Shown here: positions 1 through 33,069 of the stretch, in pieces
How positions within the stretch are numbered: position 1 is the first letter of the stretch
How the letters are laid out: the number at the start of each line of letters is the position of its first letter
Virus record (IMG/VR): IMGVR_UViG_3300045952_000062
Coordinates: 1-33,069 of that record
DNA from: a virus
Reading direction: 5' to 3' (one strand)
DNA: 33,069 bases
The notes under the pieces: model-generated
The model's input: only the letters and a program-made list of their open reading frames with translations
Databases searched by the model: none
Told to the model about the DNA's origin: nothing
Made by a program: the position numbers and the translations under genes

Positions 1-249
1 ATGGACATCCTCAAGAAGCATGTCTTCTACGGCTCCGAAATCGACTGGAAACACGTTCGCGAGGAGCTTGGGGATAGTCAGTGGTATCAAGCGCTCCTCA
101 TTGACGTTTCAGATACCTCATTCGAGGAGGTGCAGAAGCTTAACATTGACAAGCTGAGGGTTCGATACCCCGACAAGTTCGACCCTGAGCAAGCTCTCAA
201 CAGGAATCTTGAAGCTGAGCGTAAGGTGCTCGGAAAGGAAGGTGAGTAG
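1..249 (+). CDS. Unknown small early protein (82 aa, possibly 5'-truncated)
   Basis: The frame is open from the ATG at the first base of the window to the TAG at 247-249. Because the window starts exactly here, the true start could lie further upstream. The protein is charged and mainly helical in character, with no membrane segment, signal peptide or motif I recognise. Its stop lies just before the GTG start of the HNH gene, and the SD of that gene (AAGGAAG, 235-241) lies inside it. Its place at the head of a + strand replication block suggests an early phage protein. Function unknown. Confidence 0.6.
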   Translation: MDILKKHVFYGSEIDWKHVREELGDSQWYQALLIDVSDTSFEEVQKLNIDKLRVRYPDKFDPEQALNRNLEAERKVLGKEGE

Positions 250-250
250 G

Positions 251-607
251 GTGGCTTTTGGACGTGGTCGGAGTTCTCCCGTAGCCAGGATTCTGACCAA
301 GTCAGCCCGTCAGCCTAATGGCTGTCTTCTCTTCACTGGTGGGATAAGTAGCAACGGTTACGGCATGATTTGGTCAGGGGGTGAGCTGAGGTCCGTTCAT
401 AGGATAATGCTGGAGCACAAATTAGGCCGACCAATCAGGGAAGGCTACATGAGTCTCCATAAATGCCACACTCGGAACTGTGTGGAAGTCGAGCATCTCT
501 ATGAGGGGACATCAAAAGACAACAGTAGGGATACGCTTCTAGCAGGCAATCGCAGAGACAAGGGGAGGGAGCTTAAAATCCCTCTCACTTACAAAAGGAG
601 CAGTTAA
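251..607 (+). CDS. HNH endonuclease (homing-type)
   Basis: A 118-residue protein with the compact HNH fold of phage homing nucleases: residues 48-50 (VHR), H70-K-C72-H73, N76-C77 and H82-L form the HNH/Cys cluster, and the stretch around residues 69-86 reads LHKCHTRNCVEVEHLYEG. The family nicks or cuts DNA with one metal ion and often spreads as a selfish free-standing gene. The frame is open further up to a TTG at 209, but I chose GTG 251 because AAGGAAG at 235-241 is correctly placed for it and the upstream part only repeats the end of the previous gene in another frame. It is less GC-rich in appearance than the next gene, which fits later insertion. Confidence 0.85.
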   Translation: MAFGRGRSSPVARILTKSARQPNGCLLFTGGISSNGYGMIWSGGELRSVHRIMLEHKLGRPIREGYMSLHKCHTRNCVEVEHLYEGTSKDNSRDTLLAGNRRDKGRELKIPLTYKRSS

Positions 608-609
608 CA

Positions 610-1071
610 ATGCCTCGTATGCAGATTACCCCGGACGACTGGAAACGCTCCAAGCTCGTCAAGCCAGGCTGGTTCCCTCTTCTCATCAAGGAAGTCGTGG
701 AAGAACTCAACTCCAAGAAGGACGCGATGAACATCGTCCTCGACTTGGAGGTCGCCGACAGCAAGTCCGAGTATCTCGGGACGCCCATCAAGCACTGGCT
801 CTCCGAGAAGGGCGTCTACATGCCGGGCGGAGCAGCGTCGCTGGCGAAGGCGTTCAACCCGACCATCAACGAGGCCGAGGTCGCGGACATCGAGTTCGGT
901 GACTACAAGGGCCGCTACATCTACGGGAAGATCAAGACCGACCGTGGACAGGACGGCAACGGAGCTCCCCGGAACGTCGTCGAGGACTGGGCTCCTCTCC
1001 CCAAGCAGTGGGCTGAGCTGGCCAACGCAGTGACCGGCGTGGCGGCGACTGTCGGGGGTTTCGGTTCGTAG
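610..1071 (+). CDS. Possible single-stranded DNA-binding protein (DUF669-like)
   Basis: A 153-residue soluble protein. The first half (about residues 15-50: VKPGWF, then IKEVVEEL and MNIVLDLEV) and a second strand-rich part (GRYIYGKIKTDRG, about 100-112) followed by an acidic NVVEDWAPLP segment resemble the OB-fold pattern of phage DUF669/ssDNA-binding proteins, where a lysine- or arginine-rich strand precedes a phrase about the core DNA-binding face. This is a fold-level resemblance judged by eye only. The start ATG at 610 has an excellent SD, AAAGGAG at 594-600, inside the end of the HNH gene. Its location beside polymerase and helicase-type genes suits a replication role. It could instead be an unrelated unknown protein. 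Confidence 0.8.
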   Translation: MPRMQITPDDWKRSKLVKPGWFPLLIKEVVEELNSKKDAMNIVLDLEVADSKSEYLGTPIKHWLSEKGVYMPGGAASLAKAFNPTINEAEVADIEFGDYKGRYIYGKIKTDRGQDGNGAPRNVVEDWAPLPKQWAELANAVTGVAATVGGFGS

Positions 1072-1081
1072 ACTACCGGCC

Positions 1082-1129
1082 GCATCCTGCTCAGGTGGAG
1101 TTCTTCAATCGTCCACCTGGGCGGGATGT
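1082..1129 (+). promoter_or_regulatory. Strong RNA hairpin in the intergenic gap
   Basis: Bases 1082-1099 (GCATCCTGCTCAGGTGGA) pair with 1112-1129 (TCCACCTGGGCGGGATGT) as an uninterrupted 18-bp stem with three G-U pairs and a 12-base loop. It fills the middle of the 128-base gap 1072-1199. No clean U-tract follows (the next bases are TCTATTCG), so it is not a textbook terminator. A second, weaker hairpin (TAGTCCAGT at 1142-1150 with ACTGGCTA at 1165-1172, one bulged T) lies before the SD at 1187-1192. It may be an attenuator, an mRNA processing site or the core of a small RNA. Confidence 0.7.
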
Positions 1130-1199
1130 TCTATTCGTTGGTAGTCCAGTAAGCGCGAGTCATCACTGGCTAAAACGGTATCTCTTAAGGAGCGACAGC

Positions 1200-1359
<160 letters not shown>

Positions 1360-1370
<11 letters not shown>

Positions 1371-1572
1371 GAAGATGTCAGCCTCGGAGGTTCTCGAACG
1401 CGTCAGGGAGGCTTACAACCTTCTCGACGAGGCTCACGGGGAGCTGAAGTCAGCAGCACGGTCCATCGAGAGCGCGCAGGAGATGGTCGACAACGCCTTC
1501 GAGAAGCTCGAGGAAATCCCCGAGGAAGTGGACGAGATCGGAATCGAACCACCGGACGAGGACGGAGAATAG
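1360..1572 (+). CDS. Unknown helical/coiled-coil protein (70 aa)
   Basis: I start this gene at ATG 1360, which overlaps the end of the acidic-protein gene by 11 bases. The frame upstream of it (from 1234) is the Arg/Thr-rich shadow of the acid repeat and should be left out. The product, beginning MASKKMSASEV, is a single amphipathic helix-rich segment (residues 7-50, with repeated E/A/L spacing such as LLDEAHGELKSAARSIESAQEMV) and an acidic Pro-containing tail. There is no catalytic motif. It resembles the many small phage proteins of unknown role and may be a partner of a neighbouring protein. Confidence 0.7.
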
Positions 1573-1576
1573 AGAC

Positions 1577-1777
1577 ATGGCTGAGATCTGGAAACCTCTG
1601 GATATCCAAGTATACAAGGACTGGGTCTCAGCCATCCTCACTGAGGCTTCAGATAGCCTGAGTGATTGGGAGTCTGGATTCGTAGATTCAATCGAGGGCC
1701 AGTTGAATAGGGGCCGCATCCTCTCCCAAAAGCAAGCCGAGATTCTTGAAAGGATTTACTCAGAGAAGACTAAGTAA
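1577..1777 (+). CDS. Conserved-type small phage protein, unknown function (66 aa)
   Basis: A short soluble protein with the pattern SLSDWESGFVDSIEGQLNRGRILSQ and then QAEILERIYSEK. I recall this kind of sequence in small early-region proteins of many tailed phages (helix, a turn with S-x-W-E-x-x-F-V, then L-S-x-K-Q-x-x-x-L-x-x-I-Y), but no function is established for them. It begins with ATG four bases after the previous stop; GAGG or GGAG elements lie just upstream in the preceding gene (GACGAGGACGGAG). It is followed closely by the Tat-like/capsid-fragment gene, whose SD (AAGGAG, 1776-1781) overlaps its stop. Confidence 0.8.
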   Translation: MAEIWKPLDIQVYKDWVSAILTEASDSLSDWESGFVDSIEGQLNRGRILSQKQAEILERIYSEKTK

Positions 1778-1786
1778 GGAGCCGAG

Positions 1787-2062
1787 ATGAAACGTCGGGA
1801 ATTCATCAAGTCTCTTTTTGTAGCCGCCGTAGCCAGTCAAGTTCCTGTTGACTGCTCTCCGCCTCCACCTCTGTCTCTTTACGGTATCCCTTATCACCAA
1901 TCTAATGCTTTCTCCGGGACATGGTTGGGAATTGATCGCTCAACCTACCCTCAGTGGAGCAGCAAGGTCAGTCCCGCTGCCCATCGTGACGTTTACAAAG
2001 CTCTAGTTGAATTGGTCAGGAAGATAAGGATTGCAAATGAAAATCGACGTTGGCCTGATTGA
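1787..2062 (+). CDS. Tat-signal-like protein with a major-capsid-protein-like segment (91 aa)
   Basis: The first 22 residues look like a twin-arginine export signal: KRREFIK followed by a short hydrophobic run (SLFVAAVASQVPV). A Pro-rich linker (SPPPPL) comes next. Residues 33-57, from GIPYH to STYPQW, align without gaps to residues 228-252 of the major capsid protein encoded at 25705-26949, with 16 of 25 identical (P-Y-H, N-A, S-G, W-L-G, D-R, T-Y-P). The nucleotide codons differ mostly at third positions, so this is not a recent copy. The rest (60-91) is helical and similar only in character. The SD AAGGAG is at 1776-1781. The last 26 bases overlap the next gene. Export has not been shown; the RR motif may be fortuitous. 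The piece could be a decayed or repurposed capsid fragment. Confidence 0.75.
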   Translation: MKRREFIKSLFVAAVASQVPVDCSPPPPLSLYGIPYHQSNAFSGTWLGIDRSTYPQWSSKVSPAAHRDVYKALVELVRKIRIANENRRWPD

Positions 2063-3320
2063 GATCCCTGAACCTACCGAGAGCATAGAGGAGGAGACGC
2101 TCGTTGCCCTGACTGAGTCCATCAGAGAGCAAGGGCTGTCGCACCCCATAATAGTTCGCCCGGCGAACATTTCCGGTAGGTTCCTTCTGGCGTCTGGGGA
2201 GAAACGTCTATTGGCTGCGAAGCGTCTGGAGTGGACGCAGATCGAAGCCGAGATTCGAGATATAGATGAGAAGAAAGCCAAAGAGATCCGCATCCACGAA
2301 AACCTCAAACGCTTCAACCTCCCGTGGTGGGACCAGGTCAAACTCACCGAAGCGCTCCATCTCCTCAGACAAGAAGAACATGGCGTCGCACAAAGAGGCA
2401 GGCCGTCCAAGCAAGAGGAAAAGACGGGCTGGTCGATTCGTGACACTGCCGAAGAACTCGGCGTTGGTATTGGACCGCTTTCTGAGGACCTTTCGCTGGC
2501 CCGAGCCCTTCGCGCCGACCCGACGCTTTCTAAAGTTACTGACAAGAAGACGGCAATCAAGCTCATTCGGACCGCCGCTATTCGGCATGAAGCGGAGATG
2601 ACCGCTGGCCTCCCCTCCAAGATAGACTACAATCAAGTTTTATTTGGGGATGCTTCGGAACTTCTCAAGCATCTGCCCGACCAGTCCATCGACCACGCAA
2701 TCGTAGACCCACCTTGGATCAAATTCTTTGAGGAAAGTTTGACGATTGACGAGCGGACGCTGCCGGTCTTCAGGGAACTGTATCGCGTTCTCAAGTCTGG
2801 GTCGATGCTCTACATCTTCGCTGGCTTCGACGATTACGCTTACTACGCGGGCGTGACAGTCCCGGACCCCAACAATCCCAAGGAGACAACCAAGATACAG
2901 GGCCAGTTGGAGAAGCTGGGCTACAACGTCTCCTCTACTCCCATCGTTTGGCAGAAGCTCAGTTCATTGAGCAGGAGAGGCGTTAGGGCATGGGAGTATG
3001 ACAGGGACTTCGAGTTCATTGTAGTCGCAGCGAAAGGAGCACCCGCGCTCACTTCCTCCTCCCGCTTCTCAGGTGTCAAGCCCTTCGCTATCGTCCCTCC
3101 CGTCAAGATGATTCATCCGAACGAGAAGCCAGTTGAGTTGATCAAGGAAATCCTCAACGACTGCTCGTATCCCGGCAACATCATCCTTGACACCTTCGGC
3201 GGTTCTGGCGTTCTGGGTCAAGCCTGTAAGGAGACTGACAGGAAATACCTCATCATGGAACGGGACCGAGCCACCTACGAGAAGATCGTCAGAAGGCTGG
3301 AGGGAAACAATGGTAACTAA
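2037..3320 (+). CDS. ParB-like nuclease domain fused to DNA (N4/N6) methyltransferase
   Basis: A 427-residue protein in two parts. Residues 1-110 form a ParB/Srx-type N-terminal domain (PIIVRP 37-42, the GERR-like box SGEKRLLAAK 53-62, and HENLKR 87-92), followed by a helix-turn-helix-like stretch (WSIRDTAEELGVG, 132-144). Residues 198-420 are a methyltransferase: DPPW at 224-227 is the catalytic motif IV of amino-methylating enzymes, HPNEKP (360-365) and DTFGGSGVLGQA (385-396, motif I) bind AdoMet. Having DPPW before motif I gives the beta-class order. The enzyme should methylate adenine N6 or cytosine N4, perhaps protecting phage DNA from restriction or marking replication. I start at ATG 2037, six bases after AAGGA (2026-2030), rather than TTG 2031. 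No cognate restriction gene is nearby. Confidence 0.92.
   Translation: MKIDVGLIEIPEPTESIEEETLVALTESIREQGLSHPIIVRPANISGRFLLASGEKRLLAAKRLEWTQIEAEIRDIDEKKAKEIRIHENLKRFNLPWWDQVKLTEALHLLRQEEHGVAQRGRPSKQEEKTGWSIRDTAEELGVGIGPLSEDLSLARALRADPTLSKVTDKKTAIKLIRTAAIRHEAEMTAGLPSKIDYNQVLFGDASELLKHLPDQSIDHAIVDPPWIKFFEESLTIDERTLPVFRELYRVLKSGSMLYIFAGFDDYAYYAGVTVPDPNNPKETTKIQGQLEKLGYNVSSTPIVWQKLSSLSRRGVRAWEYDRDFEFIVVAAKGAPALTSSSRFSGVKPFAIVPPVKMIHPNEKPVELIKEILNDCSYPGNIILDTFGGSGVLGQACKETDRKYLIMERDRATYEKIVRRLEGNNGN
2154..2168. repeat. Palindromic repeat copy 1 (GTTCGCC-C-GGCGAAC)
   Basis: A perfect 7-bp inverted repeat around a single C. Together with its flanks it matches two other sites in the window (23704-23718 and 31042-31056): on the + strand here it reads ATAGTTCGCCCGGCGAACA. 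It sits inside the ParB-domain coding sequence, at residues 40-44. Confidence 0.6.
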
Positions 3321-3711
3321 GGTCTACATCGCAGCGCCGTCGCAGTTGCAGCTCAAGTGCAGGAGTGTCAAGCGGTCCTTGGAGTTGCATGGTCATAAGG
3401 TCACGAGCCGTTGGATAGACCACAATGACCTTTACTCCCCTAGCTTCGAGGTCCAGCAGGCAGGAGCTATCGTCGACCTGGAGGATGTAGCAGAGGCAGA
3501 CATTCTTCTCGCTTTCAATCCAGACGAATTCAGAAACTCAGGAACAGGCGGACGCCACGTTGAGCTCGGTTACGCTATCGCTCTCAAGAAGCCAATCCTT
3601 CTGATTGGTGAGAGGACTAACGTCTTTCATTATCATCCGTTGGTGACGTTCATCCCGGATGGTGACTTCTTGAAGGCAGTAGGACTGTTCCGTGCTTCTT
3701 CCTCCATCTAA
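3310..3711 (+). CDS. Nucleoside 2-deoxyribosyltransferase-like protein
   Basis: A 133-residue Rossmann-like protein starting VYIAAPSQLQLK. It shows the features of the nucleoside 2-deoxyribosyltransferase superfamily: an N-terminal V-Y-I-A-A-P strand, a D-x-x-x-x-x-A-D-I-L-L-A-F strand (residues 60-69), and G-G-R-H-V-E-L-G-Y-A-I-A at 80-91, where Glu85 is in the place of the catalytic nucleophile. The family moves deoxyribose between bases or hydrolyses (deoxy)nucleotides; in phages it belongs to nucleotide salvage or modified-base metabolism. The start is ATG 3310, with GGAGGG just upstream, overlapping the methyltransferase by 11 bases. The end overlaps the polymerase by 20 bases. Substrate cannot be told from sequence. 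Confidence 0.88.
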   Translation: MVTKVYIAAPSQLQLKCRSVKRSLELHGHKVTSRWIDHNDLYSPSFEVQQAGAIVDLEDVAEADILLAFNPDEFRNSGTGGRHVELGYAIALKKPILLIGERTNVFHYHPLVTFIPDGDFLKAVGLFRASSSI

Positions 3712-6217
3712 ATACATCCCTGGCTACGGCAACCGGGACGCCTCGATGATGTTCGTCGGCGAGGCGCCAGGAGCGGCTGAGGACTTCACCGGCATTCCCT
3801 TCAACGGTCCATCTGGAGATCTGCTTTGGGAAATTTGCCGCGAGTTGGGATTCGATAGACACTCCGTCTATACCACCAACGTCTTCAAGTATCGACCTCC
3901 TCAGAACAACCTCAAGAGGCTTGGCGAAATAGGGGACCACGAAGGCAATCCTATCACTTGGGACAATTCTCTCGACCAGCTCTGGGACGAGATTCAGACA
4001 ATCAATCCCAACATCATAGTCGCGCTTGGTAACACTCCACTTAAGGCACTGACCGGCCGCGATAAGATTATGCGTTGGCGCGGGTCTGTTGTAAGGAGCA
4101 ATAACCTTGACTACAAAGTCCTCGCGACGATTCACCCCGCTGCCCTCCTCCACGCTGAAGCAAATGAGGGCGAGAAAGAAGGAAAGCGAAAAGGTCCACT
4201 CAAGTATTCCTACCGGCATATCCTTAAGCTTGACCTTGCACGTGCCCTCAAGCAATCTGAATCGAGGTTATACGAACCGCCTCCGCGCCAGCTTGAAATC
4301 ATTCGGGATACAGTTCAACTCGGTAGATTTCTCCAACTATATGGGGACAGAGGTAAATTTCCCATTGTCTCTGTCGACATTGAGGTCATTAAGTCTGTTC
4401 CTTTCTGCATTGCTCTCGCATTTAACAACTGGCACGCGGTCTCAGTCCCGCTCTTAGACGTTTTCAAGTGGCAGGGTCAGGAGGGTATAGCAGACCATGA
4501 ACTCGCGGAGATGTGGCGGATGGTTGCTGAGCTTCTGGCAACAGACGTCAAAGTCATCGGCCAGAATTTCAAGTTCGACCAGAGACAGCTTAGCGACCTG
4601 TGCGGCATTCGTATCCGCAATTTCTTCTGCGATACATCTCTCCTTGCTCACGCTCTGCATTCGGAGTTCCCGAAAGCACTTGAGTTCACAACATCCATCT
4701 ACACGGAAGAGCCATACTACAAGGAAGAGGGACGGGAGTTCGATTGGAAGAGAGACAAGATCGAGCGGTTCCTGACCTACAATGCCAGAGATGCAGCCGT
4801 AACCTACGAGGTCTATGAGCAGATGATGCAGGAGGCTAGGGAGACGATAGTTCCTGGCTTCCCAAACTGGATAGAGGAATTCATATTCGGTCATCAGATG
4901 AAGCTGCACGAATTCTACTACGAGATGGATGACGTAGGGTTCGTAACCAACCTAGGAAAGCAGAAGGAGTTTGTCAAGTATTACGATGGGCTCATTGCTC
5001 AGTCAGCCCTTGAGCTAAATCAGATAGCAGGGTGGGAGGTGAACGCTAGGTCGCCCAAGCATCTAGCCGTCCTTCTCTACAATCAGCTCAAGTTCCCACA
5101 GAGGAAAGGCACGGGTGAGGACGTTCTCGTAGCGTTGATGGCGAACACGAAAAAGATTACGCCACCCATGCGGAGAGCTTGCGAGTTGATCCTCTTAATC
5201 CGCAGGCTCAGAAGTGCGCGGCTCAAGATAGGAAGGAGACCTGATTTCGATGGTAGGATGAAAACCGTTTTCCGTATCGTAGGGACAGAGACTGGCCGCT
5301 CCTCGACGTCCATCATGAAGCCGCCTGTCCGTCCTGAGAAAATGGGAATCGAGTTCCATACTCTTACCAAGCACGGCGACATTGGGACCGAAGTGAGGGA
5401 GATGCTCGAAGCTGACCCCGGCTACGTGATTGTCGAGACTGACATGAGCCAAGCCGAGGCGCGCATCGTTGCCCTGTTTGGACGTGACAAGAGGATTCTG
5501 GAGTTGTTCGCTCAGAAGGCTGACGTCCATAGGCTGACAGCCTCGTGGATATTCGGAGTCAAACCTGAGCAGATAACTAAGGAACTACGATTCATCGGCA
5601 AGACCTGCCGACATGCTGGTAACTACGACATGGGAAAACATAGGCTCATGGAGCTAGTCAACACGGAAGCAAAAAGGCAGAAGCTCGATGTCAACATCTC
5701 TGAATACAAAGCAGGCAAAATCCTCGACTCTTTCCACGCTTTCTCTCCTGCAATCCGTGGTGTCTTCCATACGGAAATACAGGAAGCCCTCGCAAACAAT
5801 GGTCGTATCCTTGTCAATCCATTTGGGCGTTATCGACAGTTCTATGATAGGTTCGGGAAAGAGCTCTTCAAGGAAGCCTACGCGCATCTACCACAATCAA
5901 CTGTCCCGGATGCTGTCAGGCGGGCGGGGATGCGTAGCAAGGTTCGATTTCAACGAGAAGGAATTGACGCCCGATTTGTTGTCGAGGCTCATGACGCTCT
6001 TGTCGGACTTGTGCGGGAAAAGGATGTAGACGCTTACATCCAAATCATCCATCAAGAGATCGAAGTTCCCATCGACTTCTCGCGCTGCACCATCTCGCGC
6101 GGTTCTCTGGTTATCCCGGCTGAGTCGAAGGTCGGATACAACTATAAGACCTGCGAGAACAAGACTTGTCCAGGCTGCAAGCAGCTCCATGATTACAAGC
6201 TCCAACGTGCTGCATGA
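3692..6217 (+). CDS. Uracil-DNA glycosylase / family A DNA polymerase fusion
   Basis: An 841-residue replicative polymerase. Residues 20-190 are a family 4/5-type uracil-DNA glycosylase (GEAPGAAED 23-31, NGPSGDLL 38-45, TNVFKYRPPQN 62-72, and HPAAL 148-152), but the four Fe-S cysteines of family 4 are absent. Residues 225-380 are a DnaQ-like 3'-5' exonuclease: D229-I-E231, N292-F-K-F-D296, and Y363-N-A-R-D367. Residues 400-810 are the polymerase: TETGRSS (532-538), motif A D584-M-S-Q-A-E-A-R, O-helix R633/K637/H641/Y645, and motif C H767-D768-A769. The usual Phe/Tyr of the O-helix is His, and the usual Glu of motif C is Ala. A C-terminal C821-x4-C826-x2-C829-x3-H833 cluster may bind zinc. The start is GTG 3692; no ATG lies before the glycosylase core. 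Confidence 0.95.
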   Translation: MLLPPSKYIPGYGNRDASMMFVGEAPGAAEDFTGIPFNGPSGDLLWEICRELGFDRHSVYTTNVFKYRPPQNNLKRLGEIGDHEGNPITWDNSLDQLWDEIQTINPNIIVALGNTPLKALTGRDKIMRWRGSVVRSNNLDYKVLATIHPAALLHAEANEGEKEGKRKGPLKYSYRHILKLDLARALKQSESRLYEPPPRQLEIIRDTVQLGRFLQLYGDRGKFPIVSVDIEVIKSVPFCIALAFNNWHAVSVPLLDVFKWQGQEGIADHELAEMWRMVAELLATDVKVIGQNFKFDQRQLSDLCGIRIRNFFCDTSLLAHALHSEFPKALEFTTSIYTEEPYYKEEGREFDWKRDKIERFLTYNARDAAVTYEVYEQMMQEARETIVPGFPNWIEEFIFGHQMKLHEFYYEMDDVGFVTNLGKQKEFVKYYDGLIAQSALELNQIAGWEVNARSPKHLAVLLYNQLKFPQRKGTGEDVLVALMANTKKITPPMRRACELILLIRRLRSARLKIGRRPDFDGRMKTVFRIVGTETGRSSTSIMKPPVRPEKMGIEFHTLTKHGDIGTEVREMLEADPGYVIVETDMSQAEARIVALFGRDKRILELFAQKADVHRLTASWIFGVKPEQITKELRFIGKTCRHAGNYDMGKHRLMELVNTEAKRQKLDVNISEYKAGKILDSFHAFSPAIRGVFHTEIQEALANNGRILVNPFGRYRQFYDRFGKELFKEAYAHLPQSTVPDAVRRAGMRSKVRFQREGIDARFVVEAHDALVGLVREKDVDAYIQIIHQEIEVPIDFSRCTISRGSLVIPAESKVGYNYKTCENKTCPGCKQLHDYKLQRAA

Positions 6218-7419
6218 CCTTCATAGACACCGTGCTCCGTTACTCCAAGGATTCCGAGAGTCCTAGGAAATACTACTACTGGTCAGCTTTAGCTGCGATC
6301 GCTGCGACGGTAAAGAGCAATGTATTCTTAGACAAACATCTATATAAGCTCTACCCAAACATCTACGTCCTACTGGTTGGGAGGTCAGGACTGAGGAAGG
6401 GTCCGCCTATCAATCTAGCTCGCACGCTAGTACAGACGGTCAATAACACTAAGGTCTTCGCTGGGCGCGTCTCGATTCAGGGAGTTATATCGGAATTGGC
6501 GAAGGCTGTGACGAAGAAGGAGGGTGGACCACCAATGACGGAAGCAGCGGGAGCTCTGTTCGCCTCAGAGTTCGCCAGCTTCATTATCCAGGACACGGCT
6601 GCACTGACAATTCTTACCGACCTCTACGACGGACATTACAATCCGGAGTGGAGTTACATGCTGAGGAACTCTCCCGTCGAAAAGCTCAAGAGCCCCTGTC
6701 TGACATTTATGGGGGCGACGAATGAAGTTCACCTCAAGGATGTGCTTCCTGATAATGCCATCGGCGGAGGCTTCCTCGCTAGGACGTTTGTCATCTATTC
6801 GGACAAGAAGGCTGGTGTCAATGCGCTCACCCAGAAACCCATCGACTCCACGCCCATAGGAGAACTCGTCCAGAAGCTCAAGGTAATCTCGCAGGCTAAG
6901 GGAGGATTCAAATGGACGCCAGAGGGAGAGAAGCTCTACGTCGACTGGTATGGTCAGTTTTCTGAACTCCAAACGGAAGAAGATACGACTGGCACGATGG
7001 AGAGGTTGCACGACCATATCCTCAAAACTGCTATGCTTATCTCTCTTTCCCGTGACACCAAGTTGTTCTTAGAGGAAGGAGATATCCATGAGGCGATTCG
7101 AGCTTGTCAGGACTTCGTCCCTGCTGCCAAGCGTATCGCTCTGGGACAAGTTGGTAAGTCTGTTTCTGCGAGTGGGACGGCGGTTCTACTCCGTGAGCTA
7201 CTCACTAATCCAGCCCATGAGATTAGCAGAACCAAAGCTCTACAAAAGCATTGGGCTCACTTTGATGTTACAGAGCTGGAGAGAATCGCCGAATCACTCT
7301 ACGCTCAGAAAGCAATTGAGATTAAACTACGAAGAGAAGGAAAGGGAAACGAGACATATTACGTCTTGAATCCCGAAGTCCTCCGTAGATTCGAGGCGAA
7401 GCAGGATGGTAACGGTTAG
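6214..7419 (+). CDS. DUF3987-like P-loop protein (probable replication helicase/primase-type)
   Basis: A 401-residue protein whose ATG overlaps the polymerase stop (ATGA, 6214-6217), so translation is probably coupled. The start of the protein (TVLRYSKDSESPRKYYYWSAL) and the following VLLVGRSGLRKG (residues 52-63) match the pattern of DUF3987/plasmid-replication ATPases. In these families the P-loop normally ends K-S/T; here it is K-G, so nucleotide binding may be weak or altered. GALFASEFASF (113-123) is in the place of Walker B. The C-terminal third (residues 310-395) looks like a winged-helix region. Beside the polymerase it probably serves in replication, such as unwinding or loading, but that is inference. 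It is the last gene of the + strand block. Confidence 0.85.
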   Translation: MTFIDTVLRYSKDSESPRKYYYWSALAAIAATVKSNVFLDKHLYKLYPNIYVLLVGRSGLRKGPPINLARTLVQTVNNTKVFAGRVSIQGVISELAKAVTKKEGGPPMTEAAGALFASEFASFIIQDTAALTILTDLYDGHYNPEWSYMLRNSPVEKLKSPCLTFMGATNEVHLKDVLPDNAIGGGFLARTFVIYSDKKAGVNALTQKPIDSTPIGELVQKLKVISQAKGGFKWTPEGEKLYVDWYGQFSELQTEEDTTGTMERLHDHILKTAMLISLSRDTKLFLEEGDIHEAIRACQDFVPAAKRIALGQVGKSVSASGTAVLLRELLTNPAHEISRTKALQKHWAHFDVTELERIAESLYAQKAIEIKLRREGKGNETYYVLNPEVLRRFEAKQDGNG

Positions 7420-10400
7420 CGACCTCTAGTTGGTCTCGTTCTGCTTCGTCCTCTGCCTCCACTCGGTGTCGTTTCGGGGGCTGAGTAGCGAAGTGGAGAC
7501 TCTATACTACCCATGACTGCTTCCTCTCCGCCGACTTTACCCAAACCGTAGTCGATTGGGCTACGAAGGTATGGAGGCATGATCAAGTCTCCCAGCTCCA
7601 GAGCTACGCCAGCACCTTGTTCCGCTGCTGAGATAGGTCTGCCATAGTCGTCTTCACCGAAGAGGGGCCTGCCGAAATCGTCCCTGCCAGTGAGAAGATT
7701 GATGCCAGTAGCTGCTGGAATTGAGAGACGATTCTTAGCAGTCCTGGACGCGCTCCCAAAGTCAGGCTCCCAATGACCGTAGTCTCCCTGTCTGAGAGCT
7801 GCTGCTCCCATATCCATTGGCAACCTGAGGAAATCGGCGCTAGTTCCCCACGGTCTAATCCAACGCTTCTTTCCACTGGCTGTTTCACCAAGGTCAATAT
7901 CGAGCGAATGACCGGGTGCATTATCCCACATTGGCTTTCCACTGAGGGCGAAGTTGACAGCGTTGGCAGCGGCGTAAGTTCCCATCAGTCCGAAAATGGC
8001 CTTCCGATATGCTCGACCTTGTGGAGTTTTCGGATTGAGCAGATTCTTGGGATTTGCAGCCTTCGCAGTTCCAGCTCCCATTCTGACGTTTGTTTCTAGC
8101 CAGTCGGGAGCAAGGATAGCCATCCGGCCAAGGTTTTGAAAATCTCTCGACCGACCCATTGCCTCCCAGTTTATGCCACCGTAGAGGTTGTTAGTGAACT
8201 CTGCTGCTGCTCGTCCAGCTTCCTGCTTTCCCATTCCTTGCTTGAGAAAGCTTTGTGTCATATCCTCATAGTGCTTGAGCTTGACAGCAGGCAGGACGTT
8301 CTGGAACAGGGGAGCCTCGAACATCTTGCCTGTGACACCAAGAAACTTTTTGCCAATACCCGACCCGGCGAGTGAGGCTGACCCCTGCTCCCCAAACTTA
8401 TAGCCCTCGGTTGTCAGAGTCAATCCATTCTTCACTGCTTCGGGAGCTCGGGTCAAAGCTGCGTCTAGCTGACGACGCGCAGCCTTTGGATTGAGGAGGA
8501 AGTAACCAGTCTTGAGGGCATTCTTGGTATCTCCGACTAGAGTTCGGGCGAGAATATTGAAGCCATGAGCATTGACACCCGTATAGGGAAGGCCAGCGCT
8601 CAGAGCGTAGTTCTTTGTTATGCTGGCTTTGTTAGCCAACCAGTCCATGACCTTGTTTGGTTCTCCCAAGTAGTTCGTGATGATTTCGTGAAGCTCTGGA
8701 GGAGCTGTCATCGGGAGAATTTTAACCTCGTGTCCCTTCCCTTTGACCTTGACGTGAGGGAAATGGTTGGGGTCGAGGATTTTCCAATCTGGTCCACCCT
8801 TCCCCTGAGGTTTAATCCAATTCTGGCTCTTAGCAAGCTCGTAGAATTGACGGTCAGCGATTGCCTTATTGGCCTTCCTCTCATACCAATTGACCAGCTC
8901 ACCGATATTCTCGAACTTAGGCTCAAGCCCCGCGGCTATTCCCTCGGCGTAGTTGTCGAAGACGCGCTCAAGAGTGAATCCGGGTTTCAGTCCCAAGCGG
9001 CGGTAGACGTCCTGAACCTTTGCTGGGTCATCCTTCCAGATTTGGGGAATGTAGTTCTCCCGGTAGTTCAGAGGGACGCCCTGCTTCTTGAGCTGGATGT
9101 ATTTCTTGTCGAAGTAGTCAGCAACGTCCTTCAGTCGACCAGTGCGGGAGCCAGATTGGAAGGCATGAATCCCCTGTGTTCCCAGAGCACTCAAGTCCTC
9201 AAACTCTCGGCCCTTCAAAATCCCCTCAACTTCGGAGGACCGAATGTTGTTGACCCACTGAGCGAAGTCCTGCTCATAGGGCGTCCCCTTTGCTGGATTG
9301 ATAGCTTGCTTTAGTTTCTGGAGCGGATTGCCCATCGAAGGAATAGTCATGAAGCCGCGCTCATCCTCAAGGAATTTCTTCCAGAGGGATGGCTCTGCTT
9401 CGACCTTTCCTTTCCCACCAAACTTGGCTACCAGCTCGTCCATCCTTGCATCGGACGGCATGGGGGCTTTCATCGCAGGTGGACGGCGATCTTTTGCTAC
9501 TCCAGCAGGAAGGCCCCAGTCTGCTTCTCGCCGCTCTGGACCTGTGTAGGGAGCAGCGTCAGCGGCTTCGTCTACTCCCCGACCGAAAGGGCCCATTCTC
9601 AGTTCGCCCTTTTCATCTTTCAACAAATGAGCCAGCCGCTGCCTGAGAGTAGGACGCGCTTTCACTTCTGCTAGTGCGTCTGCATCTCCTGCCTCTGCGA
9701 GGAAGCTGACATCATCGTCACTGAACTTCGAGAAAGGTCTCTGTCCTGTTGTGGGAGCAGCTTGCGGCTTCGTCTTTGGAGCAACCGGAACTTCAAAGTC
9801 ATCCAGAGGAGTTGAAGTCGGAGCTGCGCCACGCCCGATAGGAGCTTCAGGAATGTCGTCCATCCTACGGAGGTAGTGGACTCCATAGGGAGAGGTTTGT
9901 TCGAGGACGTCCATAGTCGGTGTCTCGACCAATGAACGCGCCCCTTTGTCTGGAACTCCCTCTCGCAGCCGCGCCTGAGCATCTGCCCAAGAGCGGACCT
10001 TTGGCGTGATTCCTGGTGCTTCATACCGTCCGCCGATTTCTGTGATGTCCTCACTCACTCCCGCAGGACCACTGTAGAAGGTCCGAGAAGCTGGTGGCAG
10101 TCCCTTTTCTGGTATCGGAGGGAGAGCCTTTCTCTCAGCAGACGGAAGAGCGATATCTCCTGCCACTGTGAACTCGGCATCCATGACAGCCGGACCTGCC
10201 TTGAATGGTCCCTTTGGTCCGCCTGGCCCTCGACCCCTTCTTGCTGCCGGAGGAATCTTGCTCAATCCTCCAGGAACATTCTTGGGTCCACCTGGCATAG
10301 ACCCATAGAGCATTCCCTCTGAAGAAGCCATTGGAGCAAGGAGAGTATTGTATGCTCCTCTTGCTACATGACCAAACCAGCTCTCATCCTCAGGATGTTC

Positions 10401-10736
10401 GAGGTCTGGGAGAATACTCTTGGACGGAACAGAACGAAGCTCCCCCGTCTCGGGGTCCTTTTGGAGAACTCCTGACATTCCACCAGGACTTCTCCCACCC
10501 ATCGTGTCAATCCAGTTCAGGCCCGAGCCAAGGGAACTGAGAGCTCTCTCCCCCAAATCGACAGCTTGTGTCCCAAGTCTGCCAATTTTCTGAGTGAAGC
10601 TAGGATTCTCCTGCTCCCAAATGAACTGACGAGCCTCCTGTTTGGTGGGAGGCACAGGCTTATCCCACGGCATCGAATAGGTCTTGCCCGACTTGGGATC
10701 AGTTAGCCGATAACGCGGTGCGTGCGGTCCAGGCAT
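7416..10736 (-). CDS. Large internal virion / ejection-type protein (1106 aa)
   Basis: The longest protein in the window and the last of the virion operon. The N-terminal 450 residues are Pro/Gly/Ala-rich and poorly structured. From about residue 480 it becomes helical, with a region of the kind seen in large phage internal proteins (FTNNLYGGINWEAMGRS, then APDWLETNVRMGAGTAK). The C-terminal part ends in a Ser/Arg-rich tail. No lysozyme or transglycosylase motif was found. By position (after a GNAT and two other internal-type proteins) it corresponds to the T7 gp16 slot, meaning an ejected protein that helps DNA cross the cell envelope. The assignment is by context and general character. Its start forms a TAATG overlap with the previous gene. 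Its stop overlaps that of the opposite-strand gene. Confidence 0.9.
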   Translation of the reverse strand: MPGPHAPRYRLTDPKSGKTYSMPWDKPVPPTKQEARQFIWEQENPSFTQKIGRLGTQAVDLGERALSSLGSGLNWIDTMGGRSPGGMSGVLQKDPETGELRSVPSKSILPDLEHPEDESWFGHVARGAYNTLLAPMASSEGMLYGSMPGGPKNVPGGLSKIPPAARRGRGPGGPKGPFKAGPAVMDAEFTVAGDIALPSAERKALPPIPEKGLPPASRTFYSGPAGVSEDITEIGGRYEAPGITPKVRSWADAQARLREGVPDKGARSLVETPTMDVLEQTSPYGVHYLRRMDDIPEAPIGRGAAPTSTPLDDFEVPVAPKTKPQAAPTTGQRPFSKFSDDDVSFLAEAGDADALAEVKARPTLRQRLAHLLKDEKGELRMGPFGRGVDEAADAAPYTGPERREADWGLPAGVAKDRRPPAMKAPMPSDARMDELVAKFGGKGKVEAEPSLWKKFLEDERGFMTIPSMGNPLQKLKQAINPAKGTPYEQDFAQWVNNIRSSEVEGILKGREFEDLSALGTQGIHAFQSGSRTGRLKDVADYFDKKYIQLKKQGVPLNYRENYIPQIWKDDPAKVQDVYRRLGLKPGFTLERVFDNYAEGIAAGLEPKFENIGELVNWYERKANKAIADRQFYELAKSQNWIKPQGKGGPDWKILDPNHFPHVKVKGKGHEVKILPMTAPPELHEIITNYLGEPNKVMDWLANKASITKNYALSAGLPYTGVNAHGFNILARTLVGDTKNALKTGYFLLNPKAARRQLDAALTRAPEAVKNGLTLTTEGYKFGEQGSASLAGSGIGKKFLGVTGKMFEAPLFQNVLPAVKLKHYEDMTQSFLKQGMGKQEAGRAAAEFTNNLYGGINWEAMGRSRDFQNLGRMAILAPDWLETNVRMGAGTAKAANPKNLLNPKTPQGRAYRKAIFGLMGTYAAANAVNFALSGKPMWDNAPGHSLDIDLGETASGKKRWIRPWGTSADFLRLPMDMGAAALRQGDYGHWEPDFGSASRTAKNRLSIPAATGINLLTGRDDFGRPLFGEDDYGRPISAAEQGAGVALELGDLIMPPYLRSPIDYGLGKVGGEEAVMGSIESPLRYSAPETTPSGGRGRSRTRPTRGR

Positions 10737-11824
10737 TACCGTGGCTCCGGCTCAATGAGGACATCATCTTCTTCCTCATCACCAAAATCAGTGTCGAGGA
10801 AGGAACCCTGACTGAGTGATCTTTCCGAGGTAATCTTCAATCTCCTCATGAACTCCTGATAGTCTGGGCTACCATCGCTAGGCTTGATGGAGGGCTTTCC
10901 AGCCTTATCAGTTTCAACGAACCTCCCATACTTTGGGTCGGTCTTAAGGAGGTCCAGCGCATTCTGGAGAGCGAAGTATTGCTCGTTTGGATTCGGCTTA
11001 GAACCATCTGCCCGACGAATCGAGTTGGCGACCGAAGCCGCAATCCTCTCGCGGTCGATGACCCTTCCCTCTGTCCTGTCCTCAATCATGCTCTCGACGT
11101 TAGCAGCTTGAGTGTTGGCATTCTGTCGACCAGTAGTTGCCGTGAAGCGATTGATTTCGAGCTGCTCTTTCGCCCGAGTGATTTCAGCGTCGATTCTTCT
11201 GCGCTCCCGAGCATCGGTCGCAGCATCTCTCTGAGCAGTGAGATCTGCGATACGTTCTCTGGTCGCTGCTGTTCTGTCGGCGATGTCGTAGTCTCGTTCT
11301 GACTCAAGCCTCTTCAGCTTGTATTCGTCGTATTTCAGGCCGAGAGCACGAGCCTCCGAGAGAGCCTTGAGCTGGTCCTGAACTTCCTCTCTTTCAAGAG
11401 CAGCAGACGCACCCAAAGACTTCTGCTTGTTTCCCCACTCGCCAAGGGCTTTCTCGTAGGGAGCGTCGACGATACCGCGAGCGTGCTCGAAGCCTGCCCC
11501 GAATCCTCTTTGCAGACCCTCAGCTGCGCCTGATAGGGAAGCGCCAAGTCTCCTCCACTTGCTCGGCTTGGTCTCTTCCCTGGTCGGCATCGTATCCAGA
11601 TGTTCTTGATAAGCAGTGAGAGCTGGACCCCGATTGGTCCGAATCCTCTCAATTTCATCGAAGTATTTGCCGCCCTCGTCTTGCTCGGGTGGAGGCTCAG
11701 GCGGCTGTTGATTGGACAAAGGAAAGATCCCGGAAAAGAATCTTTTCCTGTTGAGCGGGTCCTCCGGGTCTGTCTTGTCGAAGACGCTGGAGAATCGCAT
11801 TGAGGCGTAGGGATTGAGTGGCAT
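10736..11824 (-). CDS. Internal virion-type protein, long helical (362 aa)
   Basis: A charged protein with a Pro-rich N-terminus (residues 35-50, QQPPEPPPEQDEG), a Gly/Ala stretch (GASLSGAAEGLQRGFGAGF, about 92-110) and then a long coiled-coil region (about 140-230) rich in Arg/Glu/Ala heptads (ALEREEVQDQLKALSEARAL, then RERIADLTAQRDAATDARER). The tail is very acidic (DFGDEEEDDVLIEPEPR). No enzymatic motif. The gene is coupled to both neighbours by TAATG junctions. Its slot between two other internal-type genes suggests an ejected or inner-core component, comparable in position to T7 gp15 but much shorter. Function is inferred from context only. Confidence 0.88.
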   Translation of the reverse strand: MPLNPYASMRFSSVFDKTDPEDPLNRKRFFSGIFPLSNQQPPEPPPEQDEGGKYFDEIERIRTNRGPALTAYQEHLDTMPTREETKPSKWRRLGASLSGAAEGLQRGFGAGFEHARGIVDAPYEKALGEWGNKQKSLGASAALEREEVQDQLKALSEARALGLKYDEYKLKRLESERDYDIADRTAATRERIADLTAQRDAATDARERRRIDAEITRAKEQLEINRFTATTGRQNANTQAANVESMIEDRTEGRVIDRERIAASVANSIRRADGSKPNPNEQYFALQNALDLLKTDPKYGRFVETDKAGKPSIKPSDGSPDYQEFMRRLKITSERSLSQGSFLDTDFGDEEEDDVLIEPEPR

Positions 11825-12951
11825 TAGAGGAAAGCTCCTGCGATGCCCGCGCCCGCCCCGAGGTAATCCATCCAGCTCTTTTGCGGATTGTTCTGTATGC
11901 GCTGGCCGATATTGCCCTGCTGGATGCCTGCGCTAGTCTGTCTGTTACCGAGCTCGTAGTCCAGCCCGCGACCGTAGACGCCTTCCTGTGCGCCGTAGAG
12001 GGAATGCAGACCCTCCAGCCCAATCATCTGGCGACGGAAGGCATCATCAGCTGCCGCTCTGGAAGCAGAAGCAGACGCAGCCGCAGCCCTCTCAGCAGCA
12101 GCTCTGTCGGATTCAGCTCGCTGCTCGATGCCTGACCATCCGGTCCTGTTGCGACCATAGATGTCAGTTTCGAGTCCCTGAGTCATGTTGCCGGCTGTCT
12201 CAAGCGAACCGCCTCTGAGACTCTGATAGCGATTCTCTGCCAGACTCATCGCCTCAGCCGCGCTCATACGGCCAGTCCTGACTGCTTCGGAAATTCCCAT
12301 TTCTGCGTTCCGAGCAGCTTCAGCAGCAGCGCCAGCCTGACCGCGTCCCATCCGAGCCATGAGGACAGCCTTGCCCGGTCCTCCGCCGCCCTGGACGGAA
12401 GCCAGTCGATTGGCCTCTGTTTTCATCCGGTCATACATTGCGGGAATGCCGGATGTCCCACGTGCTCGGATGTTGGCTTTGTCAGCGTCAGAGTATCCGC
12501 CAGTCCGTGAGAACTCGTCGAATACTCCATCGCCCCTCATGCGTCGAGCAATCTCTGGGTCATCGGCGATTCCACGAATCTTCGTGATATCACCTTCCAG
12601 AGACTTGAGGCGCTCCGGGTCCCAACCGCCCGTCTTTGGGTCAGTCAGTTTCCGGTAATATTCCTCGACCTCTTTAAAGCGAGGATCTCCCGGCATAGGA
12701 GCTCCACCGCCTCCGCCTCCACCACCTGCTCCACCTGCACCGCCGGCGCCTCCAGCTCCCCCTTCTCCTCCCAGCCCAGCGAGGGAGCGATACTGAGCGT
12801 TGAGGGTGTTGTAGAGGTCGTCAGTTCGACCAGTGGCTTTTGACAGGTCGCCCTGACTACGGCCGTAAGCATTCCCGTAGGCGGTCTGCTCCTGGCCATA
12901 CTGCTGACCTATCATCTGGTTCGTCTGTTTCTTTTCTTTTCCGCCACCCAT
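11824..12951 (-). CDS. Internal virion-type protein, Gly/Ala-rich (375 aa)
   Basis: Begins MGGGKEKKQTNQMIGQQYG and has a glycine run at about residues 60-84 (GGAGGAGGAGGAGGGGGGGG), followed by helical segments with many Ala, Arg and Glu (GQAGAAAEAARNAEMGISEAV, and DRAAAERAAAASASAS). It ends in a short hydrophobic stretch, WMDYLGAGAGIAGAFL, a pattern I know from small internal proteins of podoviruses that insert into the outer or inner membrane (T7 gp14-like slot). Preceding it is an AGGAGG SD in the end of the GNAT gene and a TAATG overlap with it. No catalytic motif. Function inferred from order and composition. Confidence 0.88.
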   Translation of the reverse strand: MGGGKEKKQTNQMIGQQYGQEQTAYGNAYGRSQGDLSKATGRTDDLYNTLNAQYRSLAGLGGEGGAGGAGGAGGAGGGGGGGGAPMPGDPRFKEVEEYYRKLTDPKTGGWDPERLKSLEGDITKIRGIADDPEIARRMRGDGVFDEFSRTGGYSDADKANIRARGTSGIPAMYDRMKTEANRLASVQGGGGPGKAVLMARMGRGQAGAAAEAARNAEMGISEAVRTGRMSAAEAMSLAENRYQSLRGGSLETAGNMTQGLETDIYGRNRTGWSGIEQRAESDRAAAERAAAASASASRAAADDAFRRQMIGLEGLHSLYGAQEGVYGRGLDYELGNRQTSAGIQQGNIGQRIQNNPQKSWMDYLGAGAGIAGAFL

Positions 12952-13340
12952 TAGAGCCTCCTCAGTAGCAGCTCCCCAGGATTGTCAACTCGATCGAACG
13001 AGAAGTGTTTTTGTATGAGCAAGGAGAAATCCGGATCTCGTATAAAGCAGTAGATATCCTTAATGCCCGCGAGGTCTGTGCCTCTGAAAGCCTCATGCAT
13101 GAGTAACCGAGTAGCAGCAGCGCGATCTCGTTTTCTAACAGTCGGGTCAAGAAAGAGCATCGCTTCGGCGAATAGTCTGACTTGCCCGTAGCCCACCACT
13201 CTGTCCGACTCATCGACCGCAACAGCATCGATTATCCTGCTCTCTAATCCCGGTAGCGAAGACTCATGCGACCAGTGTTCTCGCCAGAGTGTGTCGAGCG
13301 TGAGAATGTCAGATGGCGTCAAAGTTCGGAGTTTTATCAT
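12951..13340 (-). CDS. GNAT-like N-acetyltransferase domain protein (129 aa)
   Basis: A small protein with the GNAT strand order: KLRTLTPSDILTLDTLW at the start, AVAVDESDRVVGYGQVRL (39-56) as the beta hairpin, MLFLDPTVRKRDRAAATRLLMHEAF (61-85) as the acetyl-CoA strand and helix, and a C-terminal DPDFSLLIQKHFSF. The Q/R-x-x-G-x-G/A acetyl-CoA loop is degenerate, with R-K-R-D-R-A in its place, so activity is uncertain. Two readings are possible. It may be the counterpart of the small GNAT-like protein that precedes the internal virion genes in T7-like phages (gene 13 position), or it may be a third modifying enzyme of the cassette upstream. Its start lies 32 bases inside the methyltransferase gene and its stop overlaps the next start (TAATG). 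Confidence 0.85.
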   Translation of the reverse strand: MIKLRTLTPSDILTLDTLWREHWSHESSLPGLESRIIDAVAVDESDRVVGYGQVRLFAEAMLFLDPTVRKRDRAAATRLLMHEAFRGTDLAGIKDIYCFIRDPDFSLLIQKHFSFDRVDNPGELLLRRL

Positions 13341-14649
13341 AGACGAAGTAGTCCGCGATATTGGGGCCTTTGCTCACCCCAAGAGCATGTCGGAACGAAC
13401 CTATCTCGACAGGCTCAATGTTGCCGTTGTAAGAGTAAATGACGAGAAAGCGGCAGCGACGCTCCAGAATAGCTCTGAGCTTGGTCCATCCCTCAGGGTT
13501 TTCGAGGAGGCGAGCCCGAGAAATAAGAGCAAGATCGAAATTATCAGGAAGGTCATCAAGGCTCCAGATATTAGCAGCAAGATGAGGCCTGTTTTTGGGG
13601 TCGGAGTCCACGCCGAAAATCTCCGCTCCAAACTCCTTTTCAAGTTTTCTGAGAAGTTCGCCATTACCACACCCAAAGTCTATGACGGAGGTAAAGGGTT
13701 GGATTCTGAGTAAGTCGAGAATAAGATTGTGTGCGTCTATCTCGGACTGTTTGTCCCTGAAGCCGTTATCCTGTGGACTGGTTTTGAGATAGGGAAACTT
13801 GAGTCCTGTAGCTGCTTCCTTCGGACCAGTGTTGCTATGGAGGCGGACGATTTTCTTCTCTGACAGCATATCGGTTCGCACTACTATCCGACACACTGGA
13901 GTAGAGATGATGGCGATTCCATGCAAACCTGACCACTCGATAGGCCAGGAGAGAATCTCTTTCAGAAGGTCAGCGAAAGTCCGACGACCCAGTCTAAGAG
14001 CGAGGTTGTAATAAAGCTCGCCCACTCTGCGAGTGTGAGGGCAATCGAAACTGCACGGAAGATGAGATACAAAACGAAGTCCCAGCCAGCGTAGGAGGAT
14101 ATTGTTAAAAGGACTGACAGCGAAATGATCAACAACGCCAGACGACATAGGAAAGCTAGTGTCCAGCCAGCTATCGTTCGTCCAAATTTTATTGAAGAAC
14201 GAAATGCAGCACAGAGGATAGCCGAGAAGCTCCCCAATCTGCTCATGGTCGCCAGCTTTGTAAGCGAGAACCATCCGGCTCACTTCCTTGGGCTGACCAA
14301 TAGCCAGCTTATATCCCCAGGGTCGGTTCAGGTCTACCAGCGAAGCCGAGGACGAATAGATGTCACTCAGCTGAACCTTGTCAACAGGAGCTACAAAGAG
14401 CCCCTCCAGCGTCTTTTTCTGCGTAAACTCATCCAGCTTATCGGCCGGACAGATTTGCAGACAGATATCTCGTAGCCCATATTTGACCGACTCTCCCTCC
14501 AGCCACTGGAAAAGACTCGAACACTCTTGAAAGACGCTTTCCCAGACTTCCCTAGCCTGACTGGAGGTCCAATTAAGCCGGACGAACTCTGCAGCCAGGT
14601 CCGGCTGCTTGACGAGATTGGTCCGTATGGTCTCCATGAGAATCCCCAT
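13309..14649 (-). CDS. Cys-rich GYPLCC-domain / SAM methyltransferase fusion protein (446 aa)
   Basis: A two-part protein. Residues 90-250 carry LLGYPLCCISFF (141-152) and HLPCSFDCPHT (196-206). This arrangement of paired cysteines recalls the DUF483-type 'GYPxCC' family as I remember it; the four cysteines and two histidines could bind metal or be redox-active. Residues 318-440 are a class I AdoMet methyltransferase: VIDFGCGNGELL (322-333) is motif I and FGVDSD (345-350) ends strand 2. The pairing with a radical SAM/SPASM protein immediately upstream, overlapping by 77 bases, points to a joint protein-modification pathway. Starts at 14649 or 14637 are both possible. The target is unknown; the HxD-repeat protein two genes upstream is the obvious candidate. 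Confidence 0.92.
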   Translation of the reverse strand: MGILMETIRTNLVKQPDLAAEFVRLNWTSSQAREVWESVFQECSSLFQWLEGESVKYGLRDICLQICPADKLDEFTQKKTLEGLFVAPVDKVQLSDIYSSSASLVDLNRPWGYKLAIGQPKEVSRMVLAYKAGDHEQIGELLGYPLCCISFFNKIWTNDSWLDTSFPMSSGVVDHFAVSPFNNILLRWLGLRFVSHLPCSFDCPHTRRVGELYYNLALRLGRRTFADLLKEILSWPIEWSGLHGIAIISTPVCRIVVRTDMLSEKKIVRLHSNTGPKEAATGLKFPYLKTSPQDNGFRDKQSEIDAHNLILDLLRIQPFTSVIDFGCGNGELLRKLEKEFGAEIFGVDSDPKNRPHLAANIWSLDDLPDNFDLALISRARLLENPEGWTKLRAILERRCRFLVIYSYNGNIEPVEIGSFRHALGVSKGPNIADYFVYDKTPNFDAI

Positions 14650-15748
14650 GAGGAACGTCCCCGTGCTCTGTTATCTGACCAGTCAGTGAACCGATAAATT
14701 CTCGATTCATTTGGTCGAAGTCTAGCAAGGACTCGCCACTGACCTGTATGTCGGCTCTGATATGGTCCATCAGTTTATACCAAAACTGACAGTCTTTCGT
14801 CCGATTCCGCCAGTCTCCGTCGATAGCTGTGCCCGGACACTGACCTTTGCAAGCGAAGAAGTAGAGACAGTCCTTGCAGCCTCCATCCTTCCACTCTGTC
14901 TTGGCAAGAGCTTCGTATCTTTCACGACTCGGGGTGTTTGCTTTGAGCCAGTCTATTCCTTCCTTGGTCGTTCTTCCACAGTTTACAAGCGCGCCCTCTG
15001 GGTTGATTCCATGGACGGCCGGCGTAGTGAGAGGGTCACAGCCTGACCAGATGCAGGTCGCACTCGCGTTCCTCTTGGTCAGCAGCTGTTTGATGTCCTC
15101 GAATGGGAGATACTTGATTTTCGACTGCCTCGTATCGTCGTAGATTGCCTTGAAGATGTCGAAGTTCTCTTCGTCAGTCAGGTCAAGGCTCTCGGCGGTT
15201 TCTATGTTGTCTACCTCAAGGTTGTGGAGATTCACTTGCTTGACCCCGAGAAGCTCCATATCCTTGAAGAAGCGAAGCAGACCCGGCAGATGTTCGACGC
15301 TCTTGCGATGGATGGTAGTGATAAGAGAGACCTCAACGCCTTCAGAGGTCATGAGTTGGATGTTGTCGATGATTTTCCTGGTTATTTCGTCAGAGCATCG
15401 AGGACTGTTTGCTCCCTCCGGTCCATCAATCGAGACTCCGACATGAACTCGATAAGCACGAAACATATCAACATGAGCAGGAGTAACAAGAGTGCCGTTA
15501 GTCTGAATACCATTACTACGGAACTTCTGATATCCATACTCCCAAATCTCCTTCAACTGCTCGATGGATGCAAGTAGAGGCTCGCCGCCAAAGACAGAGA
15601 AAGACTGATTCGATCTGCTCAAAGCCTCCTTTACCTTTACGAAGTTGAGAGGGGCAGAGAAATTTCCAGCTTCCCTCATAGGCTCCTGATAACAGTAGGT
15701 GCAGCTGAGGTTGCACTTGATTCCGACGGGCAAGTATTCTACTGTCAT
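14573..15748 (-). CDS. Radical SAM/SPASM protein with C-terminal HxD tail (391 aa)
   Basis: A complete radical SAM maturase. C12-x3-C16-x2-C19 binds the catalytic 4Fe-4S cluster and AdoMet, followed by FGGEPLL (53-59, the GGEP motif) and VSIDGP (105-110). The C-terminal SPASM domain fits its consensus exactly: C237-x14-G252-x4-C257, then C291-x2-C294-x5-C300-x3-C304 and C320, which can hold auxiliary clusters. The family includes anaerobic sulfatase-maturating enzymes and RiPP peptide maturases acting on proteins. Residues 362-376 are four H-x-D motifs (HGD, HGD, HGD, HTD), the same motif as the repeats of the upstream protein. Its ATG overlaps that gene's stop (ATGA), giving coupled translation. 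No RiPP leader-binding domain at the N-terminus was visible. Confidence 0.95.
   Translation of the reverse strand: MTVEYLPVGIKCNLSCTYCYQEPMREAGNFSAPLNFVKVKEALSRSNQSFSVFGGEPLLASIEQLKEIWEYGYQKFRSNGIQTNGTLVTPAHVDMFRAYRVHVGVSIDGPEGANSPRCSDEITRKIIDNIQLMTSEGVEVSLITTIHRKSVEHLPGLLRFFKDMELLGVKQVNLHNLEVDNIETAESLDLTDEENFDIFKAIYDDTRQSKIKYLPFEDIKQLLTKRNASATCIWSGCDPLTTPAVHGINPEGALVNCGRTTKEGIDWLKANTPSRERYEALAKTEWKDGGCKDCLYFFACKGQCPGTAIDGDWRNRTKDCQFWYKLMDHIRADIQVSGESLLDFDQMNREFIGSLTGQITEHGDVPHGDSHGDHTDQSRQAAGPGCRVRPA
14621..14665 (-). repeat. Four H-x-D motifs at the end of the radical SAM protein
   Basis: Codons for HGD, HGD, HGD and HTD (residues 362-376 of the radical SAM protein). The first 29 bases of the downstream methyltransferase frame (ATG at 14649 and ATG at 14637) lie within this same DNA in another frame. 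The match to the repeats at 15769-16365 in motif and in small spacers (V-P, S) is clear. Confidence 0.8.
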
Positions 15749-16689
15749 GGTCCTATCAGTATCGGTTGGTCTACGTGAGCGACGTCGCCATGAGTGTCAG
15801 TGTGAGTGTCCTGGTGAACTGCGTCGCTATGAGAATCGCCATGTGGAGAGTCTGAGTGCGCTACGGTATCCCAGTAATCCCCATGAGTTGCGTATGGTGG
15901 AACATCTTGATGGGGACTATCAGAATGCCAATCGTCGTGGGCAAAGTCCCAGTGCTGTCCATAGTCCCAATGGTCAGGATGAGCAGGAGGAGCACCACCA
16001 GCACCATCAGTATGATCGCCGAACGTCCACTCATCGTAGTGTGTGGCTCCGTATGGGTTTCCCTCTGCACCATAGGGACTAGAGTAGCAATCTGCGTGCT
16101 CCCACCTTGTTCTGACTGGCCCATCGAAGTGAGTCCCAGGTGCAGCAACATCTCTCCAGCAATCGTTGTGGTCACCGAAATTGACTGCCGGAGTATCCCC
16201 ATGAGCAGAATCCCAAAAATCGCTATGAGGAGTATCATTATGCCAGTCGTCGTGAACGCTAGAAGGAGGGACATCCACATGAGCGTTGTCAACATGCGGA
16301 ACGTCGATGTGAGCGCCGTCCGTGTGAGCATCACCATGAGTATTGACAGTAGCGACGTCCCAGTGATTGTTGAGGACTTGATGACGCGTTCCATCGTAAT
16401 ACCACAGCCAGCTCAGGTAGTTGTTCGACTGTTCAACCCAAACGCTCGTGATGGGCGGTCCGAGCGGTATCGTCTTAACGTGGTTTACTGGGGTCCGATA
16501 GATGGCAGTGCCAGCTTCATTAACCCAATAAATACCAGCTGTAGTCCCAGAATCCTGCCAAATAGAGCCTGGTAGGGCTCCCGAGACATTCTTGATGAAA
16601 GTTCCAGGAGAATACCACTCACGATTAAAAGCATCGACATAGTGAAGGTCGTTCCCCTCGACCCAGAGCGAGCCAGCGACTTTAGCCAT
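15745..16689 (-). CDS. Fibre-like protein with 29 H-x-D repeats (candidate substrate of the rSAM enzyme)
   Basis: A 314-residue protein. Residues 1-107 contain three degenerate W-containing modules (GSLWVEGNDLHYVD, GSIWQDSGTTAGIYW, TSVWVEQSNNYLSW) of the sort found in phage tail and fibre proteins. From residue 109 to 307 every histidine is in H-x-D, 29 motifs in all, with the middle residue variable (W, G, T, I, V, D, N, S, F, A, Y, P, Q) and spacers of 0 to 20 residues. Aromatic residues and two cysteines (HNDC, HADC) are mixed in. No known fold is apparent; such a surface could bind metals. The gene starts in a TAATG overlap with a tail-fibre gene and its stop overlaps the radical SAM start, so it belongs to the virion operon. 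Probably a virion tail component that is modified; role inferred. Confidence 0.93.
   Translation of the reverse strand: MAKVAGSLWVEGNDLHYVDAFNREWYSPGTFIKNVSGALPGSIWQDSGTTAGIYWVNEAGTAIYRTPVNHVKTIPLGPPITSVWVEQSNNYLSWLWYYDGTRHQVLNNHWDVATVNTHGDAHTDGAHIDVPHVDNAHVDVPPSSVHDDWHNDTPHSDFWDSAHGDTPAVNFGDHNDCWRDVAAPGTHFDGPVRTRWEHADCYSSPYGAEGNPYGATHYDEWTFGDHTDGAGGAPPAHPDHWDYGQHWDFAHDDWHSDSPHQDVPPYATHGDYWDTVAHSDSPHGDSHSDAVHQDTHTDTHGDVAHVDQPILIGP
15769..16365 (-). repeat. H-x-D repeat region (29 motifs)
   Basis: Codes for residues 109-307 of the fibre-like protein. The repeat is at the amino-acid level; the DNA is not a simple tandem repeat, which suggests selection on the H and D positions rather than recent slippage. 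Confidence 0.85.
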
Positions 16690-17153
16690 TAGCCTGTTAC
16701 GTAAGCGTCGACTCCCACCGGGATCACTAGACCAGTGTTGATGTAAGCGCGCCTGTATCTGTTCGCATTCGACCCCAAGTCAAAAGTCGCGTTGGCTTGA
16801 GGTAAAATCGTGCAGTTGTGCCAGAGCTGAGTCAAACCTTGAATCGCGCCGCCGGTGATATTGACAGCATTGGAGTTCTGATAAGCCATAGTCCCCAGAC
16901 CGAGACTGGCTGCAACCTCTCCAGCAGACCCTGCTCCTGTTCCTCCGCCTGTAATTCCGAGGACGAGAGCAACCCAAATGGTCCCATTCCACTCCTCGAA
17001 AATCTTACTCGTTCGGTTGAACCGCACCGACCCCACTGGCTGATTCGTCGGCGGGTTCAGAAACATCGTCCCCGAGTCGACGTCCCGGTCCTTGCACTCC
17101 GCTAGGAAAACGTCGTACTGAGTCGTCAGGAGGGGGTTGGACCAGTTTGACAT
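16689..17153 (-). CDS. Short tail fibre protein (154 aa)
   Basis: Begins MSNWSNPLLTTQYDVFLAECKDRD, then VGSVRFNRTSKIFEEWNGTIWVAL (about 40-63), a glycine-rich GGGTGAGSAGEVAASLGLGTMAYQ section (69-92), and VNITGGAIQGL (97-107) with a repeating strand pattern. This is the usual make-up of phage tail fibre C-terminal regions (the ITGGxIxGLxxL and GLGTMAxQ motifs). The R-F-N-R-T-S-x-x-F-E box also occurs in the fibre gene at 18569-19363. The start ATG at 17153 lies inside the frame of the upstream coiled-coil gene; the SD is weak (AGAGG). Its stop overlaps the start of the HxD protein (TAATG). Confidence 0.9.
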   Translation of the reverse strand: MSNWSNPLLTTQYDVFLAECKDRDVDSGTMFLNPPTNQPVGSVRFNRTSKIFEEWNGTIWVALVLGITGGGTGAGSAGEVAASLGLGTMAYQNSNAVNITGGAIQGLTQLWHNCTILPQANATFDLGSNANRYRRAYINTGLVIPVGVDAYVTG

Positions 17154-17301
17154 TTTTGAGCGCCTCTAGTTCTTTTTCCAGTGCTGCTTTCTCAGCCGAT
17201 ACTCTGTTAAATGCCTCTCCAAGTTGAAAGATAATGACATCCTTCTCCCCAAGGAGCATGTAAACTTCCTCAATTTTAAGTCCCATCGGTGGGTTCTGCA
17301 T
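17005..17301 (-). CDS. Small coiled-coil protein overlapping the short fibre gene (98 aa)
   Basis: Start ATG 17301 with GGAG seven bases upstream. Residues 10-50 form a coiled coil (VYMLLGEKDVIIFQLGEAF then AEKAALEKELEALKN). The last half (after KNVKLVQPPPDD) overlaps the short-fibre gene by 149 bases in another frame and has low-complexity composition, so the C-terminus may be little more than read-through and poorly conserved. Small coiled-coil proteins of this kind are common among phage fibre genes. It fills an otherwise empty stretch between 17153 and 17276, which supports it being real. Function unknown; a fibre-trimerising or chaperone partner is possible. Confidence 0.65.
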   Translation of the reverse strand: MQNPPMGLKIEEVYMLLGEKDVIIFQLGEAFNRVSAEKAALEKELEALKNVKLVQPPPDDSVRRFPSGVQGPGRRLGDDVSEPADESASGVGAVQPNE

Positions 17302-17743
17302 CTGTTGGCTCCGTAGGAGGAGGTGTTTGTTGACCAGGAGTCGAAGTTTGAGGAGGAGGCCATGGGATCATTCCCGTCTGAGTCGGAGGAGGTAGCATCC
17401 CCGGGGGTAACCAGTCAGGATTTGAGAAAGGTGGAACCGAAGGAGCAGGAGTAACTACGCTGCCGGGAGGAACAATCTCGCCTCCATGGGAGGTGATGAC
17501 TGCTTCAATCTCGACCTGGGCAGCGGGTTGCTCGGTTTCAGGAATCGTCTTGAACGACTCGTCAAAGCTCTTGACCTGAGCAGCTTGCTGTTGAGCAAAC
17601 ATTGGGTCTGTCACAGAATGATTGATTTGGAACTGGAAATACTCAGCCTGTGTAGGAAACTGAGTTTTGTCAGCATAATGGTCATACGAGAACTTGAGAC
17701 CAATCTCTTGCTGACGCGTTGTCCGGATTTGATAGATAGCCAT
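17276..17743 (-). CDS. Proline-rich tail-region protein (155 aa)
   Basis: The first 85 residues are mixed helical/soluble (GLKFSYDHYADKTQFPTQAEYFQFQINHS). From residue 90 on the protein is Pro/Thr-rich (PPGSVVTPAPSVPPF, and PPPTQTGMIPWPPP), typical of extended linkers. No catalytic motif. Being between the glycine-rich adhesin and small fibre genes, it is probably a tail-associated component or fibre assembly factor. The ATG follows the adhesin stop directly at 17744. Confidence 0.85.
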   Translation of the reverse strand: MAIYQIRTTRQQEIGLKFSYDHYADKTQFPTQAEYFQFQINHSVTDPMFAQQQAAQVKSFDESFKTIPETEQPAAQVEIEAVITSHGGEIVPPGSVVTPAPSVPPFSNPDWLPPGMLPPPTQTGMIPWPPPQTSTPGQQTPPPTEPTDAEPTDGT

Positions 17744-18565
17744 TTACATGCACATGTGATGAGTATGAGTCATTTTGTTGGTAATATACATCGTGACTGT
17801 GCCGATGATATAACCAACCTGATACGAACCGCCAGCAACTCGCTGGTCGTTATGAGCGTAAAGATTGATGTTTACTGTTGCCAGAGTGAACTTACGCCAT
17901 CTGAACCAAGCACCACCAGAATAGCCAGCTCCTCCACCTGCCCAGCATCCTCCACCACCTGCTCCACCCCAGAATGGAGAATTACCTCCAGCTACTCCAG
18001 TCCCAGAGCCGCCATTTCCTCCCCAGCCATGACCAGTTCCGCCGGTCTGACTGCCACCGCCGCCACCTGTCCCCCAATAATAGGCTGTCCCCTCGAAGTC
18101 AAGTAGGTTTCCTAGACCCGCGTTACCACCGATGTATTGGCCAGGCGCATGACCTCCAGGAGCGATACCAGCAGCACCACCTCCGCCAGAGTCCCATGAC
18201 CCATTGCCACCACACTGCCAGTAACCGCATCCACCTATGCCGCCACCTCCAGAGCCATCGTCGATATCTCCACCGCCACCGCCTGCAACGCCGTAGGTCG
18301 AGCCATTGCCAGACCCAGCGCCACCACCTCCGCCACCCCAGATACCAGCAACACCGTCGATATAGCAGTTGCCGCCGTTATTTCCCGGCGTATTGATTCC
18401 AACAGCTGCACCTCCAGGACCAATGGTGACTACTCGACCTTCTGCTCCAGTTGGCTGCCATGAGGATTGATGAACTTGACCTCCACCTCCACCGCCTCCA
18501 GCGATTCCTCCACCTCCTCCACCACCTCCACCAACGAGGAGATACTCAATAATCGGCCAAGACAT
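17744..18565 (-). CDS. Glycine-rich tail adhesin-like protein (273 aa)
   Basis: After a short start (MSWPIIEYLLVGGG), residues 12-220 are almost continuous glycine-rich motifs (GGGGGG, GGGGGAGSGNG, GGGGSQTGG), with scattered W, Y and N at intervals. Proteins of this design are phage receptor-binding adhesins whose Gly-rich blocks pack as polyglycine-II helices, with the few large residues at loop tips making specificity. The C-terminal 50 residues (FRWRKFTLATVNINLYAHNDQ) are a more ordinary beta domain, ending in a His/Met-rich tail (MTHTHHMCM). It lies between fibre genes, 3 bases after a preceding stop. Host-receptor contact is inferred. Confidence 0.9.
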   Translation of the reverse strand: MSWPIIEYLLVGGGGGGGGGIAGGGGGGGQVHQSSWQPTGAEGRVVTIGPGGAAVGINTPGNNGGNCYIDGVAGIWGGGGGGAGSGNGSTYGVAGGGGGDIDDGSGGGGIGGCGYWQCGGNGSWDSGGGGAAGIAPGGHAPGQYIGGNAGLGNLLDFEGTAYYWGTGGGGGSQTGGTGHGWGGNGGSGTGVAGGNSPFWGGAGGGGCWAGGGAGYSGGAWFRWRKFTLATVNINLYAHNDQRVAGGSYQVGYIIGTVTMYITNKMTHTHHMCM

Positions 18566-18568
18566 GTC

Positions 18569-19363
18569 TTATTCCTGAGAGACAGCAATCATCTGCCAAG
18601 TGCCGTAGTAAGCATTCCATCTGAAGCCCATATGGATAACTCGGTTAGGAGCTGTCGACGTAGGCATTGCGACACCGCAGCAGGTGTGAAAGTTTCCTCC
18701 GTAAGCTATCGGGCGAGCCGCGCCATTGTCTCTAAGCCTGACAATTACTGGATGACCGTCATAGGCTCCGGCAGTCCCTGAAATTGTGACGCCGCTAGAA
18801 ATGGCATTCACGATGTAAAGGTCGTAAGAACTACTAAGACCAAAGCTAGTGGTATCACTAACGGAATAAGTCCGAGGAAAAAGGACGCCAGCAGTCCAGA
18901 TATTACCAGCTACATAAAATCCCGTATTGCAATATAAGCCGTATGAACCATGACCAGCTATCCACCAGGAATTTTGCCAAGTCCAACCTGTATCTAATCG
19001 TCCAGGACTCATTGGACCAGAAGTCCAGACATGACCGATACGATTGATTGCTAGTAGTTGATTGAGGACACCAGAGTAAGCATCGTTAATAGTCCTAATT
19101 TGAAATTGAGCACTGGTATGAACTATATCGACGTTTTTGGCATCAACTCCCTGAGTTGTATCCCTAAGAGTAAGTAAGGGATTAGCCTTACTAATCATCT
19201 GGTCAGCACTGAACTCGTTGTTTATGTCCTTATAGGCAACGTTCGACGGCAACGCTCCAGCGTCAGTCCCTTCTACAGCAATCTTCAAGACCTGCCACGA
19301 GCCTCCATTATCGTCGGAGACCTCAAAGACGCGCGACGTCCGATTGAACCGCTGCCAACCCAC
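18569..19363 (-). CDS. Tail fibre / receptor-binding-type protein (264 aa)
   Basis: Starts GTG at 19363 inside a TAGTG overlap with the FN3 gene. The beginning (MGWQRFNRTSRVFEV) shares the RFNRTSxxFE box with the short fibre at 16689-17153, then comes KDINNEFSADQMISKANPLLTL, a common fibre trunk pattern (N-x-F-x-A-x-Q...P-x-L-x-L). The C-terminal half is beta-rich, including FHTCCGVAMPTSTAPN with a CC pair and HMGFRWNAYYGTWQMIAVSQ at the end, as in trimeric tips. Function as a fibre that contacts the cell surface is inferred from this pattern and position. Confidence 0.88.
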   Translation of the reverse strand: MGWQRFNRTSRVFEVSDDNGGSWQVLKIAVEGTDAGALPSNVAYKDINNEFSADQMISKANPLLTLRDTTQGVDAKNVDIVHTSAQFQIRTINDAYSGVLNQLLAINRIGHVWTSGPMSPGRLDTGWTWQNSWWIAGHGSYGLYCNTGFYVAGNIWTAGVLFPRTYSVSDTTSFGLSSSYDLYIVNAISSGVTISGTAGAYDGHPVIVRLRDNGAARPIAYGGNFHTCCGVAMPTSTAPNRVIHMGFRWNAYYGTWQMIAVSQE

Positions 19364-20811
19364 TAGACGATGCCTCTCGCTTTCCAGTCGACTGTCTTGG
19401 TTACCCTAGCTCCCATCGTGTCAAAGACGAAGACCTTGAAGAACGTAGGATTAGGCGCGTCAACGAAGTCAAAGATAACGACATAGGGCTCGATTACGCT
19501 CTTGGTCGTGCAGGTAATAGACTCTATGTCCCTGAAAGGTTTCGTGAACAGGACCGTAGTGCCACCAACGTCAGTAGCAAGAGCATTAACCTCCCCACCG
19601 TCATTCTCTCGCTTAACATTAAGACTAATAGTAAGATTATAGAGCTCAATGAAAACTTTGTCATTTTCCGCCACGAACTCTAATCTGTAGCGAAGATAAC
19701 GAAGTTGGGAGAAATACTGGGAAGCTCCGACGTTCATGCCGGACCAAGCTATCCCATCGTCTGAAACCTCCATCTTGACCGTGACTGCGACGTTGTATTC
19801 AGGGACAAAGATGATGGTATTCCAGGTGATGGTGACAATCGTGTTGTGAATAACGACGCCGTAGTCGATAGTTTCTTCGTAAGAGCCGTTGATTGCAGAC
19901 GGTTGGATGTAAATCGGATAGCCTGCTGTAACTTGGTCTTCCGGGTCCAGCCAGGAGCGAGTCGTGAAATGTCCCTGCCAGTCCTGAATCGTCCAGCAAG
20001 CCAGAAGAGAGGGCCGCTCAGGAAGTCGAATGACGTTGACACGCGTCCCATTGAGCCCAGAGACTTGAGTGTCTTGCAGAGCAAAGTCAGGAGGTGTGCT
20101 GACGTGAACGGTAGTCGAAGCCTCAGCTCCCACATTCCCTGCAATGTCAACCGCTCGAACACTGTATGTATAATCGCCAGCGACGACTTCGAAGATTGAA
20201 GTAAAAGTGCCGTCGACTCGACCTTCCGCCTCTGAGTCGCCAGTTTTGTCAACGAGGTAGTAGTCAATCTTGAAGGTAGAAACAGGCTCAGTCCAGTAGA
20301 GAAGAACGTTGTTGTCGATGACAGAGACAGTGATGGCAGGAGCCAGAATGAGTGGAACATCAAACGTCGTAGCCTGAAAAGTAGCTGAGTAGTTACCCTG
20401 AGAGTCGAGCGTCTTGATGAGGAAGTTGTAAGATCCATACAGGAGTGGGTCAATGTCTCCCTGTAGACCCGTAGTCCTAAACAGGAGAGAAGCCGTCTCC
20501 CAGACAGTGCCCTGCCTAATCTCATACTGCGCTGCGTAGTCGACGTGGTTCCAAGTGAATCTGACTGTTGTGCGGGTGGAAAAGCAAGTGAATCCACTTG
20601 GAGCTGGGAGAGTAGATACGCCTCCAGCGACCTGCCCAGACTTCCGGACAAGCGGAGAAACCTCCTGAGTGAGCCTCTCGATCTGCGTGTTAAGGAGCAA
20701 GATAGCATCGTAAAGTCTCGCGTCCTTTATCTGAACGCCCTGCATGAGCGACTCAACCTCATGCTGGACGGACCCAATGATTGAGTCTTCTGGCGGCTGC
20801 TTTGTCGCCAT
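19363..20811 (-). CDS. Tail protein with coiled coil and two FN3-like domains (482 aa)
   Basis: Residues 12-55 form an N-terminal coiled coil (VQHEVESLMQG, LLLNTQIERLTQEVS). Residues about 68-150 and 155-240 are two fibronectin-type-III-like domains (PAPSGFTCFSTRTTVRFTWNHV and AAQYEIRQG; then YWTEPVSTFKIDYYLVDK and YSVRAVDIAGNVG). The rest (245-482) is a beta-rich C-terminal region with a jelly-roll-like feel (SDDGIAWSGMNVG). FN3 domains decorate many phage tail tips. The gene is coupled to the nozzle-like gene (TAATG) and to the next fibre gene. Probably a tail hub or fibre base component. Confidence 0.9.
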   Translation of the reverse strand: MATKQPPEDSIIGSVQHEVESLMQGVQIKDARLYDAILLLNTQIERLTQEVSPLVRKSGQVAGGVSTLPAPSGFTCFSTRTTVRFTWNHVDYAAQYEIRQGTVWETASLLFRTTGLQGDIDPLLYGSYNFLIKTLDSQGNYSATFQATTFDVPLILAPAITVSVIDNNVLLYWTEPVSTFKIDYYLVDKTGDSEAEGRVDGTFTSIFEVVAGDYTYSVRAVDIAGNVGAEASTTVHVSTPPDFALQDTQVSGLNGTRVNVIRLPERPSLLACWTIQDWQGHFTTRSWLDPEDQVTAGYPIYIQPSAINGSYEETIDYGVVIHNTIVTITWNTIIFVPEYNVAVTVKMEVSDDGIAWSGMNVGASQYFSQLRYLRYRLEFVAENDKVFIELYNLTISLNVKRENDGGEVNALATDVGGTTVLFTKPFRDIESITCTTKSVIEPYVVIFDFVDAPNPTFFKVFVFDTMGARVTKTVDWKARGIV

Positions 20812-22679
20812 TATTGTAGAGCCGCTCTACCCTCCCAGACCACGGAAGGATAGAGGATAAACTTTGTTAGGATAATCCAATCTCCTGCATTGGACAGAAA
20901 CAGAGTCACCGAGCAGTGCTCAGAGGTAAAGTTGAAGCCTCGAAACAATGGACGACCAGGTCTCTCCACCAACGTCAGGGCCTGAGCGTGGAGAGTGGAA
21001 ATTCCATCTTGCCCCTCGCAGTCTATCGCAAGGGTTCCCTCTCCGCGAGCTCGTAGCCTGATACCAGTGAAGTGGTAGACTGCCTCGTCCAAATCTCCAA
21101 CTGGCATGAGAGGAAACTTGATAATCCACTCTATCCGCTGACCCATGTCCAAGGTTGTCTCTGGGACTTCCTTGTGAACGTATCCCTGGTTGGAACCAAA
21201 CTTGATGACAGGAACGTCGTTTACAAGCGAGCAGACAATAGACGTTGGCCGCTTCGGGAACTGCCAGAGTGTCCAGCGAATCTGGTCCTCAGCCATTCCC
21301 TCACTGTAGTCGCCATAGAGGATGAAGTTCGGAGTTGTCGAGCCATCCAGAGGGACAGCTACGTAGATGAAGGAGTTTATTGCATCGACAGAAATCTCTA
21401 CGTTCTTGAAAGCTAGAGGAGTAATGCGACCCCAGATGTCGTCGACGTTGAAGCTGAGGACAGCATCATCGGGATAGGTTCCGACGAAGAGTCTCAACCC
21501 AGCTCGGTCAGCGACAAAGAGCCTATCCTCTACGTTGGAACCGATGTTGAGAATCTGACCTATTCCATGACATTCCGTGCCAATCGATCCATCGACTTCG
21601 CCAACGTCCCAAGTAGCTGGAACATCGTCGTTGTCCATGGTCGAATAGGTCCGATGGGACTTGCAGATGATTAGCTGATTCCGGTATTCCGCACAGTTCT
21701 TGACTCCCCCTCCAATTCCAGGATAGACTGTGAGGTAGCCATCAGCCTCATTGTGTGACTCAGGTTCGCCAGCTCTGGAGATTCGAACAAGAGCAGGATT
21801 TGCGTTCTCTCCCCAGGAGATGAGACTGCTCTTGTATTGCCCGACTCCCACGCCCGCAGGAATTTCACCGAGTTGCTCGAGGAGGAATGAGGCATCCTCC
21901 ATCAAATCGGCGTCGTAGAAATCAACGGTCTTAGAAGTATCCAGATTGTTAGGAATGCGTCCCTCGGGAATGAAGTAATACGTATTGCTCTCAGGGTCTG
22001 CCGCTGCCGCATCGAGCATCTTGGTAGAGAACAGAATGCGGGCAGTCGTCCCAGCTGGACCGAGAGGAATAGCGCTCAGGTCTACCTTCTTCGCACCCGT
22101 GCAGTTGAGTGTGACGTATCCTCCAATCTTCGATATAAATCCACTACCTGATTCAAAAGCCACCGCGAAGGTGTGAAGTCCAGCCTCAACCTTCCCTGAT
22201 AGGGAGCTGTTTGCAGCCACCATCGGAGTAGAAGGCGTAGGTCCAGAGCCAGCTGCTGGTCTGGCAATTCCGGAACCCTCATAGACGTAGAGTTTCTCAC
22301 CTGGCAGTCCTGTCAGTCCGTTGTGTGGGGATATGTATGCCCTATCGAACATGACGGTGCACGAGAAGTCCGTCATGGTCGGTATGGTGAGAATGACTGA
22401 GCCAGTAACGGAGTCCCAGATACGCCCGATATTGTCGAGAATCAGGAGGCGCTGAGCTTCTCCCGTCCGCTCGTAAAGCTCCATCCGCTGCACCTGAACA
22501 TCGGCGGGGATTCCGACGTTCAGGTTGTCAGGGTCGAACCCATCTCGAATCGTCACTCCCCCTTTGAGGAAAGCGAGATTGAGCGAGTGCATGAAGAAGC
22601 CAAACGGGCAGACGTCGTCCTCACCGCGGTCGAACGTGCCGCGGAAAGAGGTCAGAACTACTGGCTCATGGTCGCGCAT
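20811..22679 (-). CDS. Tail nozzle / hub-like protein (622 aa)
   Basis: A large beta-rich protein with repeated blade-like segments (EAQRLLILDNIGRIWDS, EKLYVYEGSG, VGQYKSSLISWGENANPALVRIS, EDRLFVADRAGLRLFVGTYPDD). This is the look of beta-propeller tail nozzle proteins of podoviruses (P22 gp10- and T7 gp12-like). Directly upstream lie a small structural protein and the adaptor, the same order as gene 11/gene 12 in T7. It is 622 residues, somewhat shorter than T7 gp12 (794). The call rests on general sequence pattern and order, not on a signature motif. The start ATG has a weak SD (GACGGAA). Confidence 0.88.
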   Translation of the reverse strand: MRDHEPVVLTSFRGTFDRGEDDVCPFGFFMHSLNLAFLKGGVTIRDGFDPDNLNVGIPADVQVQRMELYERTGEAQRLLILDNIGRIWDSVTGSVILTIPTMTDFSCTVMFDRAYISPHNGLTGLPGEKLYVYEGSGIARPAAGSGPTPSTPMVAANSSLSGKVEAGLHTFAVAFESGSGFISKIGGYVTLNCTGAKKVDLSAIPLGPAGTTARILFSTKMLDAAAADPESNTYYFIPEGRIPNNLDTSKTVDFYDADLMEDASFLLEQLGEIPAGVGVGQYKSSLISWGENANPALVRISRAGEPESHNEADGYLTVYPGIGGGVKNCAEYRNQLIICKSHRTYSTMDNDDVPATWDVGEVDGSIGTECHGIGQILNIGSNVEDRLFVADRAGLRLFVGTYPDDAVLSFNVDDIWGRITPLAFKNVEISVDAINSFIYVAVPLDGSTTPNFILYGDYSEGMAEDQIRWTLWQFPKRPTSIVCSLVNDVPVIKFGSNQGYVHKEVPETTLDMGQRIEWIIKFPLMPVGDLDEAVYHFTGIRLRARGEGTLAIDCEGQDGISTLHAQALTLVERPGRPLFRGFNFTSEHCSVTLFLSNAGDWIILTKFILYPSVVWEGRAALQ

Positions 22680-22685
22680 TTCCGT

Positions 22686-23012
22686 CTAGCCAAACTTCGG
22701 AAATGTCGCTTCGACCCGGATTGAATCGCCAGTTGCTCCGGCAGGATAGGCTCCGGCGGCGAGTTCTGTGAGAGGCCCAACAGCTCCCTCACGAACCAGG
22801 AGCTTTCCGTTGGCCGCGTCATATTCGTAGACGAAGCCAGCCTTGCCGTGGATTTTGACGATGTGGGGAGCCTTGGTCGTCCCTGCGCCGAAAGCGGAGA
22901 GAGGCAGAGCATCTCCACCCGTAGCGTAGTTCCCTGAGAGTGCGATAGTTCCAAGCACCGAGACTGTCCGCCCTTGGGCAGACTTGCTTGCAATTGTCAA
23001 TGCAGCAGCCAT
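22686..23012 (-). CDS. Small structural protein, unknown (108 aa)
   Basis: Start at ATG 23012, directly preceded by AAGGAGGGAGAG; the longer frame from 23102 only repeats adaptor-gene DNA in another frame and should not be used. The protein begins MAAALTIASKSAQGRTVSVLG and continues IALSGNYATGGDALPL, then FVYEYDAANGKLLV. This pattern (strand, A/S-x-Y-A-T-G-G-D/E, strand, Y-E-Y-D-x-x-N-G-K-L) occurs in small virion proteins of many phages, usually near head or connector genes. It could be a head decoration or a connector-associated protein; I have no evidence for either. Confidence 0.85.
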   Translation of the reverse strand: MAAALTIASKSAQGRTVSVLGTIALSGNYATGGDALPLSAFGAGTTKAPHIVKIHGKAGFVYEYDAANGKLLVREGAVGPLTELAAGAYPAGATGDSIRVEATFPKFG

Positions 23013-23022
23013 CTCTCCCTCC

Positions 23023-23685
23023 TTAAGGGACGCGATAACGAGTTCTTCGACGTCGAACTGGTGTGATCTGCATCCTCTTGACGAGGGTAGCTCGCAGGTC
23101 ATCCCAGATGGGAATGAGGTCGTCGTTCAAGATGGAGGCCCGAGTTGGGTTGTGTCCGATGACCAGAGAGGCAATAGCTGCAAGACGCTGAGCGAACCAG
23201 GTCTCGCAATTGATGATGTAGATTGGAGAGTTCGTCGCTACAAGGGGAGGCAATCCCTTCATGTAGCGCATCTTCACTTCACGAGCTGACGTCGCACCGA
23301 CGAACTTGATTTGCTCCTCTCTCCAAGCCCAGACATGCAGGGTCTGAGAGGGTCGAGCGTTGGGCTCCCAGTTCTCCTCCCACATGTCGACGTAATCCTC
23401 ATCCGAGGTCTGCCCATCTGCCCTCTCCCAGAGCCGAATGGGATAGAGCAGGTCTGAAGGCAGTCCCGCACCGTCGCCCAAGAAGTTCACTCCAATAGCG
23501 ACGTCGATGGCAGGCGAGGAAACTTCCTTCGTCGTGGGTAGGCCAAGAGCAGCACATTTCGTCTGGAGCTCCCGATAGACCTTGTTCCCCAATCCGAGCA
23601 TCGGAGGGTCCTGGAAGATGGCTCCGGTCCCATCGTTGAGGAGGTATCTAGCCTCCTGGAGGATTGTATTGAACAAGAGTGCCAT
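23023..23685 (-). CDS. Head-tail adaptor-like protein (220 aa)
   Basis: A 220-residue protein beginning with a helix-rich start (FNTILQEARYLLNDGTG) and containing FQDPPMLGLGNKVYRELQ, DLLYPIRLWER and the long C-terminal helix SIYIINCETWF to AIASLVIG. Its length and position immediately before the nozzle-like gene match the adaptor (T7 gp11-like, P22 gp4-like) proteins that sit below the portal. The start ATG 23685 is preceded by AAGGGA, and the third palindromic-repeat copy lies just upstream of that SD. Assignment is by order and size, not by a signature motif. Confidence 0.88.
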   Translation of the reverse strand: MALLFNTILQEARYLLNDGTGAIFQDPPMLGLGNKVYRELQTKCAALGLPTTKEVSSPAIDVAIGVNFLGDGAGLPSDLLYPIRLWERADGQTSDEDYVDMWEENWEPNARPSQTLHVWAWREEQIKFVGATSAREVKMRYMKGLPPLVATNSPIYIINCETWFAQRLAAIASLVIGHNPTRASILNDDLIPIWDDLRATLVKRMQITPVRRRRTRYRVP

Positions 23686-23703
23686 GAGTGCTGTCCCTTA
23701 ATT

Positions 23704-23718
23704 GTTCGCCGGGCGAAG
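23704..23718. repeat. Palindromic repeat copy 2 (intergenic, before the adaptor SD)
   Basis: Core TTCGCC-G-GGCGAA on the + strand, 6-bp arms. On the - strand the site reads ATACTTCGCCCGGCGAACA, matching copy 1 at 17 of 19 positions or more (ATAnTTCGCC and GCGAACA conserved). It lies between the HNH stop (23722-23724) and the adaptor SD, so it would be present in the mRNA leader of the adaptor gene. Confidence 0.65.
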
Positions 23719-23721
23719 TAT

Positions 23722-24045
23722 TTATTTTCGGGTCGCCAAGTAGCTTATCGCACTTTGTAGTAGAGCGGGGTTATCCTTGAATCGACCCAGCCCCTGATTG
23801 CAATCGTCACAGAGGAGACCTCGAATTGCATCGTCTGAGTGCCTGTGGTCAACGACGAGAGTTTTGTCTGGGACAACACCGCAGATAGCACAACGGCCAG
23901 CCTGTTTCTCCAGCAGCTCTTGAAACTCAGATTCCCCAATCTTATACTTCCTCCAGAGATTGAGGTCTCTCGTTGTTCTCCCAACATACGGCCTTCTTTT
24001 TCGAGTCTCTATCTCCCTTTTCCTCTTGAAGAGTGGAGAGCTCAC
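23722..24045 (-). CDS. Recombination endonuclease VII-type HNH protein (107 aa)
   Basis: Residues 50-86 carry C52-x2-C55, the D66-H67-R-H69 catalytic box (VVDHRHSDDAIRGLLC) and C79-x2-C82-N83, followed by GLGRFKDNPALLQSAISYL. This is the T4 endonuclease VII-type HNH fold, with two CxxC pairs holding zinc; the enzyme cuts branched DNA, but most phage members of this size are free-standing homing nucleases. The basic N-terminus (FKRKREIETRKRRPY) would bind DNA. It starts GTG at 24045 overlapping the preceding stop (GTGA). Its presence in the middle of a structural operon suggests homing insertion, although a packaging-related nuclease role cannot be excluded. Confidence 0.9.
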   Translation of the reverse strand: MSSPLFKRKREIETRKRRPYVGRTTRDLNLWRKYKIGESEFQELLEKQAGRCAICGVVPDKTLVVDHRHSDDAIRGLLCDDCNQGLGRFKDNPALLQSAISYLATRK

Positions 24046-24734
24046 TTTGTGGTCGGCTCCGGCGTTTCAACCCTCAAAGTAGCCGCCGACACATACTCGG
24101 CCTTGTATCGGCTCAGGTTGAGAATCCCCTGACAGAACTGACAAACGATGGCTTCGTGATGCACCATCGCTCGGCAGAACTTGCAAGGAGTCATGTCGAT
24201 GTCGCTCTGCTTCTCAATCTCTCGGGCGATGTTCCACTCCCGTTCGAGGTTGAGGATTTGGCAGGCGACACGCTGGAGATGCGAGATCATCCGGCGCATG
24301 TGGTATTTGCCCCAGTCATCGTCCGCCTGCTCGACGAGATTAGAGAACCACTTCTCCTGCTTGGCCCTGAGGTCGGCGAGAGCTTCGGACATCTTCGCTT
24401 CGATTTCCAGCTTGGTCACTTCGCCGGGCACCCAGGTCAGGCCAGGCTCGGCGATGTCCGGCTCGTAGCCTTGAATGCCGATGGAGAAGTCGCGCACAAT
24501 GCTCGCACAGACCTTGTCAGAGGGCTCCGGCACAACGAGAGATGGACGGTTCTCGTCGATGTAGACCGGGAACTGAGCACGCTCGACCAGCAGGAGGTTC
24601 ATGTCCCTGCGCGGGTCTTTCACCGCGGGAATACGATACTCTCCCGGAATCAGGCCAGGCTTCCGCTCCCAAATGGCTATCGGCAGAATGGAGATGACAG
24701 TGGAAACGTCACGAATCTGTGCAAACGATGGCAT
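24042..24734 (-). CDS. Unknown virion-block protein with zinc-ribbon-like motif (230 aa)
   Basis: I start at ATG 24734 because AAGGAG lies at the right spacing; the longer TTG start at 24749 would place this SD inside the coding region. Residues 1-80 are beta-rich, 110-175 helical (LEIEAKMSEALADLRAKQEKW, and MRRMISHLQRVACQILNLE), and residues 184-201 carry C-x2-C-x10-C-x2-C (CKFCRAMVHHEAIVCQFC), a zinc-ribbon-like cluster. It overlaps the preceding gene by 26 bases and is followed by the HNH gene (GTGA overlap). A structural or assembly role is inferred from location; no function is known. Confidence 0.85.
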   Translation of the reverse strand: MPSFAQIRDVSTVISILPIAIWERKPGLIPGEYRIPAVKDPRRDMNLLLVERAQFPVYIDENRPSLVVPEPSDKVCASIVRDFSIGIQGYEPDIAEPGLTWVPGEVTKLEIEAKMSEALADLRAKQEKWFSNLVEQADDDWGKYHMRRMISHLQRVACQILNLEREWNIAREIEKQSDIDMTPCKFCRAMVHHEAIVCQFCQGILNLSRYKAEYVSAATLRVETPEPTTK

Positions 24735-25335
24735 TAGAGACTCCTTCAATCGGTTTGAGCTTCTCGGTGTATTCCTGCTTGAACTTCAACTGGTTTGTCG
24801 AGACGAATGAAGAGTTCTCCCAAACGAAGAGCTCAGGTCGCTCGTCTTTGCTGATTTCATTGTAGAAGTAGTCGTGCTCAGCCTGCTCCTCCAAGAGTTG
24901 GTCAGCAGCGAAGTCGCTTGGGAGTTTCTTCACTGGATTGTGGAGGACCATGAGCATCCGCTCTACCACAGGCCAGATGACGGGAAGCTGAGTCCCATCT
25001 TCTTTCCTGAAGGAGTAGATAGGCTCATACGAGCCATTGCGTGCCTCCACCAGTTCCTCAATGATCTCCTGCATGTCCTTCTCGCGTGGCATGAAAACCA
25101 GCTTCTCGAAGACATAGCAGGGAGGATTGAGATACCAGTATTTCTTGACTTCCCGCAGAGCCCGATGCTCCTGCCGAATCATGATGTGACCATACCAATC
25201 AGTGAAGGTTCCTACTCGCTTCTCCACCAGATCGTCAGACCACACAAGTCGGTAAATGGGACGACCGTCGAGGACACGGTATTCCTCGGCGAGCTTCCGA
25301 TTGATCGACTCTACTACGACCTTATCTGTGACCAT
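24709..25335 (-). CDS. Unknown virion-block protein (208 aa)
   Basis: A soluble mixed alpha/beta protein, starting MVTDKVVVESINRKLAEEY and containing RPIYRLVWSDD, GHIMIRQEHRALREVKKYWYL and a charged helical C-terminal part. I do not recognise its family. It follows the capsid and decoration genes and the terminator, and precedes the zinc-ribbon protein, so it may be a head-completion or connector protein. The ATG at 25335 lies directly after the U-tract of the terminator and has no SD of its own (the preceding bases are pyrimidines on this strand). Translation might therefore depend on read-through or on an unidentified start. Confidence 0.82.
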   Translation of the reverse strand: MVTDKVVVESINRKLAEEYRVLDGRPIYRLVWSDDLVEKRVGTFTDWYGHIMIRQEHRALREVKKYWYLNPPCYVFEKLVFMPREKDMQEIIEELVEARNGSYEPIYSFRKEDGTQLPVIWPVVERMLMVLHNPVKKLPSDFAADQLLEEQAEHDYFYNEISKDERPELFVWENSSFVSTNQLKFKQEYTEKLKPIEGVSNAIVCTDS

Positions 25336-25337
25336 CT

Positions 25338-25367
25338 AAAAAGGAGGGAGACCGAAGCCTCCCCCCT
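25338..25367 (-). terminator. Intrinsic terminator after the capsid genes
   Basis: On the - strand an 11-bp G-rich/C-rich stem (25357-25367 with 25342-25352, two G-U pairs) is closed by a cUUCGg tetraloop and runs into five T (25338-25342). This is a textbook Rho-independent terminator. It sits between the decoration-like gene (stop 25376-25378) and the next gene (start 25335), so it would lower expression of the downstream genes relative to the capsid genes. Confidence 0.88.
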
Positions 25368-25375
25368 CCCCCCAG

Positions 25376-25690
25376 CTACGCGACTGCGCTCGGATACCAC
25401 TTTGCAGTGGCAGGGTTGTAGGTGAACGCAATCGATCTTCCCGCCGCCGTCACGGTTCCAGCGATGGCGATGTTGCCCGCCGCTGTCCATGTCCAGATGG
25501 CCGCTGCCAAGAGGACGATGGTTCCCGCGAACGTCGGATAGGGTGGCGTGATGTTGACGATTGCCGTCGTCCCAGTGACAAGGTGCGTCCCGTGAGTTGG
25601 AGCAATCGTCGCTGCCGATGCGAGGTCAGGTCCGACGACCTTGTTCTGCTCGCTTCCAATTCCGAAGCGTTCGGAGATGTCAGTTGCCAT
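25376..25690 (-). CDS. Small capsid-adjacent protein, possible head decoration (104 aa)
   Basis: A beta-rich, Ala/Thr/Ile-rich protein: VTGTTAIVNITPPYPTFAG, IVLLAAAIWTWTAAGNIAIAGTVTAAGRSIAFTYN. Small proteins with this kind of strand pattern directly after the major capsid gene usually decorate or stabilise the head, or form fibres on it. No signature motif is visible. The gene is 14 bases after the capsid stop (25705) and is followed by the intrinsic terminator, so it is transcribed together with the capsid gene. Function inferred by context. Confidence 0.85.
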   Translation of the reverse strand: MATDISERFGIGSEQNKVVGPDLASAATIAPTHGTHLVTGTTAIVNITPPYPTFAGTIVLLAAAIWTWTAAGNIAIAGTVTAAGRSIAFTYNPATAKWYPSAVA

Positions 25691-25704
25691 GCTTAGCTGA
25701 CCTC

Positions 25705-26949
25705 CTAGTAGCCAGTCGGAACCGTGAGTGCGTCAATGTAGCTGCACCCCGGCGGGTTGTTGATGAAGGTGTTGAAGCTCGCGACGAGATAGAACAGCGT
25801 CGCCGCGGCCACACCACCGGATGCTCCACGGACCTCGAAGAGGCGACGTCCTTCCTCCTCGTAGAATCCGGCAGGCTTCATCTCCGCACGGCCCCAGACC
25901 TCGTCGACCACGAAGTCGATGCGGGTCTTGTCCCAGTTGAAGTGCTTTCTCATGGGAACGCCCGCGATCTGCTGCACGTCGAAGTAGAGGTCGAGGTTCT
26001 CCTTGGCATTCGGCGTCTTGTTGATTTGCGTGACCAGTTGGCCAAGCTCCTCGTAAGCAGCCGCCTGACAGGGATTCAACCACGCCTTGCACTTGATCCC
26101 GTGCTCCATCCCGAGACGCTCGCCGATCTTGTTCAGCGCGCGACGAGCATGGGGCAGAGCCAGAGCACCAGCCGCGTTGATCCGGTTCGCCCGAATCTCG
26201 GGGTAGGTGTTCCGGTCGAGACCCAACCACGCTCCCGAAGAAGCGTTGTTGTGGTGATACGGGACGCCAAGGATACCGACGGGGTTTGCACCCGCGAGGC
26301 CCGAAGCGACGATCTTGTCGCCGTTCGTGACGTTCGCGACAGCAGTTCCCTCGTAGGTGATGGTCTTGGCCTCGGGGTCGGCAGAGATAACCTTCCGCTC
26401 GTCGCCGACCGTCCGCTGGGTGGTCAGTGTCGAGTTGTAGATGTTGATCTTCTGCCCGATGCGGATGAGACGTGTTCCGAATCCATCCGTCCCGAGAGTG
26501 AGCGTGGTGCCCGCGACGTTCGATACGACACCGAGGACGCCGTCGCCGGCAGTCATCAGGTTCGCGTCGACCATGCGGCGGAACTCCTTCATGGCGTTTG
26601 CCAGAAGGTGCTTGACCGAGTTGACAACCGACTTCCTTGCGTCGTCGGTCGCCCACTGAGTCTTCTTGTGCCATTCCACGGCATACTTGAAATTCACCGT
26701 GGAGATGGTCGCCTTTTCGAAGGTCGGACCTTCGCCGCGCCCCATGTCGCCACCTGCTGCGTCGTAGTAGCCGAAGAGGCCACCAGGACGAATCTCCAGC
26801 GGAATGCGCATGTCTCGCGCGGACACCTTCTCGACTTCGCGCTTTTCGACGTTCGCATAGAACATCGCATCGCGCTCGAAGAGAAGGGGAACTTTGGGAG
26901 CTACTCGCTCCAGTTCCGCGGCCACGACCTGAGACTCTGTTTGAGCCAT
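25705..26949 (-). CDS. Major capsid protein (414 aa)
   Basis: The position after the scaffold and before a small beta-rich protein, the 414-residue size, and patterns such as VPLLFERDAMFYANVEK, LEIRPGGLFGYYDAAGGDMGRG (51-72), FKYAVEWHKKTQWATDD (87-103) and GVPYHHNNASSGAWLGLDR (228-246) identify it as an HK97-fold type head protein of a family common in environmental phages. Many copies form the icosahedral shell on the scaffold. Residues 228-252 are the part mirrored in the early gene at 1787-2062. SD is GAGGACC upstream of ATG 26949. Its GC-rich, biased codon use is in line with high expression. Confidence 0.93.
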   Translation of the reverse strand: MAQTESQVVAAELERVAPKVPLLFERDAMFYANVEKREVEKVSARDMRIPLEIRPGGLFGYYDAAGGDMGRGEGPTFEKATISTVNFKYAVEWHKKTQWATDDARKSVVNSVKHLLANAMKEFRRMVDANLMTAGDGVLGVVSNVAGTTLTLGTDGFGTRLIRIGQKINIYNSTLTTQRTVGDERKVISADPEAKTITYEGTAVANVTNGDKIVASGLAGANPVGILGVPYHHNNASSGAWLGLDRNTYPEIRANRINAAGALALPHARRALNKIGERLGMEHGIKCKAWLNPCQAAAYEELGQLVTQINKTPNAKENLDLYFDVQQIAGVPMRKHFNWDKTRIDFVVDEVWGRAEMKPAGFYEEEGRRLFEVRGASGGVAAATLFYLVASFNTFINNPPGCSYIDALTVPTGY

Positions 26950-26976
26950 GTCAGGTCCTCTAGCAAGCCTCCACAG

Positions 26977-28299
26977 TCACGAGTTCAGGATGTCCATGTC
27001 CGAAGTTTTCCTCCAGTCGATTTTCTTGGGATCGGCAACCCTTGAGGAACCCTTCGGAGCCTGTCCACCTTTGCCCGCAAACTGACGCTTCTTGCCCTTG
27101 TCTGAGTCGCCCTTGCCTGGAGTTCTGGCGTCAAGGGCCTCCTGACGGAGTCGATTCCGGATACCTGGTGCGATTGCTCGTGCGCGCTCCAACCATACGC
27201 GCCGGATTTTGGTCTTCGAGCTCTCGCTGTAGTTGTCCTCTGCCGCTCGCTTCCAGAGACCAGCCATCTGCCTCTGGAATCCTTTGTCCCTCGTCAGAGC
27301 CTGGTCGACTTCCCGCCGAGCGTCGCGAATGACAGCGCGCTTCTCGAAGGCAGTCAGGTCGTCCAGCTTGTTTGAGAGAATCTTGATGAACTCTGTGTCG
27401 ATGCGCCCTTCCGTATCGCCCATCGCATCCCGATACTTCTCGGTCCGATAGGCATGACGTTCCTCCTCAAGCTGGCGCTCAGCATCTGACGGCTCCGCTT
27501 GCCGACGCGCCCCGCGTTTGCTGATGTCGGGAATCTCCCCTCCATTCGCAAAGACGAAGTTCGCCAGATGGCTCGCAGCGAGGAAGAGATTGCGGCCGGG
27601 CTGATTCTTGTCGGCGCCAAGTCGCTTCGCGTGATTCGACGCAATGTAGAGCAGCTCCTCAACGAAGGGAAGAGCCAGCTTCTTGTAGAGGTCCGGGTCG
27701 GCCGCTCGGATGACTTCCGGGAGACTGTCGACAATCTTCGCGAGGGCACGCGGGTTGTTCTCGTTCAGCGTCTCGATGAGAACCTTCGGGTCACCCTGGC
27801 CAACCAGAGAACCCTCAAGCTCATCATACTCCCTCGCCTTGTCCGCGGCCGCCGCAGCTGATTCCGGGTCCGAGAAGATTTCGGCATATTTCGGATATTC
27901 GAAGAAGGCAGTCCTCAGGTAGGGGACCTTCTTGAACAAATCGGGATAGAGGGCCTTCAGCGACTTGACTGTTGGCCGACCGGAGGCGTCGAGTTCGAGC
28001 TCTTTCTTCTTTCCTTCCTCGCCCTCTTCCTCTTCCCCTTCTTTGTCCTCTTCTTCGCCATCTACCTCGTCCTCTTCCCCGGACTCGTCTTCCTCGCCGC
28101 CCTCATCAGCCGCTTTGCGACCTTCACCTTCATCTTCTTCGGAATCTTCGTCTTCTTTGCCTTCATCGGCTTCCCCATCGTCTTCCAACTGTTGGAGGTC
28201 GAGTTCAGTGCTGTCGTCAAGGTCAGCAGAGCCGCCGCCTGACCCTCCACCGGGGGTCTCGAAGAAAGGCTGGAGATTGAGCAAGTGACGAACGAACAT
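26977..28299 (-). CDS. Capsid scaffolding protein (440 aa)
   Basis: Residues 26-97 are a long Glu/Asp-rich low-complexity stretch; then residues 100-440 are helical and charged (LKALYPDLFKKVPYLRTAFFE, VLIETLNENNPRALAKIVDS, and the coiled stretch AERQLEEERHAYRTEKYRD). The C-terminus is basic (KKRQFAGKGGQAPKGSS). This acidic-start, helical, basic-tail composition and the place between portal and capsid genes fit a scaffolding protein that drives capsid assembly and leaves the head; the basic end would contact the shell. Start ATG 28299, SD AAGGAG eight bases upstream. No protease domain was seen. Confidence 0.9.
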   Translation of the reverse strand: MFVRHLLNLQPFFETPGGGSGGGSADLDDSTELDLQQLEDDGEADEGKEDEDSEEDEGEGRKAADEGGEEDESGEEDEVDGEEEDKEGEEEEGEEGKKKELELDASGRPTVKSLKALYPDLFKKVPYLRTAFFEYPKYAEIFSDPESAAAAADKAREYDELEGSLVGQGDPKVLIETLNENNPRALAKIVDSLPEVIRAADPDLYKKLALPFVEELLYIASNHAKRLGADKNQPGRNLFLAASHLANFVFANGGEIPDISKRGARRQAEPSDAERQLEEERHAYRTEKYRDAMGDTEGRIDTEFIKILSNKLDDLTAFEKRAVIRDARREVDQALTRDKGFQRQMAGLWKRAAEDNYSESSKTKIRRVWLERARAIAPGIRNRLRQEALDARTPGKGDSDKGKKRQFAGKGGQAPKGSSRVADPKKIDWRKTSDMDILNS

Positions 28300-28309
28300 T
28301 GGTAACTCC

Positions 28310-28546
28310 TTAAGCTTTGTAGACGGTGACTATTGCGTTTGCGGTTGTGCAACGGACGAAACGAGCACCAGTCAGCTGAGAGCCTGGTCCGGGCGCCCCA
28401 GGGACAGCAACCCAGGGACCACCTGCGGCGAAGGCTCCCTCAAGTGCTGTGTCGAAAGCAATGCCACACAGCCCTGAAGGCAGACTGTAAACCACATTCT
28501 GAGTAAGCTGAACGGGGTGACCATAGGGAAGCATCTCGTAAGGCAT
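28310..28546 (-). CDS. Small virion-block protein (78 aa)
   Basis: A 78-residue beta-rich protein (MPYEMLPYGHPVQLTQNVVYSLPS, then GCIAFDTALEG-like strands and FVRCTTANAIVTVYKA). No known motif. ATG 28546 follows GGAG (GTAGGAGCATAAG) and lies one base after the portal stop. Between portal and scaffold it may be a minor head component. Function unknown. Confidence 0.8.
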   Translation of the reverse strand: MPYEMLPYGHPVQLTQNVVYSLPSGLCGIAFDTALEGAFAAGGPWVAVPGAPGPGSQLTGARFVRCTTANAIVTVYKA

Positions 28547-28547
28547 C

Positions 28548-30884
28548 TTATGCTCCTACTTGCTCGGCCATCTGTTCCTCTCCACCTTCCTGTCCGGGCA
28601 TCGGAGCAGGCATCGGAGGACGAGCGAGAATGTCGTGTTCCTTCATGTGAGCAAGGACGTTGGCGTATCCACCAGGATTGGTCTCCTTCGCGTCGAGACC
28701 TACCTCGGAACGCAACCAAGCCTTGCAGACCTCAGCCTCTACTGGATGCTCGTCGAGCTCCTGGTCGACAGGAATCGAAGACTGCATCGTAGGCGGAGGA
28801 GGCGGCATACCCATCATTTGGGCCTGCTGCATCATCATCGGGTCGGCAGGAACTTCTTGCGGCTCTTCGCGAAGCATCCGAGCGATTTCGTAAAGCTGCT
28901 TGTTCCTGCTGTCATCGCCGGGAATGTAGAGCTCAGGAACCCCGATGATCGCGGCAATCAGGCTCGCATTCTCAGGATGACGGATAACAGACGCGATATC
29001 CTCGTTCTGCATCTGGATGAGATTGAGGATGACGTCCCGCTTCTGAGTCCATGAGACTGGAAATGTCTCGGTCACCTCTGGCTCTACGTCCCCGACCTCG
29101 CCGGAAAACTCCGACCTCTTCACCCACACGTTGACGAAGGAGTTTCCCTTACCTTTGACGTAAGACTCGTCGCCCTTCATGTTCTTGACGAAGGACCTGA
29201 CGGACTTTTCGATGACTCGAACCCACCACTCTTGGAGAATGTTCCAGGTCGTAGACAAACGCTGGAGGGCCGAAGCCTTGCTCATCTCCTGGCCCTTGGC
29301 TGTCTCGATTCCCTCGGTAGGTCCGCCATAGATGCTCGGATAGCTGCCCATCACGAACTGACTCATGTTGAAAGTCCGGTCCGCGAAGAGCTCTACCTCT
29401 TTGGAGAGGGTGGCAACCTTGATTTCGTGGAAGCCACTCGACAATCCCTGACCCGCCGGAGCCGTAGCTGGGGAAATCTGCCCAGGCCGAGCCTCCTGAC
29501 GCGGGTAAGTCTCAAAATCGAGGACACGAGAGTCAGCGAAGACCTCGGGAATACCGAATTCTACGGTTTCGAGCGTCAAATTCGCTAGCTCATTCGTAAT
29601 ATCTTGCATCGGGACCATCGTAGCCCCGATTGGCTCGGCATGAAGGGTCTCGGAGAGCGGATTTTCTGAAATCGTCCAGTGCTCATCCATGTTATCCTCA
29701 ACCATCTCAGCGACGAGGTTGTGATTGAGGATGACAACGTAGAGCCCCTTCTTGAATTTCTCCTTTGTCGCCTTGATTCGCTCGTTATTTCCACCAGCTT
29801 CGAGATTCAGAGCCCACGGACGCAACCAGACACGCTGAACAGTCACCAAATTCCGTGGCATGTCGCTACGATAGGACGAGGGAATGCGAGTTTCCTTGTC
29901 GTAGGAGTCCGGATAGGCATCGCCCTGGATTTTGTCGGCTATCTCAGGGTAAATTTCGCGGAGAAGCGAGACGTGCTCCTCAGTTTCGAGAATCAGATAG
30001 GGCGTGGAGAACTGGTCCCTACACCACATCGGAATCTTGACGTTGAGCGGCCCCCAAACTTCGAGGCATTCACGATTCTTGGGCAGACTTTTCTCGCCAA
30101 CCTGCCTCTGCTCTGTCCCAGGTGTGTCCTCGTAGTCCGGTTGGACTTGAGTTCCACAAGAAGGGCAGGCCCGCTCCGAGAGAACAGGACCTTCTGGGTC
30201 CAGCTCGTCCGGCTCAAAGCTCTCAGAACCAAGCTCGAACCCACAAGCAGGACAATAGTTGTCCCGATTGGTGACTTCCACGTCGGCGTAGTCGGGAACC
30301 TTGATAGTTCCGAAGCGATAGTCAGCTTTGTTCTCGTTGTAGCAGGCAACCATCCCCTGATTGTAGAGGATGAACAGAGCTTTCATGAGGAGGATGCGAG
30401 CGCGATTGTGTCGCTGGATGACCTCCGCCAGCTTGGAGTGAGCCTTCGCGGCCGTCACATCGTCTGGGTCGTCGGCATCCTTTGGAAAGAACCGGGTAGT
30501 AGGAACTCCGGCAGTAAGAGCACCGATAAGAATTTCACCATGCGCTTTGTAGACATTGACCACCTTCGCGTAGAGCGCGGGATCGATATCTGCCTGGGGA
30601 TCCTCCATGAGAATCTGCTCGGGAGTTCGCCAGTCATGCGCCAGCTCGTTGAGCGCGAGGTATTGCAGATTGTTCCAGTAATGAATGTGCTTGCGATACT
30701 TTAGAGTGTTAACTTGCCTGACAAACTCCTCCTCTTTCTCATAGCTCGTAATGAGCGTCAGGATGTCCTTCGCCTCTTCCGTGTCGCAGAGCAGCTTCTC
30801 CTTCTCGGCGGACCCATCGATGACTTCCGCGTCGGTGATCTCTGCGGTAAGCGGCTTGATTGGCTCAGGAGTGAGAGTTTCCAT
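28548..30884 (-). CDS. Portal protein with zinc-ribbon insert (778 aa)
   Basis: The protein directly after terminase, with the size (778 residues) and helix-rich layout of large podovirus portals: YRKHIHYWNNLQYLALNELAHDW near the start, VQRVWLRPWALNLEAGG, the wing-to-stem region FPVSWTQKRDVILNLIQMQN, and a C-terminal unstructured, Pro/Met/Gly-rich tail (MMMQQAQMMGMPPPPP). It would form the 12-subunit ring at the unique vertex through which DNA is packaged and leaves. Residues 211-243 hold C-P-A-C and C-P-S-C pairs (CPACGFELG, then CPSCGTQV), a zinc-ribbon-like insertion that portal proteins do not usually have. Start TAATG overlap with the coiled-coil gene. Confidence 0.93.
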   Translation of the reverse strand: METLTPEPIKPLTAEITDAEVIDGSAEKEKLLCDTEEAKDILTLITSYEKEEEFVRQVNTLKYRKHIHYWNNLQYLALNELAHDWRTPEQILMEDPQADIDPALYAKVVNVYKAHGEILIGALTAGVPTTRFFPKDADDPDDVTAAKAHSKLAEVIQRHNRARILLMKALFILYNQGMVACYNENKADYRFGTIKVPDYADVEVTNRDNYCPACGFELGSESFEPDELDPEGPVLSERACPSCGTQVQPDYEDTPGTEQRQVGEKSLPKNRECLEVWGPLNVKIPMWCRDQFSTPYLILETEEHVSLLREIYPEIADKIQGDAYPDSYDKETRIPSSYRSDMPRNLVTVQRVWLRPWALNLEAGGNNERIKATKEKFKKGLYVVILNHNLVAEMVEDNMDEHWTISENPLSETLHAEPIGATMVPMQDITNELANLTLETVEFGIPEVFADSRVLDFETYPRQEARPGQISPATAPAGQGLSSGFHEIKVATLSKEVELFADRTFNMSQFVMGSYPSIYGGPTEGIETAKGQEMSKASALQRLSTTWNILQEWWVRVIEKSVRSFVKNMKGDESYVKGKGNSFVNVWVKRSEFSGEVGDVEPEVTETFPVSWTQKRDVILNLIQMQNEDIASVIRHPENASLIAAIIGVPELYIPGDDSRNKQLYEIARMLREEPQEVPADPMMMQQAQMMGMPPPPPTMQSSIPVDQELDEHPVEAEVCKAWLRSEVGLDAKETNPGGYANVLAHMKEHDILARPPMPAPMPGQEGGEEQMAEQVGA

Positions 30885-31318
30885 TATTCGACCTTAGCGA
30901 CTACTGCCTCTTTCGCCTTGTCAGCCTCTTCGACCTCGCCGATGCGCTTCTTCCAATACTCGTCCCGGACCTTCTTCTCGTAGCCCGCTGCTACGACTGC
31001 CCAGGGCTTGCGGACTGAGCGAATGGGCTTCATCTCTTTTTGTTCGCTTGGCGAACTATTACTCGAAAGTCCCAACCGCTGCGCCACGATCGAAGCTGAC
31101 TGCTCCATCAGCTCGTCGAGTCTAGCTTCGTTCCGGTCGACAGCCTTGTTGTATAGCTCGAGGATGTGAAGTTTCTCATCCCTCTCAGCTTCCATCTTGG
31201 CTTCGACTTCCTTGAGGCGATTCTCAAGGGTAAAGACTTCGGCTATCAGCTTGTGCCTAGTGAGGCCGATAACGTAGTCTACCCGAGAATCTTCCTCTGT
31301 TTCTGGGAATGGACTCAC
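30884..31318 (-). CDS. Small coiled-coil protein between TerL and portal (about 145 aa)
   Basis: The open frame runs from 31459 but its first part lies fully inside TerL in another frame. I start at GTG 31318, 13 bases after AAGGAG, which still overlaps TerL by 62 bases; this start is uncertain. The protein has a long charged coiled coil (AEVFTLENRLKEVEAKMEAERDEKLHILELY, residues about 25-57) and a short Ser-rich patch (SSNSSPSEQKE) encoded partly by the palindromic repeat at 31042-31056. The C-terminal part is basic then acidic (EYWKKRIGEVEEADKAKEAV). No known family recognised. Its position suggests a packaging or portal-assembly accessory. Confidence 0.75.
   Translation of the reverse strand: MSPFPETEEDSRVDYVIGLTRHKLIAEVFTLENRLKEVEAKMEAERDEKLHILELYNKAVDRNEARLDELMEQSASIVAQRLGLSSNSSPSEQKEMKPIRSVRKPWAVVAAGYEKKVRDEYWKKRIGEVEEADKAKEAVVAKVE
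31042..31056. repeat. Palindromic repeat copy 3 (GTTCGC-TTG-GCGAAC)
   Basis: Six-bp arms around TTG on the + strand; a seventh pair is T-G. On the - strand it reads TAATAGTTCGCCAAGCGAACA, which matches copy 1 through the flanks (TAATAGTTCGCC.. GCGAACA). It is translated as the Ser-rich patch SNSSPSE of the coiled-coil protein. Confidence 0.6.
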
Positions 31319-32918
31319 TCGGTTTTCGGAACTCCTTGTCGTAGACCGCCATCTGACGGTTGTAGGTGTTCCAATCCCCAGTGCGCTCCAGACCCTGAAC
31401 GATTTCAGCCAGTCTACCGTATTTCTCAGCCAGCTTTCCAGATAACGAATAGTAGGCATCGATAGCTTTCAGGAGATAGCGACCACCGTCGTAGGCGTCG
31501 TCACCGATGAACTCCGCGACGTCCTCCGCCTTCTTTGTATTCTCCGTATCTGCGTAAACACAGGCAGGAACGACACGCCGGAACTCCTCACAGCACTCAC
31601 AGACTTGGAGCTTAGGGAGGTTCGTCTCTGGAGCCTCTGGCTCAAAGAGCTCGATGTAATCCTTGTAAGCCGCAGGTCCATTATTGCGGAGGATCTTGAA
31701 GGCCATTTCCTCCTGATAGCCTTCAGCCGGAGTAAATGAAGCCGGTCGAGGAGACCAGCGTAGATATTCGTGCATGAGCGACTTACCACCGATGCGGTCG
31801 TTGTCGGCCTTTTCCCACGGCATACCCGTGGCATCGATGATTTGGTCAGCAATCGTTTGCTCTTCACCTTGATGCTTCCATGCGCTCGGGTCTAGTTTGA
31901 ATGAAACGACTGCGTCTCGCTCAAGTTCTGTAAGGCGTGCAACTTCAGCGCCCCAGACGGCGATGTTAGTTTTGCTTCGGACAAGCTCACGATAAAGAAT
32001 GGCTCGCCTATCGGGAGTTGCAACAGCCCATCCAACCCAAGTCTTTCCTGGATGATATCCCCAATCTGCTGCCATGACTCGGGGCATCCAGACTGGAGGA
32101 ACAAAGTTCGGTATGACGTGACAAGCGTTGTCAGGCTCGTCTGGGAACCTTGTTCCATAGAAGGGGTCTCGCCACTCGGTAAAGACTTGACCACTGAAGA
32201 CCCACCAGTCTCCATATATCTTTGCTCGCTGCTCTGCTAGAGGTAGGAGACGGAGACGCTTGATGTAGCCCGGGTCTTTGAGTAGGAGATGAGGGTTATC
32301 GGTAAGGAGTGCGCGTATGAAGATGCGCTTGGTGTCGGAGTCGACGTCGTGTATGAGGACGTTGCCCTTCGGAGCGGGCTCAATGAATCGTTTCCGAACC
32401 CAGAGATGTCCGATGTTCCCAGGGTTAGTAGCAGAGCGAACAATAGGAGGGATACCAGGAAGAACAGAGCGAACACGAGAAGTGAGATACGAATACCGGA
32501 ACTCGTTGAATGCAGTAAGCTCATCGAAGCCGATGTATTGATACTCGTTCGTGTCATGGTCCCGAGCGTCCTTGTCGTTCTCGAGATAGGAGAACCGGAT
32601 GACTGCTCCGTCTGGGAACGTGCATACGTGCTTGGTAGCATCATAGGTTGCTCCCAGCGCCTTGTAGATAGGGACGGCACGGAGGATGAGAGATGCCTCA
32701 AGCTGAGGGAACGTCTCTCTGAACAGGACTCCATGAAATCCTCTTACCTTGTGAAACCCATATACGATGGGGAGCATGTAGAGGAGTTCGCTTTTTCCTC
32801 CACCGACTGCCCCACCGTATAGAGCCTCAAAGACGCTGAACGGAATCCGGATGAACTCAACTTGCTTCGCGTGAGGTTTCCAGACTCTGTCATACTTCCC
32901 TATCTCCGCTACGGGCAC
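31257..32918 (-). CDS. Terminase large subunit (553 aa)
   Basis: A complete DNA-packaging motor protein. The ATPase part has Walker A GGAVGGGKS (35-43), Walker B YQYIGFDEL (126-134, catalytic D-E at 132-133) and the coupling motif RSATNPGN (161-168). The nuclease part has D285 in AADWGYHPGKT (283-292), D343 in DPSAW and D474/D477 in GDDAYDGGRYLL. It moves DNA into the head and cuts it to length. Starts at GTG 32918 (no ATG is available). The 3' end overlaps the coiled-coil gene. A small subunit was not found in the window; it may be further upstream, perhaps the partial gene at the right edge. Confidence 0.95.
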   Translation of the reverse strand: MPVAEIGKYDRVWKPHAKQVEFIRIPFSVFEALYGGAVGGGKSELLYMLPIVYGFHKVRGFHGVLFRETFPQLEASLILRAVPIYKALGATYDATKHVCTFPDGAVIRFSYLENDKDARDHDTNEYQYIGFDELTAFNEFRYSYLTSRVRSVLPGIPPIVRSATNPGNIGHLWVRKRFIEPAPKGNVLIHDVDSDTKRIFIRALLTDNPHLLLKDPGYIKRLRLLPLAEQRAKIYGDWWVFSGQVFTEWRDPFYGTRFPDEPDNACHVIPNFVPPVWMPRVMAADWGYHPGKTWVGWAVATPDRRAILYRELVRSKTNIAVWGAEVARLTELERDAVVSFKLDPSAWKHQGEEQTIADQIIDATGMPWEKADNDRIGGKSLMHEYLRWSPRPASFTPAEGYQEEMAFKILRNNGPAAYKDYIELFEPEAPETNLPKLQVCECCEEFRRVVPACVYADTENTKKAEDVAEFIGDDAYDGGRYLLKAIDAYYSLSGKLAEKYGRLAEIVQGLERTGDWNTYNRQMAVYDKEFRKPSESIPRNRGRFSGRLRYRPH

Positions 32919-32924
32919 GACGTG

Positions 32925-33069
32925 CTACCAGGTCTGACTCGGCGACGTCTGACTCGGCGTAGGATTCGAGGACTGCTGTGCCGGTGGCTCTTCCGCGGGA
33001 GGCTCTTCCGCTCCCTCGACTGGCTCCTTGCCCTCGCTCCAGGGCGGGGTCGCTTCCGGCGAGAGCTTC
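32925..33069 (-). CDS. C-terminal end of an unknown gene (partial, Pro/Glu/Ser/Gln-rich)
   Basis: Upstream of TerL on the - strand a frame is open from the window edge (first full codon at 33068) to TAG at 32925-32927. The last 47 residues (PEATPPWSEGK, EEPPAEEPPAQQSSN, TPSQTSPSQTW) are low-complexity, a type of tail seen in small terminase subunits and in phage structural proteins. No start is visible in the window. The stop lies seven bases before the TerL start, consistent with one operon. A tandem pair coding TPSQT-SPSQT is part of it. Confidence 0.5.
   Translation of the reverse strand, partial: KLSPEATPPWSEGKEPVEGAEEPPAEEPPAQQSSNPTPSQTSPSQTW
32932..32959 (-). repeat. Short tandem repeat, 13-base unit
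   Basis: GTCTGACTCGGCG occurs twice (32932-32944 and 32947-32959, + strand), separated by two bases. It codes for the S-Q-T tandem at the C-terminus of the partial gene. Confidence 0.7.

Follow-up and report, generated by a model that had tools for sequence, protein, structure and literature searches.

We found that P0001, a 91-residue orphan open reading frame (ORF) in the early region of this phage, carries a segment homologous to a major capsid protein behind a Tat-signal-like start, and that it occupies a site that is empty in three relatives. We think it rather probable that P0001 is a young mosaic ORF produced by illegitimate recombination, with any capsid-related function being putative. 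The window, i.e. the whole 33,069-nucleotide stretch of viral DNA analysed here, contains the following features that define P0001 (MKRREFIKSLFVAAVASQVPVDCSPPPPLSLYGIPYHQSNAFSGTWLGIDRSTYPQWSSKVSPAAHRDVYKALVELVRKIRIANENRRWPD, start codon ATG) and its capsid counterpart:

1776..1781, + strand: ribosome-binding site (RBS) of P0001, AAGGAG, overlapping the stop of a 66-aa gene; spacer to the ATG 5 nt
1787..2062, + strand: P0001, 91-aa orphan ORF with a Tat-signal-like N-terminus, a capsid-like middle and a predicted C-terminal helix
1787..1849, + strand: P0001 residues 1–21, Tat-signal-like, KRREFIK followed by a short hydrophobic run
1850..1960, + strand: P0001 residues 22–58, capsid-derived segment, corresponding to the loop before a capsid helix
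1961..2036, + strand: P0001 residues 59–83, predicted helix (63–86)
25705..26949, − strand: major capsid protein gene, residues 217–253 of which are the counterpart of P0001 22–58

An initial annotation of the window had reported that residues 33–57 match residues 228–252 of the capsid protein, encoded on the opposite strand. We confirmed both the strand and the match (16 of 25 residues identical, ungapped). The Smith-Waterman score between P0001 and the capsid is 115, versus a mean of 27.6 and a maximum of 48 for shuffled sequences, and the second-best local score to the capsid among the 237 open frames of the window is 47. Homology begins about 11 residues before the stretch originally seen: hhalign of P0001 against a profile of 26 related capsids covers residues 22–58 (E-value 1.6e–13), and a capsid HMM independently detects window positions 1853–1957 (E-value 3.7e–11). 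The strong local, profile and HMM scores hence establish the segment as homologous to the capsid. Homology to family capsids does not exceed chance for residues 1–27 or 57–91. The window capsid matches the NCBIfam model NF033394 (capsid_maj_Podo, 4.5e–6), and the same podovirus capsid model is the sole NCBIfam match of P0001 (E-value 0.2, residues 41–65), far below the model cut-off; searches of Pfam, PHROGs and PADLOC gave no family for P0001 at E ≤ 1. Six residues of this stretch are invariant in the 26-capsid alignment (G228, Y231, H232, W241, R246 and P250) and P0001 retains all six, while beyond P55 it lacks the family invariants R253 and R256. AlphaFold models of the capsid (pLDDT 53, too weak beyond rough helix placement) and of P0001 (pLDDT 58, good for rough helix placement at most) place the capsid counterpart in a loop before helix 265–279 and predict a helix at P0001 residues 63–86. 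Sequence support for homology of the two helices is weak (positional P-value 0.03), and the capsid-derived piece, here from a lineage like that of L001, may extend through P0001 residues 59–83. The best Foldseek match of the capsid model is the cyanophage A-1(L) capsid, with a low TM-score.

The initial likening of the segment to the phage's own capsid has to be amended, in that the capsid gene of this phage is most likely not the source. DNA identity between the P0001 segment and this gene is 49/78, with many synonymous differences. The codon divergence had been read as a copy that is either old or from another capsid, and comparison with other lineages favours the latter. The left half of the segment is closer to the related capsids of L006 and L108 (TTPPPVSIFGVPYHHSNASTGYWLGFDRSTTPE; in L108, TTPPPVSIFGVPYHHSNA) than to the phage's own capsid (GANPVGILGVPYHHNNASSG). 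The right half (GIDRSTYPQWSSKV) matches a different lineage, that of L001 and L002, whose capsids carry GIDRSTYPQW, and past P55 P0001 continues to track this other lineage (L001 GTYAGIDRSTYPQWASNV, L002 GQYAAIDRSTYPQWAA). Within a 24-residue core, mean identity of P0001 to family capsids is 0.57, versus averages of 0.64–0.80 among the capsids themselves. The better fit to other lineages and the lower core identity argue for a donor other than the phage's own gene, most likely an unsampled capsid of another lineage. No capsid combining G[IV]PY and P-x-W was found.

The position of P0001 was compared with homologous loci of relatives. The genes of this part of the window follow one another as SSB-like (so called provisionally for its position and sequence; it matched no family), acidic, 66-aa, P0001, ParB-N/methyltransferase, deoxyribosyltransferase-like, UDG-exonuclease-polymerase A and primase-like. 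Two of these genes form the edges of the insert:

1577..1777, + strand: 66-aa gene upstream, left edge; in L060, L080 and L081 it lies directly before the methyltransferase gene
2037..3320, + strand: ParB-N/DNA methyltransferase gene, right edge (PF02195 1.1e–13, PF01555 2.9e–20)

In L060, L080 and L081 the 66-aa gene passes into the methyltransferase gene through a 4-bp overlap (GTGA or ATGA); L060 is the nearest relative with this region (methyltransferase 62% identical). As the flanking genes are joined directly at these empty sites, the insert measures about 250 bp (1787–2036). The overlap with the start of the next gene, noticed earlier, amounts to 26 nt: the methyltransferase ATG lies at 2037 and its AAGGA (2026–2030) is inside P0001. 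The interval between the acidic and methyltransferase genes of relatives is empty, holds the 66-aa gene, or holds one of several unrelated genes, with at least nine different arrangements among methyltransferase relatives. The site of P0001 is thus a variable cargo slot, and other cargo found in it comprises:

L076/L077, 82 aa; L079, 58 aa; L082, 61 aa; L087, 72 aa; L064, 85 aa
L085/L086, zinc-finger-like, 60 aa
L088/L089, kinase-like protein, 136 aa
L092:3209-3865, L093:3209-3865, L091:3210-3911 and L065:715-1371, all + strand: PEP-CTERM protein with an N-terminal signal (Pfam 2.1e–6)

The phage-encoded PEP-CTERM protein stands just before the ParB-methyltransferase gene in L065 and L091–L093. 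The window also contains two HNH genes, one for an endonuclease in the early region (209-607, + strand) and the other, endonuclease VII-like, located with the head genes (23722-24045, − strand); these could be drivers of cargo turnover.

Lack of conservation of the capsid-like part among relatives had been named beforehand as speaking against the proposed readings, and the homologue search found no conservation in the kin searched. Apart from the capsid proteins, the 46 capsid-kin records yielded a single match, which is very weak (G013, E-value 0.005), and P0001 is present in none of 26 methyltransferase loci representing early-region kin. Many kin records are fragments, so that lone absence is weak evidence and the complete intervals at methyltransferase loci are stronger. 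Searched by tblastn, 50,697 phage records yielded nothing significant for either P0001 or the capsid, and 589 pattern matches in 84,980 prokaryote genomes included no P0001 relative. Pattern searches of viral contigs for an RR-signal fused to GIDR gave six chance matches, none a relative, and the three matches to GxWLGIDRxT were all due to chance. In the viral and genome collections GIDR[ST]T[YF]PQ occurs only in L001, in L140, in a TonB-receptor-like C-terminus (L145) and in one false match. The G013 match is based on WLGIDRGT, located in a leader that lacks an RBS (L067:855-980 = G013:855-980, − strand, between SSB-like and acidic genes), and is most likely due to chance. Its place, some hundreds of bases upstream of the methyltransferase gene in this relative, is suggestive but probably coincidental.

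P0001 is probably coding, judged by its frame and RBS. Its codon usage is atypical: the log-odds is 0.004 per codon, within the off-frame range, whereas real 273-nt stretches of the phage average 0.287 and have their 5th percentile at 0.086. GC3 is 0.43, and some tail genes of the same phage also reach 0.40–0.45. This usage is compatible with recent foreign DNA or with absent selection on translation; functional young genes can also have atypical codon usage. We found neither a promoter nor a terminator belonging to P0001 (no sigma-70-like sites and one terminator-like site, at 1109, which is chance level). That in-frame usage is no better than off-frame and that P0001 is present in one genome only would suit an untranslated relic or an assembly artefact, i.e. 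a capsid fragment in decay in which a start happens to occur. We regard this as very unlikely, given an intact 91-codon frame, a strong RBS and junctions that fall exactly between two genes, and given the further coincidence needed for a Tat motif absent from 25,217 starts of relatives. Among the earlier ideas, the related one of a neutral relic preserved through overlapping the following gene comes closest to the evidence, but the intact frame, strong RBS and codon usage unlike the phage's fit a young mosaic insert better than an old relic.

The N-terminus was correctly recognized as Tat-like. In the n-region, KRREFIK comes close to (S/T)RRxFLK, the twin-arginine consensus, and of the 25,217 open starts of related loci none has RRxF[LIVMF]K and 15 have RRx[FL][LIVMF], placing the motif above chance. 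Relatives encode a possible counterpart in their early regions:

L094:210-671 and L098:192-650, + strand: protein of 152-153 aa with RR and a lipobox-like cysteine, encoded some 3.7 kb ahead of the methyltransferase gene

The signal of P0001 may also be a captured phage part: residues 1–28 score 42 against the L094 start (shuffle maximum 41; P-value 0.02 with the first eight residues fixed). With this likeness, the conserved RR and lipobox protein in L094 and L098 (66% identical) and the PEP-CTERM protein that L092 carries in this slot (Pfam E-value 2.1e–6), one could expect P0001 to be exported or membrane-held cargo acting in the envelope, e.g. in exclusion, with the signal as the part that matters and the capsid piece as filler. 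Such exported proteins in or near the slot of relatives count against the mosaic reading and make an exported function not outlandish. We nevertheless consider this improbable. The hydrophobic run is short (13 uncharged residues, 9–21; mean hydropathy 1.7), there is no clear cleavage site, VDC makes a poor lipobox and Pfam gave no family at E ≤ 1. The L094 likeness is marginal beyond the RR motif, and no convincing likeness to the L098 or L140 signals was found. The proposal of an exported capsid peptide likewise has no functional support, and no relative conserves P0001.

There are precedents for active peptides from capsids: Lit is activated by a 29-residue region of the T4 capsid (PMC3014915) and CapRel by newly made capsid protein (PMC9712102). 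An early P0001 peptide might accordingly mimic a capsid, either by binding capsid subunits that a competing phage or satellite is assembling or by occupying a capsid-sensing defence protein before the real capsid appears. The early location and the retained invariant residues point this way, and the latter, together with the intact frame and ideal RBS, count against a mosaic origin, as if the peptide mattered; recent capture would also lead one to expect this. Even taken together, the two variants seem unlikely to us. P0001 is not conserved in relatives and matches no defence-related family, and the known capsid-peptide cases trigger defence and do not block it. A dominant-negative fragment would also strike the phage's own assembly, and a Tat-type start would take the peptide out of the cytoplasm. 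A cytoplasmic mimic meeting capsid-sensing immunity is conceivable, but no selection for such a role was seen. When a tailed phage infects, its capsid remains outside the cell, and new capsids assemble in the cytoplasm, so an exported capsid piece would not encounter the incoming capsid and the decoy against superinfecting phages that had been proposed is hard to reconcile with a secretion-type signal; this awkward mechanism also has no functional support, and P0001 is conserved in no relative. The observation made in the initial annotation is thus confirmed, while its functional interpretation is not supported.

Overall, we suggest that P0001 originated as a mosaic in the following way. A segment of about 250 bp would have combined a capsid-gene piece, taken from a different lineage within the same wide phage group, with a preceding Tat-type start whose origin may be a signal or lipoprotein gene of related phages. 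Illegitimate recombination would then have placed this segment downstream of the 66-aa gene and ahead of the ParB-methyltransferase gene, in a slot where related phages exchange small cargo. P0001 would have taken over the strong RBS of the slot and is probably translated within the early operon. Since its 3' end now holds the methyltransferase start and RBS, it is probably kept at least as a translational coupler, and any capsid-related activity is expected to be weak or absent. The analysis establishes the capsid homology, the different donor lineage, the absence from kin and the empty site, whereas the recombination route, translation and the lack of a strong function are inferred. P0001 would then offer a clear snapshot of phage gene birth from part of a structural gene, an export-type start and a slot with a ready RBS. 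If the peptide is active, it represents a separate early gene for a capsid mimic, with a bearing on capsid-sensing immunity and phage-phage competition; if inactive, much apparent function in phage orphan genes may be recombination debris.

It might also be that phages of this group have more than once built small non-capsid genes around short pieces of capsid that serve as working peptide modules; P0001 would then be a case furnished with an export signal. There are two leads for this:

L140:1628-2311, + strand: 227-aa gene before terminase; a non-capsid protein with the C-terminal end YLGIDRSTYPQFSSKV and a short tail
L106 (G047:36562-36867), − strand, and L005:1135-1494, + strand: small gene directly before terminase, common to two relatives

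In L140, a 4.1-kb viral contig, the tail peptide is nearly the same as P0001 residues 46–61. The BLASTP value between the two proteins (9e–8) is inflated, since L140 was picked by this motif, and hhalign of the L140 protein against the capsid family gives only 0.0022. Part of the G047/L005 gene product resembles the C-terminal end of the capsid (YExxGxxxFEVR...FY; hhalign 1.7e–5). Both likenesses may be short-motif coincidences, and GIDRSTYPQ in the L145 receptor indicates that the nonamer can arise independently. If both leads were true, capsid-segment capture would be recurrent, but we find this quite unlikely. An RR-signal-like gene with a GTG start (MNRRGFLALFSALAAFPALV) also lies upstream in L140, at 675.

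Two further gene arrangements were observed in the window. A family A DNA polymerase with N-terminal uracil-DNA glycosylase and 3'-5' exonuclease domains is encoded at 3692-6217 (+ strand). In the tail gene block, a radical-SAM gene (Pfam 2e–14) and a methyltransferase-like gene adjoin a protein with H-x-D repeats (HGD, HVD, HSD), and the first two look like a peptide-modifying pair beside a possible substrate:

14573-15748, − strand: radical-SAM gene
13309-14649, − strand: methyltransferase-like gene
15745-16689, − strand: 314-aa H-x-D-repeat protein

Compared with the HK97-fold major capsid proteins of NF033394, P0001 residues 22–58 are homologous to the segment before a helix, but the full domain architecture and length (about 300–420 aa) are absent. 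With 91 residues and one aligned 37-residue segment, P0001 lacks about 85–90% of a capsid protein and cannot form a capsid subunit. Its parallel with the T4 Gol peptide is that a short capsid segment, of some 30 residues, comes into question as an active peptide; however, Gol is part of full-length gp23, whereas P0001 is a separate early gene. With Tat signals and Tat lipoproteins such as those of L094 and L098 it shares the RRxF start and a hydrophobic run, but its h-region is shorter, its lipobox is not good and the mature parts are unrelated. P0001 also corresponds to phage morons and other variable cargo genes: it is a small extra gene between conserved co-oriented genes, found in one genome only and absent at the homologous empty site in kin, its composition differs from that of the phage, and each relative holds a different cargo. 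Unlike morons, it has no promoter or terminator that we could find and reads from the operon, and part of its content comes from a structural gene.

Follow-up and report, generated by a model that had tools for sequence, protein, structure and literature searches.

A putative phage tail-fibre maturation module pairing an aromatic-x-Asp/Asn repeat protein with a radical SAM/SPASM enzyme

The triceptide enzymes (XncB/XyeB, OscB/GrrM, FxsB, YhhB, HaaB and YxdB) are radical SAM/SPASM enzymes encoded beside a short secreted peptide substrate with repeated aromatic-x-(Asp/Asn) units, and this motif is the substrate signature of cyclophane-forming radical SAM enzymes. Crosslinks from residue i to i+2 have been described from Trp to Asn or Asp (OscB), Phe to Asn (OscB/XncB), Tyr to Asp (YxdB), His to Ala (HaaB) and His to Arg (YhhB), giving precedents for His, Tyr, Phe and Trp at position 1 and for Asp or Asn at position 3 (PMC11002830); a His to Asp crosslink was not among the published precedents that we found. 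A related enzyme, ChlB, whose substrate is a leader-bearing RiPP precursor, appears as a 'multiple cyclophane synthase' in the title of a paper that PMC12636437 cites. Two further systems invite comparison: anSME (PDB 4k36-4k39), which oxidises one Cys or Ser of a sulfatase, and the His-Xaa-Ser system (HxsB/HxsC), in which a radical SAM enzyme adjoins a His-containing repeat. In phages, the passages found of a 2024 paper on Thermus phages (PMC11437467) describe a module of a radical SAM enzyme and two unknown proteins, one with a DUF483 domain, and suggest a role in DNA modification.

Here we studied a viral DNA stretch of 33,069 nucleotides (IMG/VR record IMGVR_UViG_3300045952_000062; hereafter the window), which carries a repeat protein, a radical SAM/SPASM enzyme and a DUF483 partner that together probably form a phage tail-fibre maturation system. 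The trio occurs in identical order in the Thermus phages Cumys and phiMa, and we regard theirs as the same system. An earlier note on this DNA, made from its letters alone, knew of no described system of this type in phages. This is nearly right: the passages found of PMC11437467 note the module but do not recognise its substrate, no repeat motif appears in them, and the word histidine is absent from the main text.

The putative substrate (15745-16689, minus strand; 314 aa) begins with roughly three GSxW-type repeats that make up its N-terminal domain (residues 1-108), followed by a region of aromatic-x-Asp units (residues 109-310; 15760-16365, minus strand). The protein holds 32 His, 29 of them from residue 109 onward, and all 29 of these stand in H-x-D; in 10,000 shuffles of the region the motif occurred 5.1 times on average and 13 times at most, ruling out a chance origin of the run. 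The count thus agrees with that of the earlier note (29 H-x-D in residues 109-307, with no His outside the motif), which had overlooked five further Asp in FWD, FGD, WRD, FGD and YWD, with Phe (three times), Trp or Tyr at -2. Every Asp in the region lies either in [HFYW]xD or at the centre of HDD, while non-His aromatics are followed by Asp or Asn at +2 in only 6 of 22 cases. Both His codons (CAC 16, CAT 16) and Asp codons (GAT 22, GAC 18) are mixed, and the region is therefore no recent tandem DNA repeat. The same N-terminal repeats and motif recur in homologues (L002, L003, L004, L005, L055, L248 and others), and searches of Pfam, PHROGs and NCBIfam with the protein returned no match.

Comparison of related repeat proteins revealed that the true motif is aromatic-x-Asp/Asn, a breadth that the H-x-D description had missed: His, Phe, Tyr and Trp exchange at position 1, Asp and Asn at position 3, and the middle residue is free. 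In 59 non-redundant repeat proteins, with regions set by HxD alone, the residue at +2 of His was Asp in 94.7% and Asn in 3.9% of cases, and at -2 of Asp residues outside HxD we found enrichment of Tyr (10.8-fold), Phe (11.2-fold) and Trp (5.2-fold). A wider aromatic-x-D/N mask was dropped because it was biased for the Phe, Tyr and Trp counts; the HxD-only mask and a comparison of pairs were used instead. When related repeat proteins were compared in 22 independent pairs, the middle residue differed at 44.8% of sites, as against 12.5% for position 1 and 12.2% for position 3, and the most frequent swaps were F/H (33; requiring two base changes), H/Y (15) and D/N (45). At motif positions the only differences between Cumys and phiMa are H to Y and N to D, and in the repeat protein of locus L229 Asp or Asn follows Trp in 17 of 18, His in 32 of 32 and Tyr in 18 of 27 cases.

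These swaps bear on an improbable alternative, namely that the repeats form a metal-binding fibre while the radical SAM module acts elsewhere or aids metal loading. His and Asp often coordinate metals, and phage fibre tips that hold iron through HxH motifs are known (T4 gp37). However, His at position 1 gives way to Phe, Tyr and Trp, not to Cys, Asp or Glu, exchanges with Asn at position 3 (45) far outnumber those with Glu (3 to 4 cases), and HxH is rare in the related proteins (4 of 1602) and absent from the window repeat, where no His stands two residues past another. Moreover, the units of the window repeat are unevenly spaced (3 to 19 residues apart), and metal binding leaves the constant pairing with a radical SAM gene unexplained.

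In the window, the stop of the repeat gene overlaps the start of the radical SAM gene by four bases (ATGA, 15745-15748), as the earlier note had read it, and the DUF483-methyltransferase gene comes after the latter. The three genes lie on the minus strand downstream of a tail/host-specificity protein of the same gene run (19363-20811, minus strand; phrog_1727, E 1.1e-13; phrog_31, E 1.9e-6), and the terminase shares the strand, in agreement with the minus-strand virion operon proposed before. At other loci the repeats are fused within one open reading frame to a tail fibre J-like protein (L019; phrog_31, 2.7e-47) or to collagen-like tail-fibre proteins (L038, L045); these previously overlooked fusions support the suggestion that the repeat domain belongs to the tail. 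In Cumys, phiMa, phiLo and L248 the genes directly adjoining the trio carry no annotation as transporter or protease, its neighbours in the window gave no such match, and the window contained no tRNA and no Rfam family.

The trio is no one-off, because it recurs in three cultured Thermus phages, about 100 environmental phage loci, Bacillota genomes and a haloarchaeal provirus, with repeat proteins of roughly 200-1400 aa and 8 to about 100 units. Among 108 loci found via the radical SAM enzyme, 97 had an HxD-rich open reading frame within 1.5 kb upstream (within 100 bp in 84), and in most of the other 11 the repeat was HxN-rich, on the opposite strand, farther away or truncated. Conversely, a search by the HxD DNA pattern alone gave 84 matches. 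Removing 11 that proved to be unrelated H/D-rich sequence or lay in the wrong frame left 73 genuine repeat loci, and 62 of these had the radical SAM gene in their record. The 11 repeat loci without a family member showed no other radical SAM gene either; eight of them are truncated by a contig end at or close to the side concerned, and L187, L191 and L158 are repeat proteins in records, perhaps fragments, with no radical SAM gene at all. The co-occurrence of repeat protein and enzyme whose failure would have spoken against the earlier note thus holds in both directions.

This distribution leaves a negligible probability to the view that the repeat arose by chance or as low-complexity sequence and the radical SAM gene is a passenger. 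Tandem low-complexity sequence can spread fast, and 11 of the 84 pattern matches were false hits; yet the motif counts are far above the shuffles, codons are mixed, positions 1 and 3 are conserved around a free middle residue, the trio is retained across bacterial and archaeal viruses, and the co-occurrence data contradict it. Very improbable, too, is that the enzyme and the DUF483 protein modify phage DNA beside a repeat protein that is a mere neighbour, as proposed for the Thermus phages in the passages found of PMC11437467, which also place cyanobacterial homologues next to deazapurine DNA-modification genes. A Halorussus locus (L249) has the radical SAM and DUF483 genes with no repeat protein nearby, and the pair can therefore have another job. 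Against DNA modification, however, the repeat gene in most loci lies directly upstream of the enzyme's gene, among tail genes; the radical SAM models that best match all members are mostly peptide or protein maturases; and the repeat motif is copied in the enzyme's own tail in 58 of 61 relatives. We consider it very likely that the enzyme acts on the repeats.

The enzyme itself (14573-15748, minus strand; 391 aa), the only radical SAM protein in the window, matched PF04055 with 54.6 bits (cut-off 29.5). Its CX3CX2C motif (residues 12-19; Cys 12, 16 and 19) and SPASM Cys 237, 257, 291, 294, 300, 304 and 320, together with Cys 232, are invariant in 61 of 61 non-redundant relatives, so that the radical SAM/SPASM identity assigned by the earlier note stands on both the Pfam match and a full SPASM cysteine set. 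An AlphaFold2 model (mean pLDDT 87.9; alignments for the structure models left out two rows from annotated phage records) had ChlB and anSME as top PDB matches, the best in Foldseek being ChlB (9gm3, 9gmc; E 1.6e-14; TM-score 0.65-0.68), with which it nevertheless shares only about 18% identity. All 54 family members examined matched the DynA, AmcB, anSME, YhhB, GrrM, XyeB and FxsB models, mostly annotated as crosslink-forming. The window enzyme scored below the curated cut-off of every cyclophane family model (best 91 of 450 bits; AmcB 89 of 425, GrrM 64 of 310, YhhB 51 of 445). The non-crosslinking anSME, which shares the fold and SPASM layout, gave a sequence score about equal to those of the cyclophane models, again below cut-off (TIGR03942, 82.6 of 349 bits), and a nearly equal fold match; unlike anSME, the phage enzyme has no sulfatase-like substrate at its locus, and none of the window proteins scanned matched a sulfatase. 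The likeness to His-Xaa-Ser systems drawn in the earlier note holds for a radical SAM gene beside a His repeat, but there is no second radical SAM gene, the motif is HxD/HxN rather than HxS, and HxsB scored 39 of 370 bits; the nearest precedents are instead cyclophane-forming maturases. From the triceptide systems the phage trio differs in that its substrate is not a short peptide but a tail-fibre protein of 8 to about 100 units, in having no adjoining transporter or protease, and in possessing a DUF483 partner and an HxD tail on the enzyme.

The near tie with anSME also matters for the chemistry. The enzyme might modify the repeats without crosslinking residues i and i+2, by beta-hydroxylation, oxidation, epimerisation or C-methylation of His or Asp, or by forming a ring with another residue. 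We consider this rather unlikely, although SPASM enzymes are varied in their chemistry, beta-hydroxylation of His and Asp is known in a cyclophane-bearing precursor (PMC12636437) and a methyltransferase domain is often fused in, since chemistry on single residues gives no reason for an aromatic residue and an Asp or Asn to be held exactly two apart and to swap only within their class. We regard an i to i+2 crosslink as the probable product. Where the earlier note had the enzyme modify His or Asp, modification of the repeats is supported by the two-way co-occurrence, but the target appears to be the aromatic-x-Asp/Asn unit and not single residues. We infer strongly that the repeats are modified, and moderately what the chemistry is.

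In the crosslinking model, the enzyme would recognise aromatic-x-Asp/Asn units, chiefly His-x-Asp, along an exposed fibre protein and most likely bond the ring of the aromatic residue i to the Asp or Asn beta-carbon at i+2, as three-residue cyclophane-forming enzymes do. With dozens to about 100 staples per chain, a flexible chain rich in Gly, Ser, Thr, Asp and His would become a rod at the tail tip, stiff and resistant to proteases. On balance, we favour the view that bacterial and archaeal viruses encode a radical SAM machine that staples their own tail fibre, mainly by His-Asp crosslinks, into a covalently rigidified structure; we found no literature description of a tail fibre stiffened by side-chain stapling. 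If true, this would be, as far as we found, the first case of a virus that encodes a radical SAM enzyme to mature a virion fibre, and a new means of stiffening one, with cyclophane chemistry serving virion architecture rather than a small natural product. The substrate would be the most heavily crosslinked of this enzyme class (29 units in the window, about 54 in Cumys and up to about 100 per chain in the Thermus phage phiLo), the module that cultured Thermus phages carry under the label 'unknown' or 'DNA modification' would gain a function and DUF483 a role as partner, and the enzymes could be useful for producing multiply stapled protein rods. The proposal is open to direct testing with phages growing on T. 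thermophilus HB8.

At its C-terminus the radical SAM enzyme has a substrate-like tail (EHGDVPHGDSHGDHTD, about residues 365-380; 14609-14656, minus strand) with four HxD motifs that had been overlooked. HxD occurs in the C-terminal tail of 58 of 61 non-redundant relatives, and 311 of 395 His in these tails lie in the motif versus 34 of 565 in the enzyme bodies. Residues 360-391 of the window enzyme have pLDDT below 50 and are predicted to be disordered. As a weaker guess, the tail may be a docking or self-modified segment.

The third gene (13309-14649, minus strand) encodes a DUF483 (GYPLCC) domain (about residues 20-270) fused to an AdoMet methyltransferase domain (about residues 300-440). 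The match to DUF483 (PF04467) was weak and under the gathering score (19.9 of 25 bits, E 8e-4); the Cumys homologue is annotated as a DUF483-domain protein, indicating that the window domain is a divergent DUF483 relative. GYPxCC is kept across its relatives, and Cys147, Cys148, Cys/His199 and Cys203 are conserved in the domain. In a fold search with the AlphaFold2 model (mean pLDDT 90.6), the DUF483 half had no clear PDB match and the other half matched known methyltransferases, bearing out, together with the Pfam match and the conserved GYPxCC, the domain fusion described in the earlier note. Our guesses on function are weaker: DUF483 could be a metal-bearing partner required for activity or substrate handling, and the methyltransferase an optional finishing step. 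Across the loci, the DUF483 partner is often fused to a methyltransferase.

In the 33,069-base IMG/VR phage contig, three overlapping or abutting genes on the - strand lie downstream of a tail/host-specificity protein gene: the repeat protein gene comes first (15745-16689), followed by the radical SAM/SPASM (rSAM) gene (14573-15748) and the DUF483-methyltransferase fusion gene (13309-14649). The repeat gene and the rSAM gene have ATGA in common (stop/start overlap), and the DUF483-methyltransferase gene overlaps the rSAM gene by 77 bases from its listed start, although a later start is possible. The H-x-D (His-x-Asp; HxD) counts of an earlier note, which had proposed that the rSAM modifies the repeat protein, were exact: residues 109-307 hold 29 His, 29/29 in H-x-D, whereas 10,000 shuffles of this region averaged 5.1 and never exceeded 13. 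The His codons and Asp codons are evenly mixed, indicating that the motif is kept at the protein level.

These three genes form a conserved module. Searching named phages with the window rSAM (tblastn) matched the cultured Thermus phages Cumys, phiMa, and phiLo. Gene order in Cumys and phiMa is that of the window (repeat protein, rSAM, DUF483 protein), and every repeat protein His is in HxD (54/54 and 53/53, respectively); phiLo carries the rSAM and DUF483 genes, with nearby other-strand repeat proteins holding 72, 101, and at least 17 HxD. An rSAM profile search yielded 50 environmental phage loci, 47/50 in the window rSAM's family, as well as a locus in the Chengkuizengella axinellae genome. 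The rSAM is also present in two more Bacillota genomes (399 sampled) and in a haloarchaeal plasmid, whose trio is placed after baseplate genes (Halomicrococcus gelatinilyticus NZ_CP100467, L248, 7338-10498; next to the baseplate J gene, repeats rich in HxD and YxD). When the 65 family rSAMs were placed in a tree alongside 15 sampled outgroup rSAMs, they formed one clade (FastTree support 0.975). The reverse search, with a four-unit HxD DNA pattern that took no account of the rSAM, matched 84 loci (73 genuine, 11 spurious). The co-occurrence of repeat gene and rSAM that the earlier note proposed as a test was seen in both directions, some records being reached by both searches: an HxD-rich ORF lies ≤1.5 kb upstream of the rSAM in 97/108 loci, and an rSAM accompanies 62/73 genuine pattern loci (57 in the same stretch, 5 more elsewhere in the record). 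Where a locus leaves space for it, a DUF483 gene almost always comes next. Several of the remaining 11/108 rSAM loci have mainly HxN repeats. Among the 11/73 repeat loci without the rSAM, the contig ends right at the downstream side in 4 and at or near the upstream side in another 4, leaving three without this explanation (L187, L191, L158). Five phage fragments (L187, L207, L150, L184, L189) encode repeat proteins with alternating FxN and HxD (SFVNSHND), and no rSAM was found in these records; the L187 repeat protein is located inside a 46 kb record. The Halorussus aquaticus plasmid NZ_CP100402 (L249) has an rSAM and DUF483 pair (7971-10176) with no aromatic-x-D/N repeat ORF in the 17 kb read around it and no annotated phage genes around it, which cautions that this pair may also serve some other purpose.

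Motif statistics come from a non-redundant set of 59 repeat proteins, with counting restricted to their dense-HxD regions. Position +2 from His is filled by Asp in 94.7% of cases and by Asn in 3.9%, and at -2 of Asp outside HxD, Phe, Tyr, and Trp are enriched 11.2-, 10.8-, and 5.2-fold, respectively. For all five such Asp in the window (HDD excluded), the residue at -2 is aromatic: F three times, W once, and Y once. Across 22 independent pairs of related repeat proteins, 12.5% of sites changed at position 1 and 12.2% at position 3, versus 44.8% at the middle; the commonest motif swaps were D/N (45), F/H (33), and H/Y (15), and D to E occurred 3 times. Since F/H requires two base changes, this swap is not explained by simple mutation pressure. 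Cumys and phiMa differ at exactly two motif positions (H to Y and N to D), the repeat protein at locus L229 combines W-x-D, Y-x-D, and H-x-D units, and the one at L248 has 14 HxD and 9 YxD. These sequences define the repeat motif as aromatic-x-Asp/Asn; if the motif bound metal, neither Phe nor Trp should be acceptable at position 1. In two other loci, an extra ORF past DUF483 (L003, 10536-11744; L016, 10876-12327) has a short run of HND/PPHNDVPP units and is perhaps another small substrate.

The CX3CX2C and SPASM cysteines are kept in 61/61 non-redundant rSAM relatives. All 54/54 members scanned match the NCBIfam models for DynA, AmcB, anSME, YhhB, PapB, GrrM, XyeB, and FxsB, a set whose annotations mostly describe crosslink formation; the window rSAM's best score, 91 bits, does not reach the cut-off of 450 bits. 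ChlB is the solved fold nearest to the window rSAM model, with anSME close behind; the title of a paper cited in PMC12636437 names ChlB a multiple cyclophane synthase. HxD, usually HGD, recurs in the C-terminal tail of 58/61 enzymes, and 311/395 tail His are in HxD versus 34/565 in the rSAM bodies; the tail of the window rSAM is predicted to be disordered. A 2024 drawing of the module in Thermus phages gives two of the three proteins as function unknown (PMC11437467), and that source proposes DNA modification for it; this is less likely because the rSAM's neighbor bears a substrate-like motif that is also present in the enzyme's own tail. The rSAM very probably takes the repeats as its substrate. 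Known i to i+2 crosslinks join Trp-Asn/Asp, Phe-Asn, Tyr-Asp, His-Ala, and His-Arg (PMC11002830), so each residue class of the motif has a precedent, the His-Asp pair itself being a prediction. By this analogy, the product would probably be i to i+2 ring-to-beta-carbon crosslinks.

For DUF483 and METHYLTRANSFERASE, the conserved DUF483 residues are Cys147, Cys148, Cys/His199, and Cys203, plausibly a metal site. A methyltransferase domain is fused to DUF483 in most environmental members and is absent in Cumys, phiMa, and locus L055, and is thus optional. Its closest solved sequences, the plantazolicin N-methyltransferases BpumL and BamL, provide a weak hint. In the confident structure model of the fusion (pLDDT 90.6), the fold search found known folds for the methyltransferase half and none for the DUF483 half.

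The HxD region shares one ORF with a J-like central tail fibre in locus L019 (phrog_31, E 2.7e-47; PF13550), with a collagen-like tail fibre in L038 and L045 (phrog_5073, E 4e-46 and 1e-53), and with a LamG protein in L018. In other repeat proteins, three GSxW repeats make up an N-terminal domain ahead of it. The repeat gene of Cumys and that of the haloarchaeal provirus come just past baseplate or collar genes. These arrangements indicate that the rSAM's putative substrate is a tail-fibre part. Given this location and the flexible, polar make-up of the unmodified chain, crosslinks would serve to make a stiff, resistant fibre. We found no open-access paper naming the repeat, substrate, or tail link. 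The crosslink chemistry, if confirmed, belongs to a kind already known; what would be new is applying it to a virion fibre and at such density.

Past the trio, a 129-aa protein (12951-13340, -) resembles a small acetyltransferase (GNAT), but searches of Pfam, PHROGs, and NCBIfam matched nothing. Elsewhere in the window, a DNA methyltransferase has a fused ParB-like domain (2031-3320, +), and two ORFs appear HNH endonuclease-like by eye (209-607, +; 23722-24045, -), one of them between virion genes. In a small early-region ORF (1787-2062, +), a 29-residue stretch is 59% identical (E 5e-13) to part of the probable capsid protein at 25705-26949 (-), and may be a piece of capsid gene out of place or a motif that the two have in common.

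Follow-up and report, generated by a model that had tools for sequence, protein, structure and literature searches.

The window analysed here, a stretch of 33,069 nucleotides that forms a partial virus record, encodes a radical SAM (rSAM) protein whose C-terminal tail carries H-x-D (HxD) motifs resembling those of the repeat protein encoded beside it. We propose, with a probability of roughly 0.45, that this virus-encoded enzyme is a cyclophane-type maturase of a tail protein, and that its substrate-like C-terminal arm docks in an HxD-binding site of the complex. The more explicit version, in which viruses of bacteria and archaea use a dedicated radical SAM enzyme to turn their own tail proteins into long cross-linked chains of three-residue cyclophanes, and the arm either docks the substrate or partner or undergoes cross-linking itself, appears to us somewhat less probable. 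The cyclophane chemistry, the role of the tail protein as substrate and the docking are all suggested by sequence comparisons.

The rSAM gene (14573..15748, minus strand) specifies a protein of 391 residues, which matches the Pfam Radical_SAM profile (2e-14; 54.6 bits against a cut-off of 29.5). In an alignment of 39 rows the cysteines of its CxxxCxYC motif at residues 12-19 (C12-x3-C16-x2-C19) are invariant, as are the SPASM cysteines C232, C237, C257, C291, C294, C300, C304 and C320. An AF2 model built with 37 homologues in the input has a pLDDT of 84, and Foldseek found anSME (E 1e-14) and ChlB to be the closest solved folds. By its cluster motif and fold the protein belongs to the radical SAM superfamily, and the C-terminal cysteines, predicted to hold auxiliary clusters, assign it to the SPASM subfamily. 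Its nearest NCBIfam models are DynA, AmcB, the sulfatase maturase, PapB and GrrM/OscB, and it scores below the cut-off of every one of them. Direct translation of the minus strand places the tail motif, HGDVPHGDSHGDHTD, exactly at 14621..14665 as residues 362-376, with residue 362 starting at 14665 and residue 376 ending at 14621. This confirms the position given in the initial annotation, as well as its statement that the motif lies beyond the last SPASM cysteine, C320. The tail is not a chance feature: the 71-residue tail of the window protein contains four HxD motifs against 0.55 expected, a number reached by 1 in 2000 shuffles of the tail, and 39 relatives together have 152 HxD per 3421 tail residues versus 19 per 12762 residues of the catalytic core. 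In the AF2 model the tail is predicted to be disordered (pLDDT below 45), and even with the 37 homologues it was placed in no groove.

Judged by sequence, other genes of the window look like terminase (31257-32918), portal (28548-30884) and tail genes. A tail tip or J-like protein is encoded on the minus strand at 19363..20811 (phrog_1727 tail protein, 1.1e-13; phrog_31 central tail fiber J, 1.9e-06), and the rSAM cassette, all of whose genes lie on the minus strand, follows downstream of it, which places the cassette in the tail module. Also in this module is a very glycine-rich protein with long GGGG runs (17744-18565, minus strand), whose C-terminal region has an ending like TITNKMTHTHHMCM. 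Immediately upstream of the repeat gene lies a gene for a tail-associated protein (16689..17153, minus strand) that ends in IPVGVDAYVTG, has weak PHROG and endosialidase-tail-spike matches, and is kept at this place in the nearer relatives. The repeat protein itself, the putative substrate, has 314 residues (15745..16689, minus strand) and 29 HxD motifs; its repeat part spans about 15769-16365, with the ending HVDQPILIGP, and the protein ends in HGDSHSDAVHQDTHTDTHGDVAHVDQPILIGP. It had no match in Pfam, NCBIfam or PHROG, and its gene position suggests that it is part of the virion. Downstream of the rSAM gene, a protein combining DUF483 with a class I methyltransferase is encoded at 13309..14649 (minus strand); its matches to DUF483 (0.0008) and Methyltransf_23 (6.8e-06) both lie under the Pfam cut-offs, and its AF2 model has a pLDDT of 92. 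The methyltransferase domain is nearest by sequence to the plantazolicin methyltransferases BpumL/BamL, for which structures are solved, and by fold to NodS; in the fold search intended for DUF483 this domain filled both match lists. The cassette is followed by a small protein that we term GNAT-like by resemblance (12951..13340, minus strand); it has no Pfam match, and a homologue is present in about 19 locus records, including L001, L007-L009, L012-L016, L021, L023, L026, L030 and L051.

To determine the spread of the tail, IMG/VR was searched with rSAM and DUF483 profiles, along with phage and plasmid collections and bacterial genomes. These searches recovered 104 distinct rSAM sequences, of which 87 below 90% identity constituted a non-redundant set; they come from IMG/VR viruses, Thermus phages, and bacterial and haloarchaeal proviruses. 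About 790 genomes from groups chosen around Chengkuizengella (its order and phylum) yielded three new genomes with the family. Tails and repeats were defined by simple motif rules, a tail being scored as present when two or more HxD follow the last SPASM cysteine. By this rule 70 of the 87 relatives have a tail, mostly with an HxDHxD unit, and the other 17 divide into five with a single degenerate unit (for example PHGDHWE in L244, PHGDHMN in L291 and HADSD in L274) and 12 with none. On the tree the tail state changes 7 times, versus 15.8 for shuffled labels, or 5 times versus about 11 if degenerate units are counted.

The initial annotation had linked the tail strictly to a neighboring repeat gene, and a one-to-one link of this kind does not hold. 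Tail-less rSAMs adjoin repeat genes in L045, L056, L223, L235, L150, L151 and the haloarchaeal L138 and L274; the first four of these also have a separate DUF483. The converse situation, a tail with no repeat gene nearby, was seen only on two contigs that end close by (L022, 8 kb; L246, 0.75 kb downstream). Since tail-less homologues exist beside repeat genes, the tail is a common but dispensable element of the family. In a genome of the order Paenibacillales (L143:4101-6194, minus strand) rSAM and DUF483 are fused in one tail-less ORF of 698 residues. Next to it (L143:6198-9350, minus strand) lies a gene for a 1051-residue protein with an HxD array as its C-terminus; this protein has no evident phage character, and the cassette may thus also occur outside viruses. 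A plasmid provirus of the haloarchaeon Halomicrococcus (L138:5338-8498, plus strand) encodes a baseplate J protein, an H/Y/F-x-D repeat protein, rSAM and DUF483, which shows that the cassette extends beyond viruses of bacteria to those of archaea.

The association with the repeat proteins was examined against control loci of other radical SAM proteins: of the 79 family loci that extend at least 2.5 kb upstream, 73 contain a repeat ORF, compared with 0 of 107 controls. Three of the remaining six loci (L160, L225 and L275) carry repeats of a variant kind (Phe-, Asn- or mixed-aromatic) that the HxD filter missed. Over 20264 residues of repeat sequence, the position two after His is occupied by Asp 2896 times, Asn 437 times, Glu 22 times and Ser 14 times. 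Where Asp has no His at -2, one finds F, Y or W there in 48% of cases, compared with 6.7% for other offsets (p about 1e-198); Asn behaves likewise, with an aromatic residue at -2 in 23% versus 7%, and Glu, Ser and Thr do not. The repeats hence obey a rule, with an aromatic residue (His, also Phe, Tyr or Trp) at position 1 and Asp or Asn, hardly ever Glu, at position 3. The extreme case is the repeat protein of L160 (4196-5983, plus strand), where almost every His has given way to Phe (TPFAQTPFANTGFVNT...) and the repeat is almost only F-x-N/Q/S. This protein keeps the same N-terminal region along with a C-terminal HVDQPVYVGP, its first and last motifs are still HxD, and the tail of the accompanying rSAM reads HLDHSD; it offers a natural test case for the chemistry. 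A converse scan for DNA patterns encoding HxD arrays returned mostly tandem repeats of a homogeneous kind or repeats in the wrong frame. Among 20 arrays that looked varied and natural, about 16, counted by eye, adjoin a family rSAM; in three others the context was cut off, and the array of L410 had no family rSAM within 10.9 kb.

In the mechanism that we envisage, the rSAM would form bonds within aromatic-x-D/N triplets, linking residue 1, through its aromatic side chain, to the C-beta of residue 3, so that the repeat protein, a likely component of the tail fibre, would become a stiff chain of three-residue cyclophanes. Such linkages are known from characterised maturases, in which a ring atom (Trp, Phe, Tyr or His) is connected to the C-beta of the second residue after it (Asn, Asp, Ser, Arg or Ala): OscB forms Trp-Cbeta(Asn/Asp), XncB/OscB Phe-Cbeta(Asn), YxdB Tyr-Cbeta(Asp) and HaaB His-Cbeta(Ala) (reviewed in PMC11002830). 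Enzymes that form cyclophanes also figure among the NCBIfam models nearest to the window rSAM, at scores far below the cut-offs. The DUF483 protein, often with a methyltransferase, would assist or add a second modification; DUF483 is nearly always encoded with the rSAM, and the fusion in L143, the one such case, joins it to a tail-less enzyme. The flexible C-terminal arm, ending in a specialised substrate-like PHGDH[TWY]D unit, could then dock in DUF483 or in the peptide groove of the rSAM itself, and so keep the enzyme close to its partner and to the many-site substrate. A leader-binding domain was not identified, and recognition would therefore have to rest on the motifs. L160 retains HLDHSD despite its Phe-based substrate, which suggests that the arm serves a constant partner, i.e. 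DUF483 or the rSAM groove, and is not an image of the bulk substrate. At the same time, docking cannot be essential, given that tail-less relatives with DUF483 and repeats persist. The earlier idea of a mimic or tether is thus consistent with the conserved motif, the disordered linker, the purifying selection described below and the near-constant association with a repeat gene, but not as an obligatory element.

The main rival is that the tail is itself a substrate, with the rSAM modifying its own HxD units in cis as a form of priming, auto-inhibition or timing. The tail units obey the same aromatic-x-D rule as the repeats, including YGD units in the L232 tail, and a flexible linker of 24-96 residues separates the last SPASM cysteine from the first HxD. 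However, the fixed middle residues of the tail unit (G, then T/W/Y) would be needless if only reactivity mattered, and in L160 the HLDHSD tail was kept while the substrate became Phe-based. We accordingly regard self-modification as unlikely, though worth serious consideration.

Less probable still is that the tail binds metal or iron, as an appendage for storage or delivery to the Fe-S clusters, and that the repeats likewise bind metal. His and Asp are dense and both are under purifying selection, and HxH motifs in phage fibres such as T4 gp37 hold iron (PMC11705849), which gives a precedent for phage tail proteins with repeated His-x-residue motifs. That precedent has ligands at both motif positions; the repeats described here accept Phe, Tyr or Trp for His and Asn for Asp with hardly any Glu, changes that destroy ligands, and they nearly always adjoin a dedicated rSAM. 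This pattern of substitutions, with Glu rejected, fits triceptide chemistry by analogy and speaks against metal ligation. The suggestion in the initial annotation that tail and repeats bind the same metal is especially weakened by L160, with its almost all-Phe repeat protein beside an HLDHSD tail, although the tail alone could bind metal.

The tail can also be distinguished from the repeats as a specialised element. Its characteristic motif is PHGDH[TWY]D, in 1 to about 7 copies. Among HxDHxD units, the form HGDH[not G]D accounts for 55 of 68 in tails versus 18 of 163 in repeats, and the x of HxD is Gly in 57% of tail motifs versus 15% of repeat motifs. In a group of eight phages the motif codons show 73 synonymous to 0 non-synonymous pairwise differences, whereas the 24 linker codons before the motif show 107 to 447; the motif is under strong purifying selection. 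The HxN share of tails did not correlate significantly with that of their own repeats (rho 0.18, p 0.15), and the number of repeat motifs did not differ significantly between loci with and without a tail (p 0.07). In L341 (10391-13315, plus strand) two family rSAM genes stand in tandem, the first of which has about seven PHGDH[TVW]D units at its end, arranged as 'RPHGDHTDQALVEGIVD' modules.

These features bear on the notion, also raised in the initial annotation, that the tail is a trace of fusion or recombination with the neighboring repeat gene, and on its reading as a functionless relic. The genes adjoin and the motifs are similar, and across loci the DNA of a tail resembles the repeat gene of its own locus slightly more (mean percentile 0.27), as shared codon usage and kinship would likewise give. 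Nevertheless, the window tail DNA scores 30 against its own repeat gene and up to 40 against others, the tail has its distinct signature, it persists over deep divergence, and its motif codons bear the 73:0 mark of selection. Recent copying from the repeat gene is not supported, and we consider a relic very improbable.

The overlap of the tail with the downstream gene, which had also been pointed out, is real, in that the ATG of the methyltransferase gene (14649 or 14637) lies inside the tail-coding DNA, but only the window and its nearest relatives have it. In other relatives the distance from the rSAM stop to the DUF483 domain is about 0 to 2300 nt, and in L181 DUF483 lies upstream, with the tail present throughout. 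That the HxD codons merely serve the downstream gene, with CATGG(G/A)GA acting as start codon and ribosome-binding site for DUF483, we reject as scarcely credible: in the window and in L001 the start of DUF483 does fall within the tail-coding DNA, and the HGD codons contain GGxGA, but the tail persists where DUF483 starts 200-2300 nt away or upstream and thus cannot be a by-product of the overlap, both synonymous forms of the H and D codons are used about equally, and a ribosome-binding site does not require His.

Among known systems, the triceptide maturases or 3-CyFEs (XncB, OscB/GrrM, MscB, YxdB, HaaB, YhhB) are also SPASM rSAMs adjoining a protein with repeated aromatic-x-Asp/Asn motifs, and the repeat proteins of our family have the corresponding His, Phe, Tyr or Trp at position 1 and Asp or Asn at position 3. 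They differ in that the substrate here is viral, has 200-1200 residues and up to about 90 motifs, and comes with a DUF483 partner and an enzyme bearing a substrate-like tail; the enzyme falls well short of the curated cyclophane-maturase cut-offs (DynA 90.9 vs 450; AmcB 89.4 vs 425; GrrM/OscB 64 vs 310). The His-Xaa-Ser system (HxsA/B/C/D) likewise sets an rSAM beside a protein with repeats of His-x-small or polar residue, but our family has Asp or Asn and hardly Ser at position 3 (14 Ser against 2896 Asp after His), usually one rSAM, and DUF483 instead of HxsC/HxsD, and the HxsB score is 39 bits versus a cut-off of 370. The anaerobic sulfatase maturase is similar in fold alone, the score against its equivalog model being 82.6 vs a cut-off of 349.45. 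A homologous counterpart is the 'rSAM module' of the Thermus phages Cumys and phiMa, for which DNA modification was proposed (PMC11437467, Viruses 2024). As described there, it has the same genes in the same order, namely an unknown gene, which corresponds to the HxD repeat gene, rSAM and DUF483, and the rSAMs share 39% identity over their full length; the window adds the methyltransferase domain and the GNAT-like gene. The passages of that paper considered here mention neither the repeats nor the tail, and name no tail protein as substrate. In the open-access literature searched, we found no report that describes the repeats, their aromatic rule or the enzyme tail, and nothing relevant on rSAM action upon phage tail proteins.

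If our proposal is correct, bacterial and archaeal viruses alike would use radical SAM peptide chemistry, and would do so on a virion protein instead of a small peptide natural product. The repeats would then have a chemical reason, namely rigid fibres resistant to heat and proteases, apt for viruses of Thermus and halophiles, and such fibres would represent a new class of cross-linked biomaterial. The enzyme would be a peptide-modifying one in which a copy of its recognition motif stands in for a leader-binding domain. For the Thermus cassette this provides an alternative to the published DNA-modification guess, which is testable on phages in culture. In a further Thermus phage, phiLo (L005:13807-16935, minus strand), two large HxD repeat proteins of 474 and 560 residues are encoded on the strand opposite to the rSAM and DUF483 genes. 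In L002 (8569-9747, plus strand) the cassette is followed by a gene for a further protein with HND/PPHNDV repeats, which is perhaps a second substrate.
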